From contig JADLHZ010000036.1 of assembly GCA_020848545.1 (NCBI GenBank), forward strand, positions 1-64,000: a stretch of 64,000 nt of DNA. Direction: 5' to 3'. Position 1 is the first letter of the stretch, and every line of letters starts with the position of its first letter. The position numbers were made by a program, and so were the translations under genes. The notes beneath the pieces are model-generated. The model was given only the letters and a program-made list of their open reading frames with translations. It was not told where the DNA came from and did not search any database. Shown piece by piece: positions 1 to 64,000 of this stretch. This DNA is from Deltaproteobacteria bacterium (GTDB taxonomy: Bacteria > Myxococcota > JADLHZ01).

Positions 1-77
1 CGAACTCGGCCGTTAAGCTCTTCTGCGCCGATGGTACTGCACGGGTAGCCGTGTGGGAGAGTAGGACGTTGCCGGAT
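1..77 (+). rRNA. rrf: 5S ribosomal RNA, 3' part
   Basis: The first 77 bases match the conserved 3' half of bacterial 5S rRNA, including the block around GAACTCGGCCGTTAAGCTC and the closing GTGGGAGAGTAGGACGTTGCC. The 5' part lies outside the window, so an rRNA operon presumably ends here. A hairpin terminator follows directly. The exact 3' end is uncertain by one or two bases. Confidence 0.93.
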
Positions 78-83
78 TTTCAC

Positions 84-122
84 AAAGGGCCCGCTGATTC
101 GAACAGAGTCAGCGGGCTTTTT
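84..122 (+). terminator. Rho-independent terminator of the rRNA operon
   Basis: A 9-bp perfect stem (GCCCGCTGA at 89-97 pairing with TCAGCGGGC at 109-117) has an 11-base loop, an A-run before it and five T residues after it. It sits a few bases behind the 5S end, as expected for the terminator of an rRNA operon. Confidence 0.93.
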
Positions 123-251
123 GCGTTTGCGCGACCGAAAGCGGACTGGGAGCGTCCGCGTCTGGCAGCGAAGCCGCGGCACCGAAAAAAGGAGTGCCGC
201 GTAAAGTCGAGCGCGAGGAAAGCGTGTGCTAAGGTTCGCGTGACGCACAAT

Positions 252-1130
252 ATGAGCTCCGGCGCATGGGACACACTTCCTTCATTCGACAAGCCCGCGT
301 CCGGTGCCTGGCTCTATCAGCACGCGGGTAACCTCTACGGCCCGGTGAGCACCGAGATCCTGCTCGAGCGCATCCGCACGGGCGCCCTCAACGAAGACAC
401 GGTGGTTTGCGAAGATGGGCACGATGACTTCGTGCCGCTCCTGCAGCACCCGACGCTGAAAGCCGCCGTCGAGAAGGCGCTCGAGCAAGCCGAAGCGCAC
501 CGGCAGAAACAAGCCGTCCAGAAGAAGAAGCAGCAACGGACGACCGTCGTCGTCGGTGTCCTCGCCCTCGTCGTCGCCGCCGGTGTGGGTGGCAGCGTGT
601 ACGGCTATCGCGCGTGGCAAGGCCATCAGATCGAGCTCGCGCAGAAGAAGCAGCAAGCCGAGGACGCCGCCAAGCGCAAGCGCGACGAAGACCTGCGCAA
701 AGCCGAGGCCGAGCTCGCGGCGAAGAACAGCGAGATCGAAGTGGACCTGGAGCTCCTACCGCTCGTGTCCGTGAGCTCGAACAAGAAGAAGGTCAAAGGG
801 AAGAAAGGCCACGAAGTCGAGGAAGGGCCGCAGGGCTGCCAGCTCGACCAAGGCAGCATGGTCACCACGCTGCGCGGCGCCTTTCCGCAGATCAAGGGCT
901 GCATCCGCGATCAGTCGAGCAAAGGCGCGGCGATGCCCGAGGCGCTCACGCTCTCGTTCACGATCGCCAACACCGGCAGCGTGGCGTCGTTCGAGACCGA
1001 CGACCGCAACGTGCGCACCGGCCCGTTCTTCGACTGCTTGAAGCGCGCGGTCACCGGCCTGCACTTTCAAAAGTTCGCCGGCGAGCGCTGCAACATCGAC
1101 TATCCGATCACCATCGGCAAGCGGCATTGA
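252..1130 (+). CDS. GYF-like membrane protein with AgmX/PglI-type C-terminal domain
   Basis: 292 aa. The N-terminus (about residues 16-65, with WLYQHAGNLYGPVS) resembles the GYF_2 domain, a small binding module common in myxobacterial proteins. One membrane helix follows at about 96-119, then a charged Lys/Gln/Glu-rich coiled coil to about 165. The C-terminal 100 residues hold four cysteines and resemble the tail shared by myxobacterial AgmX/PglI-like proteins (family knowledge). It is probably an inner-membrane protein with the C-terminal domain outside the cytoplasm, but the partner is unknown. The open frame extends upstream into the 5S terminator; ATG 252 is chosen because the domain begins shortly after it. 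Confidence 0.8.
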   Translation: MSSGAWDTLPSFDKPASGAWLYQHAGNLYGPVSTEILLERIRTGALNEDTVVCEDGHDDFVPLLQHPTLKAAVEKALEQAEAHRQKQAVQKKKQQRTTVVVGVLALVVAAGVGGSVYGYRAWQGHQIELAQKKQQAEDAAKRKRDEDLRKAEAELAAKNSEIEVDLELLPLVSVSSNKKKVKGKKGHEVEEGPQGCQLDQGSMVTTLRGAFPQIKGCIRDQSSKGAAMPEALTLSFTIANTGSVASFETDDRNVRTGPFFDCLKRAVTGLHFQKFAGERCNIDYPITIGKRH

Positions 1131-1132
1131 GC

Positions 1133-1516
1133 TTGCGCCTGCATCACCTCGCGATCGCGACGTCCGATCCGGAGCGCTTGGCCGCTTTCTACACCGGCGT
1201 CCTCGGGCTCGAGCGCGACGTGACCCATCGCCATCCGGATGGCCGGGTGCGCTCCGTTTGGGTGAAGCTCGAGCCTGGCGTGCTGATGATCGAAGAGACC
1301 GCCGAGCCCGCGGCGGCGCCACGCGCCTTCGCGAGCAAAGCGCCGGGCCTCCACCTCCTGGCCCTGGCGATCGCGCCGGCAGAACGCGATCAGCTCCTCA
1401 GCAAGCTTCGGGCGCAAGGCGTCGCGATCGAGCACGAGACAGCGTTCACCTTCTATTTTCGAGATCCCGACGGAAACCGTCTGGGCTTCTCGCACTATCC
1501 CGCCGAGCGCGCGTGA
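1133..1516 (+). CDS. VOC family (glyoxalase-like) protein
   Basis: 127 aa, a single vicinal-oxygen-chelate unit: LHHLAIATSDPERLAAFY at the N-terminus and FRDPDGNRLGF at the C-terminus are typical of the glyoxalase/dioxygenase fold. The first His ligand is present, but the usual terminal Glu after DPDGN is replaced by Gly, so metal binding may be weakened. The start is not ATG. TTG 1133 gives the standard short N-terminus, and TTG 1127 would overlap the upstream stop. It lies directly behind the GYF-like gene and is probably cotranscribed. The substrate cannot be told from sequence. Confidence 0.75.
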   Translation: MRLHHLAIATSDPERLAAFYTGVLGLERDVTHRHPDGRVRSVWVKLEPGVLMIEETAEPAAAPRAFASKAPGLHLLALAIAPAERDQLLSKLRAQGVAIEHETAFTFYFRDPDGNRLGFSHYPAERA

Positions 1517-1525
1517 ATTTGTGAA

Positions 1526-1555
1526 TTGCGCAGACGCCTGCGGTCCAGCTACACT
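1526..1555 (+). promoter_or_regulatory. Putative sigma-70 promoter of the PEGA gene
   Basis: TTGCGC (1526-1531) and TACACT (1550-1555) are separated by 18 bases and lie 11 bases before the ATG of the PEGA-domain gene. Matches to consensus are moderate. Confidence 0.45.
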
Positions 1556-1566
1556 GTAGGTCAAGC

Positions 1567-2406
1567 ATGTTGACCCTCGCGCTGGTTCTATCGCTCGTCA
1601 CCGCCAAGCTTCCGCCGTTGAAGGCGCCGCCGGCGCCGAGCAAGACCGGCACGATCGTGGTCAACTCGATCACCCCCGGCGCCAAGCTCTTCCTCGACGA
1701 CAAGTCGCAGGGCACCGCGCCGATGACGCTGAAGAACGTCGTTCCGGGTGAGCACAAGGTGAAGCTCAAGAAGCTCGGCTACTTGATGTCGGAAGAGACG
1801 GTCGTGGTCGAGGCGAACAAAACGCTCGAGCTGCAGATCGATCTCTTGCCCTATGCCGGCATCCTCACCGTGAAGACCCAACAAAAGGGCGCGCAGGTGT
1901 TCGTCGACGGCAAAGGCGTGGGCGTCGTGCCGTACGAAGGCGAGATCTCGATCGGCCGCCGCGCGGTCGAGGTGAAGAAGGACGGCTTTCAGACCTATCG
2001 CGAGGTGTTCCAAGTGGGCGCCGGCGAGACCTACAAGGTCGACGTCACGCTGCAGAAGGGCGCCCCCGAGACGAGCGCGGATGTGCCGCTCGTCGCGCTC
2101 GTGCCGAAGAAGAAAAAGGCGCAGGTAGAAGACGACACGCCGCTCGATATCCCGCTCGAGGCGCCGCCGTCGTTGAACCCGAAGGCGCCTAGCGGCGCGC
2201 CGCTGCAAGTGGTCGCCGGCGGCGACGGTGGCAAAAGCGAGATGTGGTACCAAAAGTGGTGGGTGTGGACGATTGTGGGCGCCGTGGTCGTCGGCGGGGT
2301 CGCCGGCGCGATCGGGGGCAGCCTGGCCGCGCAATCGCAGGAGCCCGCGCCAGCCTTCGGACCTTGGGAGCTCGGGGCCGGCCGGCTCGGACCGATGTCG
2401 CGTTAG
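1567..2406 (+). CDS. PEGA-domain surface protein with C-terminal membrane helix
   Basis: 279 aa. A short hydrophobic N-terminus (MLTLALVLSLVTA) looks like a signal sequence. Two PEGA domains follow at about residues 27-95 and 96-165, with the hallmark strands GTIVVNSITPGAKLFLDD and GAQVFVDGKGVGVVPYEG. A Pro/Ala-rich linker leads to a hydrophobic segment near residues 225-250. PEGA domains are beta-sandwich modules of bacterial surface proteins, and no enzymatic role is expected. It has its own likely promoter in the 50-base gap upstream. Confidence 0.8.
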   Translation: MLTLALVLSLVTAKLPPLKAPPAPSKTGTIVVNSITPGAKLFLDDKSQGTAPMTLKNVVPGEHKVKLKKLGYLMSEETVVVEANKTLELQIDLLPYAGILTVKTQQKGAQVFVDGKGVGVVPYEGEISIGRRAVEVKKDGFQTYREVFQVGAGETYKVDVTLQKGAPETSADVPLVALVPKKKKAQVEDDTPLDIPLEAPPSLNPKAPSGAPLQVVAGGDGGKSEMWYQKWWVWTIVGAVVVGGVAGAIGGSLAAQSQEPAPAFGPWELGAGRLGPMSR

Positions 2407-2440
2407 AGACGTTGTCGCGCTTGGGACGTTGTCGTGTGGG

Positions 2441-2977
2441 CTAAAGGCCGGCCTGCTGCTCGTCAGGATTCGCCGCCAACCAGCGCTCGAGGTTCGCGAT
2501 GCGGGCCACGCCGCTGCCGACCGCACTCACCTCTACGAAGCCGATGCGCTCCCAGAACGCCCGCGCCGAACGGTTTTGCATCTCGACGCCGATCGCGAGC
2601 GCGTCGATGAACGGCGCCGCGGTGATCGATCGCGCCGCGAGCGCCGCAGCAGCAATGCGATCGACGGCGCGCATGCCCACGCCGCGGAGACGCGCGCTCT
2701 CGACGACGACGAGGAGCGCGATCGTGAGGACGCTGCCGTCGAGGACGAGCTCCATCATGCCGACGGGTCGCCCCGCCTCGACGACGAGGACAACGTCGCG
2801 CGCGTCGTCGGCCTCGCGCTCGGAGATCAAGCTGTCCGCCCAATCGAAGCAGTCGCGATGGTAGGTAAAGCGAGCGCGGTACGCGTCCGCGCCTCCGAGC
2901 ACCTCTGCGAGGGTGGGGCGATCAGGCGCCACGACGAAGCCGTCGAGCGCTAGGCCGAACTGCGTCGTTTCACCCAC
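2441..2977 (-). CDS. GNAT family N-acetyltransferase
   Basis: 178 aa. The acetyl-CoA binding signature RLRGVG (R-x-x-G-x-G) is followed by the expected helix, and the C-terminus has NRSARAFWERIGFVEV, typical of GNAT motif B. The acceptor substrate is unknown. The GTG start overlaps the end of the exonuclease/GIY-YIG gene by 8 bases, so the two are probably translationally coupled as the last genes of a leftward unit beginning near 5.8-6.3 kb. Confidence 0.85.
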   Translation of the reverse strand: MGETTQFGLALDGFVVAPDRPTLAEVLGGADAYRARFTYHRDCFDWADSLISEREADDARDVVLVVEAGRPVGMMELVLDGSVLTIALLVVVESARLRGVGMRAVDRIAAAALAARSITAAPFIDALAIGVEMQNRSARAFWERIGFVEVSAVGSGVARIANLERWLAANPDEQQAGL

Positions 2978-4595
2978 GCGTCGCCTCGCCTTCCTTCAAG
3001 AACGCCTCGACGGACTGCAGCGTCACGCGCGTCGGATGCGCGCGAACGTAGCCGGAAATGCGCCGCGCGCTCGCGTCGAGCTCTTGGCCCACGGGCGCAG
3101 TACGTAGCCACGCGTCGAGCCGCGCGTGAAGATCCGCAGCGTTGCTCGGCAGACGCAGGGTAGGTCGACCGGTGCCGATGGCGAAGACGTCGCCGGCGTC
3201 GCGGGCGCTGGCGACGAGCGTCGGGTGACGAAAGGGGCGCGCCGCGTCGAGGCGCTCGGTCTCGGCGCGGTGGATCGATTGCTTCACGTCGAGCAGCACT
3301 TCCCACGTCGTCTGCGGCGTCGCGGCTGGTTTGTCGCCGAGCGGCTCCTCCGCAAACGCGATGAACGCGCGCACCGCGTCGGTGGCGGGGATCTTCGGGT
3401 CGCGCGGCGACAGCCCGAAGGTCTCGCGCAGCGCCCGAAGCACAAAGCGTTCGGAGCGGGCGAGGACGAGCGGCCCGAAGGAGCGCACACCGGGCTCGGT
3501 GCTCGCCGCGTGCGTCAAGGTCACGGCGCCAGCGGGGCTCACGCGAATGAAGCGCACGTGGCCGTGCTCGTGGTTGCGCACGTTCAGGACGGGTTTTTCG
3601 GCGGTGATCGCCTCGCCTTCGAGCACGAAGGCCTCGAGCTCGTTCTTGCACACCGTCGCTTCGACGCGGCTCGCGCGACGAACGATCTCGAGCGAAGCGC
3701 CAGTCGACGCGCGGTAGAGGTGCTCGCGCACGCGCCGCCGCACCGACGCGCTCTGGCCCACGTAGAGCAGGCGATCGTCGGACGCGAAGAAGCGGTAGAC
3801 GCCAGGCGCGTCGGGCAACGCCGAGAGCGCGAGCGGCGAAATCAGCGGCTCCGGTCGTGCCTTCGCCTTGCGCTGCGAGAGGCCGATGAGATCGTCGAGG
3901 GTGCGGCTGCCACGCTCTCTAGCGATGCCGATCAAGTGCTCGAGCAAGCGCGCCGTCGCCAGGGCGTCGGGTGCGGCACGGTGCGCGGGCAGCGGCAGAT
4001 GCAATTGCTCAGCGAGCGCGCGCAGACCGAACGCCGCGCTGCTCTCGGCGAGGAGCTGGCGAGAAAGCTTCAAGGTGCACGCCGTCGGCGGGCAGACCCA
4101 GTGCGGATCGAAGCCGCGCACGAGCTGTGAGAGGTAGCCGAGATCCGATTGCGCGCTGTGGGCGACGAGGCAATCGCCGGAGAGCGCAACCAGCAGCGCG
4201 TCGGCCACCTCGGCGAGGGTGGGCGCCAAGGCCAACGCCGCGGCGTCGATGCCGGTGAGCTCCGCGATGTGCGGCGGCAACGGCTGCGTCGGGCGCACGA
4301 GCGTGTCGATCAGCTTCTTCAACGTGCGTCCGCAGAGCTCGTAGACCGCGACCTCGATGATCTCGTCGTGGATGGTCGAGAGGCCCGTCGCCTCCACGTC
4401 GACGATGCGAAACGACACCTCGTCGAGCGCCAGCGTGCCGGCATGGCGGGGCGCCGTCGCGCTTTCATCGGTCGCGCCAAGCGCAGCGGCCAGGGCGGGC
4501 GACAAAGCTTGCGGGTTCTTCAGCTGCAAACGCGCGGCGAGGGCGGCGAGGTGCGCGTTCCCGGGTGCGGTGGGTGTCGGGCGATCCTCTGCCAT
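2970..4595 (-). CDS. DnaQ-like 3'-5' exonuclease fused to a GIY-YIG nuclease domain
   Basis: 541 aa. Residues about 60-220 form a DEDDh exonuclease of the DNA polymerase III epsilon type; VDVEATG at 65-71 supplies the first Asp/Glu pair. Residues about 260-335 form a UvrC-type GIY-YIG module (LPDAPGVYRFF, LLYVGQSASVRRRVREHL). The remaining C-terminal region is unassigned. This architecture is known in bacteria and suggests DNA repair: nicking by the GIY-YIG part and trimming by the exonuclease, by analogy to Cho/UvrC. ATG 4595 is preferred over the upstream TTG 4616. It lies 34 bases after the transglutaminase gene. Confidence 0.85.
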   Translation of the reverse strand: MAEDRPTPTAPGNAHLAALAARLQLKNPQALSPALAAALGATDESATAPRHAGTLALDEVSFRIVDVEATGLSTIHDEIIEVAVYELCGRTLKKLIDTLVRPTQPLPPHIAELTGIDAAALALAPTLAEVADALLVALSGDCLVAHSAQSDLGYLSQLVRGFDPHWVCPPTACTLKLSRQLLAESSAAFGLRALAEQLHLPLPAHRAAPDALATARLLEHLIGIARERGSRTLDDLIGLSQRKAKARPEPLISPLALSALPDAPGVYRFFASDDRLLYVGQSASVRRRVREHLYRASTGASLEIVRRASRVEATVCKNELEAFVLEGEAITAEKPVLNVRNHEHGHVRFIRVSPAGAVTLTHAASTEPGVRSFGPLVLARSERFVLRALRETFGLSPRDPKIPATDAVRAFIAFAEEPLGDKPAATPQTTWEVLLDVKQSIHRAETERLDAARPFRHPTLVASARDAGDVFAIGTGRPTLRLPSNAADLHARLDAWLRTAPVGQELDASARRISGYVRAHPTRVTLQSVEAFLKEGEATRG

Positions 4596-4629
4596 CGGCC
4601 GGCGAGGGTAGCCCAAACGCAGCGATTCG

Positions 4630-5799
4630 TCATCCGTCGCGTGCGGGCGAGAGGCGGGCGAGCTCTTCGGGCAGGAAGACGTGCGACCCTGGCGCGGCGT
4701 TGTCGAGCAGGTGCTTGACGATCGCGTCGTGGCTCACGATCCCGAGCGGATGGCCGAAGTACATGCCGTTGCCGAGGTAGATCACGTTCTCGCCGCGCCA
4801 TCCGGCCGCGTGGCCCTCGGGTGTGACACCGGGGTTGTCGAAGTAGGCGGCGTCGCCCGGCTTCATGGCGTGCGCGCGCCACGAACCGTCAGCGTCCGAG
4901 CTCGCGTTGAAGATGGGCGGCATGGCGCCGGGGTCGAAGCGCCCGCGCTCGCGCACGGTGTCCATCGTGGCGCCCAACGCGCCGGCGTAGGTCGTCGAGG
5001 TGATGATCATGCCGCCGTGAGCCGCGCAGTAGCGATCGAACGCCGCTTCGCCGAGCGCGTCACGGAGCGCGAGGTAAAAGACGAGCTGGGTCGCGCCGTT
5101 GCAGTCGAGGCGCAGCCCCTTCGGATCCGCTTCGAACGCGCGCAGCGCCGCCGCGGGCGAACCCTTCACCTCGAGCCCGACGCGGCCGTCGAGCTGCATT
5201 GCCTGCGTCCACAACGGAGAGGTCGACAGCAACGGCAGTCCGAACGCGGGTGGGTGCGCCGCGACGCGGCGGGCGGCCGGAGCCACCGCGGCTTGCATCG
5301 TCTGCGTCAAGAACGGATCGGTGGCGCCGATCTTGAGGCCGAAGCCGGGCGACGCTTTCGGAGGAGGAGGCAAGGTGACGCCAGCACTGCTCGGCCGGAC
5401 GGTGAACGCGATGGGGTCTGGCGATCCGCCATAGCCGCCATCGACCGTGAGCCGCTCCTCGACCGCCGTCGACACGACGAGGTCCTTGCCTGGCGCGATC
5501 GTGCTCTTGGCCAAGTCGTCGCACAGGAGGGCGAGCTCCTTCGCCCAAACGCGCGGTGACGTGCCGAAGATGGAATCGAGCTTGGCTTGCGCCGCCGTCG
5601 CGCCGCCGCTCTGGTAGAGGCTCGCGAGCGTTTGCAGATCGCCTTGGGTGAGCGGCCGGCCGCTGGCGACGACGAGCCGCGACGACCCGAGCGCCGACGC
5701 ACACGCGGTGAACGCCCGGCCCTCTGGGCTCGTTCCCGGCGTGGCTGGTGTGTCGAAGGCGCGGTTCGGCGCCGCGATCGTGATCGGCGCGTCGGTCAC
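4630..5799 (-). CDS. Tgl-type protein-glutamine gamma-glutamyltransferase-like protein
   Basis: 389 aa. The C-terminal half resembles Bacillus spore-coat transglutaminase Tgl: Cys233 in LDCNGATQ, then PGDAAYFDNP, then GENVIYLGNGMYFGHPLGI with Glu337 and His350. All three presumed catalytic residues are present. This family crosslinks proteins through Gln-Lys isopeptide bonds. The N-terminal 180 residues are unassigned. No signal peptide is evident from the GTG start (5799), which overlaps the stop of the upstream protease fragment by 4 bases (GTGA). Spore formation or predation could be contexts, but that is inference only. Confidence 0.7.
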   Translation of the reverse strand: MTDAPITIAAPNRAFDTPATPGTSPEGRAFTACASALGSSRLVVASGRPLTQGDLQTLASLYQSGGATAAQAKLDSIFGTSPRVWAKELALLCDDLAKSTIAPGKDLVVSTAVEERLTVDGGYGGSPDPIAFTVRPSSAGVTLPPPPKASPGFGLKIGATDPFLTQTMQAAVAPAARRVAAHPPAFGLPLLSTSPLWTQAMQLDGRVGLEVKGSPAAALRAFEADPKGLRLDCNGATQLVFYLALRDALGEAAFDRYCAAHGGMIITSTTYAGALGATMDTVRERGRFDPGAMPPIFNASSDADGSWRAHAMKPGDAAYFDNPGVTPEGHAAGWRGENVIYLGNGMYFGHPLGIVSHDAIVKHLLDNAAPGSHVFLPEELARLSPARDG

Positions 5800-6284
5800 T
5801 GGGAACCCTCGGTGCGATGCGCGAGCGATCCGGTCGGCCGCATGATGCTGCCGATCAACGCCTCGTTCTCCGGCGTCAGCGGGATGGCGACGAGCCCGCT
5901 CTTCGTGTCCCGCCAGGTGGTGCCGGGCGGTGACCACCCGGCAGCGTCGCCGTCCTTGAAGCGCGAGGTCGAGCCCCAGGGATTGCGGCAGATGAGCGAA
6001 GGCGACGTCGTCGAGCGATCGAGCCCGACGACTTGCAGCGCGTGGCCGCTGTTCGGCACGCCGGGCTCGAGCGGTTTCCACTGTGTAGGCGGGATGAAGT
6101 CTGGTTGCACGAGCTCGGACGCGCCGCTCGCGGGGGGCGGGGGGCTTGCCTTGGGTGGCGGCGGCGCGTTCGGATCCACGCGCGGTCCGCTCTTGACGGT
6201 CTCGGCGCCGAGCTTGAGGTTCACCCCAAAGGAGTACGCGATCTCGAGCGAAGCGGCTAGGTAAGAAAAGGGGAAGTAAGCCAC
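5796..6284 (-). pseudogene. C-terminal half of a papain-like cysteine protease, 5' end missing at the tRNA
   Basis: 162 aa open frame. It has the His and Asn regions of papain-like peptidases (GHALQVVG and LICRNPWG) but no N-terminal catalytic Cys region. The first possible codon, GTG at 6284, lies inside the acceptor-stem sequence of the tRNA-Thr 3' fragment and has no ribosome binding site. The gene therefore appears to have lost its 5' part at the tRNA boundary. A Pro-rich linker lies at about residues 35-60. Its stop overlaps the start of the transglutaminase gene. It may be a relic of an older insertion at the same tRNA. Confidence 0.6.
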
Positions 6285-6323
6285 GAGCCGGGATTGAACC
6301 GGCGACCTGCGGTTTACGAAACC
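6279..6323. repeat. attL: displaced 3' end of tRNA-Thr
   Basis: 45 bases matching the 3' part of the tRNA-Thr gene at 20118-20162, from the discriminator through the anticodon stem. The only differences are g6290/a20129 and c6300/t20139. The uninterrupted identical core is 6301-6323. It marks the left end of the integrated element. Confidence 0.92.
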
Positions 6324-6563
6324 CTCAAAACCACGGCAAACAAAGGGATTTCAGCGCAAAGCACATCCGAGAAAACGCAGCAAAATGCAGACTCTTGCAA
6401 GCCCATGTTGCCAGGGGAGGTTGCCAGAGTCGCCGACCATCTCTCGCCGGACATCAAGTTCGTCAGCGAGCTCGTAGGTCCCGAGCCCGTGGACATCGGT
6501 GACATCTTGGCCGACGTGATGCCGCCGGGCTGGCACGAGCTGCCCATCGGCCGGCGCCGCTGA
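6324..6563 (+). other. Distal 3' segment of the integrase ORF in the excised circle
   Basis: This frame is open from the attachment core (…RPAVYET) for 80 more codons, ending at TGA 6561-6563. It is in the same phase as the integrase where that gene crosses the identical core at 20140-20162. Joining the two ends in the circular form would give an integrase with this tail in place of the tRNA-antisense residues it has when integrated. The last 50 residues (for example VARVADHLSPDIKFVSELVG) look like normal coding sequence. As an alternative, a small 53-residue protein could start at ATG 6402-6404. Expression is not shown. Confidence 0.5.
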
Positions 6564-6564
6564 T

Positions 6565-6951
6565 TCACTTCGAGTCGTCGTCGGCTTCGTCAGCCGGTGA
6601 GTACTCCCTGATGGCGCCACGCTGGACAATCCACAGCTTGCCGTCGACGTCCTTGCCAGTGAGGCCCGCGGCCAACGTCTTCACGCAGTCAATGAGGTCG
6701 TCGGCGGAGGGCCGCGGTGGTAGCCGCAGGACCACGATGCCCCGGTAGTCGCGCGGCCGAAAGCGGAGAGGGTTACCGAAGTCGAGGTCGAGGGTCACGA
6801 GGCAACGCCCCTCGGTCCGGCAGACGTCGATGACCTTGGGGTCGGCGGCGCCCGTCAGCTGTTGCTCGTGGACGGTGGCGACGTCATGCTGGTCGGCTCG
6901 CAAGATGTCGCCGCCACGCCGCCCGATGTTTTCGTCGAGCTTGAACTTCAA
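6565..6951 (-). CDS. DUF5615 family PIN-like toxin
   Basis: 128 aa. KFKLDENIG at the start, LVTLDLDFG in the middle and the spacing between acidic residues match DUF5615 proteins, a PIN-like nuclease family usually acting as the toxin of DUF433 pairs (family knowledge). The TTG start at 6951 overlaps the DUF433 stop (TTGA), indicating translational coupling. The expected target is RNA, by analogy with VapC. The frame extends further upstream in DUF433-coding DNA, but residues before KFKLDENIG do not fit the family. Confidence 0.82.
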   Translation of the reverse strand: MKFKLDENIGRRGGDILRADQHDVATVHEQQLTGAADPKVIDVCRTEGRCLVTLDLDFGNPLRFRPRDYRGIVVLRLPPRPSADDLIDCVKTLAAGLTGKDVDGKLWIVQRGAIREYSPADEADDDSK

Positions 6952-7208
6952 GAACGGCCGTCCACCGGCACGTCCAGGTAGCGCTCGCGGGACATCTCGG
7001 CGCCGTAGGCGATGCACGCGAGGACGTCAGCCTCTACGAGGCCGGGGTAGTCGTCGATGATGTTCTTCACCGAGGAGCCAGAGGCCAGCATGTCGAGGAC
7101 CAGCGAGACCCAAATGCGGTGACCGCGAATGCACGGCTTGCCGAAGCACACGTCGGGGTTGATGGAGATTCTGCTGAGGAGCTCGTCGCGGTTCATCCAC
7201 TCAAGCAT
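6948..7208 (-). CDS. DUF433 domain antitoxin
   Basis: 86 aa. The core (SINPDVCFGKPCIRGHRIWV, then DYPGLVEADVLACIAYGAE) is characteristic of DUF433, a small wHTH-like antitoxin that pairs with DUF5615/PIN-like toxins. The start could be ATG 7208 or ATG 7196 (MNRDELL), the second having a GAGTGG stretch upstream. A perfect 15-base palindrome lies immediately before ATG 7208. It is the first gene of a two-gene operon near the left end of the island and may stabilise the element. Confidence 0.85.
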   Translation of the reverse strand: MLEWMNRDELLSRISINPDVCFGKPCIRGHRIWVSLVLDMLASGSSVKNIIDDYPGLVEADVLACIAYGAEMSRERYLDVPVDGRS

Positions 7209-7209
7209 A

Positions 7210-7224
7210 CAGCAGAATCTGCTG
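7210..7224. promoter_or_regulatory. 15-bp palindrome, candidate operator of the toxin-antitoxin operon
   Basis: CAGCAGAATCTGCTG is a perfect inverted repeat (7 bp arms, one central base) placed one base upstream of ATG 7208. Position and symmetry suit autoregulation by the antitoxin or the complex, as in other toxin-antitoxin operons. Binding is inferred only. Confidence 0.5.
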
Positions 7225-7255
7225 GAATCGCTACAACCTGCGCTCAGTTGCTCGG

Positions 7256-7444
7256 CTACCGCGTTGGTGTTGCCACGCCGAGCTTGAACGCCTGCCGGCG
7301 CTTTTCCATCTCCGCCAGCCGCTGCTTCGACGCCTGAACACGCCGGTCCATCTCCTCAGGCGTGGCAACGTCGTCGAGGCTCCTCAGGAGGGCCTCGGCG
7401 TCCTCGCCTTCGAGGGTCGGTGTCGGTTCGATGGGTCGTGCCAT
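7256..7444 (-). CDS. Small hypothetical protein, 62 aa
   Basis: Starts at ATG 7444 (MARPIEPTPTLEGEDAEALL). It is rich in charged residues with a likely C-terminal helix (EMDRRVQASKQRLAEMEKR). No family is recognised. It lies just upstream of the DUF433/DUF5615 operon on the same strand, with 47 bases between its stop and the antitoxin ATG. It could be an accessory antitoxin-like peptide, but nothing direct supports this. Confidence 0.4.
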   Translation of the reverse strand: MARPIEPTPTLEGEDAEALLRSLDDVATPEEMDRRVQASKQRLAEMEKRRQAFKLGVATPTR

Positions 7445-7535
7445 TTTTGTTTTGTCGGCGGCGGGGGCCCAAAGGTCAACAGCAAGATGGGTGGCCGGCG
7501 GCTGGGCTATATGACTTGAGAAGGAAGCCCGCGTC

Positions 7536-7856
7536 ATGAACATGAATCCCGCAGACTACGAAGCCATGCAGAACCAGGCGCACTCTTTGCGCCGCGAGGC
7601 CGCACAAATCCGAGACCCCCGCCAGCGGCTACTGGCTCACACGCTGGCCGACTTCTTCGAAGCCAAGGTGACCGGCACGACCTTCTGTTGGCCGCGGGGC
7701 ATCACGGCGGCGTGGCTTGCCCGCATGGCCGGCAACGTGCTTGCGCACCGTGGCTCGACCGCCGTGCCGTTGGCCGACGCCCTTGATGCCGAGGTTCGGG
7801 TCCTGGGCGCCACCGACGCCGGTCTCCGAAATCAAGATGCTACATTCCCTTGCTGA
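7536..7856 (+). CDS. Hypothetical protein, 106 aa
   Basis: Starts MNMNPADYEAMQNQAHSLRR with GAGAAGGA about 10 bases upstream, a good ribosome binding site. Mostly helical; no recognisable domain and no signal peptide. It converges on and overlaps by 17 bases with the next leftward gene, so at least one of the two 3' ends is unusual. It is the only rightward gene in this part of the island. Confidence 0.5.
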   Translation: MNMNPADYEAMQNQAHSLRREAAQIRDPRQRLLAHTLADFFEAKVTGTTFCWPRGITAAWLARMAGNVLAHRGSTAVPLADALDAEVRVLGATDAGLRNQDATFPC

Positions 7857-8139
7857 CGACGGCCTCGGCCACACCGAGGGTTTCGAGAATCAGACCGAGC
7901 TCATGCATGGCTTGCTCGGCGTCGGGGCGGTCCTTGATGAAGTCTCCGACCGCTAGGAAGGCCCGGCGGGCCGCCGCAATGCTTTCCTGGGTCTCGCGTA
8001 TGCCAGCGACCGCGGCTCGCAGCCGGTTCACGAGCTCCACGGGCACGCTGCCCGCCGGGCAGGTCTCAAAAATTGCTTCCACCAAGTCTTCGCCGTCATG
8101 CATTTGAACCTCATCAAACCAATTGTCCAACAATGGCAT
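7840..8139 (-). CDS. Hypothetical protein, 99 aa
   Basis: Acidic, mainly helical protein beginning MPLLDNWFDEVQMHDGEDL. No family is recognised. It follows the SHOCT membrane protein by 9 bases and is probably the last gene of the leftward envelope operon starting at 12280. Its 3' end overlaps the convergent gene at 7536-7856. Confidence 0.5.
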   Translation of the reverse strand: MPLLDNWFDEVQMHDGEDLVEAIFETCPAGSVPVELVNRLRAAVAGIRETQESIAAARRAFLAVGDFIKDRPDAEQAMHELGLILETLGVAEAVVSKGM

Positions 8140-8148
8140 ATCGACTTA

Positions 8149-8781
8149 TCAGCCGACCACCTTGGCTTTCGCTCGCTGAAATTCTTCCTCGGACAACACG
8201 CCCTGTTGTCGGAGGGCATGCAACTTTGCGAGCTCCTCGGAGATGCCGCCGCCCGGTGACGAAGACGCCGGCATCTGCCGCGCAGGCACCAGTTCACCTC
8301 GGTAGTACTCGTTTACGATTTCCTCGACGCGCCGAGCCTGCAGGCTGGCGACGACGAGCACGAGCGACAAGATGACGACGGACACGATGCCGACGGGAAT
8401 GAAGGCAACGCACAGGATGAACAAGACGACCATCAGGACCTTGTGCCGCCGGACGAGGATGTTGAAGCGCATGACCTTCCCGATGGCCTCGCGCCCGGCC
8501 TGTAGCTGCAGACTCGAATACTTCGTCTTGCCGGTCTCGATGAGCCGCTGAACCTCGTCGAGCAAGACCTCGTAGTCGGCGGCGTGCCCAATGGTGACGG
8601 CGTTCATCTTGGCGAGCGGCAATACGGACGTCGGCATGGGCCTGCCTTCCCTGGCGGCCGTCACTTCTTTGCGGATTCGCCAGGCCGCGACGAAGGCCAT
8701 GACCATCGTCACCGCCAAGCCGAGGAAGGCCACGGCAGCCGCCAACAAAATCAAGGCGATGACACTCTCGGGCTCGTCCAT
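8149..8781 (-). CDS. Membrane protein with C-terminal SHOCT domain
   Basis: 210 aa. One hydrophobic helix spans residues 8-34. A helical middle region follows, then two closely spaced hydrophobic stretches at about 118-148, a linker with a Pro/Ser/Gly-rich patch, and a C-terminal SHOCT motif (ISEELAKLHALRQQGVLSEE, then the FQRAKAKVV end). SHOCT is a short oligomerisation module. The protein is probably an inner-membrane component with the SHOCT domain in the cytoplasm. It lies in the same leftward operon as two lipoproteins and a PEGA protein. Confidence 0.7.
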   Translation of the reverse strand: MDEPESVIALILLAAAVAFLGLAVTMVMAFVAAWRIRKEVTAAREGRPMPTSVLPLAKMNAVTIGHAADYEVLLDEVQRLIETGKTKYSSLQLQAGREAIGKVMRFNILVRRHKVLMVVLFILCVAFIPVGIVSVVILSLVLVVASLQARRVEEIVNEYYRGELVPARQMPASSSPGGGISEELAKLHALRQQGVLSEEEFQRAKAKVVG

Positions 8782-8915
8782 TTTCTCTCCCTTGCGGCGT
8801 TGCCGCTCACTTCATCGCCGTCGTGGCGGACAAATCACGGGCAAGTTGGCCATCATCAGCTCGAAGTCGCTGCCCAGCTGCCGAACGCGCGCGGCGTGCG
8901 GCGCTGCTGCCACGA

Positions 8916-9497
8916 CTACCGGACTTCCTTGAGCTGGAAGATGGTGGCGACCGAGACAGCGTCGCCGGATTCTCGTTGGAGCTTGACTCTGCCCAGAGAG
9001 AGCCTCCACGTGCTGACTTCATCTTTGCGCACACTCTCGCAATGGCCGGGCGCCGTAGCGGTTTGCCCGGGCCGGACGTTGTAGCCGCAGGGAGAATCGG
9101 AGCAGAGAAACGCGCCTGCCTTGTTGTAGAGGTTGATGTTCACGCAAACCAAGGCGAGCAACCCGCTACTGCGATTGGTGAGGTCGATGTGCAAGTTGAC
9201 TCCGCCTATGCGGCTCTTCACGGACAAGACCTTCGCTTCGACAATCGCGCTCTCTAGACCGTAGTTCTTGATGAGCTCATCGCGCTGCTGTTGCGTTGCC
9301 GGGCTCGCGGGCTTGGCATCGCGGGCTTCAAGTTGGCGCTTCAGCTCAGCGACCTGTTGTCTGAGTTCGACGACGTCCGCACCTTCCCCGGAGGGTGCGG
9401 CACGCTGGCAGGCCGCTGCCAGCAGAAGCAACGCTGACGACGCAAGAGCTGGCGCCGCCGCCAAGGCGAGAGCCCGTCGTGCCCAGCGAGACCTCAT
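8916..9497 (-). CDS. Lipoprotein, 193 aa, with coiled coil
   Basis: Starts at ATG 9497, overlapping the upstream stop (ATGA). An Arg-rich N-terminus leads into a hydrophobic stretch ending in LLAAAC, a lipobox with the lipidated Cys near residue 29. A short coiled coil (VVELRQQVAELKRQLEARD) follows. The C-terminal part has a beta-rich look (GGVNLHIDLTNRSSG) and three Cys residues. No enzymatic family is recognised. Likely anchored to the outer membrane or the periplasmic face. Confidence 0.65.
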   Translation of the reverse strand: MRSRWARRALALAAAPALASSALLLLAAACQRAAPSGEGADVVELRQQVAELKRQLEARDAKPASPATQQQRDELIKNYGLESAIVEAKVLSVKSRIGGVNLHIDLTNRSSGLLALVCVNINLYNKAGAFLCSDSPCGYNVRPGQTATAPGHCESVRKDEVSTWRLSLGRVKLQRESGDAVSVATIFQLKEVR

Positions 9498-10876
9498 GGC
9501 AGCGCGGCCATCATCAGCGTGAAGTCGCTGACCCCGCCGCCATCGAGCCAGAAGGCCTTGCCGCCAGCGGTCGCGACGTCGGCGACGACGCCGCTGGTCA
9601 CGGCCAAGGTCGTGGAGTTGAACGTCGTTGACGTCGCCGCCCGAATCGGCGCCACGAAGACGCCGGCGTAGCTGCCGTCGAGCTGCGCCGACCAAACGAC
9701 GTGCGTGCCGGAGAGCGCGACGTCGCCAGCCGTCTTCACGTTGAATCCGAAGACCGTGTTGGTCGCGACCTCATAGAGCTTGATGGCACCGGGCTCCACC
9801 CAGGCAGCGTGCGTTGCCGTCGCCACTGCCTTGCTGCACTTCTGGGGCGCCGAGCGAACTTCTTGGAAGGACATGTCCGTGGAGGTCGCCGTCAGCAAGC
9901 CGAATTTGACGACGCCGCGCGGTGTCCAAAAGAGGCGGTTGGCGCTCAGGGCCAACGAGCTCGGCGAGTCCTGGTTCGTAAACCAGTCGGTGACGGCACC
10001 ACCGGCGGTCGAGGCCCGATGTACGCCATCGCCAAGCATGTAGAGGTTTCCGCCAAGGACCTGGATTCCGCCCTCGTACTTGCTGCCCGAGATGATGACG
10101 GTCGACTGCCCGCCAGCGAGCGGTGCCCGTGCCACTGGTCCATAGGCCACGTAGATGTTGCTGGCGTCGGTTGCGACGGCAACGCCGCGGATGAGCGACG
10201 CCACCGATGACGGCAGCTCGAAGAGCACCGAAGGTGTGGCACCAGATGCCGCGTCGTAGCGCCAGAGCTTCCCCGGGCCTTGGGTGCCTAGCTGCGACAG
10301 CCAATAGACCTTGCCATCGGCGGGCACCTGAAGTGCACGCGCATTCGGAAATCCACCTGCCACAGCAGTGCCGCTCGGAGTCGTCGGCTGAGAGTCGTTG
10401 CTGCCGGTGTCTGATGTTCCCGTCATCACCGGCGTGGGAACCGGCGGCGGCGTGTCTGCGCAGCTGCTCACCGCGGAGGCATCGGGAACGCAGGTGCCGC
10501 CACAAACAGACGGCTGCTTCCCCGTGCACAAGTTCATGGCCTGGCTGACATCGAGGCCTTCGCGTCGATTGGCCGACTCCGACAGCGTGAAGCCAAGCTG
10601 ACCGACGAGGCGACCTCCAAGAAAAGCACGGACTGCGACTGACGTCGGCCAAGTGGGACTACCTATTGCCAAGGTCTGTGGCAGCTGCGTGGACTTGGGC
10701 TGTACAGGGATAAATCTCAGACTGTCCGCCTGCCCGTCGATGCTGAGCTCCAGCTGGTCGAAGGTGCCGGTGCCGTCGAGCGAGAGCACGATGCACTTGC
10801 CGTCGACCCCCGCGCACGGGTTGCACGCCGTGAAGACAAGGACGCCGACAGCAACGAGCAGCATCAAGCTCTTCAT
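9494..10876 (-). CDS. Lipoprotein with beta-propeller-like repeats, 460 aa
   Basis: The N-terminal signal ends in the lipobox VFTAC. Residues about 20-105 form a beta-rich domain. A Cys-rich segment (CTGKQPSVCGGTC), a Pro/Thr/Ser linker and then a long region of repeated strand patterns follow (KVYWLSQLG, NIYVAYGPVARAPL, NLYMLGDGVHRAS, RLFWTPRGVVK, AFWLDGGG). These resemble blades of a beta-propeller of the kind found in myxobacterial surface lipoproteins. It begins 6 bases after the PEGA gene and overlaps the next lipoprotein gene by 4 bases. Confidence 0.65.
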   Translation of the reverse strand: MKSLMLLVAVGVLVFTACNPCAGVDGKCIVLSLDGTGTFDQLELSIDGQADSLRFIPVQPKSTQLPQTLAIGSPTWPTSVAVRAFLGGRLVGQLGFTLSESANRREGLDVSQAMNLCTGKQPSVCGGTCVPDASAVSSCADTPPPVPTPVMTGTSDTGSNDSQPTTPSGTAVAGGFPNARALQVPADGKVYWLSQLGTQGPGKLWRYDAASGATPSVLFELPSSVASLIRGVAVATDASNIYVAYGPVARAPLAGGQSTVIISGSKYEGGIQVLGGNLYMLGDGVHRASTAGGAVTDWFTNQDSPSSLALSANRLFWTPRGVVKFGLLTATSTDMSFQEVRSAPQKCSKAVATATHAAWVEPGAIKLYEVATNTVFGFNVKTAGDVALSGTHVVWSAQLDGSYAGVFVAPIRAATSTTFNSTTLAVTSGVVADVATAGGKAFWLDGGGVSDFTLMMAALP

Positions 10877-10882
10877 CGTTCC

Positions 10883-12280
10883 TCAGAATTGGGCAACGCC
10901 GAGGCGGTTCGCCGGCGGCAGAGTCAGCGGCAGGACCACGGCCAACGTGACGGCGAGTATCCCCAGCGGAATGCCCACTCCCCACAGCACCTTCGAGACC
11001 GTGGCGTTTCGGCGTTGCCTCTTCTCATCCTCATCGCGAAAGTCGACGGCCGGCAGATTTCGCGAGCTTCTCGTGTTGGCTTCGCTGAGGCGTTCGAGGC
11101 GCACCTGCAGGTTCGCCACCTTCTGCTCTTCAAGGCTCAGGCTGCGAATCCAGGGGACGTAGCCATCCTTCGTGACCTCAATGGCGCGCGCGCAGACCGG
11201 TACCGTGATGGCGCTCAGCGTGTCTCCGTAGTCCTTGCCGTCTATTCGCACCGAGGCCCGGACGTCGTTGCCTGTCTCGTCGCTGGCCACGACGCGAAGA
11301 CCGCCAAGGCGCGGCCGAAACTGCCAATCGACCTGCGTCTCATTGCCCTTCCTGATAACCACCTGCTGTACCTGGTCCTGGAAGCACTTCGAACGGACGG
11401 CGAGCTCATAGTTACCTGGCGCCAACTCGTGCTTCTTCACCGGCGGCCGAAGTGCCGTGGCGTTGTTCAACATGACCGGCTCGCCGGTGGTGTTTGCCGT
11501 CAGGGTCAGCCACCCAAACTGCTCGCCGAGCCGCCAGGTGACGGTTTGGTCCACGGCACCGATGGTCACTGAGTTCCTGCGGTCTTCGTAGCGTTCAAGA
11601 TGCATCGAGACGACGTGTTGGCCGACCGCGACCTTCACTGAGCACGGCGTGCGCTGGCAGCGGAGCTGCTCGTCGACGATGACGACGGCGCCGGGCGGTT
11701 GGCTTTCGAAGCTGACGATGACCTCTGTGCCACCTGCCGGCGCCTGCCAGGTGCCAGATGATGCTGCGGGACGCGGTCGTTCGACGAGCCCATAGAGGTC
11801 ATCGACGAGCGGCCCGATGAATTCGAGCAGCTCCTTGTCGGGCGCGCCGTCAACACGGCGAACGGAGTCCTTGATGACCTTGGCGTTGCGCGCGTCTAGA
11901 CGCCGCAGGCTCACGACGAGGGCCGTGCCAATCCGGGCGACATCGCCGGTCAGGATTTCATCGACGCCGAGACTGCCGCCGAGCTCGACGATGCACGTCG
12001 ACTTGTCGCAGCCGAGGACGTCCTTGGCCTTCTCAAGCCCGAGCAGCGTCTCGATGTCGGCTTTGCCAATGACCTCGTGGCGACGACCGCGCAGCTCGCT
12101 TTGTATCAGCACGGCGAAGAGCTCAACTTGCCCCGCCTCGATGCCGACCCGAGGCATGACGTTGAGGACCGCTATCTTCCGCGGCTTCGTCGCTTCGGCC
12201 GCGGCGACGCCACGCGCCCACAGCGAAGCGAGCAGAAGCAGATGTAGCGACAACACGCTCCGGCGTTCCGTGACTCGCAT
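10883..12280 (-). CDS. PEGA-domain protein with signal peptide and C-terminal membrane anchor
   Basis: 465 aa from ATG 12280 (GGGGA ribosome binding site). A signal peptide covers about residues 1-27. A FlgO/CsgG-like segment follows (RKIAVLNVMPRVGIEAGQ, DEILTGDVARIGTALVVS), which usually builds a periplasmic domain. PEGA-type strands come next (FESQPPGAVVIVDEQLRC and two further units). A membrane helix lies near residues 430-455. It is the first gene of the leftward operon and is transcribed divergently from the HTH regulator at 12346. Confidence 0.72.
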   Translation of the reverse strand: MRVTERRSVLSLHLLLLASLWARGVAAAEATKPRKIAVLNVMPRVGIEAGQVELFAVLIQSELRGRRHEVIGKADIETLLGLEKAKDVLGCDKSTCIVELGGSLGVDEILTGDVARIGTALVVSLRRLDARNAKVIKDSVRRVDGAPDKELLEFIGPLVDDLYGLVERPRPAASSGTWQAPAGGTEVIVSFESQPPGAVVIVDEQLRCQRTPCSVKVAVGQHVVSMHLERYEDRRNSVTIGAVDQTVTWRLGEQFGWLTLTANTTGEPVMLNNATALRPPVKKHELAPGNYELAVRSKCFQDQVQQVVIRKGNETQVDWQFRPRLGGLRVVASDETGNDVRASVRIDGKDYGDTLSAITVPVCARAIEVTKDGYVPWIRSLSLEEQKVANLQVRLERLSEANTRSSRNLPAVDFRDEDEKRQRRNATVSKVLWGVGIPLGILAVTLAVVLPLTLPPANRLGVAQF

Positions 12281-12345
12281 GGATTCCCCGATGTTAACCT
12301 TTGGGTGTATGTTTATCCAGCGCAACGTCGCGGCAATCGCTGGCG

Positions 12346-12633
12346 GTGCCGAAGGAAAACCCAGCCGCCGACAAATTTGTGAAAGCCGTTGGGCGGCGCA
12401 TCTTCGAGTTGCGACGCAAAGCCCAGCTAACGCAGGCCCTGCTCGCTGAGCAGATTGACGTCAGCACGCCGTACCAGGCCCGTGTCGAAGGCGGGACCGA
12501 GAACCTCACGCTGAAGACGTTGCACAAGTACGCCCTGGCCTTTGGCGTCCGACCGCATCAGCTGCTGCTGACGCCACGCTCGACGAAGGTGAAGACAGGT
12601 CGACCGCGGTCGAAGAGGTCAACGGCGCGCTAG
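12346..12633 (+). CDS. XRE-family HTH transcriptional regulator
   Basis: About 95 aa from GTG 12346. A Cro/C1-type helix-turn-helix spans residues about 10-68 (VGRRIFELRRKAQLTQALLA, then QARVEGGTENLTLKTLHKYA), and the tail is basic. The start is uncertain; TTG 12301 would add 15 residues. It is divergent from the PEGA/lipoprotein operon, separated by 65 bases, and is the obvious candidate to regulate it. Its 3' end overlaps the convergent gene 12619-13254 by 15 bases. Confidence 0.8.
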   Translation: MPKENPAADKFVKAVGRRIFELRRKAQLTQALLAEQIDVSTPYQARVEGGTENLTLKTLHKYALAFGVRPHQLLLTPRSTKVKTGRPRSKRSTAR

Positions 12634-13254
12634 GCCCTCAGGCGCTTCGGCAAGACCCGAGACGAGCTCATCGACCTGGTTCCAAATCCCAGCGCAGAAT
12701 TCCGTCAGCTCTTCCTCATCGCCAGGCACGTCCTGAGTCCTGGCCGCTAGGTGCAGCGCTTCCTCGGCCCGCTCATCGGCGGCGGCGGCGACCCGGGGTG
12801 CGACGTCGCGGAAGCGGAAGGCGAGGGCGACGAGCTCTCGATGCAGATTTCCAAGTAGGCGCTGCGCTGGCTTCATGTCCTCGAATGGGTCTTGCTGTGA
12901 AATCTCGCCGAGCCAGCTTTCGTAGGTCTCTTGCAAGACCATGAGCCAGCCGACCGCCGTGAACGTTTCGACGGCGCTCCGGTCGGACGCCCAGCTGCGG
13001 TCTCGCAAGAAGTCACGGCATGTCTGACGCCGGCGCAACATCTTGGTGCTGCTCGTCGAGATGTTCGCCAGCCGGCGCCTGTCGGCGTCGTTGATGGGGC
13101 CCGTCAGGAAGGGCGGCCGCATGGTGCCCGCGGTCTCCAGGACGACGACGGCATCGTTCCCCCAGGCCAGGGTCATGATGCGCTGTTCACGGGGATGGTC
13201 TGAGTCGCCGGAGCGGTCGAGCAACAGGAGGTCGTAGACGGCGGGTTCCTGCAT
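12619..13254 (-). CDS. Hypothetical protein, 211 aa
   Basis: Cytoplasmic, mostly helical protein beginning MQEPAVYDLLLLDRSGDSDH. The N-terminal 60 residues have alternating strands (IMTLAWGNDAVVVLETAGT); the rest is helical and acidic (FRFRDVAPRVAAAADERAEE). No family is recognised. It has its own AT-rich upstream region at 13255-13582 and converges on the HTH regulator. Confidence 0.5.
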   Translation of the reverse strand: MQEPAVYDLLLLDRSGDSDHPREQRIMTLAWGNDAVVVLETAGTMRPPFLTGPINDADRRRLANISTSSTKMLRRRQTCRDFLRDRSWASDRSAVETFTAVGWLMVLQETYESWLGEISQQDPFEDMKPAQRLLGNLHRELVALAFRFRDVAPRVAAAADERAEEALHLAARTQDVPGDEEELTEFCAGIWNQVDELVSGLAEAPEGLARR

Positions 13255-13582
13255 CGAGGAACGGTAGCACGAGGGCGTCGCTTGATGGCGGCCAATAATT
13301 CAGGCCGCTGCAGAAAAATGGGAGAAAAATGATTTTTGAGGGCCGGAAATTGGTCCCGATTTTTTGTGAATATTGTCGGAATTTTTCGCCACGACGGGCG
13401 GACGCCCATCATCACTTGGCTCCGTCTCGGCACCCAATCTTCTCCAGGCCGGAGACCCGCTGCGTCGCGAGCACGCAGATGTCAGAGGCCTCGCTTTTGC
13501 TCGCCTGCCGGGAGGTGCCGCCGTGTATCTTCGCCGCCTTCGACGCACTGGACCGCGGCGCCACTTATGCACGTCGCAGACA
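13255..13582. other. Non-coding, partly AT-rich spacer
   Basis: 328 bases between the FHA gene and the leftward gene starting at 13254. Positions 13310-13390 are unusually AT-rich for this window, with runs such as GGAGAAAAATGATTTTTGAG containing a small GAAAAAT/ATTTTT inverted repeat. A promoter for the 12619-13254 gene is likely here, but no convincing hexamer pair was found. Open frames on both strands show no coding character. Confidence 0.5.
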
Positions 13583-14476
13583 TCACGCGGGCGGGTGAAC
13601 CGAAAGCCTCAGCTTCTCGCCAAGTAGGAACACGTCGCCAGCCTCCAGGTGCTTGATGCGCATCTCGCCGAGCGCCTCGTGCTCGGTGCCGTTCGTGGTC
13701 CCGGCATCCGCGAGGTAGGGCTCGCCGTCGATGGTGAGAATCACGGCGTGAATCCGCGACAGCCCGGGCATCTCCATACCGACGCGGCGCGGAAAGTCAC
13801 ACCGCCGATGACGGCCGATGAGCACGCCCTTGGCGAGGGTTGTTGCGCCAGGCCGGAACTCCGTGACCGCATCGGGCCACTGAAGCCGATACCTGAAGAG
13901 CTCGGGCGGCGACGAGAACTCCGCTGCCGGCTGCGGCGCCGTGGTGCTGCCGATGAACGCCGTCGTCGACAGCAGCGGCATCGGCGTGCCCGCGATGATG
14001 ATGACCATGCCGCCGACCTGCAGGACGACCGGCAACGTGAGGGTGGCGCTCTCGATGGGGTGGCCATCGACGGTGCTCGTTCCGGCAGCTGCTCGCAGGT
14101 CAACGTACTTGATGACGTCGGGGCGCCTGGCCGTCTGCACAATCAGCGCCTGGCGCAGAGCAAAATCTGGGGCACCGAGATGAGCATCGACGCTGGGGTG
14201 GCGGCCGACGACCACAGTCTGAGTGGCAACATCACCGAGTGTATGCACGGCCTGGCGTCGGATGCGGCCGCGAGCATCCATGATGGCGACGGCCAGACCG
14301 TGGTCTTGATGTTCAGCTGCGCCAGCAAGGAAGGCGGCAAGCTCGGCCTGAGCTCTGGCTGTCGCCATGACTTCCGGCCAGCGTTGCGGCCGATGCCGGA
14401 TGTCGACGACGGTGGCTTTGAGCCAGTCGACGTCGTGCAGCCCCGGCCGAGCTCGGCCGCCAACGAAGGTCACCAC
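13583..14476 (-). CDS. Tandem FHA-domain protein
   Basis: 297 aa. Two forkhead-associated units are visible. The first, at about residues 80-165, is divergent (VVVGRHPSVD). The second, at about 215-295, is canonical: LIGRHRRCD, SRIHAVI and GTTNGT, the Gly-Arg, Ser-x-x-His and Asn-Gly signatures of phosphothreonine binding. The N-terminal 70 residues are unassigned. No kinase gene lies within the element. It starts with GTG 14476, 10 bases after the serine recombinase stop, and is probably in the same leftward operon. Confidence 0.75.
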   Translation of the reverse strand: MVTFVGGRARPGLHDVDWLKATVVDIRHRPQRWPEVMATARAQAELAAFLAGAAEHQDHGLAVAIMDARGRIRRQAVHTLGDVATQTVVVGRHPSVDAHLGAPDFALRQALIVQTARRPDVIKYVDLRAAAGTSTVDGHPIESATLTLPVVLQVGGMVIIIAGTPMPLLSTTAFIGSTTAPQPAAEFSSPPELFRYRLQWPDAVTEFRPGATTLAKGVLIGRHRRCDFPRRVGMEMPGLSRIHAVILTIDGEPYLADAGTTNGTEHEALGEMRIKHLEAGDVFLLGEKLRLSVHPPA

Positions 14477-14486
14477 AGGCCGGTCG

Positions 14487-15158
14487 TCACGATGGACCGC
14501 AAGTAGAAGAAGGGACCGCCCCCGGGTCGGGCGGCATCGAGGCGTCGGTTTTTCTGCCCGAATTCGGCGTAGTATTTCGGACCGCCGCGAGCGCCCTGAT
14601 AACCGTCGTCTTCGGAACCCTCATGGTGACGGCAATCTGGCGCAAGCTCATGCCCTGCTCGCGGAGCTTCATCAACTGCACACGCTCGCCATCCCGAAGC
14701 CTGCTCGGTCGTCCCCACGGGCGTCCTTCGGCTTCGAGGCGCATCCGCGCCGCGGCTACGCGCTCGCCAATGACTTGGCGCTCGGCCTTTGCGCTCCACG
14801 CGAGCACCGCCAAGATGATTTCGGCCGCAGGCCCCGCGAGGTCGAAGCCGTCGCCGATGCTCACCAGCTGGCAACCATGGGCGTGGAGCTCCTCGATGAC
14901 CTCGAATGTGTCGCGGATGCCGCTGCGGGTGAGGCGGTCGAGCCGGTAGACGTAGATTTTGCTGACGATGCCGGCGCGGACGTCGGCACGCAGGCGCTGC
15001 AGCTCCGGGCGCGCCAGCGTCTTGCCACTCATCTTCTCATCGTACCATGACGTGATGGTGTCGCCGCGGGCCGCGGCCGCACGCTCGATGGCGGCGCGCT
15101 GCGTCGCTGACTCCTGGCTCTTCGAAGAAATCCTCATGTACCCGATGGCTGCGCTCAC
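14487..15158 (-). CDS. Serine recombinase (resolvase/invertase family)
   Basis: 223 aa. IGYMRISSKSQES carries the nucleophile Ser (position 11 from the GTG start). YRLDRLTRSGIRDTFEVIEE and the following helix E region match small serine recombinases, and the C-terminus has a resolvase-type HTH (GMSLRQIAVTMRVPKTTVIR). GTG 15158 has GGAGG seven bases upstream and overlaps the preceding stop (GTGA). Possible roles are dimer resolution of a circular form or inversion of a segment. No transposase partner or terminal inverted repeats were seen. Confidence 0.88.
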   Translation of the reverse strand: MSAAIGYMRISSKSQESATQRAAIERAAAARGDTITSWYDEKMSGKTLARPELQRLRADVRAGIVSKIYVYRLDRLTRSGIRDTFEVIEELHAHGCQLVSIGDGFDLAGPAAEIILAVLAWSAKAERQVIGERVAAARMRLEAEGRPWGRPSRLRDGERVQLMKLREQGMSLRQIAVTMRVPKTTVIRALAAVRNTTPNSGRKTDASMPPDPGAVPSSTCGPS

Positions 15159-15475
15159 GTGCTGACCTCCAGGGTGCAAACAGTGATGGCAGTTGGAAAC
15201 AGCTTGCCCGCGCTCCAGCGGACTTGAAGGCCGCCGACCAGAGTGCCATCGGCCCGCTGCCGGAAATTCGCGGCCGGCCTGGCGAGCCGTGCGTGGTAGA
15301 GAAGCGCACGGACACCTTCGACGGCTACGCTGTCGCAGCTGACGGCGCGGCCGATTTCCAAATCAGCGGCGACAACGGGGAGGGTGCGGCCGCCCACGGT
15401 ATTCACGAGCGAGCGCTGGGTGACGTGCTCGACGATGATGATGACGTCGCGGGTGACCGCCCTGTTGGCGCTCAT
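15155..15475 (-). CDS. Hypothetical protein, 106 aa
   Basis: Begins MSANRAVTRDVIIIVEHVTQ; beta-rich with alternating hydrophobic strands. No family is recognised. It overlaps its neighbours by 4 bases on both sides (ATGA upstream, GTGA to the serine recombinase), so it belongs to the recombinase/FHA transcription unit. Confidence 0.55.
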   Translation of the reverse strand: MSANRAVTRDVIIIVEHVTQRSLVNTVGGRTLPVVAADLEIGRAVSCDSVAVEGVRALLYHARLARPAANFRQRADGTLVGGLQVRWSAGKLFPTAITVCTLEVST

Positions 15476-15852
15476 CGGCGACCTCGCTTGCTCCTCGGCG
15501 ACACCTTGGTCTCGGCGCCGCGGTTTTTTGCGCGCTCGAAGGTGTGCCTGCTGTCCCAGGGCGAGAGCACAAGGTCCTGGCCCTCGATGGGCAGCGCCGG
15601 CGCCTGGTTCCCGGCCGTCCTCACTCCACGGGCATCGACATCACCACGCATCGCCGCCTGGATGCTCAGGGTATGGGTCACCAAGAGGTCCAAGATGCTG
15701 GCCGCGGCCTCCAGTGCCTGCATCTCCTCGCGCCTGTCGTTTAGGTGGTCGCCGATGACGACGCGCACGAGCAGGCGCACGCCCGCGGCGGCGTCCCCAA
15801 GTTGCGAGACCGCTAATGCCAGGCTGATGCCCTGTCGTTCTCGTGCAACCAT
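15472..15852 (-). CDS. Hypothetical protein, about 126 aa
   Basis: Preferred start ATG 15852 (MVARERQGISLALAVSQLGD). The N-terminal two thirds are helical (NDRREEMQALEAAASILDLL) and the C-terminus is very basic (KNRGAETKVSPRSKRGRR). It may bind nucleic acid, but no family is recognised. It is the first gene of the leftward recombinase unit and overlaps the next gene by 4 bases. Confidence 0.5.
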   Translation of the reverse strand: MVARERQGISLALAVSQLGDAAAGVRLLVRVVIGDHLNDRREEMQALEAAASILDLLVTHTLSIQAAMRGDVDARGVRTAGNQAPALPIEGQDLVLSPWDSRHTFERAKNRGAETKVSPRSKRGRR

Positions 15853-15920
15853 TGCGCGACCTCCCAAGCGTTGAGCTGCGCTTCAGTTCTCACTCAGGGC
15901 GCAGCCGTTGACGCCATCAC

Positions 15921-17063
15921 TCACTTGTAGCCAAGGCGTTTGTTGGCCTCGTCGACGTCGATTTCGCCATTGCCCAACTTCTCAAAGACCGACTTCCTCT
16001 GGGTGAGGGTTCGCCAAAGGTCTTGGCGATGCTCGCGTTCGGCTTCGATATCGAACTTCGGTTGGGATGCCTGCCGCCGCGCCGCGAGCTGTTGGTGGGC
16101 GTAGAACTCCTTGAGGTCCAAGTCACGATTGAAGGCGGCAAGCAGCTGTGCTTCGGTCTGCGGCTCGCGCGTGTCGCCGCCTGTCCCCGGGCGTGGCATC
16201 TCGGTGGCCGTGGACACCGTCCTGGTGACGAGTTCTCCTTCTTCGTCATCTGGACGCAGCTCCTCTGTGCCATCAGCATCGTCGCAGTCACGGCCATCGT
16301 CGTCTTCGGGAGGCCCATCTTGGTCTAAGGGTTCGAGACTCGCGAAATTGTCGCCCGCCGTCTCATCGGACGGCTCATCGAAGCCCTGGCTTTCTTCGGC
16401 GTTGGCATGGTGCGTGGGGTTGATGGGTGCAGCAACGAGTCGCTGTTCTCCCTTGGCGTCGGTACTGGGAGTTCTGGCAGTTGGCGCTGGCACTGGTTTT
16501 CTTTGCGTAGTGGCACACTCGCTGCCCGGCCGGTGCGTCTCGTAGCGAAAGGTCCGAGGCCCGAGCTTCTCTATGGAGAGGAGCCCGAGCTTCTTGAGGC
16601 CAACGACGCTCTCTTGGATGCGCCTGACGTCGCGCCCCAGACACATGCCGAGGAGGCCTTGATTCACCTTATCTTTCGTATCCTTGCCGCGAAGAAAGGC
16701 GTCGATACACGCCCAGGTCGCCAACTGCTCGGCGCTCAGTGGCAGCTTGAAGAACGAAAGCGGTATGTCCTGGTAGGGTTTGACAGGTGCGTTCTTCCAT
16801 CCGGTGAGCTCGGCCCCCCGCATCGACGCCAAGCGTTTCCAGAGCGGCTCCAGCTGGTATTCGGCATCGACGAATCCAGATTTATGGAGGCGCTCGGCGG
16901 CTTGGCTATATTCACGCTCGCTAAGGTCGAGGCGCCCAACCCCTCCGGACCGGCATTGCAGGCCAAGGACGACAAGGTACTCGGGGGCACCAAGGCCCAA
17001 GTCTGCGAGACTACGAATGAGGTGGCAGGGCACTTGGACATGCGGGCTCTTTTGCTTCTTCAT
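15921..17063 (-). CDS. Winged-helix DNA-binding protein, replication-initiator-like
   Basis: 380 aa. Residues about 95-170 (IPLSFFKLPLSAEQLATW, then LGMCLGRDVRRIQESVVGLK, KLGLLSIEK) resemble the helix-turn-helix module of phage and plasmid replisome organisers. A long disordered acidic Asp/Glu/Pro-rich middle (about 190-295) follows. The C-terminus ends in a short helical motif (VFEKLGNGEIDVDEANKRLG) resembling SHOCT. Its promoter region contains a hairpin cluster, which fits a replication function. The assignment rests on pattern only; a transcriptional regulator is the alternative. Confidence 0.5.
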   Translation of the reverse strand: MKKQKSPHVQVPCHLIRSLADLGLGAPEYLVVLGLQCRSGGVGRLDLSEREYSQAAERLHKSGFVDAEYQLEPLWKRLASMRGAELTGWKNAPVKPYQDIPLSFFKLPLSAEQLATWACIDAFLRGKDTKDKVNQGLLGMCLGRDVRRIQESVVGLKKLGLLSIEKLGPRTFRYETHRPGSECATTQRKPVPAPTARTPSTDAKGEQRLVAAPINPTHHANAEESQGFDEPSDETAGDNFASLEPLDQDGPPEDDDGRDCDDADGTEELRPDDEEGELVTRTVSTATEMPRPGTGGDTREPQTEAQLLAAFNRDLDLKEFYAHQQLAARRQASQPKFDIEAEREHRQDLWRTLTQRKSVFEKLGNGEIDVDEANKRLGYK

Positions 17064-17470
17064 GACCCATTCACCATAACACCAAAAAATTCAGGTGTCC
17101 AGGATTGCCAAGACTACAATCAGTAGGATGGTGTGAGCACACTTCGGGATTAGGGGTAGCGTGTAGGTGTTGCAGTAGCGGGTGACAGTAGCGTCCTTCT
17201 AAGAATGAAGAAGAATATTACTATAAGGAAGATGGCGGCTTCGCCGCCTCTAAGAGCGGCGCAGCCGCACTCCAAGAGACGGCTTTGCCGCCTTCTCTGC
17301 TTTCGAGATTCCCTTGCCGGCTTCGCCGGCATCGATGACTTTCTGTTTGCCGTGGCGATGACCTGCGAGGTCCCTCGTGTATGGAACAGTGGGTAGACTC
17401 GGGAAGGTAGTCTGCCCTCGTGGATGCCGAAGCCATCTGAGCCGCAAGCCAGGACCTTGCGAACTCCGGC
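17064..17470. other. Intergenic region with AT-rich segment and hairpin cluster, possible origin
   Basis: 407 bases between divergent genes. Positions 17064-17230 are AT-rich and contain a direct repeat CAGTAGCG. A series of four short GC-rich hairpins follows. Promoters for both flanking genes should lie here. The mix of an AT-rich stretch, repeats and a neighbouring wHTH protein resembles replication origins of small elements, but no canonical DnaA boxes were identified by eye. Confidence 0.45.
17234..17330. repeat. Cluster of four small GC hairpins
   Basis: GGCGGCTTCGCCGCC (17234-17248), GCGGCGCAGCCGC (17256-17268), CGGCTTTGCCG (17280-17290) and GCCGGCTTCGCCGGC (17316-17330). The stems are 4-6 bp with three-base loops. 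No T-run follows, so simple termination is unlikely. Confidence 0.75.
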
Positions 17471-17917
17471 ATGCTGGCCTACGATGCCCTCATGAGCAAA
17501 GCTCCGCCGTCCGTCATGCGTGCTATTGATGCCCTGCGTGGCCTCGCCCTGGACCCCGGAGTTCCTGATAAGCTCGCCGCTTTTGCTCTACAGACGGCGC
17601 GACAGCTGCAGAAGATGGCAGGCGTCAAGGCCGACGACGCTAGCTTCGCCGACGGCGACGTCAGGGCGCCAACCAAGGCCTCAGGCGGCGGCCGCAAGCC
17701 AAAGGTCTTGGAAGAGGACCTGAAGGCCGTCAAGGCCGTCGCCGAGACCATGAGCAGCCCCTTCGACAGGGATGCTGTGCTCCAGGAACTTGGCTGGTCG
17801 AAGGACGACAAGGGCAAGCTCATCGTCCTTGGGCGGGCTCTGTCCGAGCTAGGATACCGTGGCCAGCGCAAAGGTCAACAACCGAACCGACGCTGGGAAT
17901 TCACAAAAGCATCATAA
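17471..17917 (+). CDS. Hypothetical protein, 148 aa, possibly DNA-binding
   Basis: The N-terminal half is helical (VMRAIDALRGLALDPGVPDK). A Gly/Lys linker (KASGGGRKPKV) and a C-terminal region that could form a small winged helix follow (FDRDAVLQELGW, LGRALSELGYRGQ, RRWEF). No family is recognised. ATG 17492 is an alternative start. It is divergent from the replication-like gene and is the first rightward gene toward the integrase. Confidence 0.5.
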   Translation: MLAYDALMSKAPPSVMRAIDALRGLALDPGVPDKLAAFALQTARQLQKMAGVKADDASFADGDVRAPTKASGGGRKPKVLEEDLKAVKAVAETMSSPFDRDAVLQELGWSKDDKGKLIVLGRALSELGYRGQRKGQQPNRRWEFTKAS

Positions 17918-18011
17918 TTCAGACGTTTGCATGGCCTGAGATGTTTTGCTCTCCGTCACCTGGTAGCCAGGGGCTCGTGGCTCGATGCAGTTGGATGCAG
18001 TGCGTCGCAGA

Positions 18012-18040
18012 TTGACATCCTGGTATGTCTGCTGTAGTCT
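18012..18040 (+). promoter_or_regulatory. Putative promoter of the excisionase-integrase unit
   Basis: A perfect -35 TTGACA (18012-18017), a 17-base spacer and TAGTCT (18035-18040) lie 42 bases before the ATG at 18083. The -10 is weak (3 of 6 matches), as might suit a regulated promoter. It would drive three overlapping genes ending with the integrase. Confidence 0.5.
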
Positions 18041-18082
18041 TGGATTTACGCCAAGCGCGTAACCCAACCACGGAGAGCACCC

Positions 18083-18493
18083 ATGCAAGAGCCCCACGAT
18101 GACCAAGCCACCAAAGACCCTAACGTCTGTTCCGGCACATCACCACCCGACGGTCAGGCTGTGCTCACAACCCTCAATCCCCCCAGTACCCACCGCCACG
18201 ATGCCGTACACGGCGACCATCAGGCTCACGACCTGCCGAGAGTATTCGTCACCGAGCGCGCCCTCATCCAACGGCTCAACCGTCGTCTGGCGCAGGTCGG
18301 CTGGCACGGCATGAGCCTCAAGAAGACGAGGAGCGCGCGCGCGTTCATGGACCTGGGCGAGTTCTACATCGTCGACCACGAGAACAACTTTGTCGTCGAC
18401 CGCCACGTCGACATCGAAGAGGAGGCTCGTGAGCTCGGCGTCCTTCGTGACTGGGAAGCGCTCGCGCCTGCGGCCGTCGGGGGCGTCTCATGA
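18083..18493 (+). CDS. Hypothetical protein, 136 aa
   Basis: ATG 18083 follows GGAGAG by 5 bases. The first 50 residues are Pro/His/Thr-rich and look disordered. The rest is a compact alpha/beta region (VFVTERALIQRLNRRLAQVG, then FMDLGEFYIVDHENNFVVD). No family is recognised. It overlaps the next gene by 4 bases (ATGA), so it is translated with the excisionase-like protein and the integrase. Confidence 0.6.
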   Translation: MQEPHDDQATKDPNVCSGTSPPDGQAVLTTLNPPSTHRHDAVHGDHQAHDLPRVFVTERALIQRLNRRLAQVGWHGMSLKKTRSARAFMDLGEFYIVDHENNFVVDRHVDIEEEARELGVLRDWEALAPAAVGGVS

Positions 18494-18960
18494 AGTCGGT
18501 GATGATGACCCACGATGATGTCGTGAAGATGCTTGCCAACACCCGGGCGCGGACGCGGACCGAGGCCGCCGCCGAGGCCCTCAAGCGGTTCACGCCGCAG
18601 GTGTCCGGCTTCGCCTTGGAACCGACTTGGGAAGAGCTGCCCGAGATTGACGTTACTGCGGCTCCGTTGGTGCCCGCCCGCAGCCAGACCTTCTGCTCCA
18701 CGCCGGCGGCAACCCGCGAGCCCGTCATCGCCCCAGCAGGTCAGCCGCCGGCGGCCAAGCCCAAGAAGAAACGGCAGCCAAAGACCTTCGACGGCACGCC
18801 GCTTTGGAACCGTAAGCAGGCCGCCCGCTATCTGCATCACTCGGAGTCGTGGCTTGCACACCACAAGAATCCACCCCGCGAGACCCGTCTAGAGGAAGGC
18901 GGTCAGGTCTTCTACACGAAGGCCGCGCTCGACGCCTTCATCGCCGAGCGCACGAAATGA
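18490..18960 (+). CDS. Excisionase-like protein with MerR/HTH_17-type domain
   Basis: 156 aa. The C-terminal 55 residues (LWNRKQAARYLHHSESWLAH, then QVFYTKAALDAFIAERTK) match the winged helix of excisionase-type DNA-binding proteins. The N-terminal 100 residues are low in predicted structure and Pro/Ala/Lys-rich. It overlaps the integrase start by 4 bases (ATGA), the usual position for a recombination directionality factor. It is longer than classic Xis proteins because of the N-terminal extension. Confidence 0.7.
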   Translation: MKSVMMTHDDVVKMLANTRARTRTEAAAEALKRFTPQVSGFALEPTWEELPEIDVTAAPLVPARSQTFCSTPAATREPVIAPAGQPPAAKPKKKRQPKTFDGTPLWNRKQAARYLHHSESWLAHHKNPPRETRLEEGGQVFYTKAALDAFIAERTK

Positions 18961-20228
18961 GCCTATACAAGTACGACGCCGACGGGCGCGAGATTAGCCA
19001 GAAGCAAGCGAAGGCGCGTGGCATCGACATGCCGGACGGTCCGTGGTGGCATGACTTCACAGTCGCTGGCCGGCGTCACCGCGAGAGCACCCACACCGAA
19101 GACTTCAAGCAAGCTGTCAAAGAAGAGCGCAAGCGGCGCGCCGAGTTGGAAGCGCAGGCGCCGAAGGTAGCCCGCGGGATTCCGACCTTGCGCAAGCTCG
19201 CGGACGCTGACATCGCTCATGCCCGCGACGCCAAGCGTGGCGCCGACATCCACATCCGCGGCATGGAGCGGCTCTGGAAGCTGGTGCTCGCCAATCTTCC
19301 CGCCGCCTGTCTCTACCCCCAGGATGTCACGGCCGATGTCCTCGCAGACTACAAGGTCAAGCGTCTGGCCGCGAAGGTGCTGCCGCAGACCATCAACGGC
19401 AAAGAGCTCGCGGCCATCAGGCGCGTGCTCGCCGTGGCGCTGAAGAAGGGCTGGATAGCGCAGATGCCCGAGTGGCCGGAGCGCGAGCGCATCCGCGCCA
19501 AGGACCGCGATGGAAAGCAGCGCGGCGCCTTCATCGACGCCGTTGACCTCGACAAGGTTCTCGCCGAGCTGAAGCCTGGCAATGCCGATGCCGCCCGCTT
19601 CGTCTTGGACACAGGCCTGCGCTTGTACGAGCTCATACGGAGCCGCTGGTCTTGGATTGACGTCGATGCCGACGGCAAGGCTCGTCTGAACCTTCCGGCC
19701 GAGGCGACGAAATCCGGCGAGTCCCGCACCATCTACCTCACGGCCACGGCGCTGGACATCGCACTGCGCCGCCATGAACAGCGCGGCGACGAGCTCTTCG
19801 CCGACGCCGAGAAGATGACCCTGGCGATGCGCCGCGCTTCGAAACGCGCCGGGCTCGACTACATCGTGCACATGCGGGACCTGAGACACACCTTCGCGTC
19901 CCGCCTCATCAACCGCCGCGTGCCCTTGAAAGTCGTCAGCGACGCTCTCGGGCACAGCGACGTCATGACCACGATGTTGTATCTGCACACCGATACCAGC
20001 CAGCGCAGCATCGTCGCCGAGACCGGGCATTCACCTTGCCAGAGCAAAGTTGCCAGAGCACCGGTGGACGGCGGTCCTCCGTCCGCCCAGGTGTCTGCAG
20101 TTGTTGAGAAAGGAGAAAGCCACGAGCCAGGATTGAACTGGCGACCTGCGGTTTACGAAACCGCTGCTCTGCCACTGAGCTATCGTGGCGAATCCGAATT
20201 CAGGCAGGAAAAGCGGAGCGCGAGGTAA
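18957..20228 (+). CDS. int: Tyrosine integrase of the island
   Basis: 423 aa as integrated. The catalytic domain covers about residues 195-350: Arg in TGLRLYELIRSRW, Lys in KSGESRTIYL, box II RDLRHTFASRL (Arg in place of the usual first His), LGHSDVMTTM, and nucleophile Tyr342 in MLYLHTD. The N-terminal part should bind arm sites. Beyond the catalytic core the frame passes through the attachment core and the antisense of tRNA-Thr and ends 39 bases beyond it, so the last 22 residues come from chromosomal DNA. In the excised circle the frame would continue into 6324-6563 instead. Confidence 0.93.
   Translation: MSLYKYDADGREISQKQAKARGIDMPDGPWWHDFTVAGRRHRESTHTEDFKQAVKEERKRRAELEAQAPKVARGIPTLRKLADADIAHARDAKRGADIHIRGMERLWKLVLANLPAACLYPQDVTADVLADYKVKRLAAKVLPQTINGKELAAIRRVLAVALKKGWIAQMPEWPERERIRAKDRDGKQRGAFIDAVDLDKVLAELKPGNADAARFVLDTGLRLYELIRSRWSWIDVDADGKARLNLPAEATKSGESRTIYLTATALDIALRRHEQRGDELFADAEKMTLAMRRASKRAGLDYIVHMRDLRHTFASRLINRRVPLKVVSDALGHSDVMTTMLYLHTDTSQRSIVAETGHSPCQSKVARAPVDGGPPSAQVSAVVEKGESHEPGLNWRPAVYETAALPLSYRGESEFRQEKRSAR
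20118..20162. repeat. attR: element-borne 3' part of tRNA-Thr
   Basis: 45 bases forming the 3' half of the complete tRNA-Thr gene and repeated at 6279-6323 with two substitutions. The identical core is 20140-20162. Because it lies on the integrase side, this copy was carried in by the element and rebuilds the tRNA. Confidence 0.92.
20118..20189 (-). tRNA. tRNA-Thr (anticodon CGU)
   Basis: A 72-base cloverleaf on the minus strand. The acceptor stem is GCCACGA/TCGTGGC, the D stem GCTC/GAGC, the anticodon stem GCGGT/ACCGC with loop TTCGTAA (anticodon CGT), and the T stem GCCAG/CTGGC with loop TTCAATC. The discriminator is T and no CCA is encoded. It is the integration target of the island; its 3' 45 bases derive from the element. 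Confidence 0.95.
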
Positions 20229-20265
20229 CAGGTTCCGGACGTTCGCGCAATATGGCGGAGTCGGA

Positions 20266-22716
20266 TCAGGCGCGACGGCGGCGGCGCAGCGAGATGGCGA
20301 GCGCGATCGCGAAGAGCACGAAGAAGCCGTCTTGCGACGCCCCGGCATCGCTGTGGCAGCCGCATCCTTGCTTGCCGCCGGTGCCGCCGGTGTCGATCAA
20401 GCTGCCGGTGCCGCCGGTCGCGCCTGATTCGCCGAGCGGGCCGGTGGGGCCGACGGGCTTCTCTTCCTCGAACTTCTCCAAGGTCTTGAACGAGAGGTCC
20501 TTCAGGCCGTGCGAGCTGCCGTTGTAGTTGACGACCGCGACGTACCAGGGCCCGTCGGTCTTCTTCTCGACCTCGAAGACCGCCTTGCTCTTCTTGTTGA
20601 GCTCGACCTCTTCGGCGCCGGCCGGCACGTCGCCGGTAGGGTACGTGAACTCGATCGCCTTGCCGGTGCGGAAGAGCAAGCGCACGTCGATCGCCTCTTG
20701 CCCGCCGAGCCCGCCGAGCACGTTGCCCGGGAGGCTGTCGAAGCCGCCGCGGCCGGCATCTTCCACCGTGACGCTCACTTCGATCTTCTTCGCGAGCGCC
20801 GGCACTTCCAGCTTGTACTGCACGAAGCCCGGCGCGAAGTCGCCGCCGCTCGTGTCGGTGCCGGCGAGGTTCACGGTCGGCGCTTTGTCGCCGTCTTTGA
20901 GCGATACGGCGCGCTCGCACGCGAGCACGTTCTTCTTCGCGAGCACGGCGTTCGCCTTCTCTGTCGAGAGGCCGTGCGCCTTCATCTTCACCAGGAGCTT
21001 TTCGAAAAAGCGGTCGAACTGGCCGTCCTGCGGCATCTCCTTCAGCGCTTCGAACGCGGCCTTGTCGAGCTCGGCCTTTTCGTTCGCCGCAGTGAAGCCG
21101 GCGCGGATCTCCCAGAGCGCGCCCGAGAACATCTCGGAGTCGGCGTGCACTTCGCCGTAGACCGAGCTCGGGCACTTGTCGTCGTTGTTCAGCGAGCGCA
21201 GGCAGGTGGCGCCGGGGCCCAGGAGCACCGCGGAGTATGGCCCGAGGCAGCCGTCGAGCCCGGGCGTGAGCACCGACGCGTAGTAGTCGGCGATGCCTTC
21301 GTTCATGGCGCCCGGCGCGTAGTCGAGGCCCCACTTGTCCTTGGCGAGCCCGTCTTGGAGCACGTTCAAGGTGCCGACGATCGAGTGCGTGTACTCGTGA
21401 TAGATGATGCTCGCGTCGTAGGCGAAGTCGATCGAGCCTTGGCCGAAGACCATCGAGTCGTACGGGCGGAACGCGCCGAGGAAGGCCGCGAGCGGTCCAA
21501 GGCGTTCAGTGTCGAGCGCAGGCAAGAAGAACGCGTTGTCGAACGGGGTGAAGTCGCCTGACGTCGGCTGCGTCTGGTTCTTGAAGTCCGAGCACTTGGC
21601 GAAGTTCGGGACGTCTTTTTCGTTGCCGCGCGCCGCGAACGCTGCCTCGGCCTGGGTGCGCACTTGCCCGGCGTTCTGCGGATTGACCGGCGGGACGTAC
21701 GCGGCCGTCGTGCAGAGCAGCGTGGCGATCGACGGCGCCATGAAGTTCACGGTGCCGCGCAGCGGGTTGCCAGCGCGTCCAGCGAAGCCCGCGTTCAAGT
21801 TTCCTGCGCCGTTCGTGCCGAAGTAATTGGCGGCGCGATCAGCGTGGTAGAAGAAGTTCACTTCGGCGAAGTTGTCGGACTGCGCTGCGGTCGAGCTCTG
21901 ATCCATGACCGGCGCGTAGGTGCCCGCTTGCGCCGGCGACGCTTTGTGCGGCTCCTTGCAGAGCGGCGCGACGATCCAGTTGATCGGCTTGCCGAGGGCG
22001 AACTCGATGAGCTGCTTGTATTGAGCGAATTCGCCGGTGCTCGGGAAGGGCACCACGTAGAACTCGAGATCGGCGACGGTGGCGTGCGTGCAGGTCTGCG
22101 TGTCGATGAGCGCGCCGGTGAGCGTGACGGCGTCGTTCGTCTTGATCGTCTTCGTCGCCGGCGTGGGGTTCGTCGTCGGGTTTGGATCGAAGACCTTCGC
22201 CGAGCTGTCGAGCGTCTTCGTGGCGTTCAGCATGCGCACGACTTGGCCGGTGGTGGCGTCGACGAGCGCCGTCAAGCGGTCGAAGGGGTTGATGCTGAGG
22301 ACGGGCAGCTCGTAGACGAGGCGCGGTTGCTCGCTCTCGGCGAGGATCGCGAGCGCCGCGGTCGCGTCGAGCGTGGGCGTCGGCAAGCGGTCGAAGTCGA
22401 CGCCGGCCTTCAGAAACGCTGTGCGCATCGCTTGCTGCACGCTGACGTTCACCGCCGGCAGCTCGCCGCGGATGATCTTGTATTGACGGTCGATGTGCGT
22501 CAGCCGCCCGAACGCGTTGAGCTCCGCCGTGACCTTGCCGTTGATGACGCGCAGGCCGCGGTACGTTTGCTCCATCGTGATCAAAGAACCCTCGCGGGCG
22601 AGCACTCGGAGCTCGAGCGCCGGCTCGTTGGTCAAGCGCCGGGCGTCGTCGAGGAGGGGCAGCGAGAGGGGGGTGGAGGCGGAGAGCGCAAGCGCGGCGA
22701 GCGGCAAAAGCAGCAT
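20266..22716 (-). CDS. Secreted M36 (fungalysin)-like zinc metallopeptidase with MYXO-CTERM tail
   Basis: 816 aa from ATG 22716. A signal peptide (MLLLPLAALALSAS) comes first, then an FTP-like propeptide region (RLTNEPALELRVLAREGSLI). The catalytic HEYTH motif lies near residue 440 and the third ligand Glu is in MNEGIADYYASV near 470, the arrangement of M36 and related gluzincins. The C-terminus has a Gly/Thr-rich linker, KQGCGC, one membrane helix and RRRRR, the MYXO-CTERM pattern that marks cell-surface anchoring in Myxococcota. It probably degrades extracellular protein for nutrition or predation (inference). Confidence 0.85.
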   Translation of the reverse strand: MLLLPLAALALSASTPLSLPLLDDARRLTNEPALELRVLAREGSLITMEQTYRGLRVINGKVTAELNAFGRLTHIDRQYKIIRGELPAVNVSVQQAMRTAFLKAGVDFDRLPTPTLDATAALAILAESEQPRLVYELPVLSINPFDRLTALVDATTGQVVRMLNATKTLDSSAKVFDPNPTTNPTPATKTIKTNDAVTLTGALIDTQTCTHATVADLEFYVVPFPSTGEFAQYKQLIEFALGKPINWIVAPLCKEPHKASPAQAGTYAPVMDQSSTAAQSDNFAEVNFFYHADRAANYFGTNGAGNLNAGFAGRAGNPLRGTVNFMAPSIATLLCTTAAYVPPVNPQNAGQVRTQAEAAFAARGNEKDVPNFAKCSDFKNQTQPTSGDFTPFDNAFFLPALDTERLGPLAAFLGAFRPYDSMVFGQGSIDFAYDASIIYHEYTHSIVGTLNVLQDGLAKDKWGLDYAPGAMNEGIADYYASVLTPGLDGCLGPYSAVLLGPGATCLRSLNNDDKCPSSVYGEVHADSEMFSGALWEIRAGFTAANEKAELDKAAFEALKEMPQDGQFDRFFEKLLVKMKAHGLSTEKANAVLAKKNVLACERAVSLKDGDKAPTVNLAGTDTSGGDFAPGFVQYKLEVPALAKKIEVSVTVEDAGRGGFDSLPGNVLGGLGGQEAIDVRLLFRTGKAIEFTYPTGDVPAGAEEVELNKKSKAVFEVEKKTDGPWYVAVVNYNGSSHGLKDLSFKTLEKFEEEKPVGPTGPLGESGATGGTGSLIDTGGTGGKQGCGCHSDAGASQDGFFVLFAIALAISLRRRRRA

Positions 22717-22763
22717 GAAAACCTCGCAGCCGGCATCCCTCCGGCCCAGTGTGGTGCGCGAAA

Positions 22764-22791
22764 TTGCACGTGGTCTCTTGCGATGTAAAGA
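22764..22791 (+). promoter_or_regulatory. Promoter TTGCAC-N16-TAAAGA before the RluA-type gene
   Basis: TTGCAC (22764-22769), a 16-base spacer and TAAAGA (22786-22791), 10 bases before ATG 22802. The same hexamer pair and spacing precede the solute-binding lipoprotein gene at 58237, which supports a real promoter. Confidence 0.5.
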
Positions 22792-22801
22792 CAATTCTTA
22801 C

Positions 22802-23767
22802 ATGGGAGCCCCGGTGCCTACCTCGGGCAAACCGGATTCTGCGGCGTCTGTCGTGGAAATTAGTCAGGGACTCGACGGCGTCCGCCTCGACGCCGCCATC
22901 CAACGCGCGTTCGGCCGGCACTCGCGCAAGCAGGCGCGCCAAGCCATCGTCGCCGGCGCCGTGCGCTTGAACGGCAAGATCGTGAAGATCCTCGCGCGGA
23001 CGGTCAAGCAGGGCGACAAGCTGGCGATCGACGAAGGGAGCGCGCCGCCGAAGTCGCCGCCGAGCGACCGCTTCTTGCTGCCGACGGTGCTCTTCGAAGA
23101 TCGCCACCTGCTCGTCGTCGACAAACCGGCGCGCCTCTTGTCCGAGCGCGTGCCCGGCGAGAACGGCGTGGCGATCCAAGACGTCGTGCGCGAGCGCTAC
23201 GGCGCGACCTGGCTCGTGCATCGCCTGGACGCCGGGACGAGCGGCGTGATGATGCTCGCGCGTGACGAGCAGAGCGCGCTCGTGCTCTCGGAGGCGTTTC
23301 GCCGTGGGCAGGTCGAGAAGGCGTACCTCCTACTGTGCGCCGGTGATCCGGGCGCGGGTGAGTACGAAGGTGCGCTCGGCCGCGACCCGAGCCATGGCCG
23401 GCGCTTCTGCGTGCGCCCCGACGGAAAACGCGCACGCACGCGGTACAGGACCCTCGCCATCAAGGACGGCGTCGCCCTCGCGAGCGCACGGCCCGAGACC
23501 GGCCGCACGCATCAGATCCGCGTGCATTTCGCGAGCGCCGGGCACCCTTTGCTCGGCGACCGGCTCTATGGCGGCATCGCAAAGACGGCCGGCGCGCGGC
23601 CGCGGCTCATCGGCCGGCCGATGCTGCACGCGTTCGCGCTCGCGTTCGCGCACCCAAAGAGCGGTGCGGGCCTTCGCTTCGTCGCAGCGCCGCCGGCAGA
23701 CTTTCGCGAGTTGAGCCAAGCCCTTCAGCTGACAACCGATTTTGACGCGACCGATCCCCTTTGGTAG
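22802..23767 (+). CDS. RluA/RluD-family 23S rRNA-type pseudouridine synthase
   Basis: 321 aa. An S4-like RNA-binding domain lies at about residues 20-80 (RLDAAIQRAFGRHSRKQARQ). The catalytic signature HRLDAGTSGVMMLARD has the active Asp at residue 143, followed by KAYLLLC and the RTHQIRVHFASAGHPLLGD motif. It isomerises uridine to pseudouridine in structured RNA; the exact site is not predictable. ATG 22802 starts the recognisable protein. It is divergent from the metallopeptidase gene, and the next rightward gene begins 11 bases after its stop. Confidence 0.9.
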   Translation: MGAPVPTSGKPDSAASVVEISQGLDGVRLDAAIQRAFGRHSRKQARQAIVAGAVRLNGKIVKILARTVKQGDKLAIDEGSAPPKSPPSDRFLLPTVLFEDRHLLVVDKPARLLSERVPGENGVAIQDVVRERYGATWLVHRLDAGTSGVMMLARDEQSALVLSEAFRRGQVEKAYLLLCAGDPGAGEYEGALGRDPSHGRRFCVRPDGKRARTRYRTLAIKDGVALASARPETGRTHQIRVHFASAGHPLLGDRLYGGIAKTAGARPRLIGRPMLHAFALAFAHPKSGAGLRFVAAPPADFRELSQALQLTTDFDATDPLW

Positions 23768-23770
23768 CTT
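23742..23770 (+). promoter_or_regulatory. Putative promoter with very short leader
   Basis: TTGACG (23742-23747), 17 bases, and TAGCTT (23765-23770), only 8 bases before ATG 23779. Transcription would begin at or next to the start codon. It lies inside the 3' end of the pseudouridine synthase gene. Confidence 0.4.
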
Positions 23771-23778
23771 TGCCGCGC

Positions 23779-24414
23779 ATGCACCTTTCCATGCGTCTCC
23801 CTCTTCTAGTCTTCGCCTTCACGTTCATCACGTCCGTTGCGTCCGCCGGTGAGATCACCATCAGCCGCGAAGAGTTCGTCGCCGTCACCGAGCTCAAGGC
23901 GCTCAAGGAGAACCCGAAGAACGCGAAGGTCCCCGAGGCGAAGCTCAAGCAGCAGGCGAGCAAGACCGCGGGCTTGAAGCCGCAGGACTTCGACGCGGCG
24001 CAAAAGAAGATGGACGTCTTCGGCGGCGAGCTCGGCAAGAAGGCCGAAGCCGTACTGAAACAAAAGCTCGAGGCGTCGATCCTCGGCAAGCGCACCGGCA
24101 CCGTCGTCGTCGACGTCTCGCAAGCGCACGTCGTCGTCGGCGTGAGCTGGAAGCAAGGCAACGTGCTCGATCTCGAAGACGAAGCCGCGACGGTCGCGGG
24201 CATCGTCAAAGAGGAAGTGCCCTTCGTGGCGACGCTCGCCGTGTGGGCAACGGACGCCGGCGAGAAGAAAGTGTTCTCGGCGAAGATCGGCCACGCGCCG
24301 ATGCAGAACATCAACCTGGCGAAGATCAAAGACTACGCCAAGACGCGCTACATCAAGTTCTTCGAAGAGGTGAAGCGCGGCGCCGAAGCGCAAGCGGCGG
24401 ACGACAAGAAGTGA
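23779..24414 (+). CDS. Secreted hypothetical protein, 211 aa
   Basis: A signal peptide is clear (LPLLVFAFTFITSVASAG), with start ATG 23779 or ATG 23791. The mature part begins with a Lys-rich helical region (ELKALKENPKNAKV) and ends in an alpha/beta region with two strands (TVVVDVSQAHVVVGVSW). No family is recognised. The next gene starts inside its stop codon (GTGA), so it is probably functionally tied to the PqqD-HlyD protein. Confidence 0.65.
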   Translation: MHLSMRLPLLVFAFTFITSVASAGEITISREEFVAVTELKALKENPKNAKVPEAKLKQQASKTAGLKPQDFDAAQKKMDVFGGELGKKAEAVLKQKLEASILGKRTGTVVVDVSQAHVVVGVSWKQGNVLDLEDEAATVAGIVKEEVPFVATLAVWATDAGEKKVFSAKIGHAPMQNINLAKIKDYAKTRYIKFFEEVKRGAEAQAADDKK

Positions 24415-26285
24415 CCGAGCCGCGCCTCAAGTCCGACCTCAACGCGACCCGCGAGGACAAAGACGGGCGCACGTACTATCGGCTCGTCGATCCGTCGAGC
24501 GGCCGCGAGTATCGGCTCTACGAGGTCGAGTACTTCATCGCGCAGATGCTCGACGGCCAGACGCCGATCACCAAAGTGGCGGCGCGCGCGCGTGACGAGC
24601 TGAAGTTCGAGCTGTCGCCGAACGATCTCGAGCGCTTCGTGAAAGAATTGAGCGCGCTCGGCTTCTTGGCCGGCGAAGGGTCGAAGGCGCCGGCCGAGGC
24701 GATCTTGAGCGCGGACGACATCATCGAGGTGTCGGGCGGCAGCGAAGTCGACAAGATGACCGTCGAAGACGAGCTCGAGCGGCTCGTGCGGTCGGCGCTT
24801 TTACACGTCAAGCAAGGCCTCATCTCGCAAGCCCGTGACTACTTTCTCGCCGCCAAGAAGTACGCGCCGAGCGACGAGAAGGTGAACGTGATGCTCAACC
24901 ACTTGGACGTCGTCGGCGAAGACGATGGTCCGAGCGACATCGAGTATTTGTGGAAGCAAGCCGTGTCGCTCTACCCGGAGCTGACGCAAGAGATCGGCCC
25001 GCCGGGCGTCGGCGTTGCCCCAATCCCCATCGACGAAGGCAAAGACGGCATGCGCGGGGGCGGCGCGCGGGCAAAGCGGCCGGTCATGCTCATCGCCGGC
25101 GTGCTCGGCTTCGGCGCGATCGGCTTCTTGGGCTGGATGCTCGTCGGCAAGGACGCCTTCAACCCGCCGCCGGCCGTCGAGACGGACAAGGTGCGCGTGC
25201 AACGGGTGAACTTGTTCTTCGCCGGTGAAGCGGCGGACATCGCGCCGCGAAAGACTCGGCCGCTGCGCTTCGAGAAAGGCGGCCAGGCGGTCGAGGTGCT
25301 CGTGCGCGCCGGCGAGAGCGTCAAGCAAGGGCAGCCGATCGCGCGCTTGAAGCTGGCGGCGCCTGAGGAGAAGACCCTCGCCGGGCTGAGGCAAAAGCGA
25401 CAGATCGCCGAGAAATCGAGCCTGGGCCTGGCGCTCGACATCGAGAAGCTGCAGCAAGAGCTCAACAAGAGGAACGATGAGGCCGCGACGCTGAAGACGA
25501 GCGTCGACGAGCTCTCGCGCAGCGCCGGGAGCAAGCCCGCGGCCGAGAAGGCGGCGGCCAAGAAGGAGCTCACGGCCCAGAAGAAGAAGCAGGCGGCGTT
25601 GAAGAAAGACCTCGCCGCGCTGAAGAAGAAGCTCGCCACGCCGCAAAAGGCGCTGGCCAAGCAACAGAAGGCGTTCGAAGCGTCGAAGAGCGCCGAGATG
25701 GCCTTCGTCGCCAAGCAGAGCGCGTACTTCTTGCGCGCGCCCGAGGACGGCGTGGTGACGAAGATCGGCATCGATCCTCCGACCAAGGTCGACGACAAGA
25801 CGATGATCGCGGTGCTCGCTGATCCGAGCGCGGTGCACGTGCGCTTTCGCCTCGACGACGGCCGCCTGCGTGGCCTGCAGAAGGATCAAAAGGTGCGCTT
25901 GTTCGTGGGCGACACGGTTTATCCTGACGCGTTCATCGCCGCGAGCGACGACAAAGGGGTGACCGTCGAGGCGACCGACGCCGACGGCGAGCTCGGGCGT
26001 GCCGATAAAGCGAAGGTGCGGCTCGTGCGCGAGACGATCGAGAACGCGCTGGTCGTCCCCGCCGCGGCGCGGGTAGCCGAGAACGCGGCCTACGTCGTCG
26101 ACCACGAGTATGCGGTGCGCCGCAACGTGGAGTGGGTCGAGGTGCGCGGCAAAGAAGCGATCGCGAGGAAGGGCTTGCAGGCGGGCGAGCTCGTCGTCGT
26201 CGGGCCTGCGCAGACGGTGAGCGGGTTCAGCGACGAGCGGGTGCGGGTGCAGCTCAGCGGACGCTCGGCGGAGGCAGCGCAGTGA
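24411..26285 (+). CDS. PqqD-like domain fused to HlyD-type membrane fusion protein
   Basis: 624 aa. The N-terminal 85 residues (RTYYRLVDPSSGREYRLYEV, QMLDGQTPITKVAARAR) resemble the PqqD winged-helix peptide-binding domain. A TPR-like helical stretch, a membrane helix near residues 222-245, and a HlyD arrangement follow: a barrel-sandwich half (RFEKGGQAVEVLVRAGESVK), a long Lys/Ala-rich coiled coil (about 330-430), the second half (YFLRAPEDGVVTKIGI) and a beta-barrel. HlyD proteins link inner-membrane transporters to the outer membrane. No ABC transporter or outer-membrane channel gene is adjacent. The GTG start overlaps the upstream stop. Confidence 0.72.
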   Translation: MTEPRLKSDLNATREDKDGRTYYRLVDPSSGREYRLYEVEYFIAQMLDGQTPITKVAARARDELKFELSPNDLERFVKELSALGFLAGEGSKAPAEAILSADDIIEVSGGSEVDKMTVEDELERLVRSALLHVKQGLISQARDYFLAAKKYAPSDEKVNVMLNHLDVVGEDDGPSDIEYLWKQAVSLYPELTQEIGPPGVGVAPIPIDEGKDGMRGGGARAKRPVMLIAGVLGFGAIGFLGWMLVGKDAFNPPPAVETDKVRVQRVNLFFAGEAADIAPRKTRPLRFEKGGQAVEVLVRAGESVKQGQPIARLKLAAPEEKTLAGLRQKRQIAEKSSLGLALDIEKLQQELNKRNDEAATLKTSVDELSRSAGSKPAAEKAAAKKELTAQKKKQAALKKDLAALKKKLATPQKALAKQQKAFEASKSAEMAFVAKQSAYFLRAPEDGVVTKIGIDPPTKVDDKTMIAVLADPSAVHVRFRLDDGRLRGLQKDQKVRLFVGDTVYPDAFIAASDDKGVTVEATDADGELGRADKAKVRLVRETIENALVVPAAARVAENAAYVVDHEYAVRRNVEWVEVRGKEAIARKGLQAGELVVVGPAQTVSGFSDERVRVQLSGRSAEAAQ

Positions 26286-26665
26286 CCGCGACGCTGCCGG
26301 AGCAAGAGCTCGCGCAGTTCTTCCGCGTCCCGATCTTCATGCCCGTCGACTATGACGGCCGGCCGATGCTGATGACCGCGCGCCTCGCGAACTTGAGCCA
26401 GAACGGCTGCTTCATCGCCACGCCGTCACCGCTGGCGGTCGGGACGAAGATCGAGCTGCGCTTTCAACTTCCCGGCGTGCGCGAGCTCATCGTCGTCTCG
26501 TGCACCGTGCGTTGGTCGCGCGGCAGCCCGCAATCGCAGCGGCCGGTCGGCGGGCGGGCGCTCGGCATGGGGCTCGAGTTCGACGGGCTCAGCCGCGCGC
26601 AGCGGACGCACATCAAGAGCTTCATCCGCCGCTTCATCACCGAGATGCGCGCGCGTAAGTCGTAG
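26282..26665 (+). CDS. PilZ domain protein
   Basis: 127 aa, one PilZ-type beta-barrel: RVPIFMPVDYDGR, then ANLSQNGCFIATPSPLAVG, then GMGLEFDGLSRAQRTHIKSF. The DxSxxG motif of c-di-GMP-binding PilZ is modified here to NLSQNG, and the RxxxR motif is not evident, so c-di-GMP binding is uncertain, as in the myxobacterial TIGR02266-like PilZ subgroup. The GTG start overlaps the PqqD-HlyD stop. The 3' end overlaps convergent cinA by 29 bases. Confidence 0.8.
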   Translation: MTATLPEQELAQFFRVPIFMPVDYDGRPMLMTARLANLSQNGCFIATPSPLAVGTKIELRFQLPGVRELIVVSCTVRWSRGSPQSQRPVGGRALGMGLEFDGLSRAQRTHIKSFIRRFITEMRARKS

Positions 26666-27872
26666 CGATCTTGAGGGCGGTGTACGCCGCCATCCGCTGA
26701 ATCCGAAAGCGATCGCCGCGAAACTGCAGCTCGTGCGGAGTCGTGCCTGCGGCCGTCGCGAGCGCGATGTGCACGAGGCCCACGGGCTTCTCGGCGCTGC
26801 CGCCGGTCGGGCCCGCGATGCCGGTGATCGCGACGGCGAGATCGCTGCCGAAGACGTGGCGCGCGCCTTCGGCCATGGCCTTGGCGACCGGTGCGCTGAC
26901 GGCGCCGTGCTCTTCGATGAGCCCGTTCGGCACGCGCAGGAGCGTGGTCTTGGCTGAGTTCGCGTAGGTGACGGCGGCGCCGATGAAGTAATCGCTCGCC
27001 GGCTGCTCGGTGAGGAGCTGCGAGAGGAGGCCGCCGGTGCAGCTCTCGGCGAGCGCGAGCGTCAGCTTCTTTTCGCGGAAGATCTGCGCGGCGAAGTCGA
27101 TGACGCTCCCGGGGCCTTCACCGAAGATCCACGGCGCCAGGATCTTCCGGACCACGGCGCTCGCTTTTTCGGCGCGCTGCTTCGCGTCGTCCTCGTCGCT
27201 GCCCTTGGCGAGCACCTTCACTTCGATCTCGGGAAAGTGCGCGCGGTAGCCGATGGTCACGCCCGGATGCGCCGCTTCGACGCCGTCGAGCATCAGGCCG
27301 ACTTCGCTCTCGGGCTTGCCGAGCACGACGAAGCGGTGCTGATGCGACTGGCGCGGGCTCAGCGCCTGGATCCGCGGCACCACTTGGTCGTCGAACATCG
27401 GCTTCATCTCGCGTGGCACGCCCGGCATCACGAACGCGCGCGCTTTGCCCAAGGCGATCTCGAAGCCCGGCGCCGTGCCGTAGGGGTTCGGCAGCACCGA
27501 AGAACCCTTGGGAAAATCGGCCTGCTTCTTGTTGTTCTCGGCCATCGCGCGGCCGAAGCGGCGGAATTTTTCTTCGAGCTCCTCGAGCTGCTTCTCGTCG
27601 CGCACGAGCGGGACGCCGGCGTGCTTGGCGAACGCTTCGGTCGTGAGATCGTCGGTCGTGGGACCGAGGCCGCCGGTCGACACGATGACGCCGTGGTCTC
27701 TGACGAGCGTCGAGAGCGATTCGCCGATGCGCGGGATGTCGTCATCGCAACAGTCGATGCGGGTGACCTCGAAGCCGAGCTCGGTCAAGCGAGTGGCCAG
27801 CCAGCTCGCGTTCGTGTTCGTGAGCTCGCCGCGGGTGAGCTCGGTGCCGATCGACAGGATCGCTGCGCGCAT
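26637..27872 (-). CDS. cinA: CinA-like NMN deamidase / competence-damage protein
   Basis: 411 aa. The N-terminal molybdopterin-binding-like domain (AILSIGTELTRGELTNTNAS, STGGLGPTTDDLTTEAFA, MPGVPREMKPMF) and the C-terminal amidase domain (TLALAESCTGGLLSQLLTE, VAITGIAGPTGGSAEKPVGL) are both complete. Family members hydrolyse NMN to NaMN in pyridine-nucleotide salvage, and many also act as ADP-ribose pyrophosphatases. The start is ATG 27872. It is divergent from the AAA ATPase gene. Confidence 0.93.
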   Translation of the reverse strand: MRAAILSIGTELTRGELTNTNASWLATRLTELGFEVTRIDCCDDDIPRIGESLSTLVRDHGVIVSTGGLGPTTDDLTTEAFAKHAGVPLVRDEKQLEELEEKFRRFGRAMAENNKKQADFPKGSSVLPNPYGTAPGFEIALGKARAFVMPGVPREMKPMFDDQVVPRIQALSPRQSHQHRFVVLGKPESEVGLMLDGVEAAHPGVTIGYRAHFPEIEVKVLAKGSDEDDAKQRAEKASAVVRKILAPWIFGEGPGSVIDFAAQIFREKKLTLALAESCTGGLLSQLLTEQPASDYFIGAAVTYANSAKTTLLRVPNGLIEEHGAVSAPVAKAMAEGARHVFGSDLAVAITGIAGPTGGSAEKPVGLVHIALATAAGTTPHELQFRGDRFRIQRMAAYTALKIATTYARASR

Positions 27873-27919
27873 ACGCCGGTCGTAGCAGAGCGCGCGCGAT
27901 GGTGCTACGCCCGCCGGCG

Positions 27920-29173
27920 ATGGACGACGCCACCTTGACCTCGCTCCGCGCCGCGCTCGCCGCAACGCCGACGAACAAAGAGCTGACGAAGGTGATCGTC
28001 ACGGCGCTCAGGGAGCGGGGCGAAGGCGCCCTCGCGTTGCTCGTGGAAGACGACGCGGTCACGCTGGTGCTTCGCGCGCGAGTCCTCGGAGCGCTCGGCC
28101 GCGGCAAGGAAGCGCTCGCGGCCTACGACGCCGCCGTCGCGAAGAACGGCGCGCTCGAAGACATGGATCTGCGCGCGCAGCTCGGGGCGACGGTGCGCGA
28201 GGTCTCGAGCATCGGCGATCGGCCACTCAGTGAAAAACAACGCTTGCGCGTCATCTCCAACGACGACACCGACGCCCCCGAGGTGACACGGCTGCTGCAT
28301 CCGGACGCCAAGAAGGTCACCTTCAAAGACGTCGGCGGCCTCGACGACGTGAAGAAGCAGATCGAGCGGCGGATCATCATGCCGTTTCAAAAGCCCTCGC
28401 TCTTTCAAAAGTTCAAGAAGCGAACGGGAGGGGGCATCTTGCTCTACGGTCCGCCGGGCTGCGGCAAGACGCTGCTCGCGCGCGCGACCGCGGGCGAGTG
28501 CAACGCGAGCTTCTTCAACGTGGCCATCCACGACATCTTGGACATGTACATCGGCGAGTCCGAGCGAAAGCTGCATGCGATCTTCGACAAGGCTCGCGCA
28601 TCGCTGCCCGCGGTGCTCTTCTTCGACGAGATCGAAGCGCTCGCAGGGAAGCGCCAGCACACGCGTGAGGCGACGAGCGCGAAGCTCGTGAGCCAGTTCC
28701 TCGCCGAGATGGACGGCTTCGCGCAGAACAACGGCGGCGTCTTGATCCTCGGCGCGACGAACGTGCCGTGGGCGGTCGATCCCGCGTTTCGCCGGCCGGG
28801 CCGCTTCGACCGCGTGCTCTTCGTGCCGCCGCCCGATGCACCGGCGCGGGAGTCGATCCTCACGCTGCTCTTGAGCGGCCGGCCGAGCGAGAGGATCGAC
28901 ACGCGTGCGGTGGCGCAAAAGACCGCGGGCTTCTCGGGCGCCGACCTCGAGCACTTGATCGAGACGGCGAGCGACGAAGCGATCGAAGCGTCGCTCGGCG
29001 GCGGCAGGGAAGTGCCGATCACGCAAGCGCACATGGACGCGGCGCTGAAGGACACGAAGGCGACGACGCTCGAGTGGCTGACGACCGCGCGCAATTACGC
29101 CCGCTACGCGAACGAAGGCGGGCAGTACGACGATGTGCTCGCCTTCTTGAAGGCGAACGGGCGCGACGCGTGA
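27920..29173 (+). CDS. AAA ATPase of the Cdc48/FtsH-like class with helical N-terminal domain
   Basis: 417 aa. Residues 1-110 are TPR-like helices. One AAA module follows: Walker A GPPGCGKT (177-184), Walker B LFFDEIEAL near 236, the second region of homology RRPGRFDRVLFV, and the C-terminal lid (GFSGADLEHLIETA). This is the classic AAA group of protein-remodelling ATPases (spastin/Vps4-like single-ring forms). No protease domain is present. ATG 27920 is preferred; ATG 27899 is possible. It overlaps the following membrane protein gene by 4 bases. Confidence 0.85.
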   Translation: MDDATLTSLRAALAATPTNKELTKVIVTALRERGEGALALLVEDDAVTLVLRARVLGALGRGKEALAAYDAAVAKNGALEDMDLRAQLGATVREVSSIGDRPLSEKQRLRVISNDDTDAPEVTRLLHPDAKKVTFKDVGGLDDVKKQIERRIIMPFQKPSLFQKFKKRTGGGILLYGPPGCGKTLLARATAGECNASFFNVAIHDILDMYIGESERKLHAIFDKARASLPAVLFFDEIEALAGKRQHTREATSAKLVSQFLAEMDGFAQNNGGVLILGATNVPWAVDPAFRRPGRFDRVLFVPPPDAPARESILTLLLSGRPSERIDTRAVAQKTAGFSGADLEHLIETASDEAIEASLGGGREVPITQAHMDAALKDTKATTLEWLTTARNYARYANEGGQYDDVLAFLKANGRDA

Positions 29174-29640
29174 GCTATCGCGTTCCCGATGAGCCGCAGC
29201 CCGGCGCGCTCGCGGCGTATGCGGTCAATCCGTTTTGGCCGTTTCTGGCGATGATGCTCGGCGGCACCTGGGTGGGCTTGCCGTGGTTCGTCTTCAACGG
29301 CCGCGCGATCGGCAGCGCCACGAAGACGCGTGAGACTTTGCTGGCGATCGTCATGCCGCTCGCCGCGTTGGCCCTCGCGTTCGTCGGGCTCGTTTACATC
29401 CAGCAAGCGGACTTGCCGAAGCGCGCCGCGCACTACTTGTTCGTGCTGGTCACGGCGTTGAAGCTCGGCTGCGGCTACTGGCTGTACCTGCACCAATCGC
29501 GGAGCTTCGAGATCTACGAGTACTTCGGCGGCAAGGTGCGCCAAGGGATGATCTTCGTCATCGCCGGATCCGTGCTGCGAACGGTGGTCGTGCAGGCGGC
29601 GTTCGACGCGTCGGTCTGGCTCGGGATCTTGGTGATGTGA
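29170..29640 (+). CDS. Integral membrane protein, 156 aa, unknown
   Basis: Four hydrophobic helices are visible (around FWPFLAMMLGGTWVGLPWF, AIVMPLAALALAFVGLVYI, YLFVLVTALKLGCGYWLYL, and the last residues). No known family is recognised. GTG 29170 overlaps the AAA ATPase stop, and its own stop overlaps the TPR gene start, so the three genes form a tightly coupled unit. Confidence 0.65.
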   Translation: MSYRVPDEPQPGALAAYAVNPFWPFLAMMLGGTWVGLPWFVFNGRAIGSATKTRETLLAIVMPLAALALAFVGLVYIQQADLPKRAAHYLFVLVTALKLGCGYWLYLHQSRSFEIYEYFGGKVRQGMIFVIAGSVLRTVVVQAAFDASVWLGILVM

Positions 29641-30566
29641 TGGACGGCGAGATCCTGCGCTGGATGACCCTCGGCGAAGCGGCGTTGGAGCGCGGGCAAG
29701 CGCAGGCGGCGATCGACGCGTTTCGCCGGGTGCTCACGATCGATCCGAACGAGCCGCGCGCGCACGCGATGATGGCGCTGTCGTTGTTGCGCATGAAGCG
29801 CGTGGGCGCGGCGCTGCTCGAGGCGAGGGCGGCGCTCGTCGCGGCGCCCGAGGATCAGCTCGTTCACATCGTGATGGGCTGGGTGCTCATCGCGCACAAC
29901 AAGGCGAAGGCGGCGAAGCAGAGCTTCGAGTCGGCGCGCGCGCTAGATCCTGCGAGCGTGGAGGCGCTGCGCGGGCTCGCGGCGGTCGAGCGGCACGGAG
30001 GGCGCTACGCCGAGGCGATTCGCTTGCTCGAAAAGGCGCGAGACCTGTCCGCCGACGATCCCGACGTGTTCGTCGATCTCGGCGAGGTGCACTTGGAGGC
30101 CGGGCGCGCTTCGGAGGCGGCGACGTGCGCGAAGATCGCGCTGCAAGCCGCGCCCGAGCACGGCGGCGCGCTCGTGTTGATGGGCCACGCCCTGTTGCGC
30201 AACGGCGATGTCAAAGGTGCGCGTGAGCATGCGGTGTGGGCGCTGCAGTCGGACCCGACGGCGGCGGCGCCGATTGAGCTCTTCTGCGCGATCAAAGCCC
30301 GCGAGAGCTTCTGGCTCGGCTTTTGGTTCCGCTGGAACGCGTGGATGAGCACCTTCGGCCCGCGCGCGATGTTGATCCTGCTCATCGCGTACATGCTGCA
30401 GCGCTTCTTGGTGCTCGGGCTCGAGGACGTGGGCCAGCAGCCGATGAGTGAGCTCGTGCGCTACGGGTGGCTCGGCTTCTGCGTCTACACGTGGGTGGCG
30501 CCGGGGATGTTTCGGAAGATGATCGAGAAGGAGCTGGATGCCGTGCAGCTGCGGCGCGATTTTTAG
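29640..30566 (+). CDS. TPR-repeat membrane protein, 308 aa
   Basis: At least five tetratricopeptide units occupy residues about 1-215 (for example GEAALERGQAQAAIDAFRRV, ALDPASVEALRGLAAVERHG, VFVDLGEVHLEAGRASEAAT). The C-terminal part contains membrane helices (FGPRAMLILLIAYMLQRFLV and the region after YGWLGFCVYTWVAPG). TPR domains mediate protein contacts. It starts at the ATG overlapping the upstream stop (TGATG). The 3' end overlaps uppS by 4 bases, convergently. Confidence 0.75.
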   Translation: MDGEILRWMTLGEAALERGQAQAAIDAFRRVLTIDPNEPRAHAMMALSLLRMKRVGAALLEARAALVAAPEDQLVHIVMGWVLIAHNKAKAAKQSFESARALDPASVEALRGLAAVERHGGRYAEAIRLLEKARDLSADDPDVFVDLGEVHLEAGRASEAATCAKIALQAAPEHGGALVLMGHALLRNGDVKGAREHAVWALQSDPTAAAPIELFCAIKARESFWLGFWFRWNAWMSTFGPRAMLILLIAYMLQRFLVLGLEDVGQQPMSELVRYGWLGFCVYTWVAPGMFRKMIEKELDAVQLRRDF

Positions 30567-31333
30567 CGCCCGTACCTCCGCTGCCGCTGATGATACGACC
30601 TCAGCGCCCGCAGAAAATCGATCGCGCGAAACGCCGGCCAGTACGTATCGCAGAAGTAGTACTCGCTGTGCGCGCTCTGCCAGAGCATGAAGCCGGAGAG
30701 GCGCACTTCGCCGCTCGTCCGAATGATGAGATCCGGATGCGGCACGTGCGCGGTGTAGAGATACGGCTCGATCGACTCCGGCGTCAGCGCCGCGGCGATC
30801 TGCTCCGGTCGGTCGCCGCGCGCGAGGGCAGCGACGAAGCAGCGTCTGAACGCATCGACAATCTCCTCGCGGCCGCCGTAGGCGATGCCGATGTTCAACG
30901 TGCGCCACGTGTACTGGCGCGTCGCGGACTCGACTTCGTTCAACGCGGCGCGCACCGAATCCGGCAGGAGCTCTGTGCGCCCGATCGCCCGCACCCGCGT
31001 CTCGGTGTCGTGGATGCGCGGGTTCGTCGCGAGCGCGCGCAGGCGTTCTTCGAAGAGGGTCATCAGGCCCGAAACTTCGGCGGCGCTGCGCGTGAAGTTG
31101 TCGACGGAGAACGCCCACACCGTGACGATGCGAATCTTCAAGCGTTCGCACCACGTGAGCACATCGTCGAGCTTGTCGGCTCCTCGGGCATGCCCATCGT
31201 GGACGGCCGTGCCTTGCTCGCGCGCGAAGCGGCGGTTGCCGTCGAGCACGATGCCGATGTGCTCGGGCATGCGCCAGGCGTGCGCTTCGTTCCAGAGGCG
31301 GTCTTCGTAGAGGCGGTACAGCGTCGATTTCAT
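30563..31333 (-). CDS. uppS: Isoprenyl transferase (undecaprenyl diphosphate synthase family)
   Basis: 256 aa. Cis-prenyltransferase signatures are complete: HIGIVLDGNRRFAREQG (catalytic Asp), GADKLDDVLTWCERL, TVWAFSVDNFTR, then PDLIIRTSGEVRLSGFMLWQ and SEYYFCDTYWPAF. It condenses IPP onto an allylic diphosphate to give the lipid carrier for peptidoglycan and other glycans. The gene stands alone here, without the usual frr or cdsA neighbours, so a second copy elsewhere is possible. Confidence 0.93.
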   Translation of the reverse strand: MKSTLYRLYEDRLWNEAHAWRMPEHIGIVLDGNRRFAREQGTAVHDGHARGADKLDDVLTWCERLKIRIVTVWAFSVDNFTRSAAEVSGLMTLFEERLRALATNPRIHDTETRVRAIGRTELLPDSVRAALNEVESATRQYTWRTLNIGIAYGGREEIVDAFRRCFVAALARGDRPEQIAAALTPESIEPYLYTAHVPHPDLIIRTSGEVRLSGFMLWQSAHSEYYFCDTYWPAFRAIDFLRALRSYHQRQRRYGR

Positions 31334-31396
31334 GGGTCGAGGAGACCGCGCGCCAGTGCAGGGGCGATGGAGATGGGGTGCGGAAGTCGTGCAAAG

Positions 31397-34300
31397 CTAC
31401 GGCGCGATGTACTCTGCGACGCCGGTCATGGCGTTTTCGTTGAACAAGAAGATCAGCGAGTTGCGCGTGTCGCTGTAGGCCATGGTGTAGCCACCGCAGC
31501 GCATCCCTGGCGGTAAGGGCAAGACGGTGTCCGTCGCGGCCTGAACGCTGTACTTGCGAAGCTTGTAGCTCGCCGAGCAGTAGTAGACCGCCTCGCTCGC
31601 GCCGCTGCCGTGGTGCGCAATGCCGCCGCCTGGGGTCTCGGCGAGCAGCGTGACGATCTGCGCGTTGCCGCCGATCGGCAGCGAGACGAGCTCGTTCTTG
31701 TACACCCCGGCGAAGAGCCAACGGTTGTTGCCGGCGTCCCACTGCGCGGGGAGCAGGCCGCCTTGGGTCGGCACTCCGATCGTGCACGACGCCGTCGGGA
31801 TCGTGTTGTTCCTGGGACAGAAATACTCCGGCGTGGCTGGCGGAATGTACAGAGGCACCGTGCTGCCGTCGCCTGCGACGTGCGACTGCGTGTACGGCGG
31901 CGCCAGCGTGTAGTGCTTCATGTAGGCCATCGTGGCGTTGCCGTTGAGGCGCGAGCCCCAGCCGAGGAAGCCGGTCGCGTCGAAGCCCATGATGAAGAAG
32001 TTGTTCACGTTGACGTTGGCGATCGGCATCGTATCCGCCGCGTCGATCAGCGTGCCGCCGTTGCCGCCGATGTACGCCCATTGCCCGAGCGTGCGATCGA
32101 GCCTCCAGATGTTGATGTTCGAGCCGTTCGGGGCCGCGTAGAACGCGTCGCCGTTCGCTTCGTTGATCGCCATGTAGTTCGGGTAGTACGGCTGGCGGTA
32201 GATGCCGGACTGCGTCGCCGGGATCGTCGTGTTGATGATCGTGTTGGCGCCGTTCCCTGCGACGAGCGCGATGTCGTCGCCCGGCTTGAACTCGCGCAGG
32301 TTGCGGTTGCCGTCGTCGTACACGAGCACGCGCAGCGGTGGATCGTTGCGGATGTGGACGCTGAGCGGCGAGTGAAAGCGGGCTCTCAGCGCGCGGCCAC
32401 CGTCGCCGAAGTCCGCGTACTTGCCGGCGATGGTGTAGACCTTGTCGTCGTCCTTGTTGACCGTGCGGATGACGGCGCCACGGTCGCTGCCTTCGACGAA
32501 GTAGACGTCGCCGTTTTGCGTGACGAAGTAGTCGAGCAGGTTCATGTTGCAGGTCTGCCAGGGCGTGCCGTCGGCGCAGCGGCCGGGCGTGCCCGTGCCG
32601 AGCACGAGGGTGTTGTCGCTCGTCCGGCGCACCTGATCGTACGACGAGATCGTGTACGATTTGCCGTCGAGCGCGGTGAAGTTGCCGCCGCGATCATAGG
32701 GAAAGCCCGTGGCGCCGCCGGTGAGCTGCGTCGCGCCGGTGATGGGATCGTGAGCGGACGTGTCGAAGTACGGCACGGCGACCGGGCAATAGAACGAGTC
32801 CCAGAACTTCGTGCGCGACGAGTCCAACAGGTCAAACTCGAGGCCGAAGCCAAAGCCCCAGCAGCTCGCGAAGTCGACGCCGGGATAGTTGATCGAGCCG
32901 ACGCTCGTGTTCGTCGGCTTGAGGCTCGTGACGAGGCCGGTCGTCGGCGAATAGATGCGAAGGCGCGAGTTGTCCGCGAGCTTGCCGCCGCCGCTATAGA
33001 CGTCCGACTCGAAGTACACGTCGCCGTTCGGCGCCGCATAGAACGTCGGAAACTTCGGGATGTTGTGGCGGGTGGCGATGGCGACATTCAGCGGATCGAC
33101 ACCGTCCGCCGAAGACAGCCCGCCCCCGATGTAGAGATCGATCTGTTGCGTCGCGTGGTTCAAGCGGCGAATCTGTCCGGGGCTGCCGTCTTCTTCGTCC
33201 CAAATGAGAATGTTGCCGTCGTAGTCCGCGATGATGCCGGACCAGCTCCCGAGCGTCGCCGCGGTAGCGGGACCGCCGTTGCCGGTGATGCCGCTCGGGC
33301 CGATCGGAATCAGCGGCGACAAGATGCCGGTCGCCGGATCGATCTTCAGAAGCCCGCGCACGCTGTCGCTGAAGTAGATGACCCCGTCCGGCATCACGAC
33401 GAGCGAGTGCATGGCGCGGCCGCTGTAGAAGCTGTCGCCGACGAACAACTGCGCTGACTGCACCGAGGCGCCGCTGCCGGGCTCGACGTCGCCGGCGAGG
33501 ATGTTCACCGTCCCGCCGACGTTGAGCGGCTGCATCTGCGCGAAGGTCACCATGCCGTTCGTGTTCGTCGCAGCGAGGCGCAGCTTCACGTAGGTCGACG
33601 CCACGGTGTTCGTCCACTTGTAGCAGCCGCTGAACTTCGCGGTCGTCGTGCACCCGGCCGGTGCGGCGGCGTCGTTATCGCCGTTCGCCAGCGCGCTCGC
33701 GACCGTGGTCCAAGTGAGGTTGTCGGTGGTCGCCTGCAACGCGATCGGCCCTGCGCCGAAGGTTTGTCCGGGCGCGATGGTCCACTTGACGTAGACCGCG
33801 CTCGCGAGCGGCGCGGTGAGATCGCTCGGGGTGAGCTCGTTCGGCGGCTCGGGCGCGCCGTCGCTCGCGGCGTTGCTCACGTCGACGAAGAGCGCTGGCA
33901 CACCCGGCTGGTACTTGACGGTCTGACGGTCCGTGCCGAGCACGCCGCTGTTGCTCGAGATGTTGCCCGCGGCGTCGTGCACCCACACGTACACGCTGTA
34001 GGTCACCGCGGTGTAGCCGACGCGATAGTAGTAGTCGGTCACCGTGATGCTCGGCGCCGGCGTCACGCCAGGGCTCGGGCCGTTCAGCGGCAGCCAGCAC
34101 GCGTCGGCGAGGTTCGGCGCCGTGCCGTTCGTCTTCAAGCAGAAGTGCGTGAGGTTCGTCGTGGCGTCGCCGGCTTGGAAGCTGACCGCGACGTTGTTGT
34201 TCGCCGTCGTCAGGTTCGAGCCGCCATTGATCGTCATCTGCCCGGGCGTGATGAGCGGCGTGCTGATGTCGATCGCGAAGACCGCGGGCGAGCTCACCGT

Positions 34301-35830
34301 CACCGCGTTGCCGAAGGGGTCGGTCGCGGTCAGGTGAATGCGGGCGTTCGTGTTGTTGAGGCTCGGCGGGGTCCAGGCGTAGGTGCCGCTGTTCGCGATC
34401 GGTCCCGCGATGGTCGTCGGCATGCCGCCGTTCAAGGAATAAGCGAGCGATACAGTAACGGCGTGCGAGTCTGTCGCGCTCCATTGGATGGGCGTGCTCA
34501 CGCCGCCGCGCACGCTCTCACCGCCCGTGAAGGTGAGCAGCGTGACGACGGGTGGCGCGCCGTCGATCGCGAAGTCGGCCGAGGACGCGGCCATCGCCGT
34601 GTTGCCGACGGCGTCCGTCGCGCTGGCGCGCACGCGGCACGTTCCGAGATCGATGTCCGGCGTCGTCCAAGCGTAGCCAGTGCCGCCGAGTGGGCCGGCG
34701 AACGGAGCGTAGGACGCGCCGCTGTCGGTCGAGAGCTCGAGCACGACAGGCATCGCGCCGAGGTGGGTATCGCTCACCGTCCACGTCACGCTCGTGAGGG
34801 CCGCGCCGCCGATGGCTTCGCCGCCAACCGGCGCCGTCAACGCGAGCGCCGGGATGGTTCCGTCGATCGCGAAGTCTGCGCTCTCGGCGCTCGCGCTGTG
34901 GCCCACGAGATCGGTGGCGGTGGCCCGCACACGGCAAGCACCGGCGGCGAGGCTCGGCGTGGTCCAGGCATAGGCGCCGAGGTTCGCGATCGCGCTCTCG
35001 ATCGGCGTGAAGATCTGGCCAGCGTCGCACGAGAACGAGAGCGCGATCGGCGTCGCTCCGAAGAACGCGTCGCTCGCTGTCCAGACGATGCTCAGCGGCG
35101 CCGACGCGCCGTAGAACGCCGCCCGGGGAGTCACGGTGATGACCGGCGGCGTGGCGTCGACGTCGAAGGCGTTGCTCGTCGCGAACGCGACATTGCCGAC
35201 GCTGTCGATGCAGCGGCAGACGACCGTCGCAGCGAGCGTGTCCTCGATCGGCAGCGTGACCGCGCTCGCGCTGCCCCAGATCTCCGGAAAACCCGGCGCG
35301 GCGAAGCGGCATTCGCGGGTGACGACGTCCGGATCCGTGCAGCGCAAGACGACCGGGAGCGCCTGGCTGCCCGCGACGAGCGCCGGCACGGCGTCGATCG
35401 ACGTCTCGGGCAACGCGCCGTCGACGACGAAGGCGTTGCTGTCGACGATGAGCACCTCGTCCGTCGTGAGCACCGCGCGCAGGCGTACCTTGGCGTTCTC
35501 GAAGCGGCCTTGCGGAAACGCGAGCTCGGCGACGCTTGCGTTCGCGTCGAGCAGCACGTCTTCGAAGGCGTCGTCATAGTACAGCGTCGCGTTCAATTGC
35601 TTCAACGCCGAGCGTGGGCGCATCTCGAACGCAATGGTGAGCGCCGCGGCGCTCGGGGACGGGATCGGGAAGATCTCGAGGTAGGGGCTCCCGGTCTGCC
35701 CGCCGCCCGCGTTGCTCGAGTAGCTCGGCTTTTCGTCGCCGGAGACGTAGACCAGGCCGCGCAGGGCCACGCGTTGAATGCATCCGGTGAGGGCGGCGGC
35801 GACAGCGAAGCAGAGCCCGAGGCGGCGCAT
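31397..35830 (-). CDS. Giant lipoprotein with Ig-like repeats and NHL/beta-propeller region, 1,477 aa
   Basis: The lipobox LTGC gives a lipidated Cys near residue 17. Residues about 40-200 are unassigned. At least three repeated Ig-like units of about 100 residues follow to about 520, each with a pattern like YAWTTPSLAAGACRVRATAT and ending in FAID. A domain with CYKWTN-type strands comes next. The C-terminal 700 residues are blade-like repeats with NHL character (LVVMPDGVIYFSDSVRGLLK, IIADYDGNILIWDEEDG, VYTIAGKYADFGDGGRALRA). It is most likely a surface protein involved in adhesion or recognition. No catalytic motif was recognised. Confidence 0.8.
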   Translation of the reverse strand: MRRLGLCFAVAAALTGCIQRVALRGLVYVSGDEKPSYSSNAGGGQTGSPYLEIFPIPSPSAAALTIAFEMRPRSALKQLNATLYYDDAFEDVLLDANASVAELAFPQGRFENAKVRLRAVLTTDEVLIVDSNAFVVDGALPETSIDAVPALVAGSQALPVVLRCTDPDVVTRECRFAAPGFPEIWGSASAVTLPIEDTLAATVVCRCIDSVGNVAFATSNAFDVDATPPVITVTPRAAFYGASAPLSIVWTASDAFFGATPIALSFSCDAGQIFTPIESAIANLGAYAWTTPSLAAGACRVRATATDLVGHSASAESADFAIDGTIPALALTAPVGGEAIGGAALTSVTWTVSDTHLGAMPVVLELSTDSGASYAPFAGPLGGTGYAWTTPDIDLGTCRVRASATDAVGNTAMAASSADFAIDGAPPVVTLLTFTGGESVRGGVSTPIQWSATDSHAVTVSLAYSLNGGMPTTIAGPIANSGTYAWTPPSLNNTNARIHLTATDPFGNAVTVSSPAVFAIDISTPLITPGQMTINGGSNLTTANNNVAVSFQAGDATTNLTHFCLKTNGTAPNLADACWLPLNGPSPGVTPAPSITVTDYYYRVGYTAVTYSVYVWVHDAAGNISSNSGVLGTDRQTVKYQPGVPALFVDVSNAASDGAPEPPNELTPSDLTAPLASAVYVKWTIAPGQTFGAGPIALQATTDNLTWTTVASALANGDNDAAAPAGCTTTAKFSGCYKWTNTVASTYVKLRLAATNTNGMVTFAQMQPLNVGGTVNILAGDVEPGSGASVQSAQLFVGDSFYSGRAMHSLVVMPDGVIYFSDSVRGLLKIDPATGILSPLIPIGPSGITGNGGPATAATLGSWSGIIADYDGNILIWDEEDGSPGQIRRLNHATQQIDLYIGGGLSSADGVDPLNVAIATRHNIPKFPTFYAAPNGDVYFESDVYSGGGKLADNSRLRIYSPTTGLVTSLKPTNTSVGSINYPGVDFASCWGFGFGLEFDLLDSSRTKFWDSFYCPVAVPYFDTSAHDPITGATQLTGGATGFPYDRGGNFTALDGKSYTISSYDQVRRTSDNTLVLGTGTPGRCADGTPWQTCNMNLLDYFVTQNGDVYFVEGSDRGAVIRTVNKDDDKVYTIAGKYADFGDGGRALRARFHSPLSVHIRNDPPLRVLVYDDGNRNLREFKPGDDIALVAGNGANTIINTTIPATQSGIYRQPYYPNYMAINEANGDAFYAAPNGSNINIWRLDRTLGQWAYIGGNGGTLIDAADTMPIANVNVNNFFIMGFDATGFLGWGSRLNGNATMAYMKHYTLAPPYTQSHVAGDGSTVPLYIPPATPEYFCPRNNTIPTASCTIGVPTQGGLLPAQWDAGNNRWLFAGVYKNELVSLPIGGNAQIVTLLAETPGGGIAHHGSGASEAVYYCSASYKLRKYSVQAATDTVLPLPPGMRCGGYTMAYSDTRNSLIFLFNENAMTGVAEYIAP

Positions 35831-35892
35831 GCTCGAATGTTACGCGATGGCGGGGGATGACGCTGCCTTGACTAGACCTTCCCGCTTCCGCC

Positions 35893-36561
35893 ATGGCTGC
35901 GCACGCCATGATCTCCACCCTCGCTTTCATCGTCCTCCATGCCGCCGCCGCTGCTGAACCTTCCGACAAACCGCTGCAGCAAAAGTTCGACCTCGCCGTG
36001 GCGCTCGCCGGCTCGCCGGCCGAGAAAGCCAAGGGCGATCTCTACGCCACGCTGCACACCTCGATGGGCGACATCATCATCAAGCTCTTCGAGAAGCAGG
36101 CGCCGAACACCGTCGCCAACTTCGTCGGGCTCGCCCGCGGCACCAAAGAATGGCGTGAGCCCGACAGCGGCAAGTGGGTGAAGAAGCCCCTGTATAAAGG
36201 AGCGCTCTGCCACCGGGTCATCCCGAACTTCATGATCCAGTGCGGCGACCCGTCGGGCACCGGCCGCGGCGGCCCGGGCTACACCTTCGCCGACGAGTTC
36301 GATCCGAGCTTGAAGCACGACCGGCCGGGCATGCTGTCGATGGCGAACCGCGGCCCTGGCACGAACGGCTCGCAGTTCTTCGTGACCGAGGCGCCGGCGC
36401 CGCACTTGGACGGCCACCACGCGATCTTTGGCGAGGTGGTGAAGAACGTCGACCTCATCGCCAAGATCACGCGCGTCAAGACGGGCCCTGGCGATCGGCC
36501 GGAGGAGAACGTCGTCATCAAGTCCGTAGACGTCTACCGGCAGGAGAAGCAGCCGAAGTGA
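35893..36561 (+). CDS. Peptidyl-prolyl cis-trans isomerase, cyclophilin type
   Basis: 222 aa. A hydrophobic N-terminus (MISTLAFIVLHAAAAA) suggests export. The cyclophilin core is clear: HTSMGDIIIKLFEKQAPNTV, CHRVIPNFMIQCGDP, GPGYTFADEF, and MANRGPGTNGSQFFVTEAPA with the Gln/Phe of the active site. It catalyses prolyl isomerisation in protein folding, probably in the periplasm. ATG 35908 is an alternative start. It is the first gene of a run of overlapping genes through era and der to 44356. Confidence 0.9.
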   Translation: MAAHAMISTLAFIVLHAAAAAEPSDKPLQQKFDLAVALAGSPAEKAKGDLYATLHTSMGDIIIKLFEKQAPNTVANFVGLARGTKEWREPDSGKWVKKPLYKGALCHRVIPNFMIQCGDPSGTGRGGPGYTFADEFDPSLKHDRPGMLSMANRGPGTNGSQFFVTEAPAPHLDGHHAIFGEVVKNVDLIAKITRVKTGPGDRPEENVVIKSVDVYRQEKQPK

Positions 36562-37520
36562 GTGATGTGCACCGTTCGGGATACGTGGCGCTGGTCGGCC
36601 CGCCGAACGTGGGCAAGTCGACGCTGCTCAACCGCATCTTGGGCGAGAAGGTGTCGATCGTCTCGCCCAAGCCGCAGACGACGCGCGAGCGCATCCTGGG
36701 CATCATGCACACCGACGCGCTCGAGATGATCTTCGTCGACACGCCGGGGCTGCACGAAGCGTCGCCCAAGCGCGGCGCCGGGCTCAGCCGCTTCATGAAC
36801 CACGCGGCGCGCTCGGCGATGCGCGACGCCGACGTCGTGGCGCTCGTCATCGACATCAAAGAGAACGAAGGCTCAGGGCCGCCGAGCGCGCGCATCCAGC
36901 GGGCGTTCGCCGAGGTGGCGTCGTTGCCGCAGCCGAAGATCTTGCTGATCAACAAGATCGATCGGGTGCACAAGCCGCAGCTCCTGCCGTTTTTGTCGGC
37001 GGTGGCGCAGCTCGGCCACTTCGACGAGATCATCCCGATCAGCGCGAAGAGCGGCGACGGCGTCGACATCTTCTTGGCCGTGGCCGAGAAGCGCATGCCG
37101 GCCGGGCCGCGGCTCTTCGAAAGAGATCAGGTCACCGACGCTACCGAGCGCAAGGTGGCGAGCGAGCTCGTGCGCGAGCAAATCTTCTTACAGCTCGAAG
37201 AGGAGCTGCCCTACGCGTCGGCCGTCATCACCGAAAAGTTCGAGGAGACGACCACGAAGAAGGGTGAGCCGATCGTGAAGATCAGCGCGGCCATCGTCGT
37301 CGAGCGCGACTCGCAGAAGGGCATCGTCATCGGCAAGAAGGGCGCGCGCCTCAAGGAGATCGGCGAGAAGGCGCGCCATCAGATCGCGACGATGCTCGGC
37401 TGCAAGGTGCACCTCGAGCTCTTCGTGAAGGCGGTGCCGAACTGGAGCGAGCGCGAGGCGTCGCTGCGGGAGCTCGGCTACGACGAGAGCACGATCGAAT
37501 CGCCCGGGAGTGAGCCGTGA
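36558..37520 (+). CDS. era: GTPase Era
   Basis: 320 aa. The G1 motif is GPPNVGKS (14-21), G2 is the threonine region of TTRERI, G3 DTPGL, G4 NKID and G5 SAKSG. The C-terminal KH domain carries GKKGARLKEIGEKARHQIA and an LFVKAVPNWSE end. It binds the 3' end of 16S rRNA during small-subunit assembly. The GTG start overlaps the cyclophilin stop, and its stop overlaps the der start. Confidence 0.96.
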   Translation: MSDVHRSGYVALVGPPNVGKSTLLNRILGEKVSIVSPKPQTTRERILGIMHTDALEMIFVDTPGLHEASPKRGAGLSRFMNHAARSAMRDADVVALVIDIKENEGSGPPSARIQRAFAEVASLPQPKILLINKIDRVHKPQLLPFLSAVAQLGHFDEIIPISAKSGDGVDIFLAVAEKRMPAGPRLFERDQVTDATERKVASELVREQIFLQLEEELPYASAVITEKFEETTTKKGEPIVKISAAIVVERDSQKGIVIGKKGARLKEIGEKARHQIATMLGCKVHLELFVKAVPNWSEREASLRELGYDESTIESPGSEP

Positions 37521-39106
37521 TCGCCGAGGAAGAGCTTGACGAGGTCGAGGCGCTCGAGGCCGCGCCGCCGAAGCCGCTCGTGCGCCGCGCTGTCGTCGCG
37601 TTGGTCGGTCGCCCGAACGTCGGTAAGTCCACGCTCTTCAACCGGCTGATGCGGAAGAAGACGGCGATCGTCGAGGACATCCCGGGCGTCACGCGTGATC
37701 GCCACTACGGCGAGACCACGCTCGGGGAGCGGCCGATCTTGCTCATCGACACCGGCGGCTTCGAGCCGAAGACCGACGACGCGATGCTGCTCGCGATGCG
37801 CCAGCAGACCGAGCTCGCGATCGAAGAAGCCGAGGCGATCGTGCTCGTGACCGACGGCGCTCACGGCCTGCGCCCAGAAGACAAGGAGATCGCCCGGCGA
37901 CTCCGAAAGGCGAACAAGCCCTTCCTCGTCGCGGTGAACAAGATCGATCACGAGCAGCATGACGCGCAGGTGTTCGACTTTCATCAGCTCGGCTCCGAGC
38001 ACGTCATCGGCGTCAGCGCCGAGCACAACCGCGGCACCGAGGAGCTCATCCTTGCGATCCGAGCGCAGCTGCCCAAGGAGACGCCGGCCGTCGACCCCGG
38101 GCCGGATGTTCGTGCGAGCATCGCCGTCATCGGCCGGCCGAACGTGGGCAAGAGCTCCTTGTTGAATCGTCTCGTCGGCGAAGAGCGCCACTTGGCCACG
38201 CCGATCGCCGGCACCACGCGCGACAGCATCGACTCGTTCGTCGAGCGGCACGGCAAGCGCTACCGCTTCATCGACACGGCGGGCCTGCGGCGTAAAGCGA
38301 AGATCAGCGAGCGGCTCGAAGAGTTCATGGTGGTCAGCGCGCTGCGATCCTTGGAGGACGCCGACGTCGTCGTGTTGGTGCTCGACGCGACCGAGCCGTT
38401 CACCGATCAGGACGCGAAGATCGCGGCGCTCGCCCACGATCGCGGCAAGGGCATCGTGCTCGCGCTGAACAAGTGGGATCTGCCGCACGAGAAGCTGAAC
38501 GCGAAGAACCTGAAGGAAGAGATCGACTACACGCTGCCGTTTCTGAGCTACGCGCGCGTCATTTATATGTCGGTGAAGACGGGGCAGGGCGTCGACGGGC
38601 TCTTTCCGGCGATCGAGAGCACGATCGGCGAGCGGGAGAAGCGCATCACCACCGGCGAATTGAACCGCCTCGTCTCGCACCTCTATGAAGAGCACGAGCC
38701 GGCGTACGTGAGCGGCAAGCGCGGTAAGATCTACTTCGCCACGCAGGTCGCCATCAAGCCGCCGACCTTCGTGATGGCGGTGAACGATCCGGATCGCTTC
38801 AGCGACGAATACACGCGCTACCTGACGAACGCGCTCAGGAAGCACTACGGCTTCGAAGGCACGCCGATCGTCATTCGCTTCCGCCGCCGCCACAAGAGCG
38901 CCGACGAGAGCGCCGGCGCCGAGCGCAAGCAGTCGCAGCAGGATCGCGTGAAGGCGGCGAAGGCGGCGTTGAGGAAGGCGCACAAAGAACGCTCGGCCAC
39001 CTCGGGCAGCATCAAGCGCGAGCGTCCGGCCGGAAAAGGCGGCAGCGGCAAGAAGGGGCAAGGCCGGCACGCGCGGCAAGGGCCGAAGCAGAGGAGCAAG
39101 CGATGA
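37517..39106 (+). CDS. der: Ribosome-associated GTPase Der (EngA)
   Basis: 529 aa, longer than usual. Two G domains in tandem: GRPNVGKS at 31-38 with DTGGF and NKID, and GRPNVGKS at 206-213 with DTAGL and NKWD. A KH-like domain follows. The C-terminal 70 residues are a Lys/Arg/Gly-rich extension (KKGQGRHARQGPKQRSKR end), likely disordered and RNA-binding. It acts in 50S subunit maturation. GTG 37517 overlaps the era stop; it overlaps hisC by 4 bases. Confidence 0.96.
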   Translation: MIAEEELDEVEALEAAPPKPLVRRAVVALVGRPNVGKSTLFNRLMRKKTAIVEDIPGVTRDRHYGETTLGERPILLIDTGGFEPKTDDAMLLAMRQQTELAIEEAEAIVLVTDGAHGLRPEDKEIARRLRKANKPFLVAVNKIDHEQHDAQVFDFHQLGSEHVIGVSAEHNRGTEELILAIRAQLPKETPAVDPGPDVRASIAVIGRPNVGKSSLLNRLVGEERHLATPIAGTTRDSIDSFVERHGKRYRFIDTAGLRRKAKISERLEEFMVVSALRSLEDADVVVLVLDATEPFTDQDAKIAALAHDRGKGIVLALNKWDLPHEKLNAKNLKEEIDYTLPFLSYARVIYMSVKTGQGVDGLFPAIESTIGEREKRITTGELNRLVSHLYEEHEPAYVSGKRGKIYFATQVAIKPPTFVMAVNDPDRFSDEYTRYLTNALRKHYGFEGTPIVIRFRRRHKSADESAGAERKQSQQDRVKAAKAALRKAHKERSATSGSIKRERPAGKGGSGKKGQGRHARQGPKQRSKR

Positions 39107-40218
39107 GCCGATTTCAGATCGCACCGCAGGTGGCCGGGCTCGCGTCGTATCAGCCCGGAAAGCCGATCGAAGAAACAAAGCGCGAGCTCGGCCTCGACGA
39201 CGTCATCAAGCTCGCGTCGAACGAGAACCCGTTCGGGCCTTCGCCGAAGGCCACGGTCGCGATCGCCGAGGCGCTGTCCGAGCTGCACCGCTATCCGGAC
39301 GGCTCCGGCTTTCACTTGAAGCGCGCGCTCGTGCGGCACCTGGCAGCCCAAGGCCACACGAAGACGCCGGACGAGCTCGTGCTCGGCAACGGCTCGAACG
39401 AGATCTTGGTGTTCATGATGCGCGCGTTGGCGACGAGCGGCGCCAACATGGTGATCGGCTGGCCGTCGTTCGTCGTCTACCCGATCGCCGGGCAAGCCGC
39501 GGGCTTCGAAGTGCGGCGCGTGCCTTTGGTCGACTATCGCTACGACGTGCGCGCGCTCTTGGAGCACGTCGACGCGACGACGCGGCTCGTGGTCGTCGGC
39601 CACCCGAACAACCCGACCGGCACGTATATCCCGAAGCCGGACCTGCAGCGCTTGGCCGACGGCTTGCGCGACGACATCGTGCTCGTCGTCGACGAAGCGT
39701 ACTTCGAGTACGCCGACGCTCCCGACTACATGAGCGGGCTCGACCTCGAGCGGAAAAACGTCTTCGTCCTGCGCACCCTGTCGAAGGCGTACGGCCTCGC
39801 GGGGCTTCGCCTCGGCTACGGCATCGGCGACAAGGCGCTCGTCGGCTACTTGAACCGCGTGCGCGAGCCGTTCAACGTCAACGCGCTGGCCCTCGTCGGC
39901 GGCGCGGCGTCGCTCGACGATACGGCGCACGTCGAGCGATCGGTGCGCGAGAACGCCCGCGAGCGCGCGCGCGTCGGCAAGGCCATCGCCGAGCTGGGCT
40001 TCTTGGTCGTCGCCACGCAGGCGAACTTCGTGTTGGTCGACTTTCGCAAGCCGGCGATGCCGATCTACGACGCGCTCTTGAAGCAAGGCGTGATCACGCG
40101 CCCGATGAGCCCTTATGATCTGCACGAGCATTTGCGGATCAGCTTCGGCACCGCGGCGGAGAACGATCGCCTGCTGCGCGCGCTCGGCACGGTCGCGCTC
40201 GGAACGGTGCGCGCGTGA
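39103..40218 (+). CDS. hisC: Histidinol-phosphate aminotransferase
   Basis: 371 aa, class II PLP aminotransferase. LASNENPFGPSPKA at the N-terminus, GNGSNEILVFMMRAL, HPNNPTGTYI, VVDEAYFEYA and the PLP lysine Lys228 in TLSKAYGLAGLRLGYG are all present. It converts imidazole acetol phosphate to histidinol phosphate with glutamate. Next to aroA it may also transaminate aromatic precursors. It overlaps der and aroA-cmk by 4 bases on each side. Confidence 0.93.
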   Translation: MSRFQIAPQVAGLASYQPGKPIEETKRELGLDDVIKLASNENPFGPSPKATVAIAEALSELHRYPDGSGFHLKRALVRHLAAQGHTKTPDELVLGNGSNEILVFMMRALATSGANMVIGWPSFVVYPIAGQAAGFEVRRVPLVDYRYDVRALLEHVDATTRLVVVGHPNNPTGTYIPKPDLQRLADGLRDDIVLVVDEAYFEYADAPDYMSGLDLERKNVFVLRTLSKAYGLAGLRLGYGIGDKALVGYLNRVREPFNVNALALVGGAASLDDTAHVERSVRENARERARVGKAIAELGFLVVATQANFVLVDFRKPAMPIYDALLKQGVITRPMSPYDLHEHLRISFGTAAENDRLLRALGTVALGTVRA

Positions 40219-42227
40219 TCGTCGCGCCGCTCTCGCGTCCGATCGTCGGCGTCATCGCGCTGCCGGGCGACAAGTCGATCAGCCACCGCGCGCTCTTGTT
40301 CGCGGCGCTGTGCGAAGGCCCAAGCGACATCCGCCACCTGGGCAGCGGCGCCGACAACAAGGCGACGCAGCACTGCTTGCGAAAGCTCGGGGTGCACGTC
40401 GACGGCGAAGGCGCGCACGTGACGGTGACGCCGCCGAAGGAGCTTCGTAAGGGTCCCGTCGAGCTCGACTGCGCGAACTCCGGCACCTCGATGCGCTTGT
40501 TGACCGGCCTTTGCGCCGGCCTCGGGGTGCAAGCGACGTTGATCGGCGACGAGAGCTTGTCGAAGCGCCCGATGAGGCGCGTGGCGAAGCCCTTGGCCGA
40601 GCTCGGCGCGGAGATCGCGACGACCGACGGCCACGCGCCGGTGACGGTGACGCCGAAGCCGCTGAAGGGCGCCACCGTTCGCCTCGAGACGACGAGCGCG
40701 CAGGTCAAAAGCGCCGTCGTGTTGGCCGCGCTCTTCGCCGAAGAAGCGACGCGCCTCTACGAGCCCGAGCTCACGCGCGATCACACGGAGCGCTTGATGG
40801 CCGCGCTTGGCTTTCCGCTCGCCGTCGAAGGCGAGGATCAGGACGGCAAGACGGCGATCGTCGTGCGGCCCTTCTCCGGCGTGCGGCCGAAGGGCTTCGC
40901 CGTCTGGGTGCCGGGCGATCCGTCATCGGCGGCGTTTTGGGCGGTGCTCGCGTCGCTCGTGCCTGGATCGGACGTGACGTTGATCGACGTGTCGCTGAAC
41001 CCGACGCGCACCGGCTTCGTCAACGTCTTGCGGCGGATGGGCGCGCAGATCGAAGTCACCGAGCGCGGCGCCTCGGCCGGCGAGCCGTGGGGCGACCTCC
41101 GCATCCGCGCCGCCGAGAAGCTCGAAGCGACGACGGTCGGCGGTCACGAAGCGCACATGGCCATCGACGAGCTGCCGATCGTCATGATCGCGATGGCGTT
41201 CGCCGAGGGCCGCTCCGAGATCACCGACGCCGGCGATCTGCGCAACAAGGAGAGCGATCGCATCCAAGCGATGGCAGCGGTGTTGAAGGCGCTGAAGATC
41301 GATCACGAGGTGCGCCCCGATGGCATCGCGATCACCGGGGTGCCGCGCGACAAGCGAGCGCCTGCGCAAGCGAACGTGGAAGCCGAGCTCGATCATCGCA
41401 TCGCGCTCTCGGCGGCCGTCGCGGGGCTCATCGGGCCGGCGCCGATGTCGATCGCCGGCTTCGAAGCGGCGGGCGTGTCGTACGGCGCGTTCCTGCAAGA
41501 GGTGAAGACTTTGACCGGCGAAGCACGCCCACCGTCTGATGCGGCCCTTGCCCGACGCAAGCCGATCACCGTCGCGATCGATGGCCCCGCCGGCGCCGGC
41601 AAATCCACGGTATCGAAGCGGCTCGCCGAGCGTTTGGGCTACACGCTCGTCGACACCGGCGCGATTTATCGCTCGGTCGCGCTGCTCACCTTGCGGGCCG
41701 GCGTCGATCCGAACAACGCGGAGGCCGTGGCGCCGATCGCCCGCTCGGTCGACGTGCGCTTCGAGCAGAAGCAGGGCGGCCAGAGCGTGATGTGCAACGG
41801 CGAAGACGTGACGGACGCGATCCGCACGCCCGAAGTGTCACGCTTGGCGTCCGTCGTGTCGACGCACCGGCCCGTGCGCGCGGCGCTGCTCGACATTCAG
41901 AGGAAGCTCGCCGGCGTGGGCGGTGCCGTGCTCGAAGGCCGCGACATCGGCACCGTCGTGTTCCCCGAGGCCGAGGCCAAGTTCTTCCTCGACGCGGCCC
42001 CGGAAGAGCGCGCGCGCCGGCGCATGGACGAGCTCGCGGCGAAGAACCAAGCCGCCGACTTCGAGACCGTGCTCCACGAGATTCGCGAGCGCGATGCCCG
42101 CGATTCGGCGCGCGATGTGGCACCCTTGAAGCCGGCGGCCGACGCCGTGCTGCTCGACTCGACGAAGCTCGATGTCCCGGCGGTCGTGAGCGAGATGGAG
42201 CGGCGCGTGCGAGCCAAGGAGAAATGA
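40215..42227 (+). CDS. aroA-cmk: EPSP synthase - cytidylate kinase fusion
   Basis: 670 aa. Residues 1-435 are EPSP synthase: LPGDKSISHRALLFAAL, NSGTSMRLLTGL, DESLSKRPMRRV, and NKESDRIQAMAAVL, the shikimate-pathway step joining PEP to shikimate 3-phosphate. Residues about 450-670 are CMP kinase: P-loop GPAGAGKS (457-464), DTGAIYRSVALL, LEGRDIGTVVFPEA, and FLDAAPEERARRRMDEL. The join is a short linker with no internal stop. Both activities look intact. GTG 40215 overlaps the hisC stop. aroA and cmk are often neighbours; fusion is less common. Confidence 0.94.
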   Translation: MIVAPLSRPIVGVIALPGDKSISHRALLFAALCEGPSDIRHLGSGADNKATQHCLRKLGVHVDGEGAHVTVTPPKELRKGPVELDCANSGTSMRLLTGLCAGLGVQATLIGDESLSKRPMRRVAKPLAELGAEIATTDGHAPVTVTPKPLKGATVRLETTSAQVKSAVVLAALFAEEATRLYEPELTRDHTERLMAALGFPLAVEGEDQDGKTAIVVRPFSGVRPKGFAVWVPGDPSSAAFWAVLASLVPGSDVTLIDVSLNPTRTGFVNVLRRMGAQIEVTERGASAGEPWGDLRIRAAEKLEATTVGGHEAHMAIDELPIVMIAMAFAEGRSEITDAGDLRNKESDRIQAMAAVLKALKIDHEVRPDGIAITGVPRDKRAPAQANVEAELDHRIALSAAVAGLIGPAPMSIAGFEAAGVSYGAFLQEVKTLTGEARPPSDAALARRKPITVAIDGPAGAGKSTVSKRLAERLGYTLVDTGAIYRSVALLTLRAGVDPNNAEAVAPIARSVDVRFEQKQGGQSVMCNGEDVTDAIRTPEVSRLASVVSTHRPVRAALLDIQRKLAGVGGAVLEGRDIGTVVFPEAEAKFFLDAAPEERARRRMDELAAKNQAADFETVLHEIRERDARDSARDVAPLKPAADAVLLDSTKLDVPAVVSEMERRVRAKEK

Positions 42228-44356
42228 TGCCCTCTGTGCCGAGACGGATAGGAGTCGTTCTGCTGGTGACTCTGGCTGCGTGCACGCCGCCCGTCGTCGA
42301 CGAGAAGCCGGAGCCGCGCGCCACCGTGCACGCGACGTGGACGATCGACGGCGGCGCCGCGTGTCCGTCGCTCTCGCGCTTCGTGCTGACCGCCGGCAAC
42401 GAGAGCGTCACCGTCACCTGCGAGACGCTCGAGGCGACGTTGAAGGACTTGGATCCCGGGATCACGATCGCCACCGGACGCCTGCTCAACGTGTCGGGCG
42501 TCGAGATCCAACGCTTCGTCGTCGAGCTGCCGGGGCTGCCTGCGAGCCAAACGCACGAGCTCGCGTTCTCGTTCACGCTTCCGAAGGCGTTCGGACCCTA
42601 CGCGGTCACCGTGCAGTGGGCGATCGCTGGCGTCGCGGCCGCCCAGTCGAGCTGCGATCTCGTCGGCGGCAAGACGATGCACGTCGTTCTCGGGCCGCGC
42701 GATCCGGTGGACGTTCCGTGCGTCACCGGCTTTCACACCTTTCAACACGTGGGAGGCACGCAGGTTCTGACTGGCGAGCTGAGGGGCGCGTCCGGCGCGG
42801 CGATCGAGACGAAGAGCATGACGATCGCGATCACGGCGAACCAGCAAACGACGCTCGCTTACGCGGAGAATCTGTTGGACTGCAGCGGCGGCTGCGCGAC
42901 CGGCTTGCAGAACATCGACGGCGATCCGCTGACCGGCGTCTGCGGCTGCGAATACGCATGCATCCCGGCGAGCACCACCGATCCGATCGACGCGCTCGCG
43001 ACCGACGACAACTGCGATGGCTCCGACGGCATCGTCGCTGACTGCGCGTACGTCGACGCGGCCGCTGCGCCAGGTGGCGATGGCACGCGCGCCGCGCCGT
43101 TTCAAACCGTGGCGGCGGCAGTCACCGCGCTGCCCACCACGTTGAAGACCGCGATCTGTCTGGCGGGCGGCACGTACAACGAAAGCGTCGCGCTGCCGGC
43201 TGGCGTCGACCTCGTAGGCGGCTTCGCTCCGAGCAACGGATGGAAGCGCGCGGCGAACGTGATCAGCACCATCGTCGGACCGGGCAGCGCGGTCGTCGTG
43301 TCCGGCGCCGGGGCGGTCACCGAGATCGGTGGGCTCACCTTGCGCGCGTCGCCAGCGGCGCTCGGCGAAAGCTTGGCCTCAGTGCGGGTGAACCTGAGCG
43401 GCGCAACGCCGAACCTTCGCCTCGCCGCATGCACGCTACAAACGGACGCTGCGCCGAACGGCGTCGCGGGCGCCGTCGGTGGAACGGCAGGGACGGCGGC
43501 GGCGCAAGGCAGCGCAAGCGGCGCGAGCGGCGCGACGCCGATGGGCTGCGGCCTTCCGGCGGCCATGGGCAATCAAGGCAAAGGCGGCGACGGGCGCGAC
43601 GCGGACTCGGGGCTCGACGGCTTCACCGGCTCGGGCGCGCCCGGTGGCGGCACCGGAGGCAACGCGTGCGGTGTCAACGGCACCACGGGACCGATCGGAA
43701 CGACCGGCGCCGCCGCAGCGGACGCGGCCCCGGTGGCGACGCACGACGACGATCGCATCGACGTCGCGAGCGGCTTGTTCGTCGGCGCGCCGGGCAACGA
43801 AGGCACCGACGGCAACCGCGGCGGCTTCGGCGGCGGCGGCGGCGCCGGTGGATCCGACACGAGCCCGACCTGCGACGTCGGCACGAGCGGCGGTGGCGGC
43901 GGCGCCGGTGGTTGCGGCGGGCCCGGAGGCAAGAAGGGCGCACGCGGCAGCGCCGGCGGCAGCGCGATCGGCGTGCTCGTCCGTGCGGGTTCGGTGATCG
44001 TAGACTCGTGCACCGTGACGCCCGGCAACGGCGGCATCGGCGGCAACGGCGGCGACGGCAGCCCTGGCGCGGCCGGCGGACCGGGCGGCGCGGGCGCGGG
44101 TGGCGTCGGCGGCTTGGCCGGCGCGGGCGCGGCTGGCGGGACGGGCGGCGACGGCGGCCGTGGTGCGCATGCCTCGGGCGGCGTTGGCGGCAACAGCGTG
44201 TGCTACGTCGTCGGCAACGGCACCGGCACGGTCGCGACCACCGTGACGACGTGCACGACGGGAACGCCGGGGCTCGGTGGCCTGCGCGGCGGCGCCGGTC
44301 CGCGATCGGTCACCGGCGTGACCGGCGCCCAGATCGTGGTCGACGTCGGACCCTAA
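42227..44356 (+). CDS. Lipoprotein with Gly-rich collagen-like C-terminus, 709 aa
   Basis: A signal sequence ends in the lipobox VTLAAC. An N-terminal beta-rich region and a short Cys-rich segment (CSGGCATGLQNID, CGCEYACIPAS) precede a DUF1565/pectin-lyase-like region (DGTRAAPFQTVAAAVTALP, ICLAGGTYNESVALPAGVDL). From about residue 420 the chain is dominated by Gly, Ala and Asn/Asp (for example GGNGGDGSPGAAGGPGGAG), interrupted by short strands. ATG 42227 is favoured over ATG 42224 because AAGGAG is better spaced. Probably a surface protein. It overlaps aroA-cmk by one base and the convergent SDR gene by 4. Confidence 0.8.
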   Translation: MPSVPRRIGVVLLVTLAACTPPVVDEKPEPRATVHATWTIDGGAACPSLSRFVLTAGNESVTVTCETLEATLKDLDPGITIATGRLLNVSGVEIQRFVVELPGLPASQTHELAFSFTLPKAFGPYAVTVQWAIAGVAAAQSSCDLVGGKTMHVVLGPRDPVDVPCVTGFHTFQHVGGTQVLTGELRGASGAAIETKSMTIAITANQQTTLAYAENLLDCSGGCATGLQNIDGDPLTGVCGCEYACIPASTTDPIDALATDDNCDGSDGIVADCAYVDAAAAPGGDGTRAAPFQTVAAAVTALPTTLKTAICLAGGTYNESVALPAGVDLVGGFAPSNGWKRAANVISTIVGPGSAVVVSGAGAVTEIGGLTLRASPAALGESLASVRVNLSGATPNLRLAACTLQTDAAPNGVAGAVGGTAGTAAAQGSASGASGATPMGCGLPAAMGNQGKGGDGRDADSGLDGFTGSGAPGGGTGGNACGVNGTTGPIGTTGAAAADAAPVATHDDDRIDVASGLFVGAPGNEGTDGNRGGFGGGGGAGGSDTSPTCDVGTSGGGGGAGGCGGPGGKKGARGSAGGSAIGVLVRAGSVIVDSCTVTPGNGGIGGNGGDGSPGAAGGPGGAGAGGVGGLAGAGAAGGTGGDGGRGAHASGGVGGNSVCYVVGNGTGTVATTVTTCTTGTPGLGGLRGGAGPRSVTGVTGAQIVVDVGP

Positions 44357-45021
44357 TACGCAATCTCGGCGCCGTTGTAGTTGTAGAACTTCCCGCTGCT
44401 CTTCGCGTCGATGCCGTCGATCACCTTCAGCATCCCGCGCACCGACTCCTCCGGCGTCAAGGTCGCGCCGGCGCCGCCCATGTCGGTCTTGACCCAGCCC
44501 GGGTGCATCACGACGCTGATGATGCCTTTTGGCGCGAGATCGAGCGCCAGCGACTTCGACGCCATGTTCAGCGCCGCCTTCGACATGCGGTAGCTGTAGT
44601 AGCCGCCGCTCGAGTTGTCGCCGATCGATCCCATGCGCGAGGTGATGTGCACGACGAGCTTGCGCTTGCCGCGGCCGATCGCCGGCAGCAGCGCTTGCGT
44701 GAGCAGCAACGGGCCGGCGGCGTTGATCGCGAACGCGGCGCTCAGTCCGGCGAGGGTCTGCTCACCGAGCGGCGAGGCCTCGTCGCCGATCGTGCCGGCG
44801 TTGTTGATGACGACGTCGACCTCGCGGAGCGCGGCGGCCAGGCGCGCGATCGATCCTTCGTCGCCAACGTCGAGCGCGTGCACGTGCGGCGTCAGGCCGG
44901 CGAGCACAGAAGCCCGCGCGGGGTCGCGGGCCGTCGCGTGGACGGTGTGGCCAAGCGCGAGGAGCCGGCGGACGAATTCGAGGCCGATTCCGCGGTTGGC
45001 GCCGGTGACGAGGTGGATCAT
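44353..45021 (-). CDS. Short-chain dehydrogenase/reductase
   Basis: 222 aa, a classical SDR of the C-factor (CsgA)-like size class. The nucleotide motif is TGANRGIG, followed by INNAGTIGDEA and the catalytic pair in YSYRMSK (Tyr-x-x-x-Lys); Ser lies in VVHITSRMGSIG. The cofactor and substrate are unknown. Short SDRs of this kind include the myxobacterial CsgA protein, but residue-level identity cannot be judged here. ATG 45021 was chosen because the Rossmann fold starts there. Confidence 0.88.
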   Translation of the reverse strand: MIHLVTGANRGIGLEFVRRLLALGHTVHATARDPARASVLAGLTPHVHALDVGDEGSIARLAAALREVDVVINNAGTIGDEASPLGEQTLAGLSAAFAINAAGPLLLTQALLPAIGRGKRKLVVHITSRMGSIGDNSSGGYYSYRMSKAALNMASKSLALDLAPKGIISVVMHPGWVKTDMGGAGATLTPEESVRGMLKVIDGIDAKSSGKFYNYNGAEIAY

Positions 45022-45034
45022 CGCCGGAACATCG

Positions 45035-45052
45035 GCGACGTCAACGTCAACG

Positions 45053-45059
<7 letters not shown>
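45035..45059. repeat. Short tandem repeat GCGACGTCAACG...
   Basis: GCGACGTCAACG followed by two further TCAACG units, spanning the gap between the SDR start and the VWA gene stop and running into the last codons of the VWA gene. The same 12-base unit occurs, reverse-complemented, three times at 61767-61802. Confidence 0.7.
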
Positions 45060-47239
<2,180 letters not shown>

Positions 47240-47301
47240 CGACCGAAGTCCTTTCCACCAGCAGGGCGATAGGGCCCCGCCTTCACACGGCTACGGTGTG
47301 G

Positions 47302-48288
47302 TTATCGGCGGTGGGGGTTTCGGGTTGCCGCCCTTGGATGGCCTTGATCGTAGATTGCGCGCAAACGGCGGGCATCGAGGTGCGTATAAACCTCGGTCGT
47401 TTGAATGTGGGCGTGGCCGAGCAGGGTCTGCACCACGCGCAGATCGGCCCCGTTTTGCACGAGGTGCGTCGCGAACGCGTGGCGGAGCTCGTGCGGCGAC
47501 GGCAGCGTCTGAAACCCGGCCGCGAGCGCCCGTCGCTTCAGAATCTTGAACACCGCCACCCGCGAGATCGCCCGGCCACCGCGCCCTGGGAACACGTAGG
47601 CGGAAACGCTCCGGGAGAGCGAAAGTCTCCCCGGTCCCTTTTCGCCCAAGGGCTCCCCGGTCCCTTTTCGTCGAAGCTTCCCCGGTCCCTTTTCGGGGCC
47701 ATGTTCGAGGTGGCGGCGGAGGGCGGCTTGGGCGGGCAGGCCCATCGGCACGAGGCGCTCTTTGTCGCCTTTGCCGCAGACGCGCACGAGGCCGCGGTCG
47801 AAGAAGAGGCCGTCCCGCCTGAGGCCGCAGAGCTCGCTGACGCGGAGGCCGCTGCCATACAGTAGCTCGAACATCGCCCGATCACGCAGCGCCTTTGCGT
47901 CGTCGCCCGAGAGGCCGTCGAGCAGCCGGCGCATCTCGGCTTCGCTCGGGACCGTGGGCAAAGGGCGTGGCGCACGCGGTGGCTTCAGATCCTTCGCGGG
48001 GTGATCCGCACGGAGGCCGCGCCGATGCAGGAAGCGAAAGAACTGCCGGACCGCCGACAGCGCCCGCGCTTGGCTACGCTTGCCGAGCACAGGCGCGAGC
48101 GACGCCGCGAAGCGGAGGAGGTGCTCGGGCGTCGCGGCTTGCGGGCTCGTTTCGCCCGAGAGAAACGCCGCCAGTCGATGCAGGTCTCGCGCGTAGGCCT
48201 CGACGGTGTGGCCGGACAGCGCGCGCACGCCGGCGATCTCCGCGAAGAACAAGTCGCAGGCGTGATCCCAAGCGGCGTCGTGCGACAT
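47302..48288 (-). CDS. xerD: Site-specific tyrosine recombinase XerD/XerC with repeat-derived insertion
   Basis: 328 aa from ATG 48288, about 30 longer than usual. An N-terminal SAM-like domain comes first, then the catalytic residues: Arg in LYGSGLRVSELC, Lys in KGDKERLVPMG, HELRHAFATHL, LGHAHIQTTEVYTHLD with Tyr301. It resolves chromosome dimers at dif. Between about residues 198 and 221 a Gly/Lys/Pro-rich stretch encodes three in-frame copies of a 17-base repeat also found at 52.9 kb. Its neighbourhood with scpA, scpB and rluB supports xerD. Confidence 0.88.
   Translation of the reverse strand: MSHDAAWDHACDLFFAEIAGVRALSGHTVEAYARDLHRLAAFLSGETSPQAATPEHLLRFAASLAPVLGKRSQARALSAVRQFFRFLHRRGLRADHPAKDLKPPRAPRPLPTVPSEAEMRRLLDGLSGDDAKALRDRAMFELLYGSGLRVSELCGLRRDGLFFDRGLVRVCGKGDKERLVPMGLPAQAALRRHLEHGPEKGPGKLRRKGTGEPLGEKGPGRLSLSRSVSAYVFPGRGGRAISRVAVFKILKRRALAAGFQTLPSPHELRHAFATHLVQNGADLRVVQTLLGHAHIQTTEVYTHLDARRLRAIYDQGHPRAATRNPHRR
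47628..47695. repeat. Three direct copies of a 17-base REP-like repeat inside xerD
   Basis: TCCCCGGTCCCTTTTCG occurs perfectly at 47628-47644, 47654-47670 and 47679-47695 (spacing 26 and 25 bases). In xerD it is read in frame as KGPGK/KGTGE/KGPGR-type peptide. Identical or inverted copies lie at 52877-52893 and 52950-52966. Confidence 0.92.
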
Positions 48289-48446
48289 CGGCACGCATCT
48301 TCCCATCGGCGTCGGCGATGCACAAACTTCCTGGTATGCCGTGCGAGCTTAGCGCCCTTTTTGACTCGCCGCGGCGAAAGAAAAAGCGCGGCGGCGGCAA
48401 AAACGGTCGAAATGCGCGCGCCCTTTGTGCTAGGGCACCGCCCCCA

Positions 48447-49298
48447 ATGCAGTCCTCTCCGACTGAGTACCCGCGCGGCTTTACCCCCACGCCCGACTCC
48501 GAGAACCCGATCTACAAGCTGACGCTGCCGGCCTTCGACGGCCCGCTCGATCTCTTGCTCTTCCTCATCAAGAAGCACGATCTCGACATCTTCGACATTC
48601 CGATCAGCTTCATCACCGGAAAGTACCTCGAGCACTTGGAGATCCTGAGCGATCTCGACATCGACGTGGCCGCCGGCTTTCTCACCCTCGCCGCCGAGCT
48701 CGCGCACATCAAGAGCAAGATGCTCGTGCCGCAGCCGGAAAACGCCGACGATCAGGAAGACGAAGACTTGGGCGACCCGCGCGCGGAGCTCGTCCGCCGC
48801 TTGCTCGAGTATCAAAAGTACAAAGACGCGGGAAAGCAGCTCGCCGAACGCGACGTGCTCGGCCGCGACAGCTTCGCGCGCGCGGTGGTGCCGGACGCCG
48901 CCGAGCTGCAGCCGTCGGATGACCTCGCTGAGGTGCCAATCTTCCGCTTGATCGAGGCGCTCGATCGCCTGCTGAAGAAAGGCCAGCTCGAGATCAAGCA
49001 TCACGTCGTCGTCGATCAGCTGTCGGTCGCAGATCGTTTGAACGCCTTAATCGATCGCCTGCGCGTGGAAGAGACGATCACCTTCAGCGCGCTCTTCTCC
49101 GGAATGAGCACGCGGCGCGAAGTGATCCTCACCTTTCTCGCGCTGCTCGAGGTGACGAAGTTGAAGCTCGTGCGAATTCACCAGATCGACACCGATGGCG
49201 AGATCTTCCTGCGGGCAGTGAAGGACAAGATCCAAGAGCTCGACGGCAACCCGGCCGGGCTCGCGGGATCGAAGGAGGGCGCAGATGAATATCGATAA
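48447..49298 (+). CDS. scpA: Segregation and condensation protein ScpA
   Basis: 283 aa. The N-terminal kleisin motif is typical (KLTLPAFDGPLDLLLFLIKK, then HDLDIFDIPISFITGKYLEH), followed by DIDVAAGFLTLAAELAHIKS and a C-terminal winged helix (TITFSALFSGMSTRREVILT). It bridges the SMC heads in the SMC-ScpAB condensin. ATG 48447 places the kleisin motif near residue 25. It overlaps scpB by 14 bases and is divergent from xerD. Confidence 0.94.
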   Translation: MQSSPTEYPRGFTPTPDSENPIYKLTLPAFDGPLDLLLFLIKKHDLDIFDIPISFITGKYLEHLEILSDLDIDVAAGFLTLAAELAHIKSKMLVPQPENADDQEDEDLGDPRAELVRRLLEYQKYKDAGKQLAERDVLGRDSFARAVVPDAAELQPSDDLAEVPIFRLIEALDRLLKKGQLEIKHHVVVDQLSVADRLNALIDRLRVEETITFSALFSGMSTRREVILTFLALLEVTKLKLVRIHQIDTDGEIFLRAVKDKIQELDGNPAGLAGSKEGADEYR

Positions 49299-50394
49299 AT
49301 GGGATCTCTTCGCGATCTGCGAGAGCTTGCTGCTCGTGGCGGACAAGCCACTGTCGGTCGAGCACGTGGTGAACGTGTTGCTCGCTGAGCAAGAAGAAGA
49401 GCTCGAGCGCTTGGCCGATGAGATGGACGCGGCGCCCGTGGATCCCTTGGATCCAGAAGTGCGCGTAGCGGCCGAAGGCTTCACCGATGTCGAGAACGCG
49501 GAGCACGATCCGGCGTTTGATTCGGCGTTGCGGTCGGAGACGGCGGACGCGACCTTGGCGGCGGATGATGCGCCGGGGGAGACGGAGGCCCGGATCGGCG
49601 ACGGCGACGTCGACGTTGAAGCGGAGGCGGCGCCGGAAGCCGAGCTCGATCCGAAGGCCGCGGCGAAGGCGGCGAGAGAGAAGGAAGAAGCGCGGCGCAT
49701 GGCGGTCGTGCGGCGCGAGCTTGGGAAGCTCGTCGAAGACGCTTTCGCGGCGTTGACCGTCGCCTACGCGGACCCGAATCGTTCGCTCTGCCGCGGCGTG
49801 CAGCTCGTCGAAGTCGCCGGCGGTTATCAGTTGCGCACCGCCAGCGCGGTCGCGCCCTTCGTCCGCCACTTCTTGCAAGTGAAGCCGACGAAGCTCACCC
49901 GCGCGCAGCTCGAGATCATGGCGATCATCGCCTATCGCCAGCCCGTCACGCGCCCCGAGATCGAGCAGATCCGCGGCGTCGACTGCGGCGCCGGCTTGAA
50001 GGTGCTGCTCGATCGCCGCCTGGTGCGCATCCTCGGCAAGAAGGAAGAGGTCGGCCGCCCGCTGCTCTACGGGACCAGCAAAGAGTTCCTGGAATTCTTC
50101 CGCTTGGGCTCGCTGCTCGAGCTGCCGACGCTGCGCGAGTTCCAAGAGCTCACCGACGAGCATCGCAAGCAGGTCGACGAAGCGCTCGCCGTGGAAGCGC
50201 CGCTCGGCAACCTGCGCGATCTCGTCGAGACCGCCGAGTCCACCTTCGTGCACGACGACTCCGCGCTGATCCAAGATCTCGATCAAGCGCTCACCGGCGC
50301 GCGGCAAACCGTGAATCGCGTGGCCGAGCTGACCGGCCTGCGCAAAGACGAAGACGAACCGATGCCGCCGCCGCAGGATCCCGGACAGTCCTAG
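49285..50394 (+). CDS. scpB: Segregation and condensation protein ScpB with an acidic insertion
   Basis: 369 aa, against about 180-200 for typical ScpB. The N-terminal winged helix begins normally (LFAICESLLLVADKPLSVEH) but is interrupted at about residues 45-135 by a Glu/Asp/Ala-rich stretch, resuming at AVVRRELGKLVEDAFAAL. The second winged helix is intact (LTRAQLEIMAIIAYRQPVTR, then EIEQIRGVDCGAGLKVLLDR). The C-terminus is extended by about 100 residues. It works with ScpA and SMC. The insertion is likely a flexible acidic loop. Confidence 0.9.
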   Translation: MNIDKWDLFAICESLLLVADKPLSVEHVVNVLLAEQEEELERLADEMDAAPVDPLDPEVRVAAEGFTDVENAEHDPAFDSALRSETADATLAADDAPGETEARIGDGDVDVEAEAAPEAELDPKAAAKAAREKEEARRMAVVRRELGKLVEDAFAALTVAYADPNRSLCRGVQLVEVAGGYQLRTASAVAPFVRHFLQVKPTKLTRAQLEIMAIIAYRQPVTRPEIEQIRGVDCGAGLKVLLDRRLVRILGKKEEVGRPLLYGTSKEFLEFFRLGSLLELPTLREFQELTDEHRKQVDEALAVEAPLGNLRDLVETAESTFVHDDSALIQDLDQALTGARQTVNRVAELTGLRKDEDEPMPPPQDPGQS

Positions 50395-50402
50395 AGAAAC
50401 CC

Positions 50403-51305
50403 ATGCAAGAACGACTACAAAAATTGATCGCGTTGGCAGGCGTGTGCTCACGCCGTGACGCAGAGCATTACATCAGCGAAGGCCGCGTGCGCGTGAACGG
50501 CAAGGTCGTCAGCGAGCTCGGCAGCAAGGCTGATCCGAAGTCCGACACGATCCAAGTCGATGACGTGGCGCTCGACTTCAGCGAGCATGCGCCGGTCATC
50601 TTGATGATGCACAAGCCGCCGAAGGTCATCGTCACCGCCGACGATCCGCAAAAGCGCGTGACCATCCTCGACCTCTTGAGCAAGCCCGCGTACCAGCGCT
50701 TCGGCCCGAGAAAATTGCCGCGCGTGTTTCCGGTCGGGCGCCTCGACTACGACGCCGAGGGCCTCATTCTGCTGACGAACGACGGCGAGCTCGCCGATCA
50801 ACTGACGCACCCGCGCCACCACGTGCCGAAGACCTACCTCGTCAAAGTCAGCGGCGTCGTCGAGGACAAGGGCCTCCGCCGCATGCAGCAGGGCATCCAC
50901 CTGAAGGAGGCCGACGGGCGCGTCGTCAAGACGCTGCCGGCGACCATCGAGCTGCACCGCAAGACCGAGACGAACGCCTGGTACAGCGCCACCGTCGTCG
51001 AAGGCCGCAATCGCCTCTTGAAGCGCTTGTTCCAAGCGGTTGGCCACCCGGTGCGGCGCATCTTGCGCATCGAGTTCGGCGGCATCAAGCTCGGCGACCT
51101 GCCGCAGGGCGAGTGGCGCGCGCTGACGCCGGACGAAGAGCGGCGCGTGCGCAAGTGGGGCGAGACCGTCGTGCCGCGGCCCGTGCCGGCGCCACGGCCG
51201 GCGTTGAGCCCCGCGCCGGGCGGCGGATCGGCGAAGAAGAAGCGCCCGAAGCGCCATGTCGATCCGCGCGGGCCGAAGCGAGCGCAAAGGCCGAACGCCT
51301 CGTGA
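50403..51305 (+). CDS. rluB: RluB/RsuA-family 23S rRNA pseudouridine synthase
   Basis: 300 aa. An S4 domain (RLQKLIALAGVCSRRDAEHY) is followed by the RsuA-family catalytic motif GRLDYDAEGLILLTNDGEL with Asp115, then KTYLVKVSGVV and VEGRNRLLKRLFQAVGHPV. It modifies 23S rRNA near the peptidyl transferase centre in relatives. The C-terminal 60 residues are a basic Pro/Lys/Arg-rich tail. It begins 8 bases after scpB, the usual order in this gene cluster. Confidence 0.92.
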   Translation: MQERLQKLIALAGVCSRRDAEHYISEGRVRVNGKVVSELGSKADPKSDTIQVDDVALDFSEHAPVILMMHKPPKVIVTADDPQKRVTILDLLSKPAYQRFGPRKLPRVFPVGRLDYDAEGLILLTNDGELADQLTHPRHHVPKTYLVKVSGVVEDKGLRRMQQGIHLKEADGRVVKTLPATIELHRKTETNAWYSATVVEGRNRLLKRLFQAVGHPVRRILRIEFGGIKLGDLPQGEWRALTPDEERRVRKWGETVVPRPVPAPRPALSPAPGGGSAKKKRPKRHVDPRGPKRAQRPNAS

Positions 51306-51348
51306 CATTCTTGCGCGCAAATCGGTCGCGTGTATTGAGTATGGACCG

Positions 51349-52722
51349 ATGGACGCGGAAAAATTACGCAAGCTAAAAGACGAGGCGGCGAAGTACCTCG
51401 GCAAAGGGCGGGTCGACAAGGCGCTCGAGATCTACGCCAAGGTGCTCGAGAGCGATCCACACGACCTGCAATCGCGCCTGAAGTGCGGTGACCTCTATCG
51501 TCGCCTCGGAAAAGACGCAGAAGCCATCGCCTGCTACCACCAAGTCGCCGAGGCGTACGCCAACGAGGGCTTGTTGCTGAAGGCGATCGCCGTCTGCAAG
51601 CTGATCCTCGAGGTCGACGAGAACCACACGGCGACGCAGTCGATGCTCGCCGGCCTCTACGCGAAGAAGAGCGGGTCCGCGAAGCCTGCCGCCGCCGCTG
51701 CGCCGGCTGCGAAGAGCGCCGACGCCGCGCCGCCGCCGCCGCCGCTCCCGATCGACATGCTCGACATCGCCGCGCCGCTCGAGCCGATGATGGTCGACGT
51801 CGGCGACGTCGTGCTCGAAGACATGCCGGAAGTCGACATGCCGGCCGTCCCCGCGGCGCCGCCGCCCACCGAGGCGCGTGAAGATCTGCCGCAGATCCCG
51901 CTCTTCTCCGATCTGTCGAAGAACGCGTTCATCTCGCTGATGGAGCGGATGAAGATGCGCACGGCGCAGACCGGCGAAGTGATCATTCAAGAAGGCGGCA
52001 AGGGCGACTCGTTCTTCATCATCGCGCAGGGTAAGGTGCACGTGGAGAAGAACGCGGACGGCAAGCCGCTCGTGCTCGCGTCGCTCGGTGACGGCGCGTT
52101 CTTCGGCGAGATGGCGTTGCTCAGCGAGTCGCCGCGCACGGCCAGCGTCATCGTCGACGAGCCGACGCAGTTGTTCGAGATCTCGAAGTCGGTGCTCGAT
52201 CAGGTGTCGAAGGAGTACAGCTCGGTGCAGCAAGTGCTCCTCCGCTTTTACAAGCAGCGCCTGCTCGCGAACCTGATGGCGACGAGCCGCATCTTCAAGC
52301 TGCTCACGGTCGATCAACGGAAGAAGCTCATCGAGCAGTTCAAGAGCCGCGAAGTGCCGGCGAACGAAGTGATCCTCAGCGAAGGGCAGAAGGGCGACGG
52401 CCTCTATTTGATCCTGTCAGGCCGTGTGAAGATCCTGAAGCTGAAAGGCGAGACGAAGCAGGTCGTCGTCGCGCGGTTGAAGGAAGGCGAAGTCTTCGGC
52501 GAAATGTCGCTCCTGTCGAACGCGCCGGTGAGCGCCACCGTGACGGCCGAGAAGCGCTCGATCATCCTGCGCCTGCCGCGCAAGTCGTTCGCGGAAGTCT
52601 TGTCGACGCACCCGCAGCTCTTGGAGCACATCAGCCAGCTCTCGGACGAACGCTCGAAGATGACCGAAGCGATCGTCGCCGGCACGGTCGCGGTGCACGA
52701 AGACGACGTCATGCTCGTGTGA
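51349..52722 (+). CDS. TPR protein with two cyclic-nucleotide-binding domains
   Basis: 457 aa. Residues 1-105 carry TPR-like repeats (AAKYLGKGRVDKALEIYAKV, GDLYRRLGKDAEAIACYHQV). An Ala/Pro-rich linker precedes two cNMP-binding beta-rolls at about 190-305 (EGGKGDSFFIIAQGKVHVEK, FFGEMALLSESPRTASV) and about 325-440 (EGQKGDGLYLILSGRVKILK, VFGEMSLLSNAPVSATV). Both have the FGE cassette and PRT/PVS-type ends; the first matches the cAMP-binding RTA pattern, the second is altered. No DNA-binding domain is present. It probably acts as a regulatory scaffold. Confidence 0.82.
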   Translation: MDAEKLRKLKDEAAKYLGKGRVDKALEIYAKVLESDPHDLQSRLKCGDLYRRLGKDAEAIACYHQVAEAYANEGLLLKAIAVCKLILEVDENHTATQSMLAGLYAKKSGSAKPAAAAAPAAKSADAAPPPPPLPIDMLDIAAPLEPMMVDVGDVVLEDMPEVDMPAVPAAPPPTEAREDLPQIPLFSDLSKNAFISLMERMKMRTAQTGEVIIQEGGKGDSFFIIAQGKVHVEKNADGKPLVLASLGDGAFFGEMALLSESPRTASVIVDEPTQLFEISKSVLDQVSKEYSSVQQVLLRFYKQRLLANLMATSRIFKLLTVDQRKKLIEQFKSREVPANEVILSEGQKGDGLYLILSGRVKILKLKGETKQVVVARLKEGEVFGEMSLLSNAPVSATVTAEKRSIILRLPRKSFAEVLSTHPQLLEHISQLSDERSKMTEAIVAGTVAVHEDDVMLV

Positions 52723-52847
52723 AAAAATCGCGATACGGGCGCGTCTGCTTCGTTGCTCGGTCGCTGCGCTGCTCGGCGTAGCTCCGCTACGCCTGCGCTG
52801 CTCACTTCGTCGCGCCTCGCATACGCAACCCGTCTCACGATTTTTTC
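52721..52847. repeat. Long imperfect palindrome after the cNMP-binding gene
   Basis: GAAAAAATCG (52721-52730) is matched by CGATTTTTTC (52838-52847). The centre is a strong hairpin, GGCGTAGC/GCTACGCC with a TCC loop (about 52776-52794), flanked by direct copies of TGCGCTGCTC. The right arm ends in T-runs, so it could act as a rightward terminator; the left arm gives T-runs on the other strand. Confidence 0.65.
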
Positions 52848-52863
52848 CTTGCTCGTCACCGGC

Positions 52864-52966
52864 AGGGGACCGGGGCCGAAAAGGGACCGGGGAGAGAGGA
52901 CCGGGGAGAGTTTCCCCGATCCCTTTTCGTTTGCTCGTTTTCGCTTCTCTCCCCGGTCCCTTTTCG
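52864..52966. repeat. Nested inverted REP-like structure (REPIN-like)
   Basis: CGAAAAGGGACCGGGGAGAG (52877-52896) and its exact reverse complement (52947-52966) form a 20-bp inverted repeat. Inside it, a shorter GGACCGGGGA near 52899 faces TCCCCGATCC at 52913-52923 with one mismatch. A further partial copy (AGGGGACCGGGG) begins at 52864. It ends 15 bases before the start of the hydrolase gene. Confidence 0.85.
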
Positions 52967-52981
52967 CTAGGACGGCGCGCG

Positions 52982-54250
52982 ATGTGGTTGGCGCTGTTGA
53001 TTTGTTTGCTGGCGGCCTGCGTTTCTGTGGAGCCAGGGGGGACGAAGGCGGAGGAGACGGCGGCGCCGGCGCCGGTGGCCGAGACGCCGAGTGAGCCCGA
53101 AGAAGCGCCCGCCGAAGAGAGCGGGGCACCCTGCACCGAGAACGGCTGCGTGCGATCGCATAGGTTCGTCGGCCGCTACACGAAGGCAGTCATCCAGCCG
53201 CTGCTCGAGCCGGGCGTCACGATCGACAACGGCTACGCTGTCTACGTCATCCGTTACACGAGTGACGGCCAAGAAGTCGGCGCCACGATCACCGTGCCGA
53301 TCGGCGTCGCAGCGCCGGCCGGCGGCTTTCACATCGTGAGCAACCAGCATGGAACGACCGGCCTGGCCGATGTCTGCGCCGTCACCGGCACCACGTGGGG
53401 CACCGGGCTCGCCGGCGAATTCGGCGCCCGCGGAATGATCGGCGTGGCTCCCGACTATCACGGGCTCGGCGGCGCCGGCGTGCATCCGTACCTCGTGACC
53501 GCGAGCGAAGGACGGTCCGCGCTCGACTCGCTCCGCGCCGCCGCGGCGTTTGCGGACAAGATGCGCATCCCGATCTCTCGCCGCTTCGCAGTCGTCGGGC
53601 TCAGCCAAGGCGGCCATGCGGCGCTCGCCGCGGCAGCGTTGCATGCCACGTACGCAAAGGATCTCGACGTGCGAGCGTTCGCCGCCGCTGGCCCCGCGAG
53701 CGTACGCGAAGAGCTCTGGCGCGACGCGATGACCGTGCCGGGAGAGCATGTGGCGTACCATGCGCTCGTCTTCTACGCGTGGGCGAAGCACTACCCCTAC
53801 GCAGGGCCGTCGCCGTTTCAGGCGCCCGTCGCGGCGAAGATCGACGCGTGGATGGAGACCGCCTGCGCCTTCGGTCCGATCCCGGGCACGCCGGCGCTCG
53901 GGACGCTCTTGCCGCATGAGCCAGCCGCGCTGTTCACACCGGCGCTGCTCCACGGCTACGCGACGGGCGAGTGGGGTGCCCTTGCGGCCCTCCACGATGC
54001 GTTCGAAGCGAACCGCGTCCGGGCTTACGCGCAAACGGCGCCGCTCAGGATCTACCAAGGAGACGCCGACGCGACCGTGCCTGAGCCGCACACGCGCGCG
54101 ATGGTCGAGGATCTGCGAGCGGGCGGCGTCAGCGTCGACTACGTCGTCGTCCCGGGCGGCGCGCACACCGACGTCGCGTTCTCGTTCGTGGCGCAGAAGC
54201 AGTCGCACAGCGAAGACGCCGTCGCGTGGTTGGAAGCTCAGCTCGACTGA
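52982..54250 (+). CDS. Alpha/beta hydrolase lipoprotein (lipase/esterase-like)
   Basis: 422 aa from ATG 52982. The lipobox LLAAC gives a lipidated Cys near residue 13. A low-complexity Pro/Glu/Ala linker and a Cys-containing segment follow. The hydrolase domain has GLSQGGHAALAA (nucleophile Ser elbow), QGDADATVPEPHTRAM (probable Asp) and VPGGAHTDVAFSF (probable His). It resembles secretory lipases. No promoter was recognised; the REP-like structure occupies the upstream gap. Confidence 0.78.
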   Translation: MWLALLICLLAACVSVEPGGTKAEETAAPAPVAETPSEPEEAPAEESGAPCTENGCVRSHRFVGRYTKAVIQPLLEPGVTIDNGYAVYVIRYTSDGQEVGATITVPIGVAAPAGGFHIVSNQHGTTGLADVCAVTGTTWGTGLAGEFGARGMIGVAPDYHGLGGAGVHPYLVTASEGRSALDSLRAAAAFADKMRIPISRRFAVVGLSQGGHAALAAAALHATYAKDLDVRAFAAAGPASVREELWRDAMTVPGEHVAYHALVFYAWAKHYPYAGPSPFQAPVAAKIDAWMETACAFGPIPGTPALGTLLPHEPAALFTPALLHGYATGEWGALAALHDAFEANRVRAYAQTAPLRIYQGDADATVPEPHTRAMVEDLRAGGVSVDYVVVPGGAHTDVAFSFVAQKQSHSEDAVAWLEAQLD

Positions 54251-54263
54251 GCCACGTCAGAAT

Positions 54264-54292
54264 CTTTCGGCTCGGGAATCCACGGGTATAAT
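54264..54292 (+). promoter_or_regulatory. TATAAT -10 element seven bases from the start codon
   Basis: A perfect TATAAT (54287-54292) lies only 6 bases before ATG 54299; the -35 (CTTTCG at 54264-54269, 17-base spacer) is poor. If used, transcription starts at about the A of the ATG, giving a leaderless mRNA. No ribosome binding site precedes ATG 54299 or ATG 54305. Confidence 0.45.
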
Positions 54293-54298
54293 CCCGCC

Positions 54299-56644
54299 AT
54301 GGCGATGTCTCCTCAAGCCGTGCTCCAAGAGCTCAACGCGATCATCAATCAAGCGCAGGCCGTGCCGGACATGGTGCAGAACGCGCATCGCGCGATCCTG
54401 GCGGCGGTCTCGGGGCAAGCCTTCGCCATCTATCTGAATGACCCGCGCACGAACGAGCTCTTCTCTTGGTACGTCGTCAACGCGCCGTTCAAAGACGTCC
54501 GCTTCAAGCGCACGCAGGACAACATCGTTGGCTACGTGGGCGCCACTGGGCGCAGCCTGCGCGTCGCCGATGTCTACGACGCAAAGGCATTGCAGGCGCT
54601 CGACGCGCAGCTCCACTTCGATCCGCGCCTCGATCAGCAGTTCGGCTTCAAGACGACACAATCGCTCACCGTGCCCATCCTCCACGGCAACAGCTCGATG
54701 GGCGTGCTGCAGATTCTGAATCGCTCGCAGCCGACGCCGTTTTCGCCGGACGACGAAAAGCTCCTCGTCGAGATCGGCAAGATGATCGGCACCGGCTTCT
54801 ACAATATCCGCGTGCGGGCCGCGCTCGGTGCGCAAGGGCAAGCGGCGCCGCCTCCGCAGCAGCCGCAAGCGCAGCCGCCGCCGCAACAGCAAGCGTCGCA
54901 CGCGCAAGCGGCGCCGGCGGCCAAGGGCAAGGGCAAGTTCGCCATGCTCGTCGACAAGGGCGCGATCAAGCCGGACAAGCTCGAGCAGGCGCTGCAAGAG
55001 GCGCCGAAGCAGAAGCTCGACCCTGCCGTGTACCTCGTGCAGAACCTCGGCCTCTCGCGCAAAGACGTCGGCGCCTGCTTGAGCGCCTACTATCAAGTCC
55101 CGTTCTTCGAGTACGACGGCACGCAGCGCATCTCGGAAGAAGTGAAGCGCATGATCAAGCCGGACTTCCTCCAGCGCTACAAGTGCGCGCCGCTGAAGAA
55201 GGAGGGCGGCAACCTCGTCTTGATCGTGGACGATCCGCACGACGTCGGCCGCATCGACATGCTGCGCTCGACCGGCACGAGCGCCACCGTCAGCGTGCTC
55301 GTCGGCTTGCAAGACGACATCATGGCGTTGATCGACGCGTCGTACAGCGGGCCGCAAGAATCCATGAAGGACATCCTCGCGAACGCCGCCGACGAGGATC
55401 TCGCCGTCGACGACAACGCGAGCGCACAAGCGGGCGGCGAAGTCGGCGAGTCCGACAGCGCCGTCGTCAAGCTGGTGAACCAGATCATGCGCGAGGCGTA
55501 CGAGCGCGGCGTCAGCGACATTCACATCGAGCCGAACGGGCACGAAAATCCGGTCGCGGTGCGCTTCCGAAAAGACGGCGACTGCTACCTCCACCAGGAG
55601 CTGCCGCCCGCGTTCCGCCGCGCCGTCACCGCCCGCATCAAGATCTTGGCGAAGCTCGACATCGCCGAGCGGAGAAAGCCGCAGGACGGAAAGATCCGCT
55701 TCATGCTCAACAACAAGAAGGTCGAGCTGCGCGTCGCGACGATCCCGACGACCGAAGACAACGAAGACGTCGTCATGCGTATCTTGGCCGCGTCGAAGCC
55801 GCTGCCGCTCGAGAAGATGGGCTTCTCGGCGTACAACCTCGAGAACTTCAAGAAGATCCTCGACATGCCCTACGGCCTCGTCCTCGTCGTGGGGCCGACC
55901 GGCTCCGGTAAGACGACGACGCTGCACTCGGGCATGGGCTTCATCAACACGCCGGATCGCAAGATCTGGACGGCAGAAGATCCCGTCGAAATCACCCAGC
56001 GCGGCCTGCGCCAAGTGCAGGTGATGCCGAAGATCGACTTCACCTTCGCTGTGGCGATGAAGGCGTTCCTCCGCGCCGATCCCGACGTCATCATGGTCGG
56101 CGAAATGCGCGATCAAGAGACCGCCGAGACCGGCATCGAGGCCTCGCTCACCGGCCACTTGGTCTTGAGCACGCTGCACACGAACAGCGCGCCCGAGACG
56201 ATCACGCGCCTCTTGGACATGGAGCTCGATCCGTTCAGCTTCGCCGACGCGCTCCTCGGCGTGCTCGCGCAGCGCCTGCTGCGAACGCTCTGCGGCCAAT
56301 GTAAGGAAGCTTATACACCGGAGCAAAGCGAGCTGCAGGAGATGCGGCGGGCGTTCGATCACGAGGAGCGCTTCGCCCAGCTCATGCAGAGCAAGCCGCA
56401 GCTGTTTCGTGCGAAGGGCTGCCCGGCCTGCGGCAACTCCGGCTACAAAGGCCGCATGGGCGTGCACGAGCTGATGATCGCGTCGGACGGCATCAAGGCG
56501 CAGATCCAAAAGCGCGCGCGCGTCGCCGAGATCCGCGAGGCCGCGATCCAAGGCGGCATGTGGACGCTCCTGCAGGACGGCGTCGCGAAAGTGTTCGCCG
56601 GACACACCGACTTTCGCCAAGTCGCCGCGGTCTGCATCAAGTAG
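54299..56644 (+). CDS. PilB/GspE-family ATPase with N-terminal GAF domain
   Basis: 781 aa. A GAF domain occupies about residues 25-175 (AILAAVSGQAFAIYLNDPRT, SLTVPILHGNSSMGVLQILN). A Gln/Pro/Ala linker and an MshEN/GspE N-terminal domain (about 215-355) follow. The secretion ATPase has Walker A GPTGSGKT (532-539), Asp boxes (RADPDVIMVGEMRDQETAET), a His box (TGHLVLSTLHTNSAPETI) and the two Cys pairs of the zinc site (CGQC, CPAC). It powers type IV pilus extension or type II secretion. The GAF domain suggests ligand or light control. It lies alone, not in a pil cluster. Confidence 0.88.
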   Translation: MAMSPQAVLQELNAIINQAQAVPDMVQNAHRAILAAVSGQAFAIYLNDPRTNELFSWYVVNAPFKDVRFKRTQDNIVGYVGATGRSLRVADVYDAKALQALDAQLHFDPRLDQQFGFKTTQSLTVPILHGNSSMGVLQILNRSQPTPFSPDDEKLLVEIGKMIGTGFYNIRVRAALGAQGQAAPPPQQPQAQPPPQQQASHAQAAPAAKGKGKFAMLVDKGAIKPDKLEQALQEAPKQKLDPAVYLVQNLGLSRKDVGACLSAYYQVPFFEYDGTQRISEEVKRMIKPDFLQRYKCAPLKKEGGNLVLIVDDPHDVGRIDMLRSTGTSATVSVLVGLQDDIMALIDASYSGPQESMKDILANAADEDLAVDDNASAQAGGEVGESDSAVVKLVNQIMREAYERGVSDIHIEPNGHENPVAVRFRKDGDCYLHQELPPAFRRAVTARIKILAKLDIAERRKPQDGKIRFMLNNKKVELRVATIPTTEDNEDVVMRILAASKPLPLEKMGFSAYNLENFKKILDMPYGLVLVVGPTGSGKTTTLHSGMGFINTPDRKIWTAEDPVEITQRGLRQVQVMPKIDFTFAVAMKAFLRADPDVIMVGEMRDQETAETGIEASLTGHLVLSTLHTNSAPETITRLLDMELDPFSFADALLGVLAQRLLRTLCGQCKEAYTPEQSELQEMRRAFDHEERFAQLMQSKPQLFRAKGCPACGNSGYKGRMGVHELMIASDGIKAQIQKRARVAEIREAAIQGGMWTLLQDGVAKVFAGHTDFRQVAAVCIK

Positions 56645-58013
56645 ACGGCGCCGGCAATGCAGAGCCCGTGAGGTTGATCGCACGCCACTTTCCGGTGCGA
56701 AAGCGCCACCACAGCGTCACCGCGAGCAGCAGCACGTAGAGGACGATGCATGCCGTGGCGATCACATCGCCCATGCCGAACACGCGCACCGAGAGGTAGG
56801 CGATCGGCAAGAAGATGAGCCACGCGATGACGACGCGCGCCCACATGGCGAAGGTGGTGTCGCCAGCGGCGCGCAAGCTCTCGGCATACGTCATCGCCGT
56901 CGCGTCGAAGACTTGCCACGCCGAGCTCACCATCAGCATGCGCACGCCGCTCGTGCGGAACTCCGAGCCCGGCGCGCCGTTGGCGAAGAGCGAGAGCAGC
57001 TGCTCCGGCAAGAGCACGTACGCGAGGCCGGCGGTGAACTGCCACGCAACGACGGCGCGCAAGGTCAGACGGACGAGCTGCGGCACATCGTCTTTGCGCC
57101 CCTCGCCGATCGCTTGGCCGACGAGGATGGCGCCGGCGCTGGCGAGCCCGAACGCCGGCATGAACGCCACCGAGTTGAGCTGCAGCACGCTCATCATCGC
57201 CGCGAGCGCCGCCGTGCCGAGGCCGGCGACCACGATGTTGATGTACGCGTTGAAGGCGAAGAACTCGCCGAACCAGTTGAAGCCGCTCGGCACCCCGAAG
57301 CGGAGCATGCGTGCACACTCTTGCCACGACAAGCTTCGCGAGAACGCCACCGCGCCGCGCAAGCTGCGCAGGAACGGCACGAGGATCACCAAGAACCCGC
57401 TGAGCGTCCCGATGACGGCGGCGAGCGCAGCGCCGTCGACGCCCATCGCGGGCAGGCCGAAACGTCCGAAGACGAGCATCCAGCAAAGCGCCACGTTCAG
57501 CGCCATGGCGACGACGTTTGCGACCATCGGCAGCCGCGTTCGGCCGAGCCCGCCGTAGTAGTTCGCGAGCGCCTCGATGCCGATCGCCGCACCCGTGGAG
57601 AACAGGCGGATGCGCATGTAGCTCGCGAGCAGCGCGCGCACGTGGTCGTCGTAAGGCAGCAAGCCGAGGACGGGGTCGATCATCGGGATCGCGAGGAACG
57701 CGAAGAGCTGGGTGGCGATCGCGAGCGCGAGGCCGTAGACGCCGTAGCGCTTGGCCGCGTCCGGCTTGCCTTCGCCGAACAACTGCGCCGCGAAGCTCGA
57801 GATGATGAAGACGATGCCGAAGGGGAAGATCAGCACGCACGTGATGTTCATCGCGCCCGTCGTGGTCGCCGCGAGCGCCGCGTCACCCAAGTGGGCGACG
57901 AAGAGCGCGTCGCAGACGCCGATCACCGTCTGCGAGGAGCGCGAGATGACGATGGGCCACGCGAGCGTGAGCAGGGCGCGGAGAGTCGGTGAGGAGGGAG
58001 CGGATGACTGCAT
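56637..58013 (-). CDS. MATE family multidrug/Na+ efflux transporter
   Basis: 458 aa with about 12 hydrophobic helices in two homologous halves. The first helix region TLAWPIVISRSSQTVIGVCD and the repeated SSFAAQLFGEGKPDAAKRYG / LVGQAIGEGRKDDVPQLV pattern (G-Q-x-x-G) are typical of the MATE fold. It exports cationic compounds using a proton or sodium gradient. It converges on the PilB-like gene with an 8-base overlap. Upstream of it lies tRNA-Val on the same strand. Confidence 0.9.
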   Translation of the reverse strand: MQSSAPSSPTLRALLTLAWPIVISRSSQTVIGVCDALFVAHLGDAALAATTTGAMNITCVLIFPFGIVFIISSFAAQLFGEGKPDAAKRYGVYGLALAIATQLFAFLAIPMIDPVLGLLPYDDHVRALLASYMRIRLFSTGAAIGIEALANYYGGLGRTRLPMVANVVAMALNVALCWMLVFGRFGLPAMGVDGAALAAVIGTLSGFLVILVPFLRSLRGAVAFSRSLSWQECARMLRFGVPSGFNWFGEFFAFNAYINIVVAGLGTAALAAMMSVLQLNSVAFMPAFGLASAGAILVGQAIGEGRKDDVPQLVRLTLRAVVAWQFTAGLAYVLLPEQLLSLFANGAPGSEFRTSGVRMLMVSSAWQVFDATAMTYAESLRAAGDTTFAMWARVVIAWLIFLPIAYLSVRVFGMGDVIATACIVLYVLLLAVTLWWRFRTGKWRAINLTGSALPAPST

Positions 58014-58025
58014 GGGAATCGGTGG

Positions 58026-58097
58026 TGGGCGCAGTAGGGATTGAACCTACGACTTCGACCGTGTGAAGGTCGCACTCTCCCGCTGAGTTATGCGCCC
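58026..58097 (-). tRNA. tRNA-Val (anticodon CAC)
   Basis: A 72-base cloverleaf: acceptor GGGCGCA/TGCGCCC, D stem ACTC/GAGT, anticodon stem CGACC/GGTCG with loop TTCACAC (anticodon CAC), T stem GTAGG/CCTAC with loop TTCAATC, discriminator A. No CCA is encoded. It is intact, with no sign of an integrated element beside it. Confidence 0.95.
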
Positions 58098-58202
58098 AGG
58101 GAGCGCGGCAGAGTGGCGGCCTTCGACCATAAATCGTGGGAACGGTCAAGCGAGGGGGTCGGCCGTTGCTGCGAAAAAGCGCCGCTCCGCGCGCGGAAAA
58201 TT

Positions 58203-58230
58203 TTGCACCGCGCCGAGCCGCGTCTAAAGA
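58203..58230 (+). promoter_or_regulatory. Promoter TTGCAC-N16-TAAAGA before the solute-binding protein gene
   Basis: TTGCAC (58203-58208) and TAAAGA (58225-58230) with a 16-base spacer, 6 bases before ATG 58237. The same pair precedes the gene at 22802. The distance implies an mRNA with almost no leader. Confidence 0.5.
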
Positions 58231-58236
58231 GACCCC

Positions 58237-59646
58237 ATGCGCAACCTCACACGCCCCTTTGCCGTGATCGCCATGCTCGTCGTCGCCGCAGCTTGTGCTC
58301 CGCCAAAGCCAAAGGTGCCGCTGAACATCGGCCTCGTGTTGCCGCAGAGCGGAGCGCTCGTCACCGGCGAGCTGTATACGAACAGCACCAACCTCGCGAT
58401 CAAGCACATCACCGAAGCCGGCGGCATGCGCGGCAACGGCCAGCTCGTCGCGGTGAAAGAGGACTCCGGCGCGACGACCCAAGGCGCCGCCGACGCCATC
58501 GAGAAGATGAGCACGGAGAAGAACATCAAGCTCGCGATGACGATCACTTCGTCCGAGACCATCGGCATCGATGCGGCGACGAAGTTGCCCTTCGGCGCAG
58601 GGCCGACGGCGACCGCGAAGAAGATCCCGCTGATCTGTGTCGGCTGCTCGGCGCCGGACTTCGAGTGCATCGGGTTGCATCAATACGTGTTCGGCGCGGT
58701 CGCCACGGGCGGCGATCCCACGTGCGCGATGAACCCGACCGCCGGCACCATCGAGACGACGGGGTACGTCTACCGCATGGTCGAGACGAGCATTCCGCAA
58801 GGCGCGGCGCTCGCGCAGATGGCCCTCGCCGACGGTGCCTCGGTCATCGCCGGGCTCGCGGTGAACCTGCCGTTCGGCACAGCGCTCCTGAACCACCCGA
58901 TCGCCGGCGTGAAAAAGATCGTCACGGATGCGGCGAAAACCTACTCGGTCACCTCGGTGCACGAGCAAAGCCCGGCCGCGCTCGCGGCGAAGACGATGGT
59001 CGCCAGCGTGACGGCGCAGGAGTTCGAGGCGCACATCCGCACCGCGTACGACAACGCGATCGTCGACCACGCGATGGGGCCGGTGCAGGCGCTCATCGTC
59101 AACTCGTTCCCGGACTACAACAAGATCATCGCCACTGCCGCCCAGGCGAACGCCAAGAAGCCGAAGCTCTACTTCTCGTTCACCGGCTTCTCGAGCGAGC
59201 TGCTCGCGACCTCCGGCAACGCGCTCGCCGGCGCCAAGGGCACGAACTACGCGATTGCCGGCGGACCGTCGCCCGGCACCTTCGTCGAGGACTACGCGGC
59301 GATCGGCAACGTGCCCGTCGAGCAGGTGCGCGGCAGCATCTACGTCGACACGGCCTACGACGCGATGGTCCTCGCCGCGCTCGCCATCTACGCGACCGGC
59401 GTCGAGAGCCCGAGCGGAGAGGAAGTGAAGGCCAAGCTCGACACGCTGAACGATCCGAACGGCGAGGCCATCGGTTACAAAGAGTTCGCCAAGGCGAAGA
59501 AGATCCTCGATGCCGGCGGCGCGATCAATTACCAAGGCGTCAGCGGCAACGTCGACTTCTCGAAGACGAACGGCGTCAAGAGCCCTATCGGCAAGTGGGA
59601 GATCGCGATCGAAGGCGGTAACCCGGTGTTCAAGACGCTGCCCTGA
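58237..59646 (+). CDS. Periplasmic substrate-binding lipoprotein (branched-chain amino acid type)
   Basis: 469 aa. The lipobox VAAAC gives a lipidated Cys near residue 20. The fold pattern matches Peripla_BP_6/LivJ proteins: LNIGLVLPQSGALVTGE, AIKHITEAGGMRGNG, VAVKEDSGATTQGAADAI, and a late AYDAMVLAALAIYATG. Two internal Cys pairs (CVGC, C...C) are unusual. No permease or ATPase genes are adjacent, so it may serve a remote transporter or act as a sensor. The following receptor gene overlaps its stop (TGATG). Confidence 0.82.
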   Translation: MRNLTRPFAVIAMLVVAAACAPPKPKVPLNIGLVLPQSGALVTGELYTNSTNLAIKHITEAGGMRGNGQLVAVKEDSGATTQGAADAIEKMSTEKNIKLAMTITSSETIGIDAATKLPFGAGPTATAKKIPLICVGCSAPDFECIGLHQYVFGAVATGGDPTCAMNPTAGTIETTGYVYRMVETSIPQGAALAQMALADGASVIAGLAVNLPFGTALLNHPIAGVKKIVTDAAKTYSVTSVHEQSPAALAAKTMVASVTAQEFEAHIRTAYDNAIVDHAMGPVQALIVNSFPDYNKIIATAAQANAKKPKLYFSFTGFSSELLATSGNALAGAKGTNYAIAGGPSPGTFVEDYAAIGNVPVEQVRGSIYVDTAYDAMVLAALAIYATGVESPSGEEVKAKLDTLNDPNGEAIGYKEFAKAKKILDAGGAINYQGVSGNVDFSKTNGVKSPIGKWEIAIEGGNPVFKTLP

Positions 59647-61766
59647 TGCACGTCGCGCTCTGGCTCTCCATCGCGTTGCCGATCGCCGCGAGCAGCGCGC
59701 CCGCGAGCGATGAGGCATCGGCCGAGCCGGTGCCGGACGCCGCGATCGTCGAAGAGAGCATTTGGGACATCTTGGATGAGCAGCGCGACACCGCCAACAA
59801 GGTGGTCGCCGCCACCAAGACCGAGCAGAAGCTGAGCGACACACCGGCCGTCGTCGCCGTCATCAGCGCGCCGGAGATCGAAGCGCGCGGCTATCGCTCG
59901 GTGGCCGAAGCGGTGCGGGCGACCGCCGGCGTCGTCGTGTTCGACGATCAGATCCTGCCCGACGTGTCGGCGCGCGGCATCGGCGGTGGCCAGCGCAGCC
60001 CGAGCAACACGATCAAGGTGATGATCGACGGCCACGCGACGAGCTTTCGCCCGGACACGACGAACTTCCTCGGCCCCGAGCTCTTGCCGATCCAAATGGT
60101 CGAGCGCATCGAGGTGATCCGCGGGCCGGCGTCGGCGCTCTACGGGGCCAACGCGTTCCTCGGCGTCATCAACATCGTGACGAAGAAGGCGAGCGAGCAC
60201 TTCTCGGCGGCGTACCGACTCAGCGGCTACCTGTTGAACGATCGACAGCCGGGCGGCGGCGCCGGCGTCTCGTTCTCTACGACGGCGGGGCGCGTGCAGC
60301 TCAGCCTCGGCGTCGCCGCCGACTACATCAACGCATCCGGCGTGAGCGTGCAGCAAACATTCCCCGCGCAGCTTGCAGGCGTCGGCCTGACGAGCGCCAA
60401 CGATCAAAAGCTGCCGAAGAGCTTTTACGGTGGCATTGCGATCGACGCCGGGCCGGTCGGCGAGCTGCGCCTCGACGCCAACCTGCAGCACTTGGACACT
60501 TACGCCGAGTTCAGCGACTGGAGCGTGGCCACGCATCAGAACCGCATCAGCATCTTGAACGGCTTCGGCCGCCTGCGCTGGCAGAAGAGCTTCACGGACG
60601 CGGTTTCGGCGTCGGCGTTCGTCGGGGTTCACGCGGGCTCGGTGATGCCGAACGAGAAGCTCCATGTGGGCCGGAGCGATCTGCACTTTCAGCGCGAGCT
60701 CTCGAGCACCGAGGTCTCGGGCGGCGCCGAGGTCGTGTGGAAGTTTCGGCCGCAGGATCAGCTCAGCGTCGGCGTCGACTTCGCGAGCGACGGCCAACAG
60801 CGGCTGCGCTACACGATGATCCTCGACGAAGCGACCGCGTCCGATCCCGTCGGGACGCGCGTCGAGCTCGCGCCGGCGCAGGCGCTCCGCTACAACAACA
60901 TCGGCGCGCAGCTGCAGCTCTTGTTCAACCCGTGGGCGTGGCTCGGCACGGTCGCCGGCTTCCGCTTCGACTACAACACGGGCTACGGCCAAGGTTACAG
61001 CCCGCGCGTCGGCATCGTCGCCAAGCCCATCCCGCAGCTCTCGTTCAAGGCGCTCTATGGACGCTCGTTCAAGGCGCCGTCGGGCGTGCAGCTCGAAGCG
61101 CGGCCGGCGCTCGGCCCGACCGACGTCGTCGGCAACGCCGCGCTGCGCAGCCAAGTCGGTGACACCTTGGAGCTCGTCGCCGCCGCCGATCCGTTGCCGT
61201 GGCTCAAGCTCCAAGTCGTTGGCTTCCTCGTCTGGGTGTCGGGGCAGATCACTTTCGAGCGCTACGGCATCAACTTTCAGGCGCGCAACACCGACAACGT
61301 GTCGAGCTACGGCATCGAGGGCGAGGTGCGCGTGCAGAGCAGGCGCGTCGACGCGTACGCCAACGTCACCTGGGCGCGCGTGCGCAGTCAGAGCGAGATC
61401 GAAAAAGTGCTCGGCACCGATCGGCGTTTCGCGACGACGCCCGAGTGGTGGCTGGCGGGCGGCGTCACGGTGCGCGTCCCCGAGGCGTTCCTGCAATTTT
61501 ACGCCGAGCTCCGCGCGGTCGGCGATCGGCAGAGCTCGAGCGAGAACACGCGCCAGAACGCGACCACGCCGTACTTGCTCGCACCCTACGTGGTCGTCGA
61601 CGCGGCGATCTCCACGCTCGAGCTGAAGCTGCTCGGCACCGCCGTCCGCGCGATGTTCCGCGTGCAGAACTTGCTCGGGATGCGCTACGCGACGGCCGGC
61701 TACTCCGGCTACGATGCGCCGAACCTCGGCCGCACCTTCGAGCTCGTCTTGGGTCAGCGCTTCTAA
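59646..61766 (+). CDS. TonB-dependent outer-membrane receptor
   Basis: 706 aa. A signal peptide is followed by an N-terminal extension, a TonB-box-like stretch (KVVAATKTEQKLSDTPAVVA) and a plug domain (GYRSVAEAVRATAGVVVFDD, IEVIRGPASALYGANAFLGV, INIVTKKASEH). A 22-strand-type beta-barrel ends in LGRTFELVLGQRF with the terminal Phe. It imports large or scarce ligands with TonB energy. The ligand is unknown; coupling by overlap with a solute-binding lipoprotein gene suggests a shared substrate. Confidence 0.92.
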   Translation: MHVALWLSIALPIAASSAPASDEASAEPVPDAAIVEESIWDILDEQRDTANKVVAATKTEQKLSDTPAVVAVISAPEIEARGYRSVAEAVRATAGVVVFDDQILPDVSARGIGGGQRSPSNTIKVMIDGHATSFRPDTTNFLGPELLPIQMVERIEVIRGPASALYGANAFLGVINIVTKKASEHFSAAYRLSGYLLNDRQPGGGAGVSFSTTAGRVQLSLGVAADYINASGVSVQQTFPAQLAGVGLTSANDQKLPKSFYGGIAIDAGPVGELRLDANLQHLDTYAEFSDWSVATHQNRISILNGFGRLRWQKSFTDAVSASAFVGVHAGSVMPNEKLHVGRSDLHFQRELSSTEVSGGAEVVWKFRPQDQLSVGVDFASDGQQRLRYTMILDEATASDPVGTRVELAPAQALRYNNIGAQLQLLFNPWAWLGTVAGFRFDYNTGYGQGYSPRVGIVAKPIPQLSFKALYGRSFKAPSGVQLEARPALGPTDVVGNAALRSQVGDTLELVAAADPLPWLKLQVVGFLVWVSGQITFERYGINFQARNTDNVSSYGIEGEVRVQSRRVDAYANVTWARVRSQSEIEKVLGTDRRFATTPEWWLAGGVTVRVPEAFLQFYAELRAVGDRQSSSENTRQNATTPYLLAPYVVVDAAISTLELKLLGTAVRAMFRVQNLLGMRYATAGYSGYDAPNLGRTFELVLGQRF

Positions 61767-61814
61767 CGTTGACGTGGCCGTTGACGTCGCCGTTGACGTC
61801 GCCGTCGCCGTCGC
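61767..61814. repeat. Tandem repeat of CGTTGACGTSGC
   Basis: Three 12-base units (CGTTGACGTGGC, then CGTTGACGTCGC twice, 61767-61802) and two CGTCGC half-units follow the TonB receptor stop. The reverse complement of the unit appears at 45035-45046. It fills most of the gap before the enoyl-CoA hydratase gene. Confidence 0.85.
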
Positions 61815-61827
61815 CGAATTGTCCCTC

Positions 61828-62586
61828 ATGGTGAAAGTCGAAAAAGATGGCCCGGTGACCACGATCACCCTCTGTCGTCGAGATACGCGCAACGCGATCG
61901 ATCGCGCGACCGCCGCCGCGCTGGCCGACGCCTTCGATGCCTTCGACAAGGACGCCGCCGCCGCGGTGGCCGTGCTCTACGGCGAAGGCGGGCACTTTTG
62001 CGCCGGCGCCGATCTGAAAGCGATCGCGGCCGGCACGCCGAACGAGCTCTCGACCGCCGGCAAGGGTCCGCTCGGCCCCACGCGCTGGCTGCTCTCGAAG
62101 CCCGTGATCGCGGCGGTGTCGGGCTACGCCGTCGCCGGCGGCCTCGAGCTGGCGCTCTGGTGTGATCTGCGCATCGTCGAAGAGAGCGCCGTGTTCGGCG
62201 TGTTCTGCCGGCGCTTCGGCGTGCCGCTGATCGACGGCGGCACCGTGCGCTTGCCGCGGCTCATCGGCATGGGCCGCGCCCTCGATCTCATCCTCACCGG
62301 GCGTCCGGTGTCAGCCGACGAGGCGCTCGCGATCGGCCTCGCCACGCGCGTCGTCGCGGACGGCGAAGCGCTCGTCGCGGCGCAAGCGATGGCCCGCGAC
62401 CTCGCCGCGTTGCCGCAGGCCTGCCTGCGCTCGGATCGTTTGAGCGCGTATGCACAGTGGGGCAGGGAACAAGGTGAAGCGCTGCGCGACGAATTTCGCC
62501 GCGGTCTGAAGCTCGTCGAGAGCGAAGAGATGCTCGCTGGCGCCGAAGCATTCACCAGCGGCAAAGGAAGGCACGGAAAACAATGA
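61828..62586 (+). CDS. Enoyl-CoA hydratase/isomerase family protein
   Basis: 252 aa crotonase fold: CRRDTRNAIDRATAAALADA, the first oxyanion loop HFCAGADLKAIAAG, and the second GYAVAGGLELALWCDLRI followed by FGVFCRRFGVPLIDGGTVRL. A Glu equivalent to the first catalytic Glu of hydratases is not obvious in IDGGTVRLPRL, so isomerase or another crotonase chemistry is possible. ATG 61828 follows the tandem repeat. A hairpin follows the stop. Confidence 0.88.
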   Translation: MVKVEKDGPVTTITLCRRDTRNAIDRATAAALADAFDAFDKDAAAAVAVLYGEGGHFCAGADLKAIAAGTPNELSTAGKGPLGPTRWLLSKPVIAAVSGYAVAGGLELALWCDLRIVEESAVFGVFCRRFGVPLIDGGTVRLPRLIGMGRALDLILTGRPVSADEALAIGLATRVVADGEALVAAQAMARDLAALPQACLRSDRLSAYAQWGREQGEALRDEFRRGLKLVESEEMLAGAEAFTSGKGRHGKQ

Positions 62587-62647
62587 CCACAGGAGAAGGG
62601 GAGAACGGGAGGTGGACAAACATCAGAGCCTCCCTTTCTCCTGTGGT
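62586..62647. terminator. Long hairpin between convergent genes, likely bidirectional terminator
   Basis: CCACAGGAGAAGGGGAG (62587-62603) pairs with CTCCCTTTCTCCTGTGG (62630-62646) over 17 bp with a single G-T wobble and a 26-base loop. It lies between the convergent hydratase and the partial leftward gene. T-runs are weak, so it may act with Rho or as mRNA end protection. Confidence 0.6.
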
Positions 62648-62655
62648 GATGCCTT

Positions 62656-64000
62656 TCACTCGGGCTCGATCGTCACCAACGCCACGACGCGCTCCCACGG
62701 CCCTTTGCGATCGCGCTGCTTGCCGACGACGATCGTCAAGACGAGCCGCTCGATGTCCAAAATCTCCGCCGGCAAGCCGAGCGTCGCCGTCGATTCGCCG
62801 ATCATCTCCCAGCCGCGCAGACCCTGGCGCCGCTGACTGACGCGGCCTTGGAGCAGGCGGTCGAGGGCTTGGCGTGGCGTCCACTTGTGCGTCGCGAGCG
62901 CTTGCCGCACTTCGCTCTCCTCGGTGTCGACCAAGGTCTGCGCCGTGATCTCTGGCTTGCCGCGCTTCTTCCGCTCGGCGTTCACCCGATCGATGAAGGT
63001 GTCCGTCTCTTTATCGAGCGCGATGGTGGACGACGGCACGTAGCTCGCGACGATCGCGCCGAGCGAAGCGCCTTCCTTCGCCTCGAGCACGCCGACCGCG
63101 AGCCGCGTCGCCAGCGGCTTCAACAAAGTCTCGCGGCCGTGCGGGCGGGCCATCAACGCCGCGACCATCGCCGCCGGATCCTTGGCGCCACCGAGGTACG
63201 ACGAGGTGAAGTCGCCGTCGACGATCGGCACGCCGACGCTCCAGCCGGCCATGACGCCGAGCGCCACCTTGTCCGAGATCGTCTCTTCGATCTCGCCGAA
63301 CTGCGCGGCGAAGTAGAAGGGCGCGAGCTCGGCGCTCAACGCGCTTTGCTGCTCCTCGAGCTCCATCGGCGCGAGCTTCGCCGCGCTGCGCACGACGTTG
63401 ACGCGATCGAGGAACGCCGCCGTCGTCGACAGCTGCTTCGCGGCCGCGGCGAGGCGCTGCGACACGAAGGCGGCCGGCGCCGCGGCCGTGCCCTTCGGCA
63501 GCGCCAGCACGCCGGCGATGACGGCGCCCAAGTAGCGGCCGGGCTCCCACGCCGAGACGTCGATCCACGCCGCGGTGTCCTTTGGATCGGCCGGGCAGAA
63601 GAAGCGAAACTTCGGCAACAGCACCGACAGATCCATCGTGCAGTCGGCGTAGCTGAACTCGCCGCGGTTGATGTGCGCGCTCACACGGTTGTAGTGCTGC
63701 AAGACTTCGCCCTCGACGGTGACGGTGCCGTCAGCAGCGGGGACGAGCGACATCGGCGTGATCGTCGCCTTGCGCTCGACGGACGCGAGGAAGATGACAG
63801 CCTTGTTGCCCTTCCTCCCGTAGAACACGCCTATCGAGCGCGGCGCGGCAGCGAAGTGATCGATCTGCTTCTTCACGTCGTCGCGCCACGCCTCGAACAA
63901 GCGCTCGTCGCTCGCGCCGTTCGGATCGCCTTCGACCCAGCTCGTCTGCAACGAGACGCCGGTGCTGCCGCAGCGGCCGGTGATGAAGTCCTTCAACGGC
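62656..64000 (-). CDS. Hypothetical protein with CAP/SCP-like segment, 5' end outside window
   Basis: At least 448 codons are open to the right edge of the window, so the true N-terminus is missing. The central part (FLDRVNVVRSAAKLAPMELE) resembles the first helix of CAP/SCP superfamily domains, and a second similar stretch (DTFIDRVNAERKKRGKPEIT) lies about 145 residues later. This suggests a tandem CAP-like arrangement. The C-terminus is a beta-rich region of unknown family. The assignment is tentative. Confidence 0.5.
   Translation of the reverse strand, partial: PLKDFITGRCGSTGVSLQTSWVEGDPNGASDERLFEAWRDDVKKQIDHFAAAPRSIGVFYGRKGNKAVIFLASVERKATITPMSLVPAADGTVTVEGEVLQHYNRVSAHINRGEFSYADCTMDLSVLLPKFRFFCPADPKDTAAWIDVSAWEPGRYLGAVIAGVLALPKGTAAAPAAFVSQRLAAAAKQLSTTAAFLDRVNVVRSAAKLAPMELEEQQSALSAELAPFYFAAQFGEIEETISDKVALGVMAGWSVGVPIVDGDFTSSYLGGAKDPAAMVAALMARPHGRETLLKPLATRLAVGVLEAKEGASLGAIVASYVPSSTIALDKETDTFIDRVNAERKKRGKPEITAQTLVDTEESEVRQALATHKWTPRQALDRLLQGRVSQRRQGLRGWEMIGESTATLGLPAEILDIERLVLTIVVGKQRDRKGPWERVVALVTIEPE

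Follow-up and report, generated by a model that had tools for sequence, protein, structure and literature searches.

The nested palindrome at positions 52877–52966 of the analyzed window, a continuous stretch of 64,000 nt, is a rare by-product and one unusual member of a dispersed repeat family. The best reading of this family is a genome-confined, non-palindromic selfish repeat that occurs mainly in direct arrays and has a REP-like ecology. We regard it as somewhat probable that the feature belongs to an array of genome-specific short interspersed repeats, which probably arose from selfish insertions of single units and subsequent local tandem duplication.

The nested palindrome upstream of the hydrolase gene

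The initial annotation had described two inverted copies of one repeat that enclose a second, imperfect stem of the same sequence family, and this description was borne out on both strands. The features of the region are as follows:

51349–52722, plus strand: upstream neighbour, gene for a TPR and cyclic-nucleotide-binding protein
52864–52875, plus strand: partial copy (AGGGGACCGGGG) at the left edge, one mismatch to AAGGGACCGGGG
52877–52897 and 52946–52966: outer inverted repeat, arms of 21 nt, 100% identity, 48 nt between the arms
52877–52893 and 52913–52929: inner imperfect inverted repeat, 17 nt, 94% identity
52878–52893, plus strand: full core copy 1, exact (GAAAAGGGACCGGGGA)
52898–52907, plus strand: 5′-truncated copy (GGACCGGGGA); the 16-mer match 52892–52907 has three mismatches
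52913–52928, minus strand: inverted copy with one mismatch, forms the inner imperfect stem
52950–52965, minus strand: inverted full copy, exact, forms the outer perfect stem with copy 1
52982–54250, plus strand: downstream neighbour, gene for a lipase-like alpha/beta hydrolase (PF03583 and PF00326, lipase/prolyl-oligopeptidase type)

The truncated copy repeats the right part of copy 1 as a direct repeat with a spacing of 14. At up to three mismatches, AAAGGGACCGGGGAGA had seven matches in the window compared with 0.43 expected, and none of 100 shuffled sequences reached seven. A chance origin of the copies within the window is thus unlikely.

Folding of the RNA from 52859 to 52970 yielded −65.2 kcal/mol (z = −3.92). 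The palindrome had been reported to end 15 bases before the ATG of an alpha/beta hydrolase gene, and both the distance and the gene assignment were confirmed, with the ATG at 52982. The possible ribosome-binding site AGGA (52969–52972) lies outside the palindrome. By eye, the start of the hydrolase, MWLALLICLLAAC, resembles a lipobox, i.e., a lipoprotein-type signal. If transcribed, the hairpin would be located in the leader of the hydrolase mRNA, but it need not be functional.

Three other repetitive stretches were observed in the window. Directly 3′ of the gene for the cyclic-nucleotide-binding protein, a long hairpin was predicted at 52719–52849 (z = −4.41), which has a terminator-like stem of an A-run and a T-run. 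It is 87% identical over 92 nt to a copy at one further locus (L129), and weaker copies exist at two others (L072 and L109, 67–69%). Two stretches of 49 nt (6275–6323 and 20114–20162) are 94% identical and, by eye, resemble parts of tRNA genes. A 52-nt family has 11 copies, 9 of which lie within about 1 kb in a direct-repeat cluster at 45411–46485; the cluster probably encodes a repetitive protein.

Unit, arrays and distribution of the repeat

The source genome comprises 7,985,837 bases in 163 contigs. It contains 251 exact copies of the 14-mer AAAAGGGACCGGGG, compared with one copy of the reversed control, and 248 exact copies of the 15-mer GAAAAGGGACCGGGG. At up to three mismatches, the 16-mer matched 372 places versus 30 for the reversed pattern, which leaves some 340 real copies, counting partial ones, of which about 250 are exact. 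In total, 97 regions were fetched, 95 around listed copies and 2 around RAYT genes, and the window was added. They contain at least 107 arrays with 253 copies, 221 of which are exact over 16 nt. These arrays represent most but not all of the family, as the 221 exact 16-mers can be compared with the 248 exact 15-mers. Sixty sample stretches (1.2 Mb) contained seven further exact copies.

Among the 107 arrays, 36 consist of one copy and 71 of two to seven copies. The great majority of neighbouring copies, 130 of 146, have the same orientation and are thus arranged head-to-tail, and the remaining 16 are inverted. Spacings between same-orientation neighbours are 23–28 nt in 100 of 130 cases, with no single preferred value. 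A plus copy that faces a minus copy at a distance of 50–100 bp occurs in only 2 of the 107 arrays, namely the palindrome at 52877–52966 and one further locus (L091). The initial annotation had likened the palindrome to REPIN doublets and had proposed a genome-wide search for paired inverted copies as a check; with this low number of facing pairs, the REPIN hypothesis largely failed its own test. What remains of it is that the repeat is dispersed and placed like REPs, whereas membership in the REPINs is contradicted by the geometry as well as by the hairpin and tag analyses described below.

The unit has a length of 24 nt and, derived from 64 copies, the consensus C / GAAAAGGGACCGGGGA-RGN-TTTCG, in which the first base of the core follows the slash; it can also be written GAAAAGGGACCGGGGA(N4)TTCG. 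The core of 16 nt is near-invariant, and the ends of the unit show a short CGAA/TTCG terminal symmetry. A TTCG is present nearby on the downstream side of 79 copies; for 64 of them, the distance from the first base of the core to the end of TTCG is exactly 24 nt. With RNA parameters, the single consensus unit did not form a significant hairpin (z = +0.50), and a typed two-unit consensus folded no better than shuffled sequences (z = −0.60). The consensus of the 64 copies does not contain a GTAG or CGTC tag. No target-site duplication was found in 18 single copies with a TTCG end (mean 0.94 versus 1.30 by permutation, p = 0.94).

Core and spacer differ strongly in their conservation. In pairs of equal period within arrays, 15 of 704 core positions (2.1%) and 61 of 301 spacer positions (20%) were different, and between arrays the divergence was 2.5% for the core and 60% for the spacer. 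The cores thus differ about ten times less than the spacers. The core divergence is somewhat underestimated because the copies were collected at up to three mismatches, but we do not see how this alone could generate a tenfold gap between core and spacer in the same units.

Arrays on the same contig show a weak tendency to share their orientation (62 of 98 pairs; p = 0.013 by permutation). Insertion relative to the replication strand was first tested with the fetched regions, where the local p value was 0.04 and the per-contig value 0.21. With 67 arrays on 20 contigs, no association was found with contig GC skew (p = 0.40), third-position skew (p = 0.30) or gene bias (p = 0.89); contig GC skew does not explain the orientation concordance. 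An Rfam search with window positions 52400–53300 and ten array loci yielded only three tRNAs at the gathering score.

In searches with 15-, 16- and 17-mers, the family was confined to its own genome, and elsewhere only single matches were found. The order is represented by this genome alone and the phylum by 195 genomes, three of which contain the 15-mer: the source genome and two others with one copy each. In a collection of 84,980 species, a scan that may have skipped the source genome or its closest kin, there were 11 single matches to the 17-mer, by title in various other bacteria. Five single exact matches to the 16-mer were found in viral contigs. A phage or other foreign source was rejected, as the single matches in viral contigs and in the collection are, by our own estimate, no more than chance would give for such short words.

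About 200 kb of each of four relatives (G189, G026, G182 and G183) was sampled, with a method that detects the family in 204 kb of its own genome. No recognisable family of such a kind was found in these samples. In G189 and G026, none of the top 12 k-mers had tandem copies. The sample of G182 contains a dispersed 11-mer, CAATGTCACTG, with eight copies at eight places in 200 kb that are not in arrays (L288–L297), as well as TCTCCGTCTCC-type k-mers with tandem pairs. In G183, GAGGGAGAGGG was found, together with CCCTCACCCTC, which has 18 copies at seven places and three tandem pairs (L298–L307). The tandem k-mers of G182 and G183 were judged by eye to be of low complexity, and a looser relative of the class may be present there.

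Location of the arrays between and within genes

Genes were called with a simple codon-usage caller that had been trained on the genes of the window, and the results are not an annotation. By these calls, 81 of the 107 arrays are intergenic, 20 are inside genes and 6 partly overlap genes, although the coding share of the 1.2 Mb sampled is 93%. For the 80 intergenic arrays with both neighbours, and with expectations based on the number of bases per gap type, convergent gaps are enriched (19 arrays versus 8.5 expected) and divergent gaps are depleted (18 versus 28.1; p = 0.0003). A gene end was present within 20 bp of an array for 40 of 81 adjacent 3′ ends, but only for 9 of 79 adjacent 5′ ends (p = 1.5e-7). 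The orientation relative to the adjacent 3′ end showed no preference (28 toward, 25 away). Furthermore, no recurring gene family was detected among 224 neighbouring and host proteins, each cut to at most 450 aa and with the window arrays left out (the largest families had 2 and 3 members out of 112 proteins).

The window contains a second array, which had been absent from the initial annotation:

47628–47694, minus strand: three in-frame direct copies within the gene for a XerC/D-type tyrosine recombinase (47302–48306); the copies translate as EKGPGKLRRKGTGEPLGEKGPGR

Of the 20 gene-internal arrays, 16 are in sense orientation, 3 are antisense and 1 is mixed (binomial p = 0.004 on 19). The count includes L069, where a large gene contains one lone antisense copy that deviates from the core at one position; this occurrence may be due to chance. 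The unit length inside genes was 24 nt, i.e., eight codons, in 24 of 25 measured cases, and depending on the frame, the encoded peptides are EKGPG, RKGTG or KRDRG. The hosts include, besides the XerC/D recombinase, a DnaE2-like polymerase, LigD and a topoisomerase-RecQ fusion. The XerC/D-type protein has gained about 20 residues in comparison with 19 relatives and 22 in comparison with E. coli XerD. The copies in LigD, which carries one, and in the topoisomerase-RecQ fusion are located in linkers. The DnaE2-like polymerase has its copy at a loop of naturally variable length, and therefore, this site does not offer a clean empty site from which the boundaries of the insertion could be read.

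Array growth, known repeat classes and rival explanations

Truncated copies were found next to or within arrays. Prefix matches of 8–10 nt (GAAAAGGG and one or two further bases) were found 13 times compared with about 0.1 expected. On visual inspection, 12 of these represent truncated copies, most of which immediately precede the first full copy, and the remaining one is a full copy that carries a mismatch. There were 27 suffix matches (7, 8, 10 or 11 nt), compared with about 0.8 expected. Of these, 22 were classed by eye as truncated copies, 12 of them CCGGGGA, and they follow the last copy or lie within the array. The endpoints vary: 7 of the 12 prefixes end after base 8, and 12 of the 22 suffixes start at base 10, while 9 start at bases 6 or 7. 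In the arrangement X-GAAAAGGG-X-core, X is 2–5 bases long and recurs exactly in 9 of 11 cases, and in 3 of these 9 it comprises only 2 nt; with all half-site variants tested, the preceding bases are repeated in 12 of 17. Ten of the 92 arrays with a single orientation have a repeat of the right flank together with a part of the core (CCGGGGA in 6 of the 10), and 7 have a repeat of the left flank. The truncated copies and the repeated flanks show that many duplications had one end at a variable flank position and one at or near the core centre. We infer from these sequence patterns that arrays may grow when a stall or break close to the core centre leads to a tandem duplication.

If all of this is accounted for by insertion and duplication, single units would have entered new sites with no duplication of the target, and they would probably be selfish DNA. 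Copies would have been purged from promoters and from those gene interiors where they break the frame. The arrays would then have been lengthened by local tandem duplications with one end at or close to the core centre (GAAAAGGG/ACCGGGGA), and copies that ended up inverted would give occasional hairpins, such as that at 52877–52966. The scarcity of decayed copies would, however, also fit a functional binding site under selection. The core might itself be a site of repeated DNA breaks or replication blocks at or near its centre, so that it would propagate itself and spread via end-joining and not by a transposase. A sequence-specific nuclease or a bound protein would cause the break or block, repair would recopy the flank and part of the core, and each visit would add either half of a copy, left or right, or a complete unit. 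LigD, which is encoded in this genome and itself contains one copy, is the end-joining protein cited for this reading. We regard this as a minor, though not negligible, possibility.

The genome has four matches to Y1_Tnp. The complete RAYT matches REP_Tyr_transpos at positions 3–145 of 146 with 62.6 bits, which falls short of the curated threshold (80). The palindrome AGGTCCCAGGGACCT/AGGTCCCWGGGACCT (G000:C18:35284-35298) overlaps the stop codon of this gene. At up to one mismatch, AGGTCCCWGGGACCT is present at 78 places genome-wide, e.g., at L204:15931 and 16014. Among the 50 places listed (of 78), 11 pairs lie less than 100 bp apart. The central bases are opposite in 7 of these pairs, as would be expected of inverted doublets, although the central base of this palindrome is a weak marker of orientation. 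The AGGTCCCWGGGACCT palindrome is probably the REP/REPIN family of this genome and distinct from the GAAAAGGGACCGGGGA repeat. At up to two mismatches, the core is absent from the 1.9-kb locus that contains the complete RAYT gene, and the nearest array is about 4.7 kb away. A truncated RAYT-like gene lies at a contig end (G000:C25:47-424; L063, L090), with a Y1_Tnp match that covers 4–86 of 121 positions and, by eye, an inverted repeat at about 93–125 beside the end of this match. A four-copy array starts about 120 bp upstream of its ATG.

The GAAAAGGGACCGGGGA family shares several features with REPs and REPINs. As available parts of the sources describe them, these are high-copy, short and mainly extragenic, lie near 3′ ends and favour convergent gaps, and some copies are inside genes, many of which serve DNA synthesis or repair (PMC3116915, PMC3733652, PMC8266576). 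DnaE2, DNA ligase and other repair genes are named among the REP carriers (PMC3733652). The GAAAAGGGACCGGGGA family likewise has many, mainly extragenic copies. However, the replicative unit of REPINs is an inverted REP pair, an arrangement that in P. fluorescens SBW25 accounts for 93% of the 430 doublets (PMC3116915), and a GTAG or CGTC tag is described beside the palindrome in most REP families (PMC3733652). In contrast, the GAAAAGGGACCGGGGA family has mainly direct arrays with variable spacers, no significant unit hairpin and no tag, and the complete RAYT overlaps another repeat. REPIN membership was rejected on the basis of the 16 of 146 inverted neighbours and a palindrome geometry in 2 of 107 arrays. 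Assignment to the REPs was also rejected, with respect to a palindromic unit (z = +0.50 and only the CGAA/TTCG terminal symmetry) and with respect to the tag, which is absent from the consensus of 64 copies.

Several other classes were compared. CRISPRs are composed of repeats with unique spacers of about repeat length and lie beside cas genes. The arrays do not fit this description, with close spacers of 5–16 nt after the 16-nt core and no recurring neighbour family. The target-site duplication expected of a MITE was absent from the 18 single copies (p = 0.94). Rickettsia palindromic elements are, in the part of the source at hand, stem-loops of 105–146 bp that occur in frame in protein genes and also intergenically (PMC2229807). 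In-frame insertion in protein genes is also found in the GAAAAGGGACCGGGGA family, but its units of 24 nt lack a strong palindrome and occur in one to seven copies, and their length does not fit that class. The TAACTGA sets of Beggiatoaceae, Cyanobacteria and Bacteroidetes are similar in that more than 100 short direct-repeat sets per genome are mostly intergenic, with a function described as unproven in the text available (PMC4679880). They differ in their 7-nt units, in their position, which in the Beggiatoa genome is mostly close to start codons, and in their spread over several phyla (PMC4679880, in part), whereas the GAAAAGGGACCGGGGA family has 24-nt units and variable spacers, is nearer to stop codons and is found in one genome. 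Two recurrent archaeal oligonucleotides with G-quadruplex potential, ACC-L and ACC-S, contain the 12 nt GGGACCGGGGAG, which are common to the repeat (PMC8044849, Table 1). As far as that source was available, they have a longer G-rich stretch, followed in ACC-L by its own complement (PMC8044849), and the GGGACCGGGGAG match, a shared G-rich string only, may be coincidence. No description of the repeat was found in the literature, judged mostly from titles and abstract openings, including by means of the string GGGACCGGGG.

The rival explanations differ in what they make of these data. The arrays could be binding sites of a host DNA- or RNA-binding protein with a nucleoid, replication or post-transcriptional role that are kept by selection. 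The genome-wide constancy of the 16-nt core while the spacers change would be expected of such sites, and direct arrays recall the Beggiatoaceae TAACTGA repeats, for which a regulatory role was proposed in the portion of the source available (PMC4679880). However, the spread of 100 of 130 spacings over 23–28 nt, the indifferent orientation at 3′ ends (28 toward, 25 away), the lack of a recurring neighbour gene family and the copies inside protein loops and linkers make this unlikely. Spreading of a REP/REPIN-type element without a strong palindrome by a RAYT, a Y1 HUH transposase, with the truncated RAYT of C25 as a possible dead mobiliser, is rather unlikely. The four Y1_Tnp matches, the array about 120 bp upstream of the truncated RAYT and the lack of target duplication are consistent with it, as are the 3′-end position, the convergent enrichment and the insertion into DNA-repair genes, which match REPs in the available part of PMC3733652. 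Nevertheless, the arrays are direct instead of inverted doublets, neither one unit (z = +0.50) nor two (z = −0.60) form a significant hairpin, the GTAG/CGTC tag is missing, contig GC skew shows no link and the complete RAYT overlaps a different, palindromic repeat. An array in one of about six to eight RAYT-flanking gaps is, by our own estimate, roughly a one-in-ten chance event. No mobiliser was found, the transposase search having covered the Y1 family.

Plain replication slippage, i.e., a microsatellite-like expansion of G-rich sequence without mobility, is a highly improbable source of the family. It would explain the identical spacers in several arrays and the repeated flanks (right in 10, left in 7 of 92 single-orientation arrays), but the cores do not drift with the spacers, and local slippage could not seed the same unit at more than 100 loci in unrelated flanks. 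A hairpin that specifically regulates the hydrolase gene, as an attenuator, an RNase site or a blocker of the ribosome-binding site, has very little probability. The RNA hairpin is strong (z = −3.92) and ends 15 nt before the ATG. Against a local function, the same repeat is present at more than 100 other places, mostly not as a hairpin, the AGGA is outside the stem, and no Rfam family reached the gathering score; six sub-threshold matches to miRNA hairpins are of the kind that any long hairpin may give.

The GAAAAGGGACCGGGGA family suggests that a REP-like ecology, with a preference for 3′ ends, convergent gaps, DNA-repair genes and in-frame peptides, is possible without a palindrome and tag that are read by a RAYT. 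An internal contrast is offered by the RAYT gene of the same genome, which has a palindromic repeat of its own. The half-copies that end near the core centre provide a sequence record of array growth.
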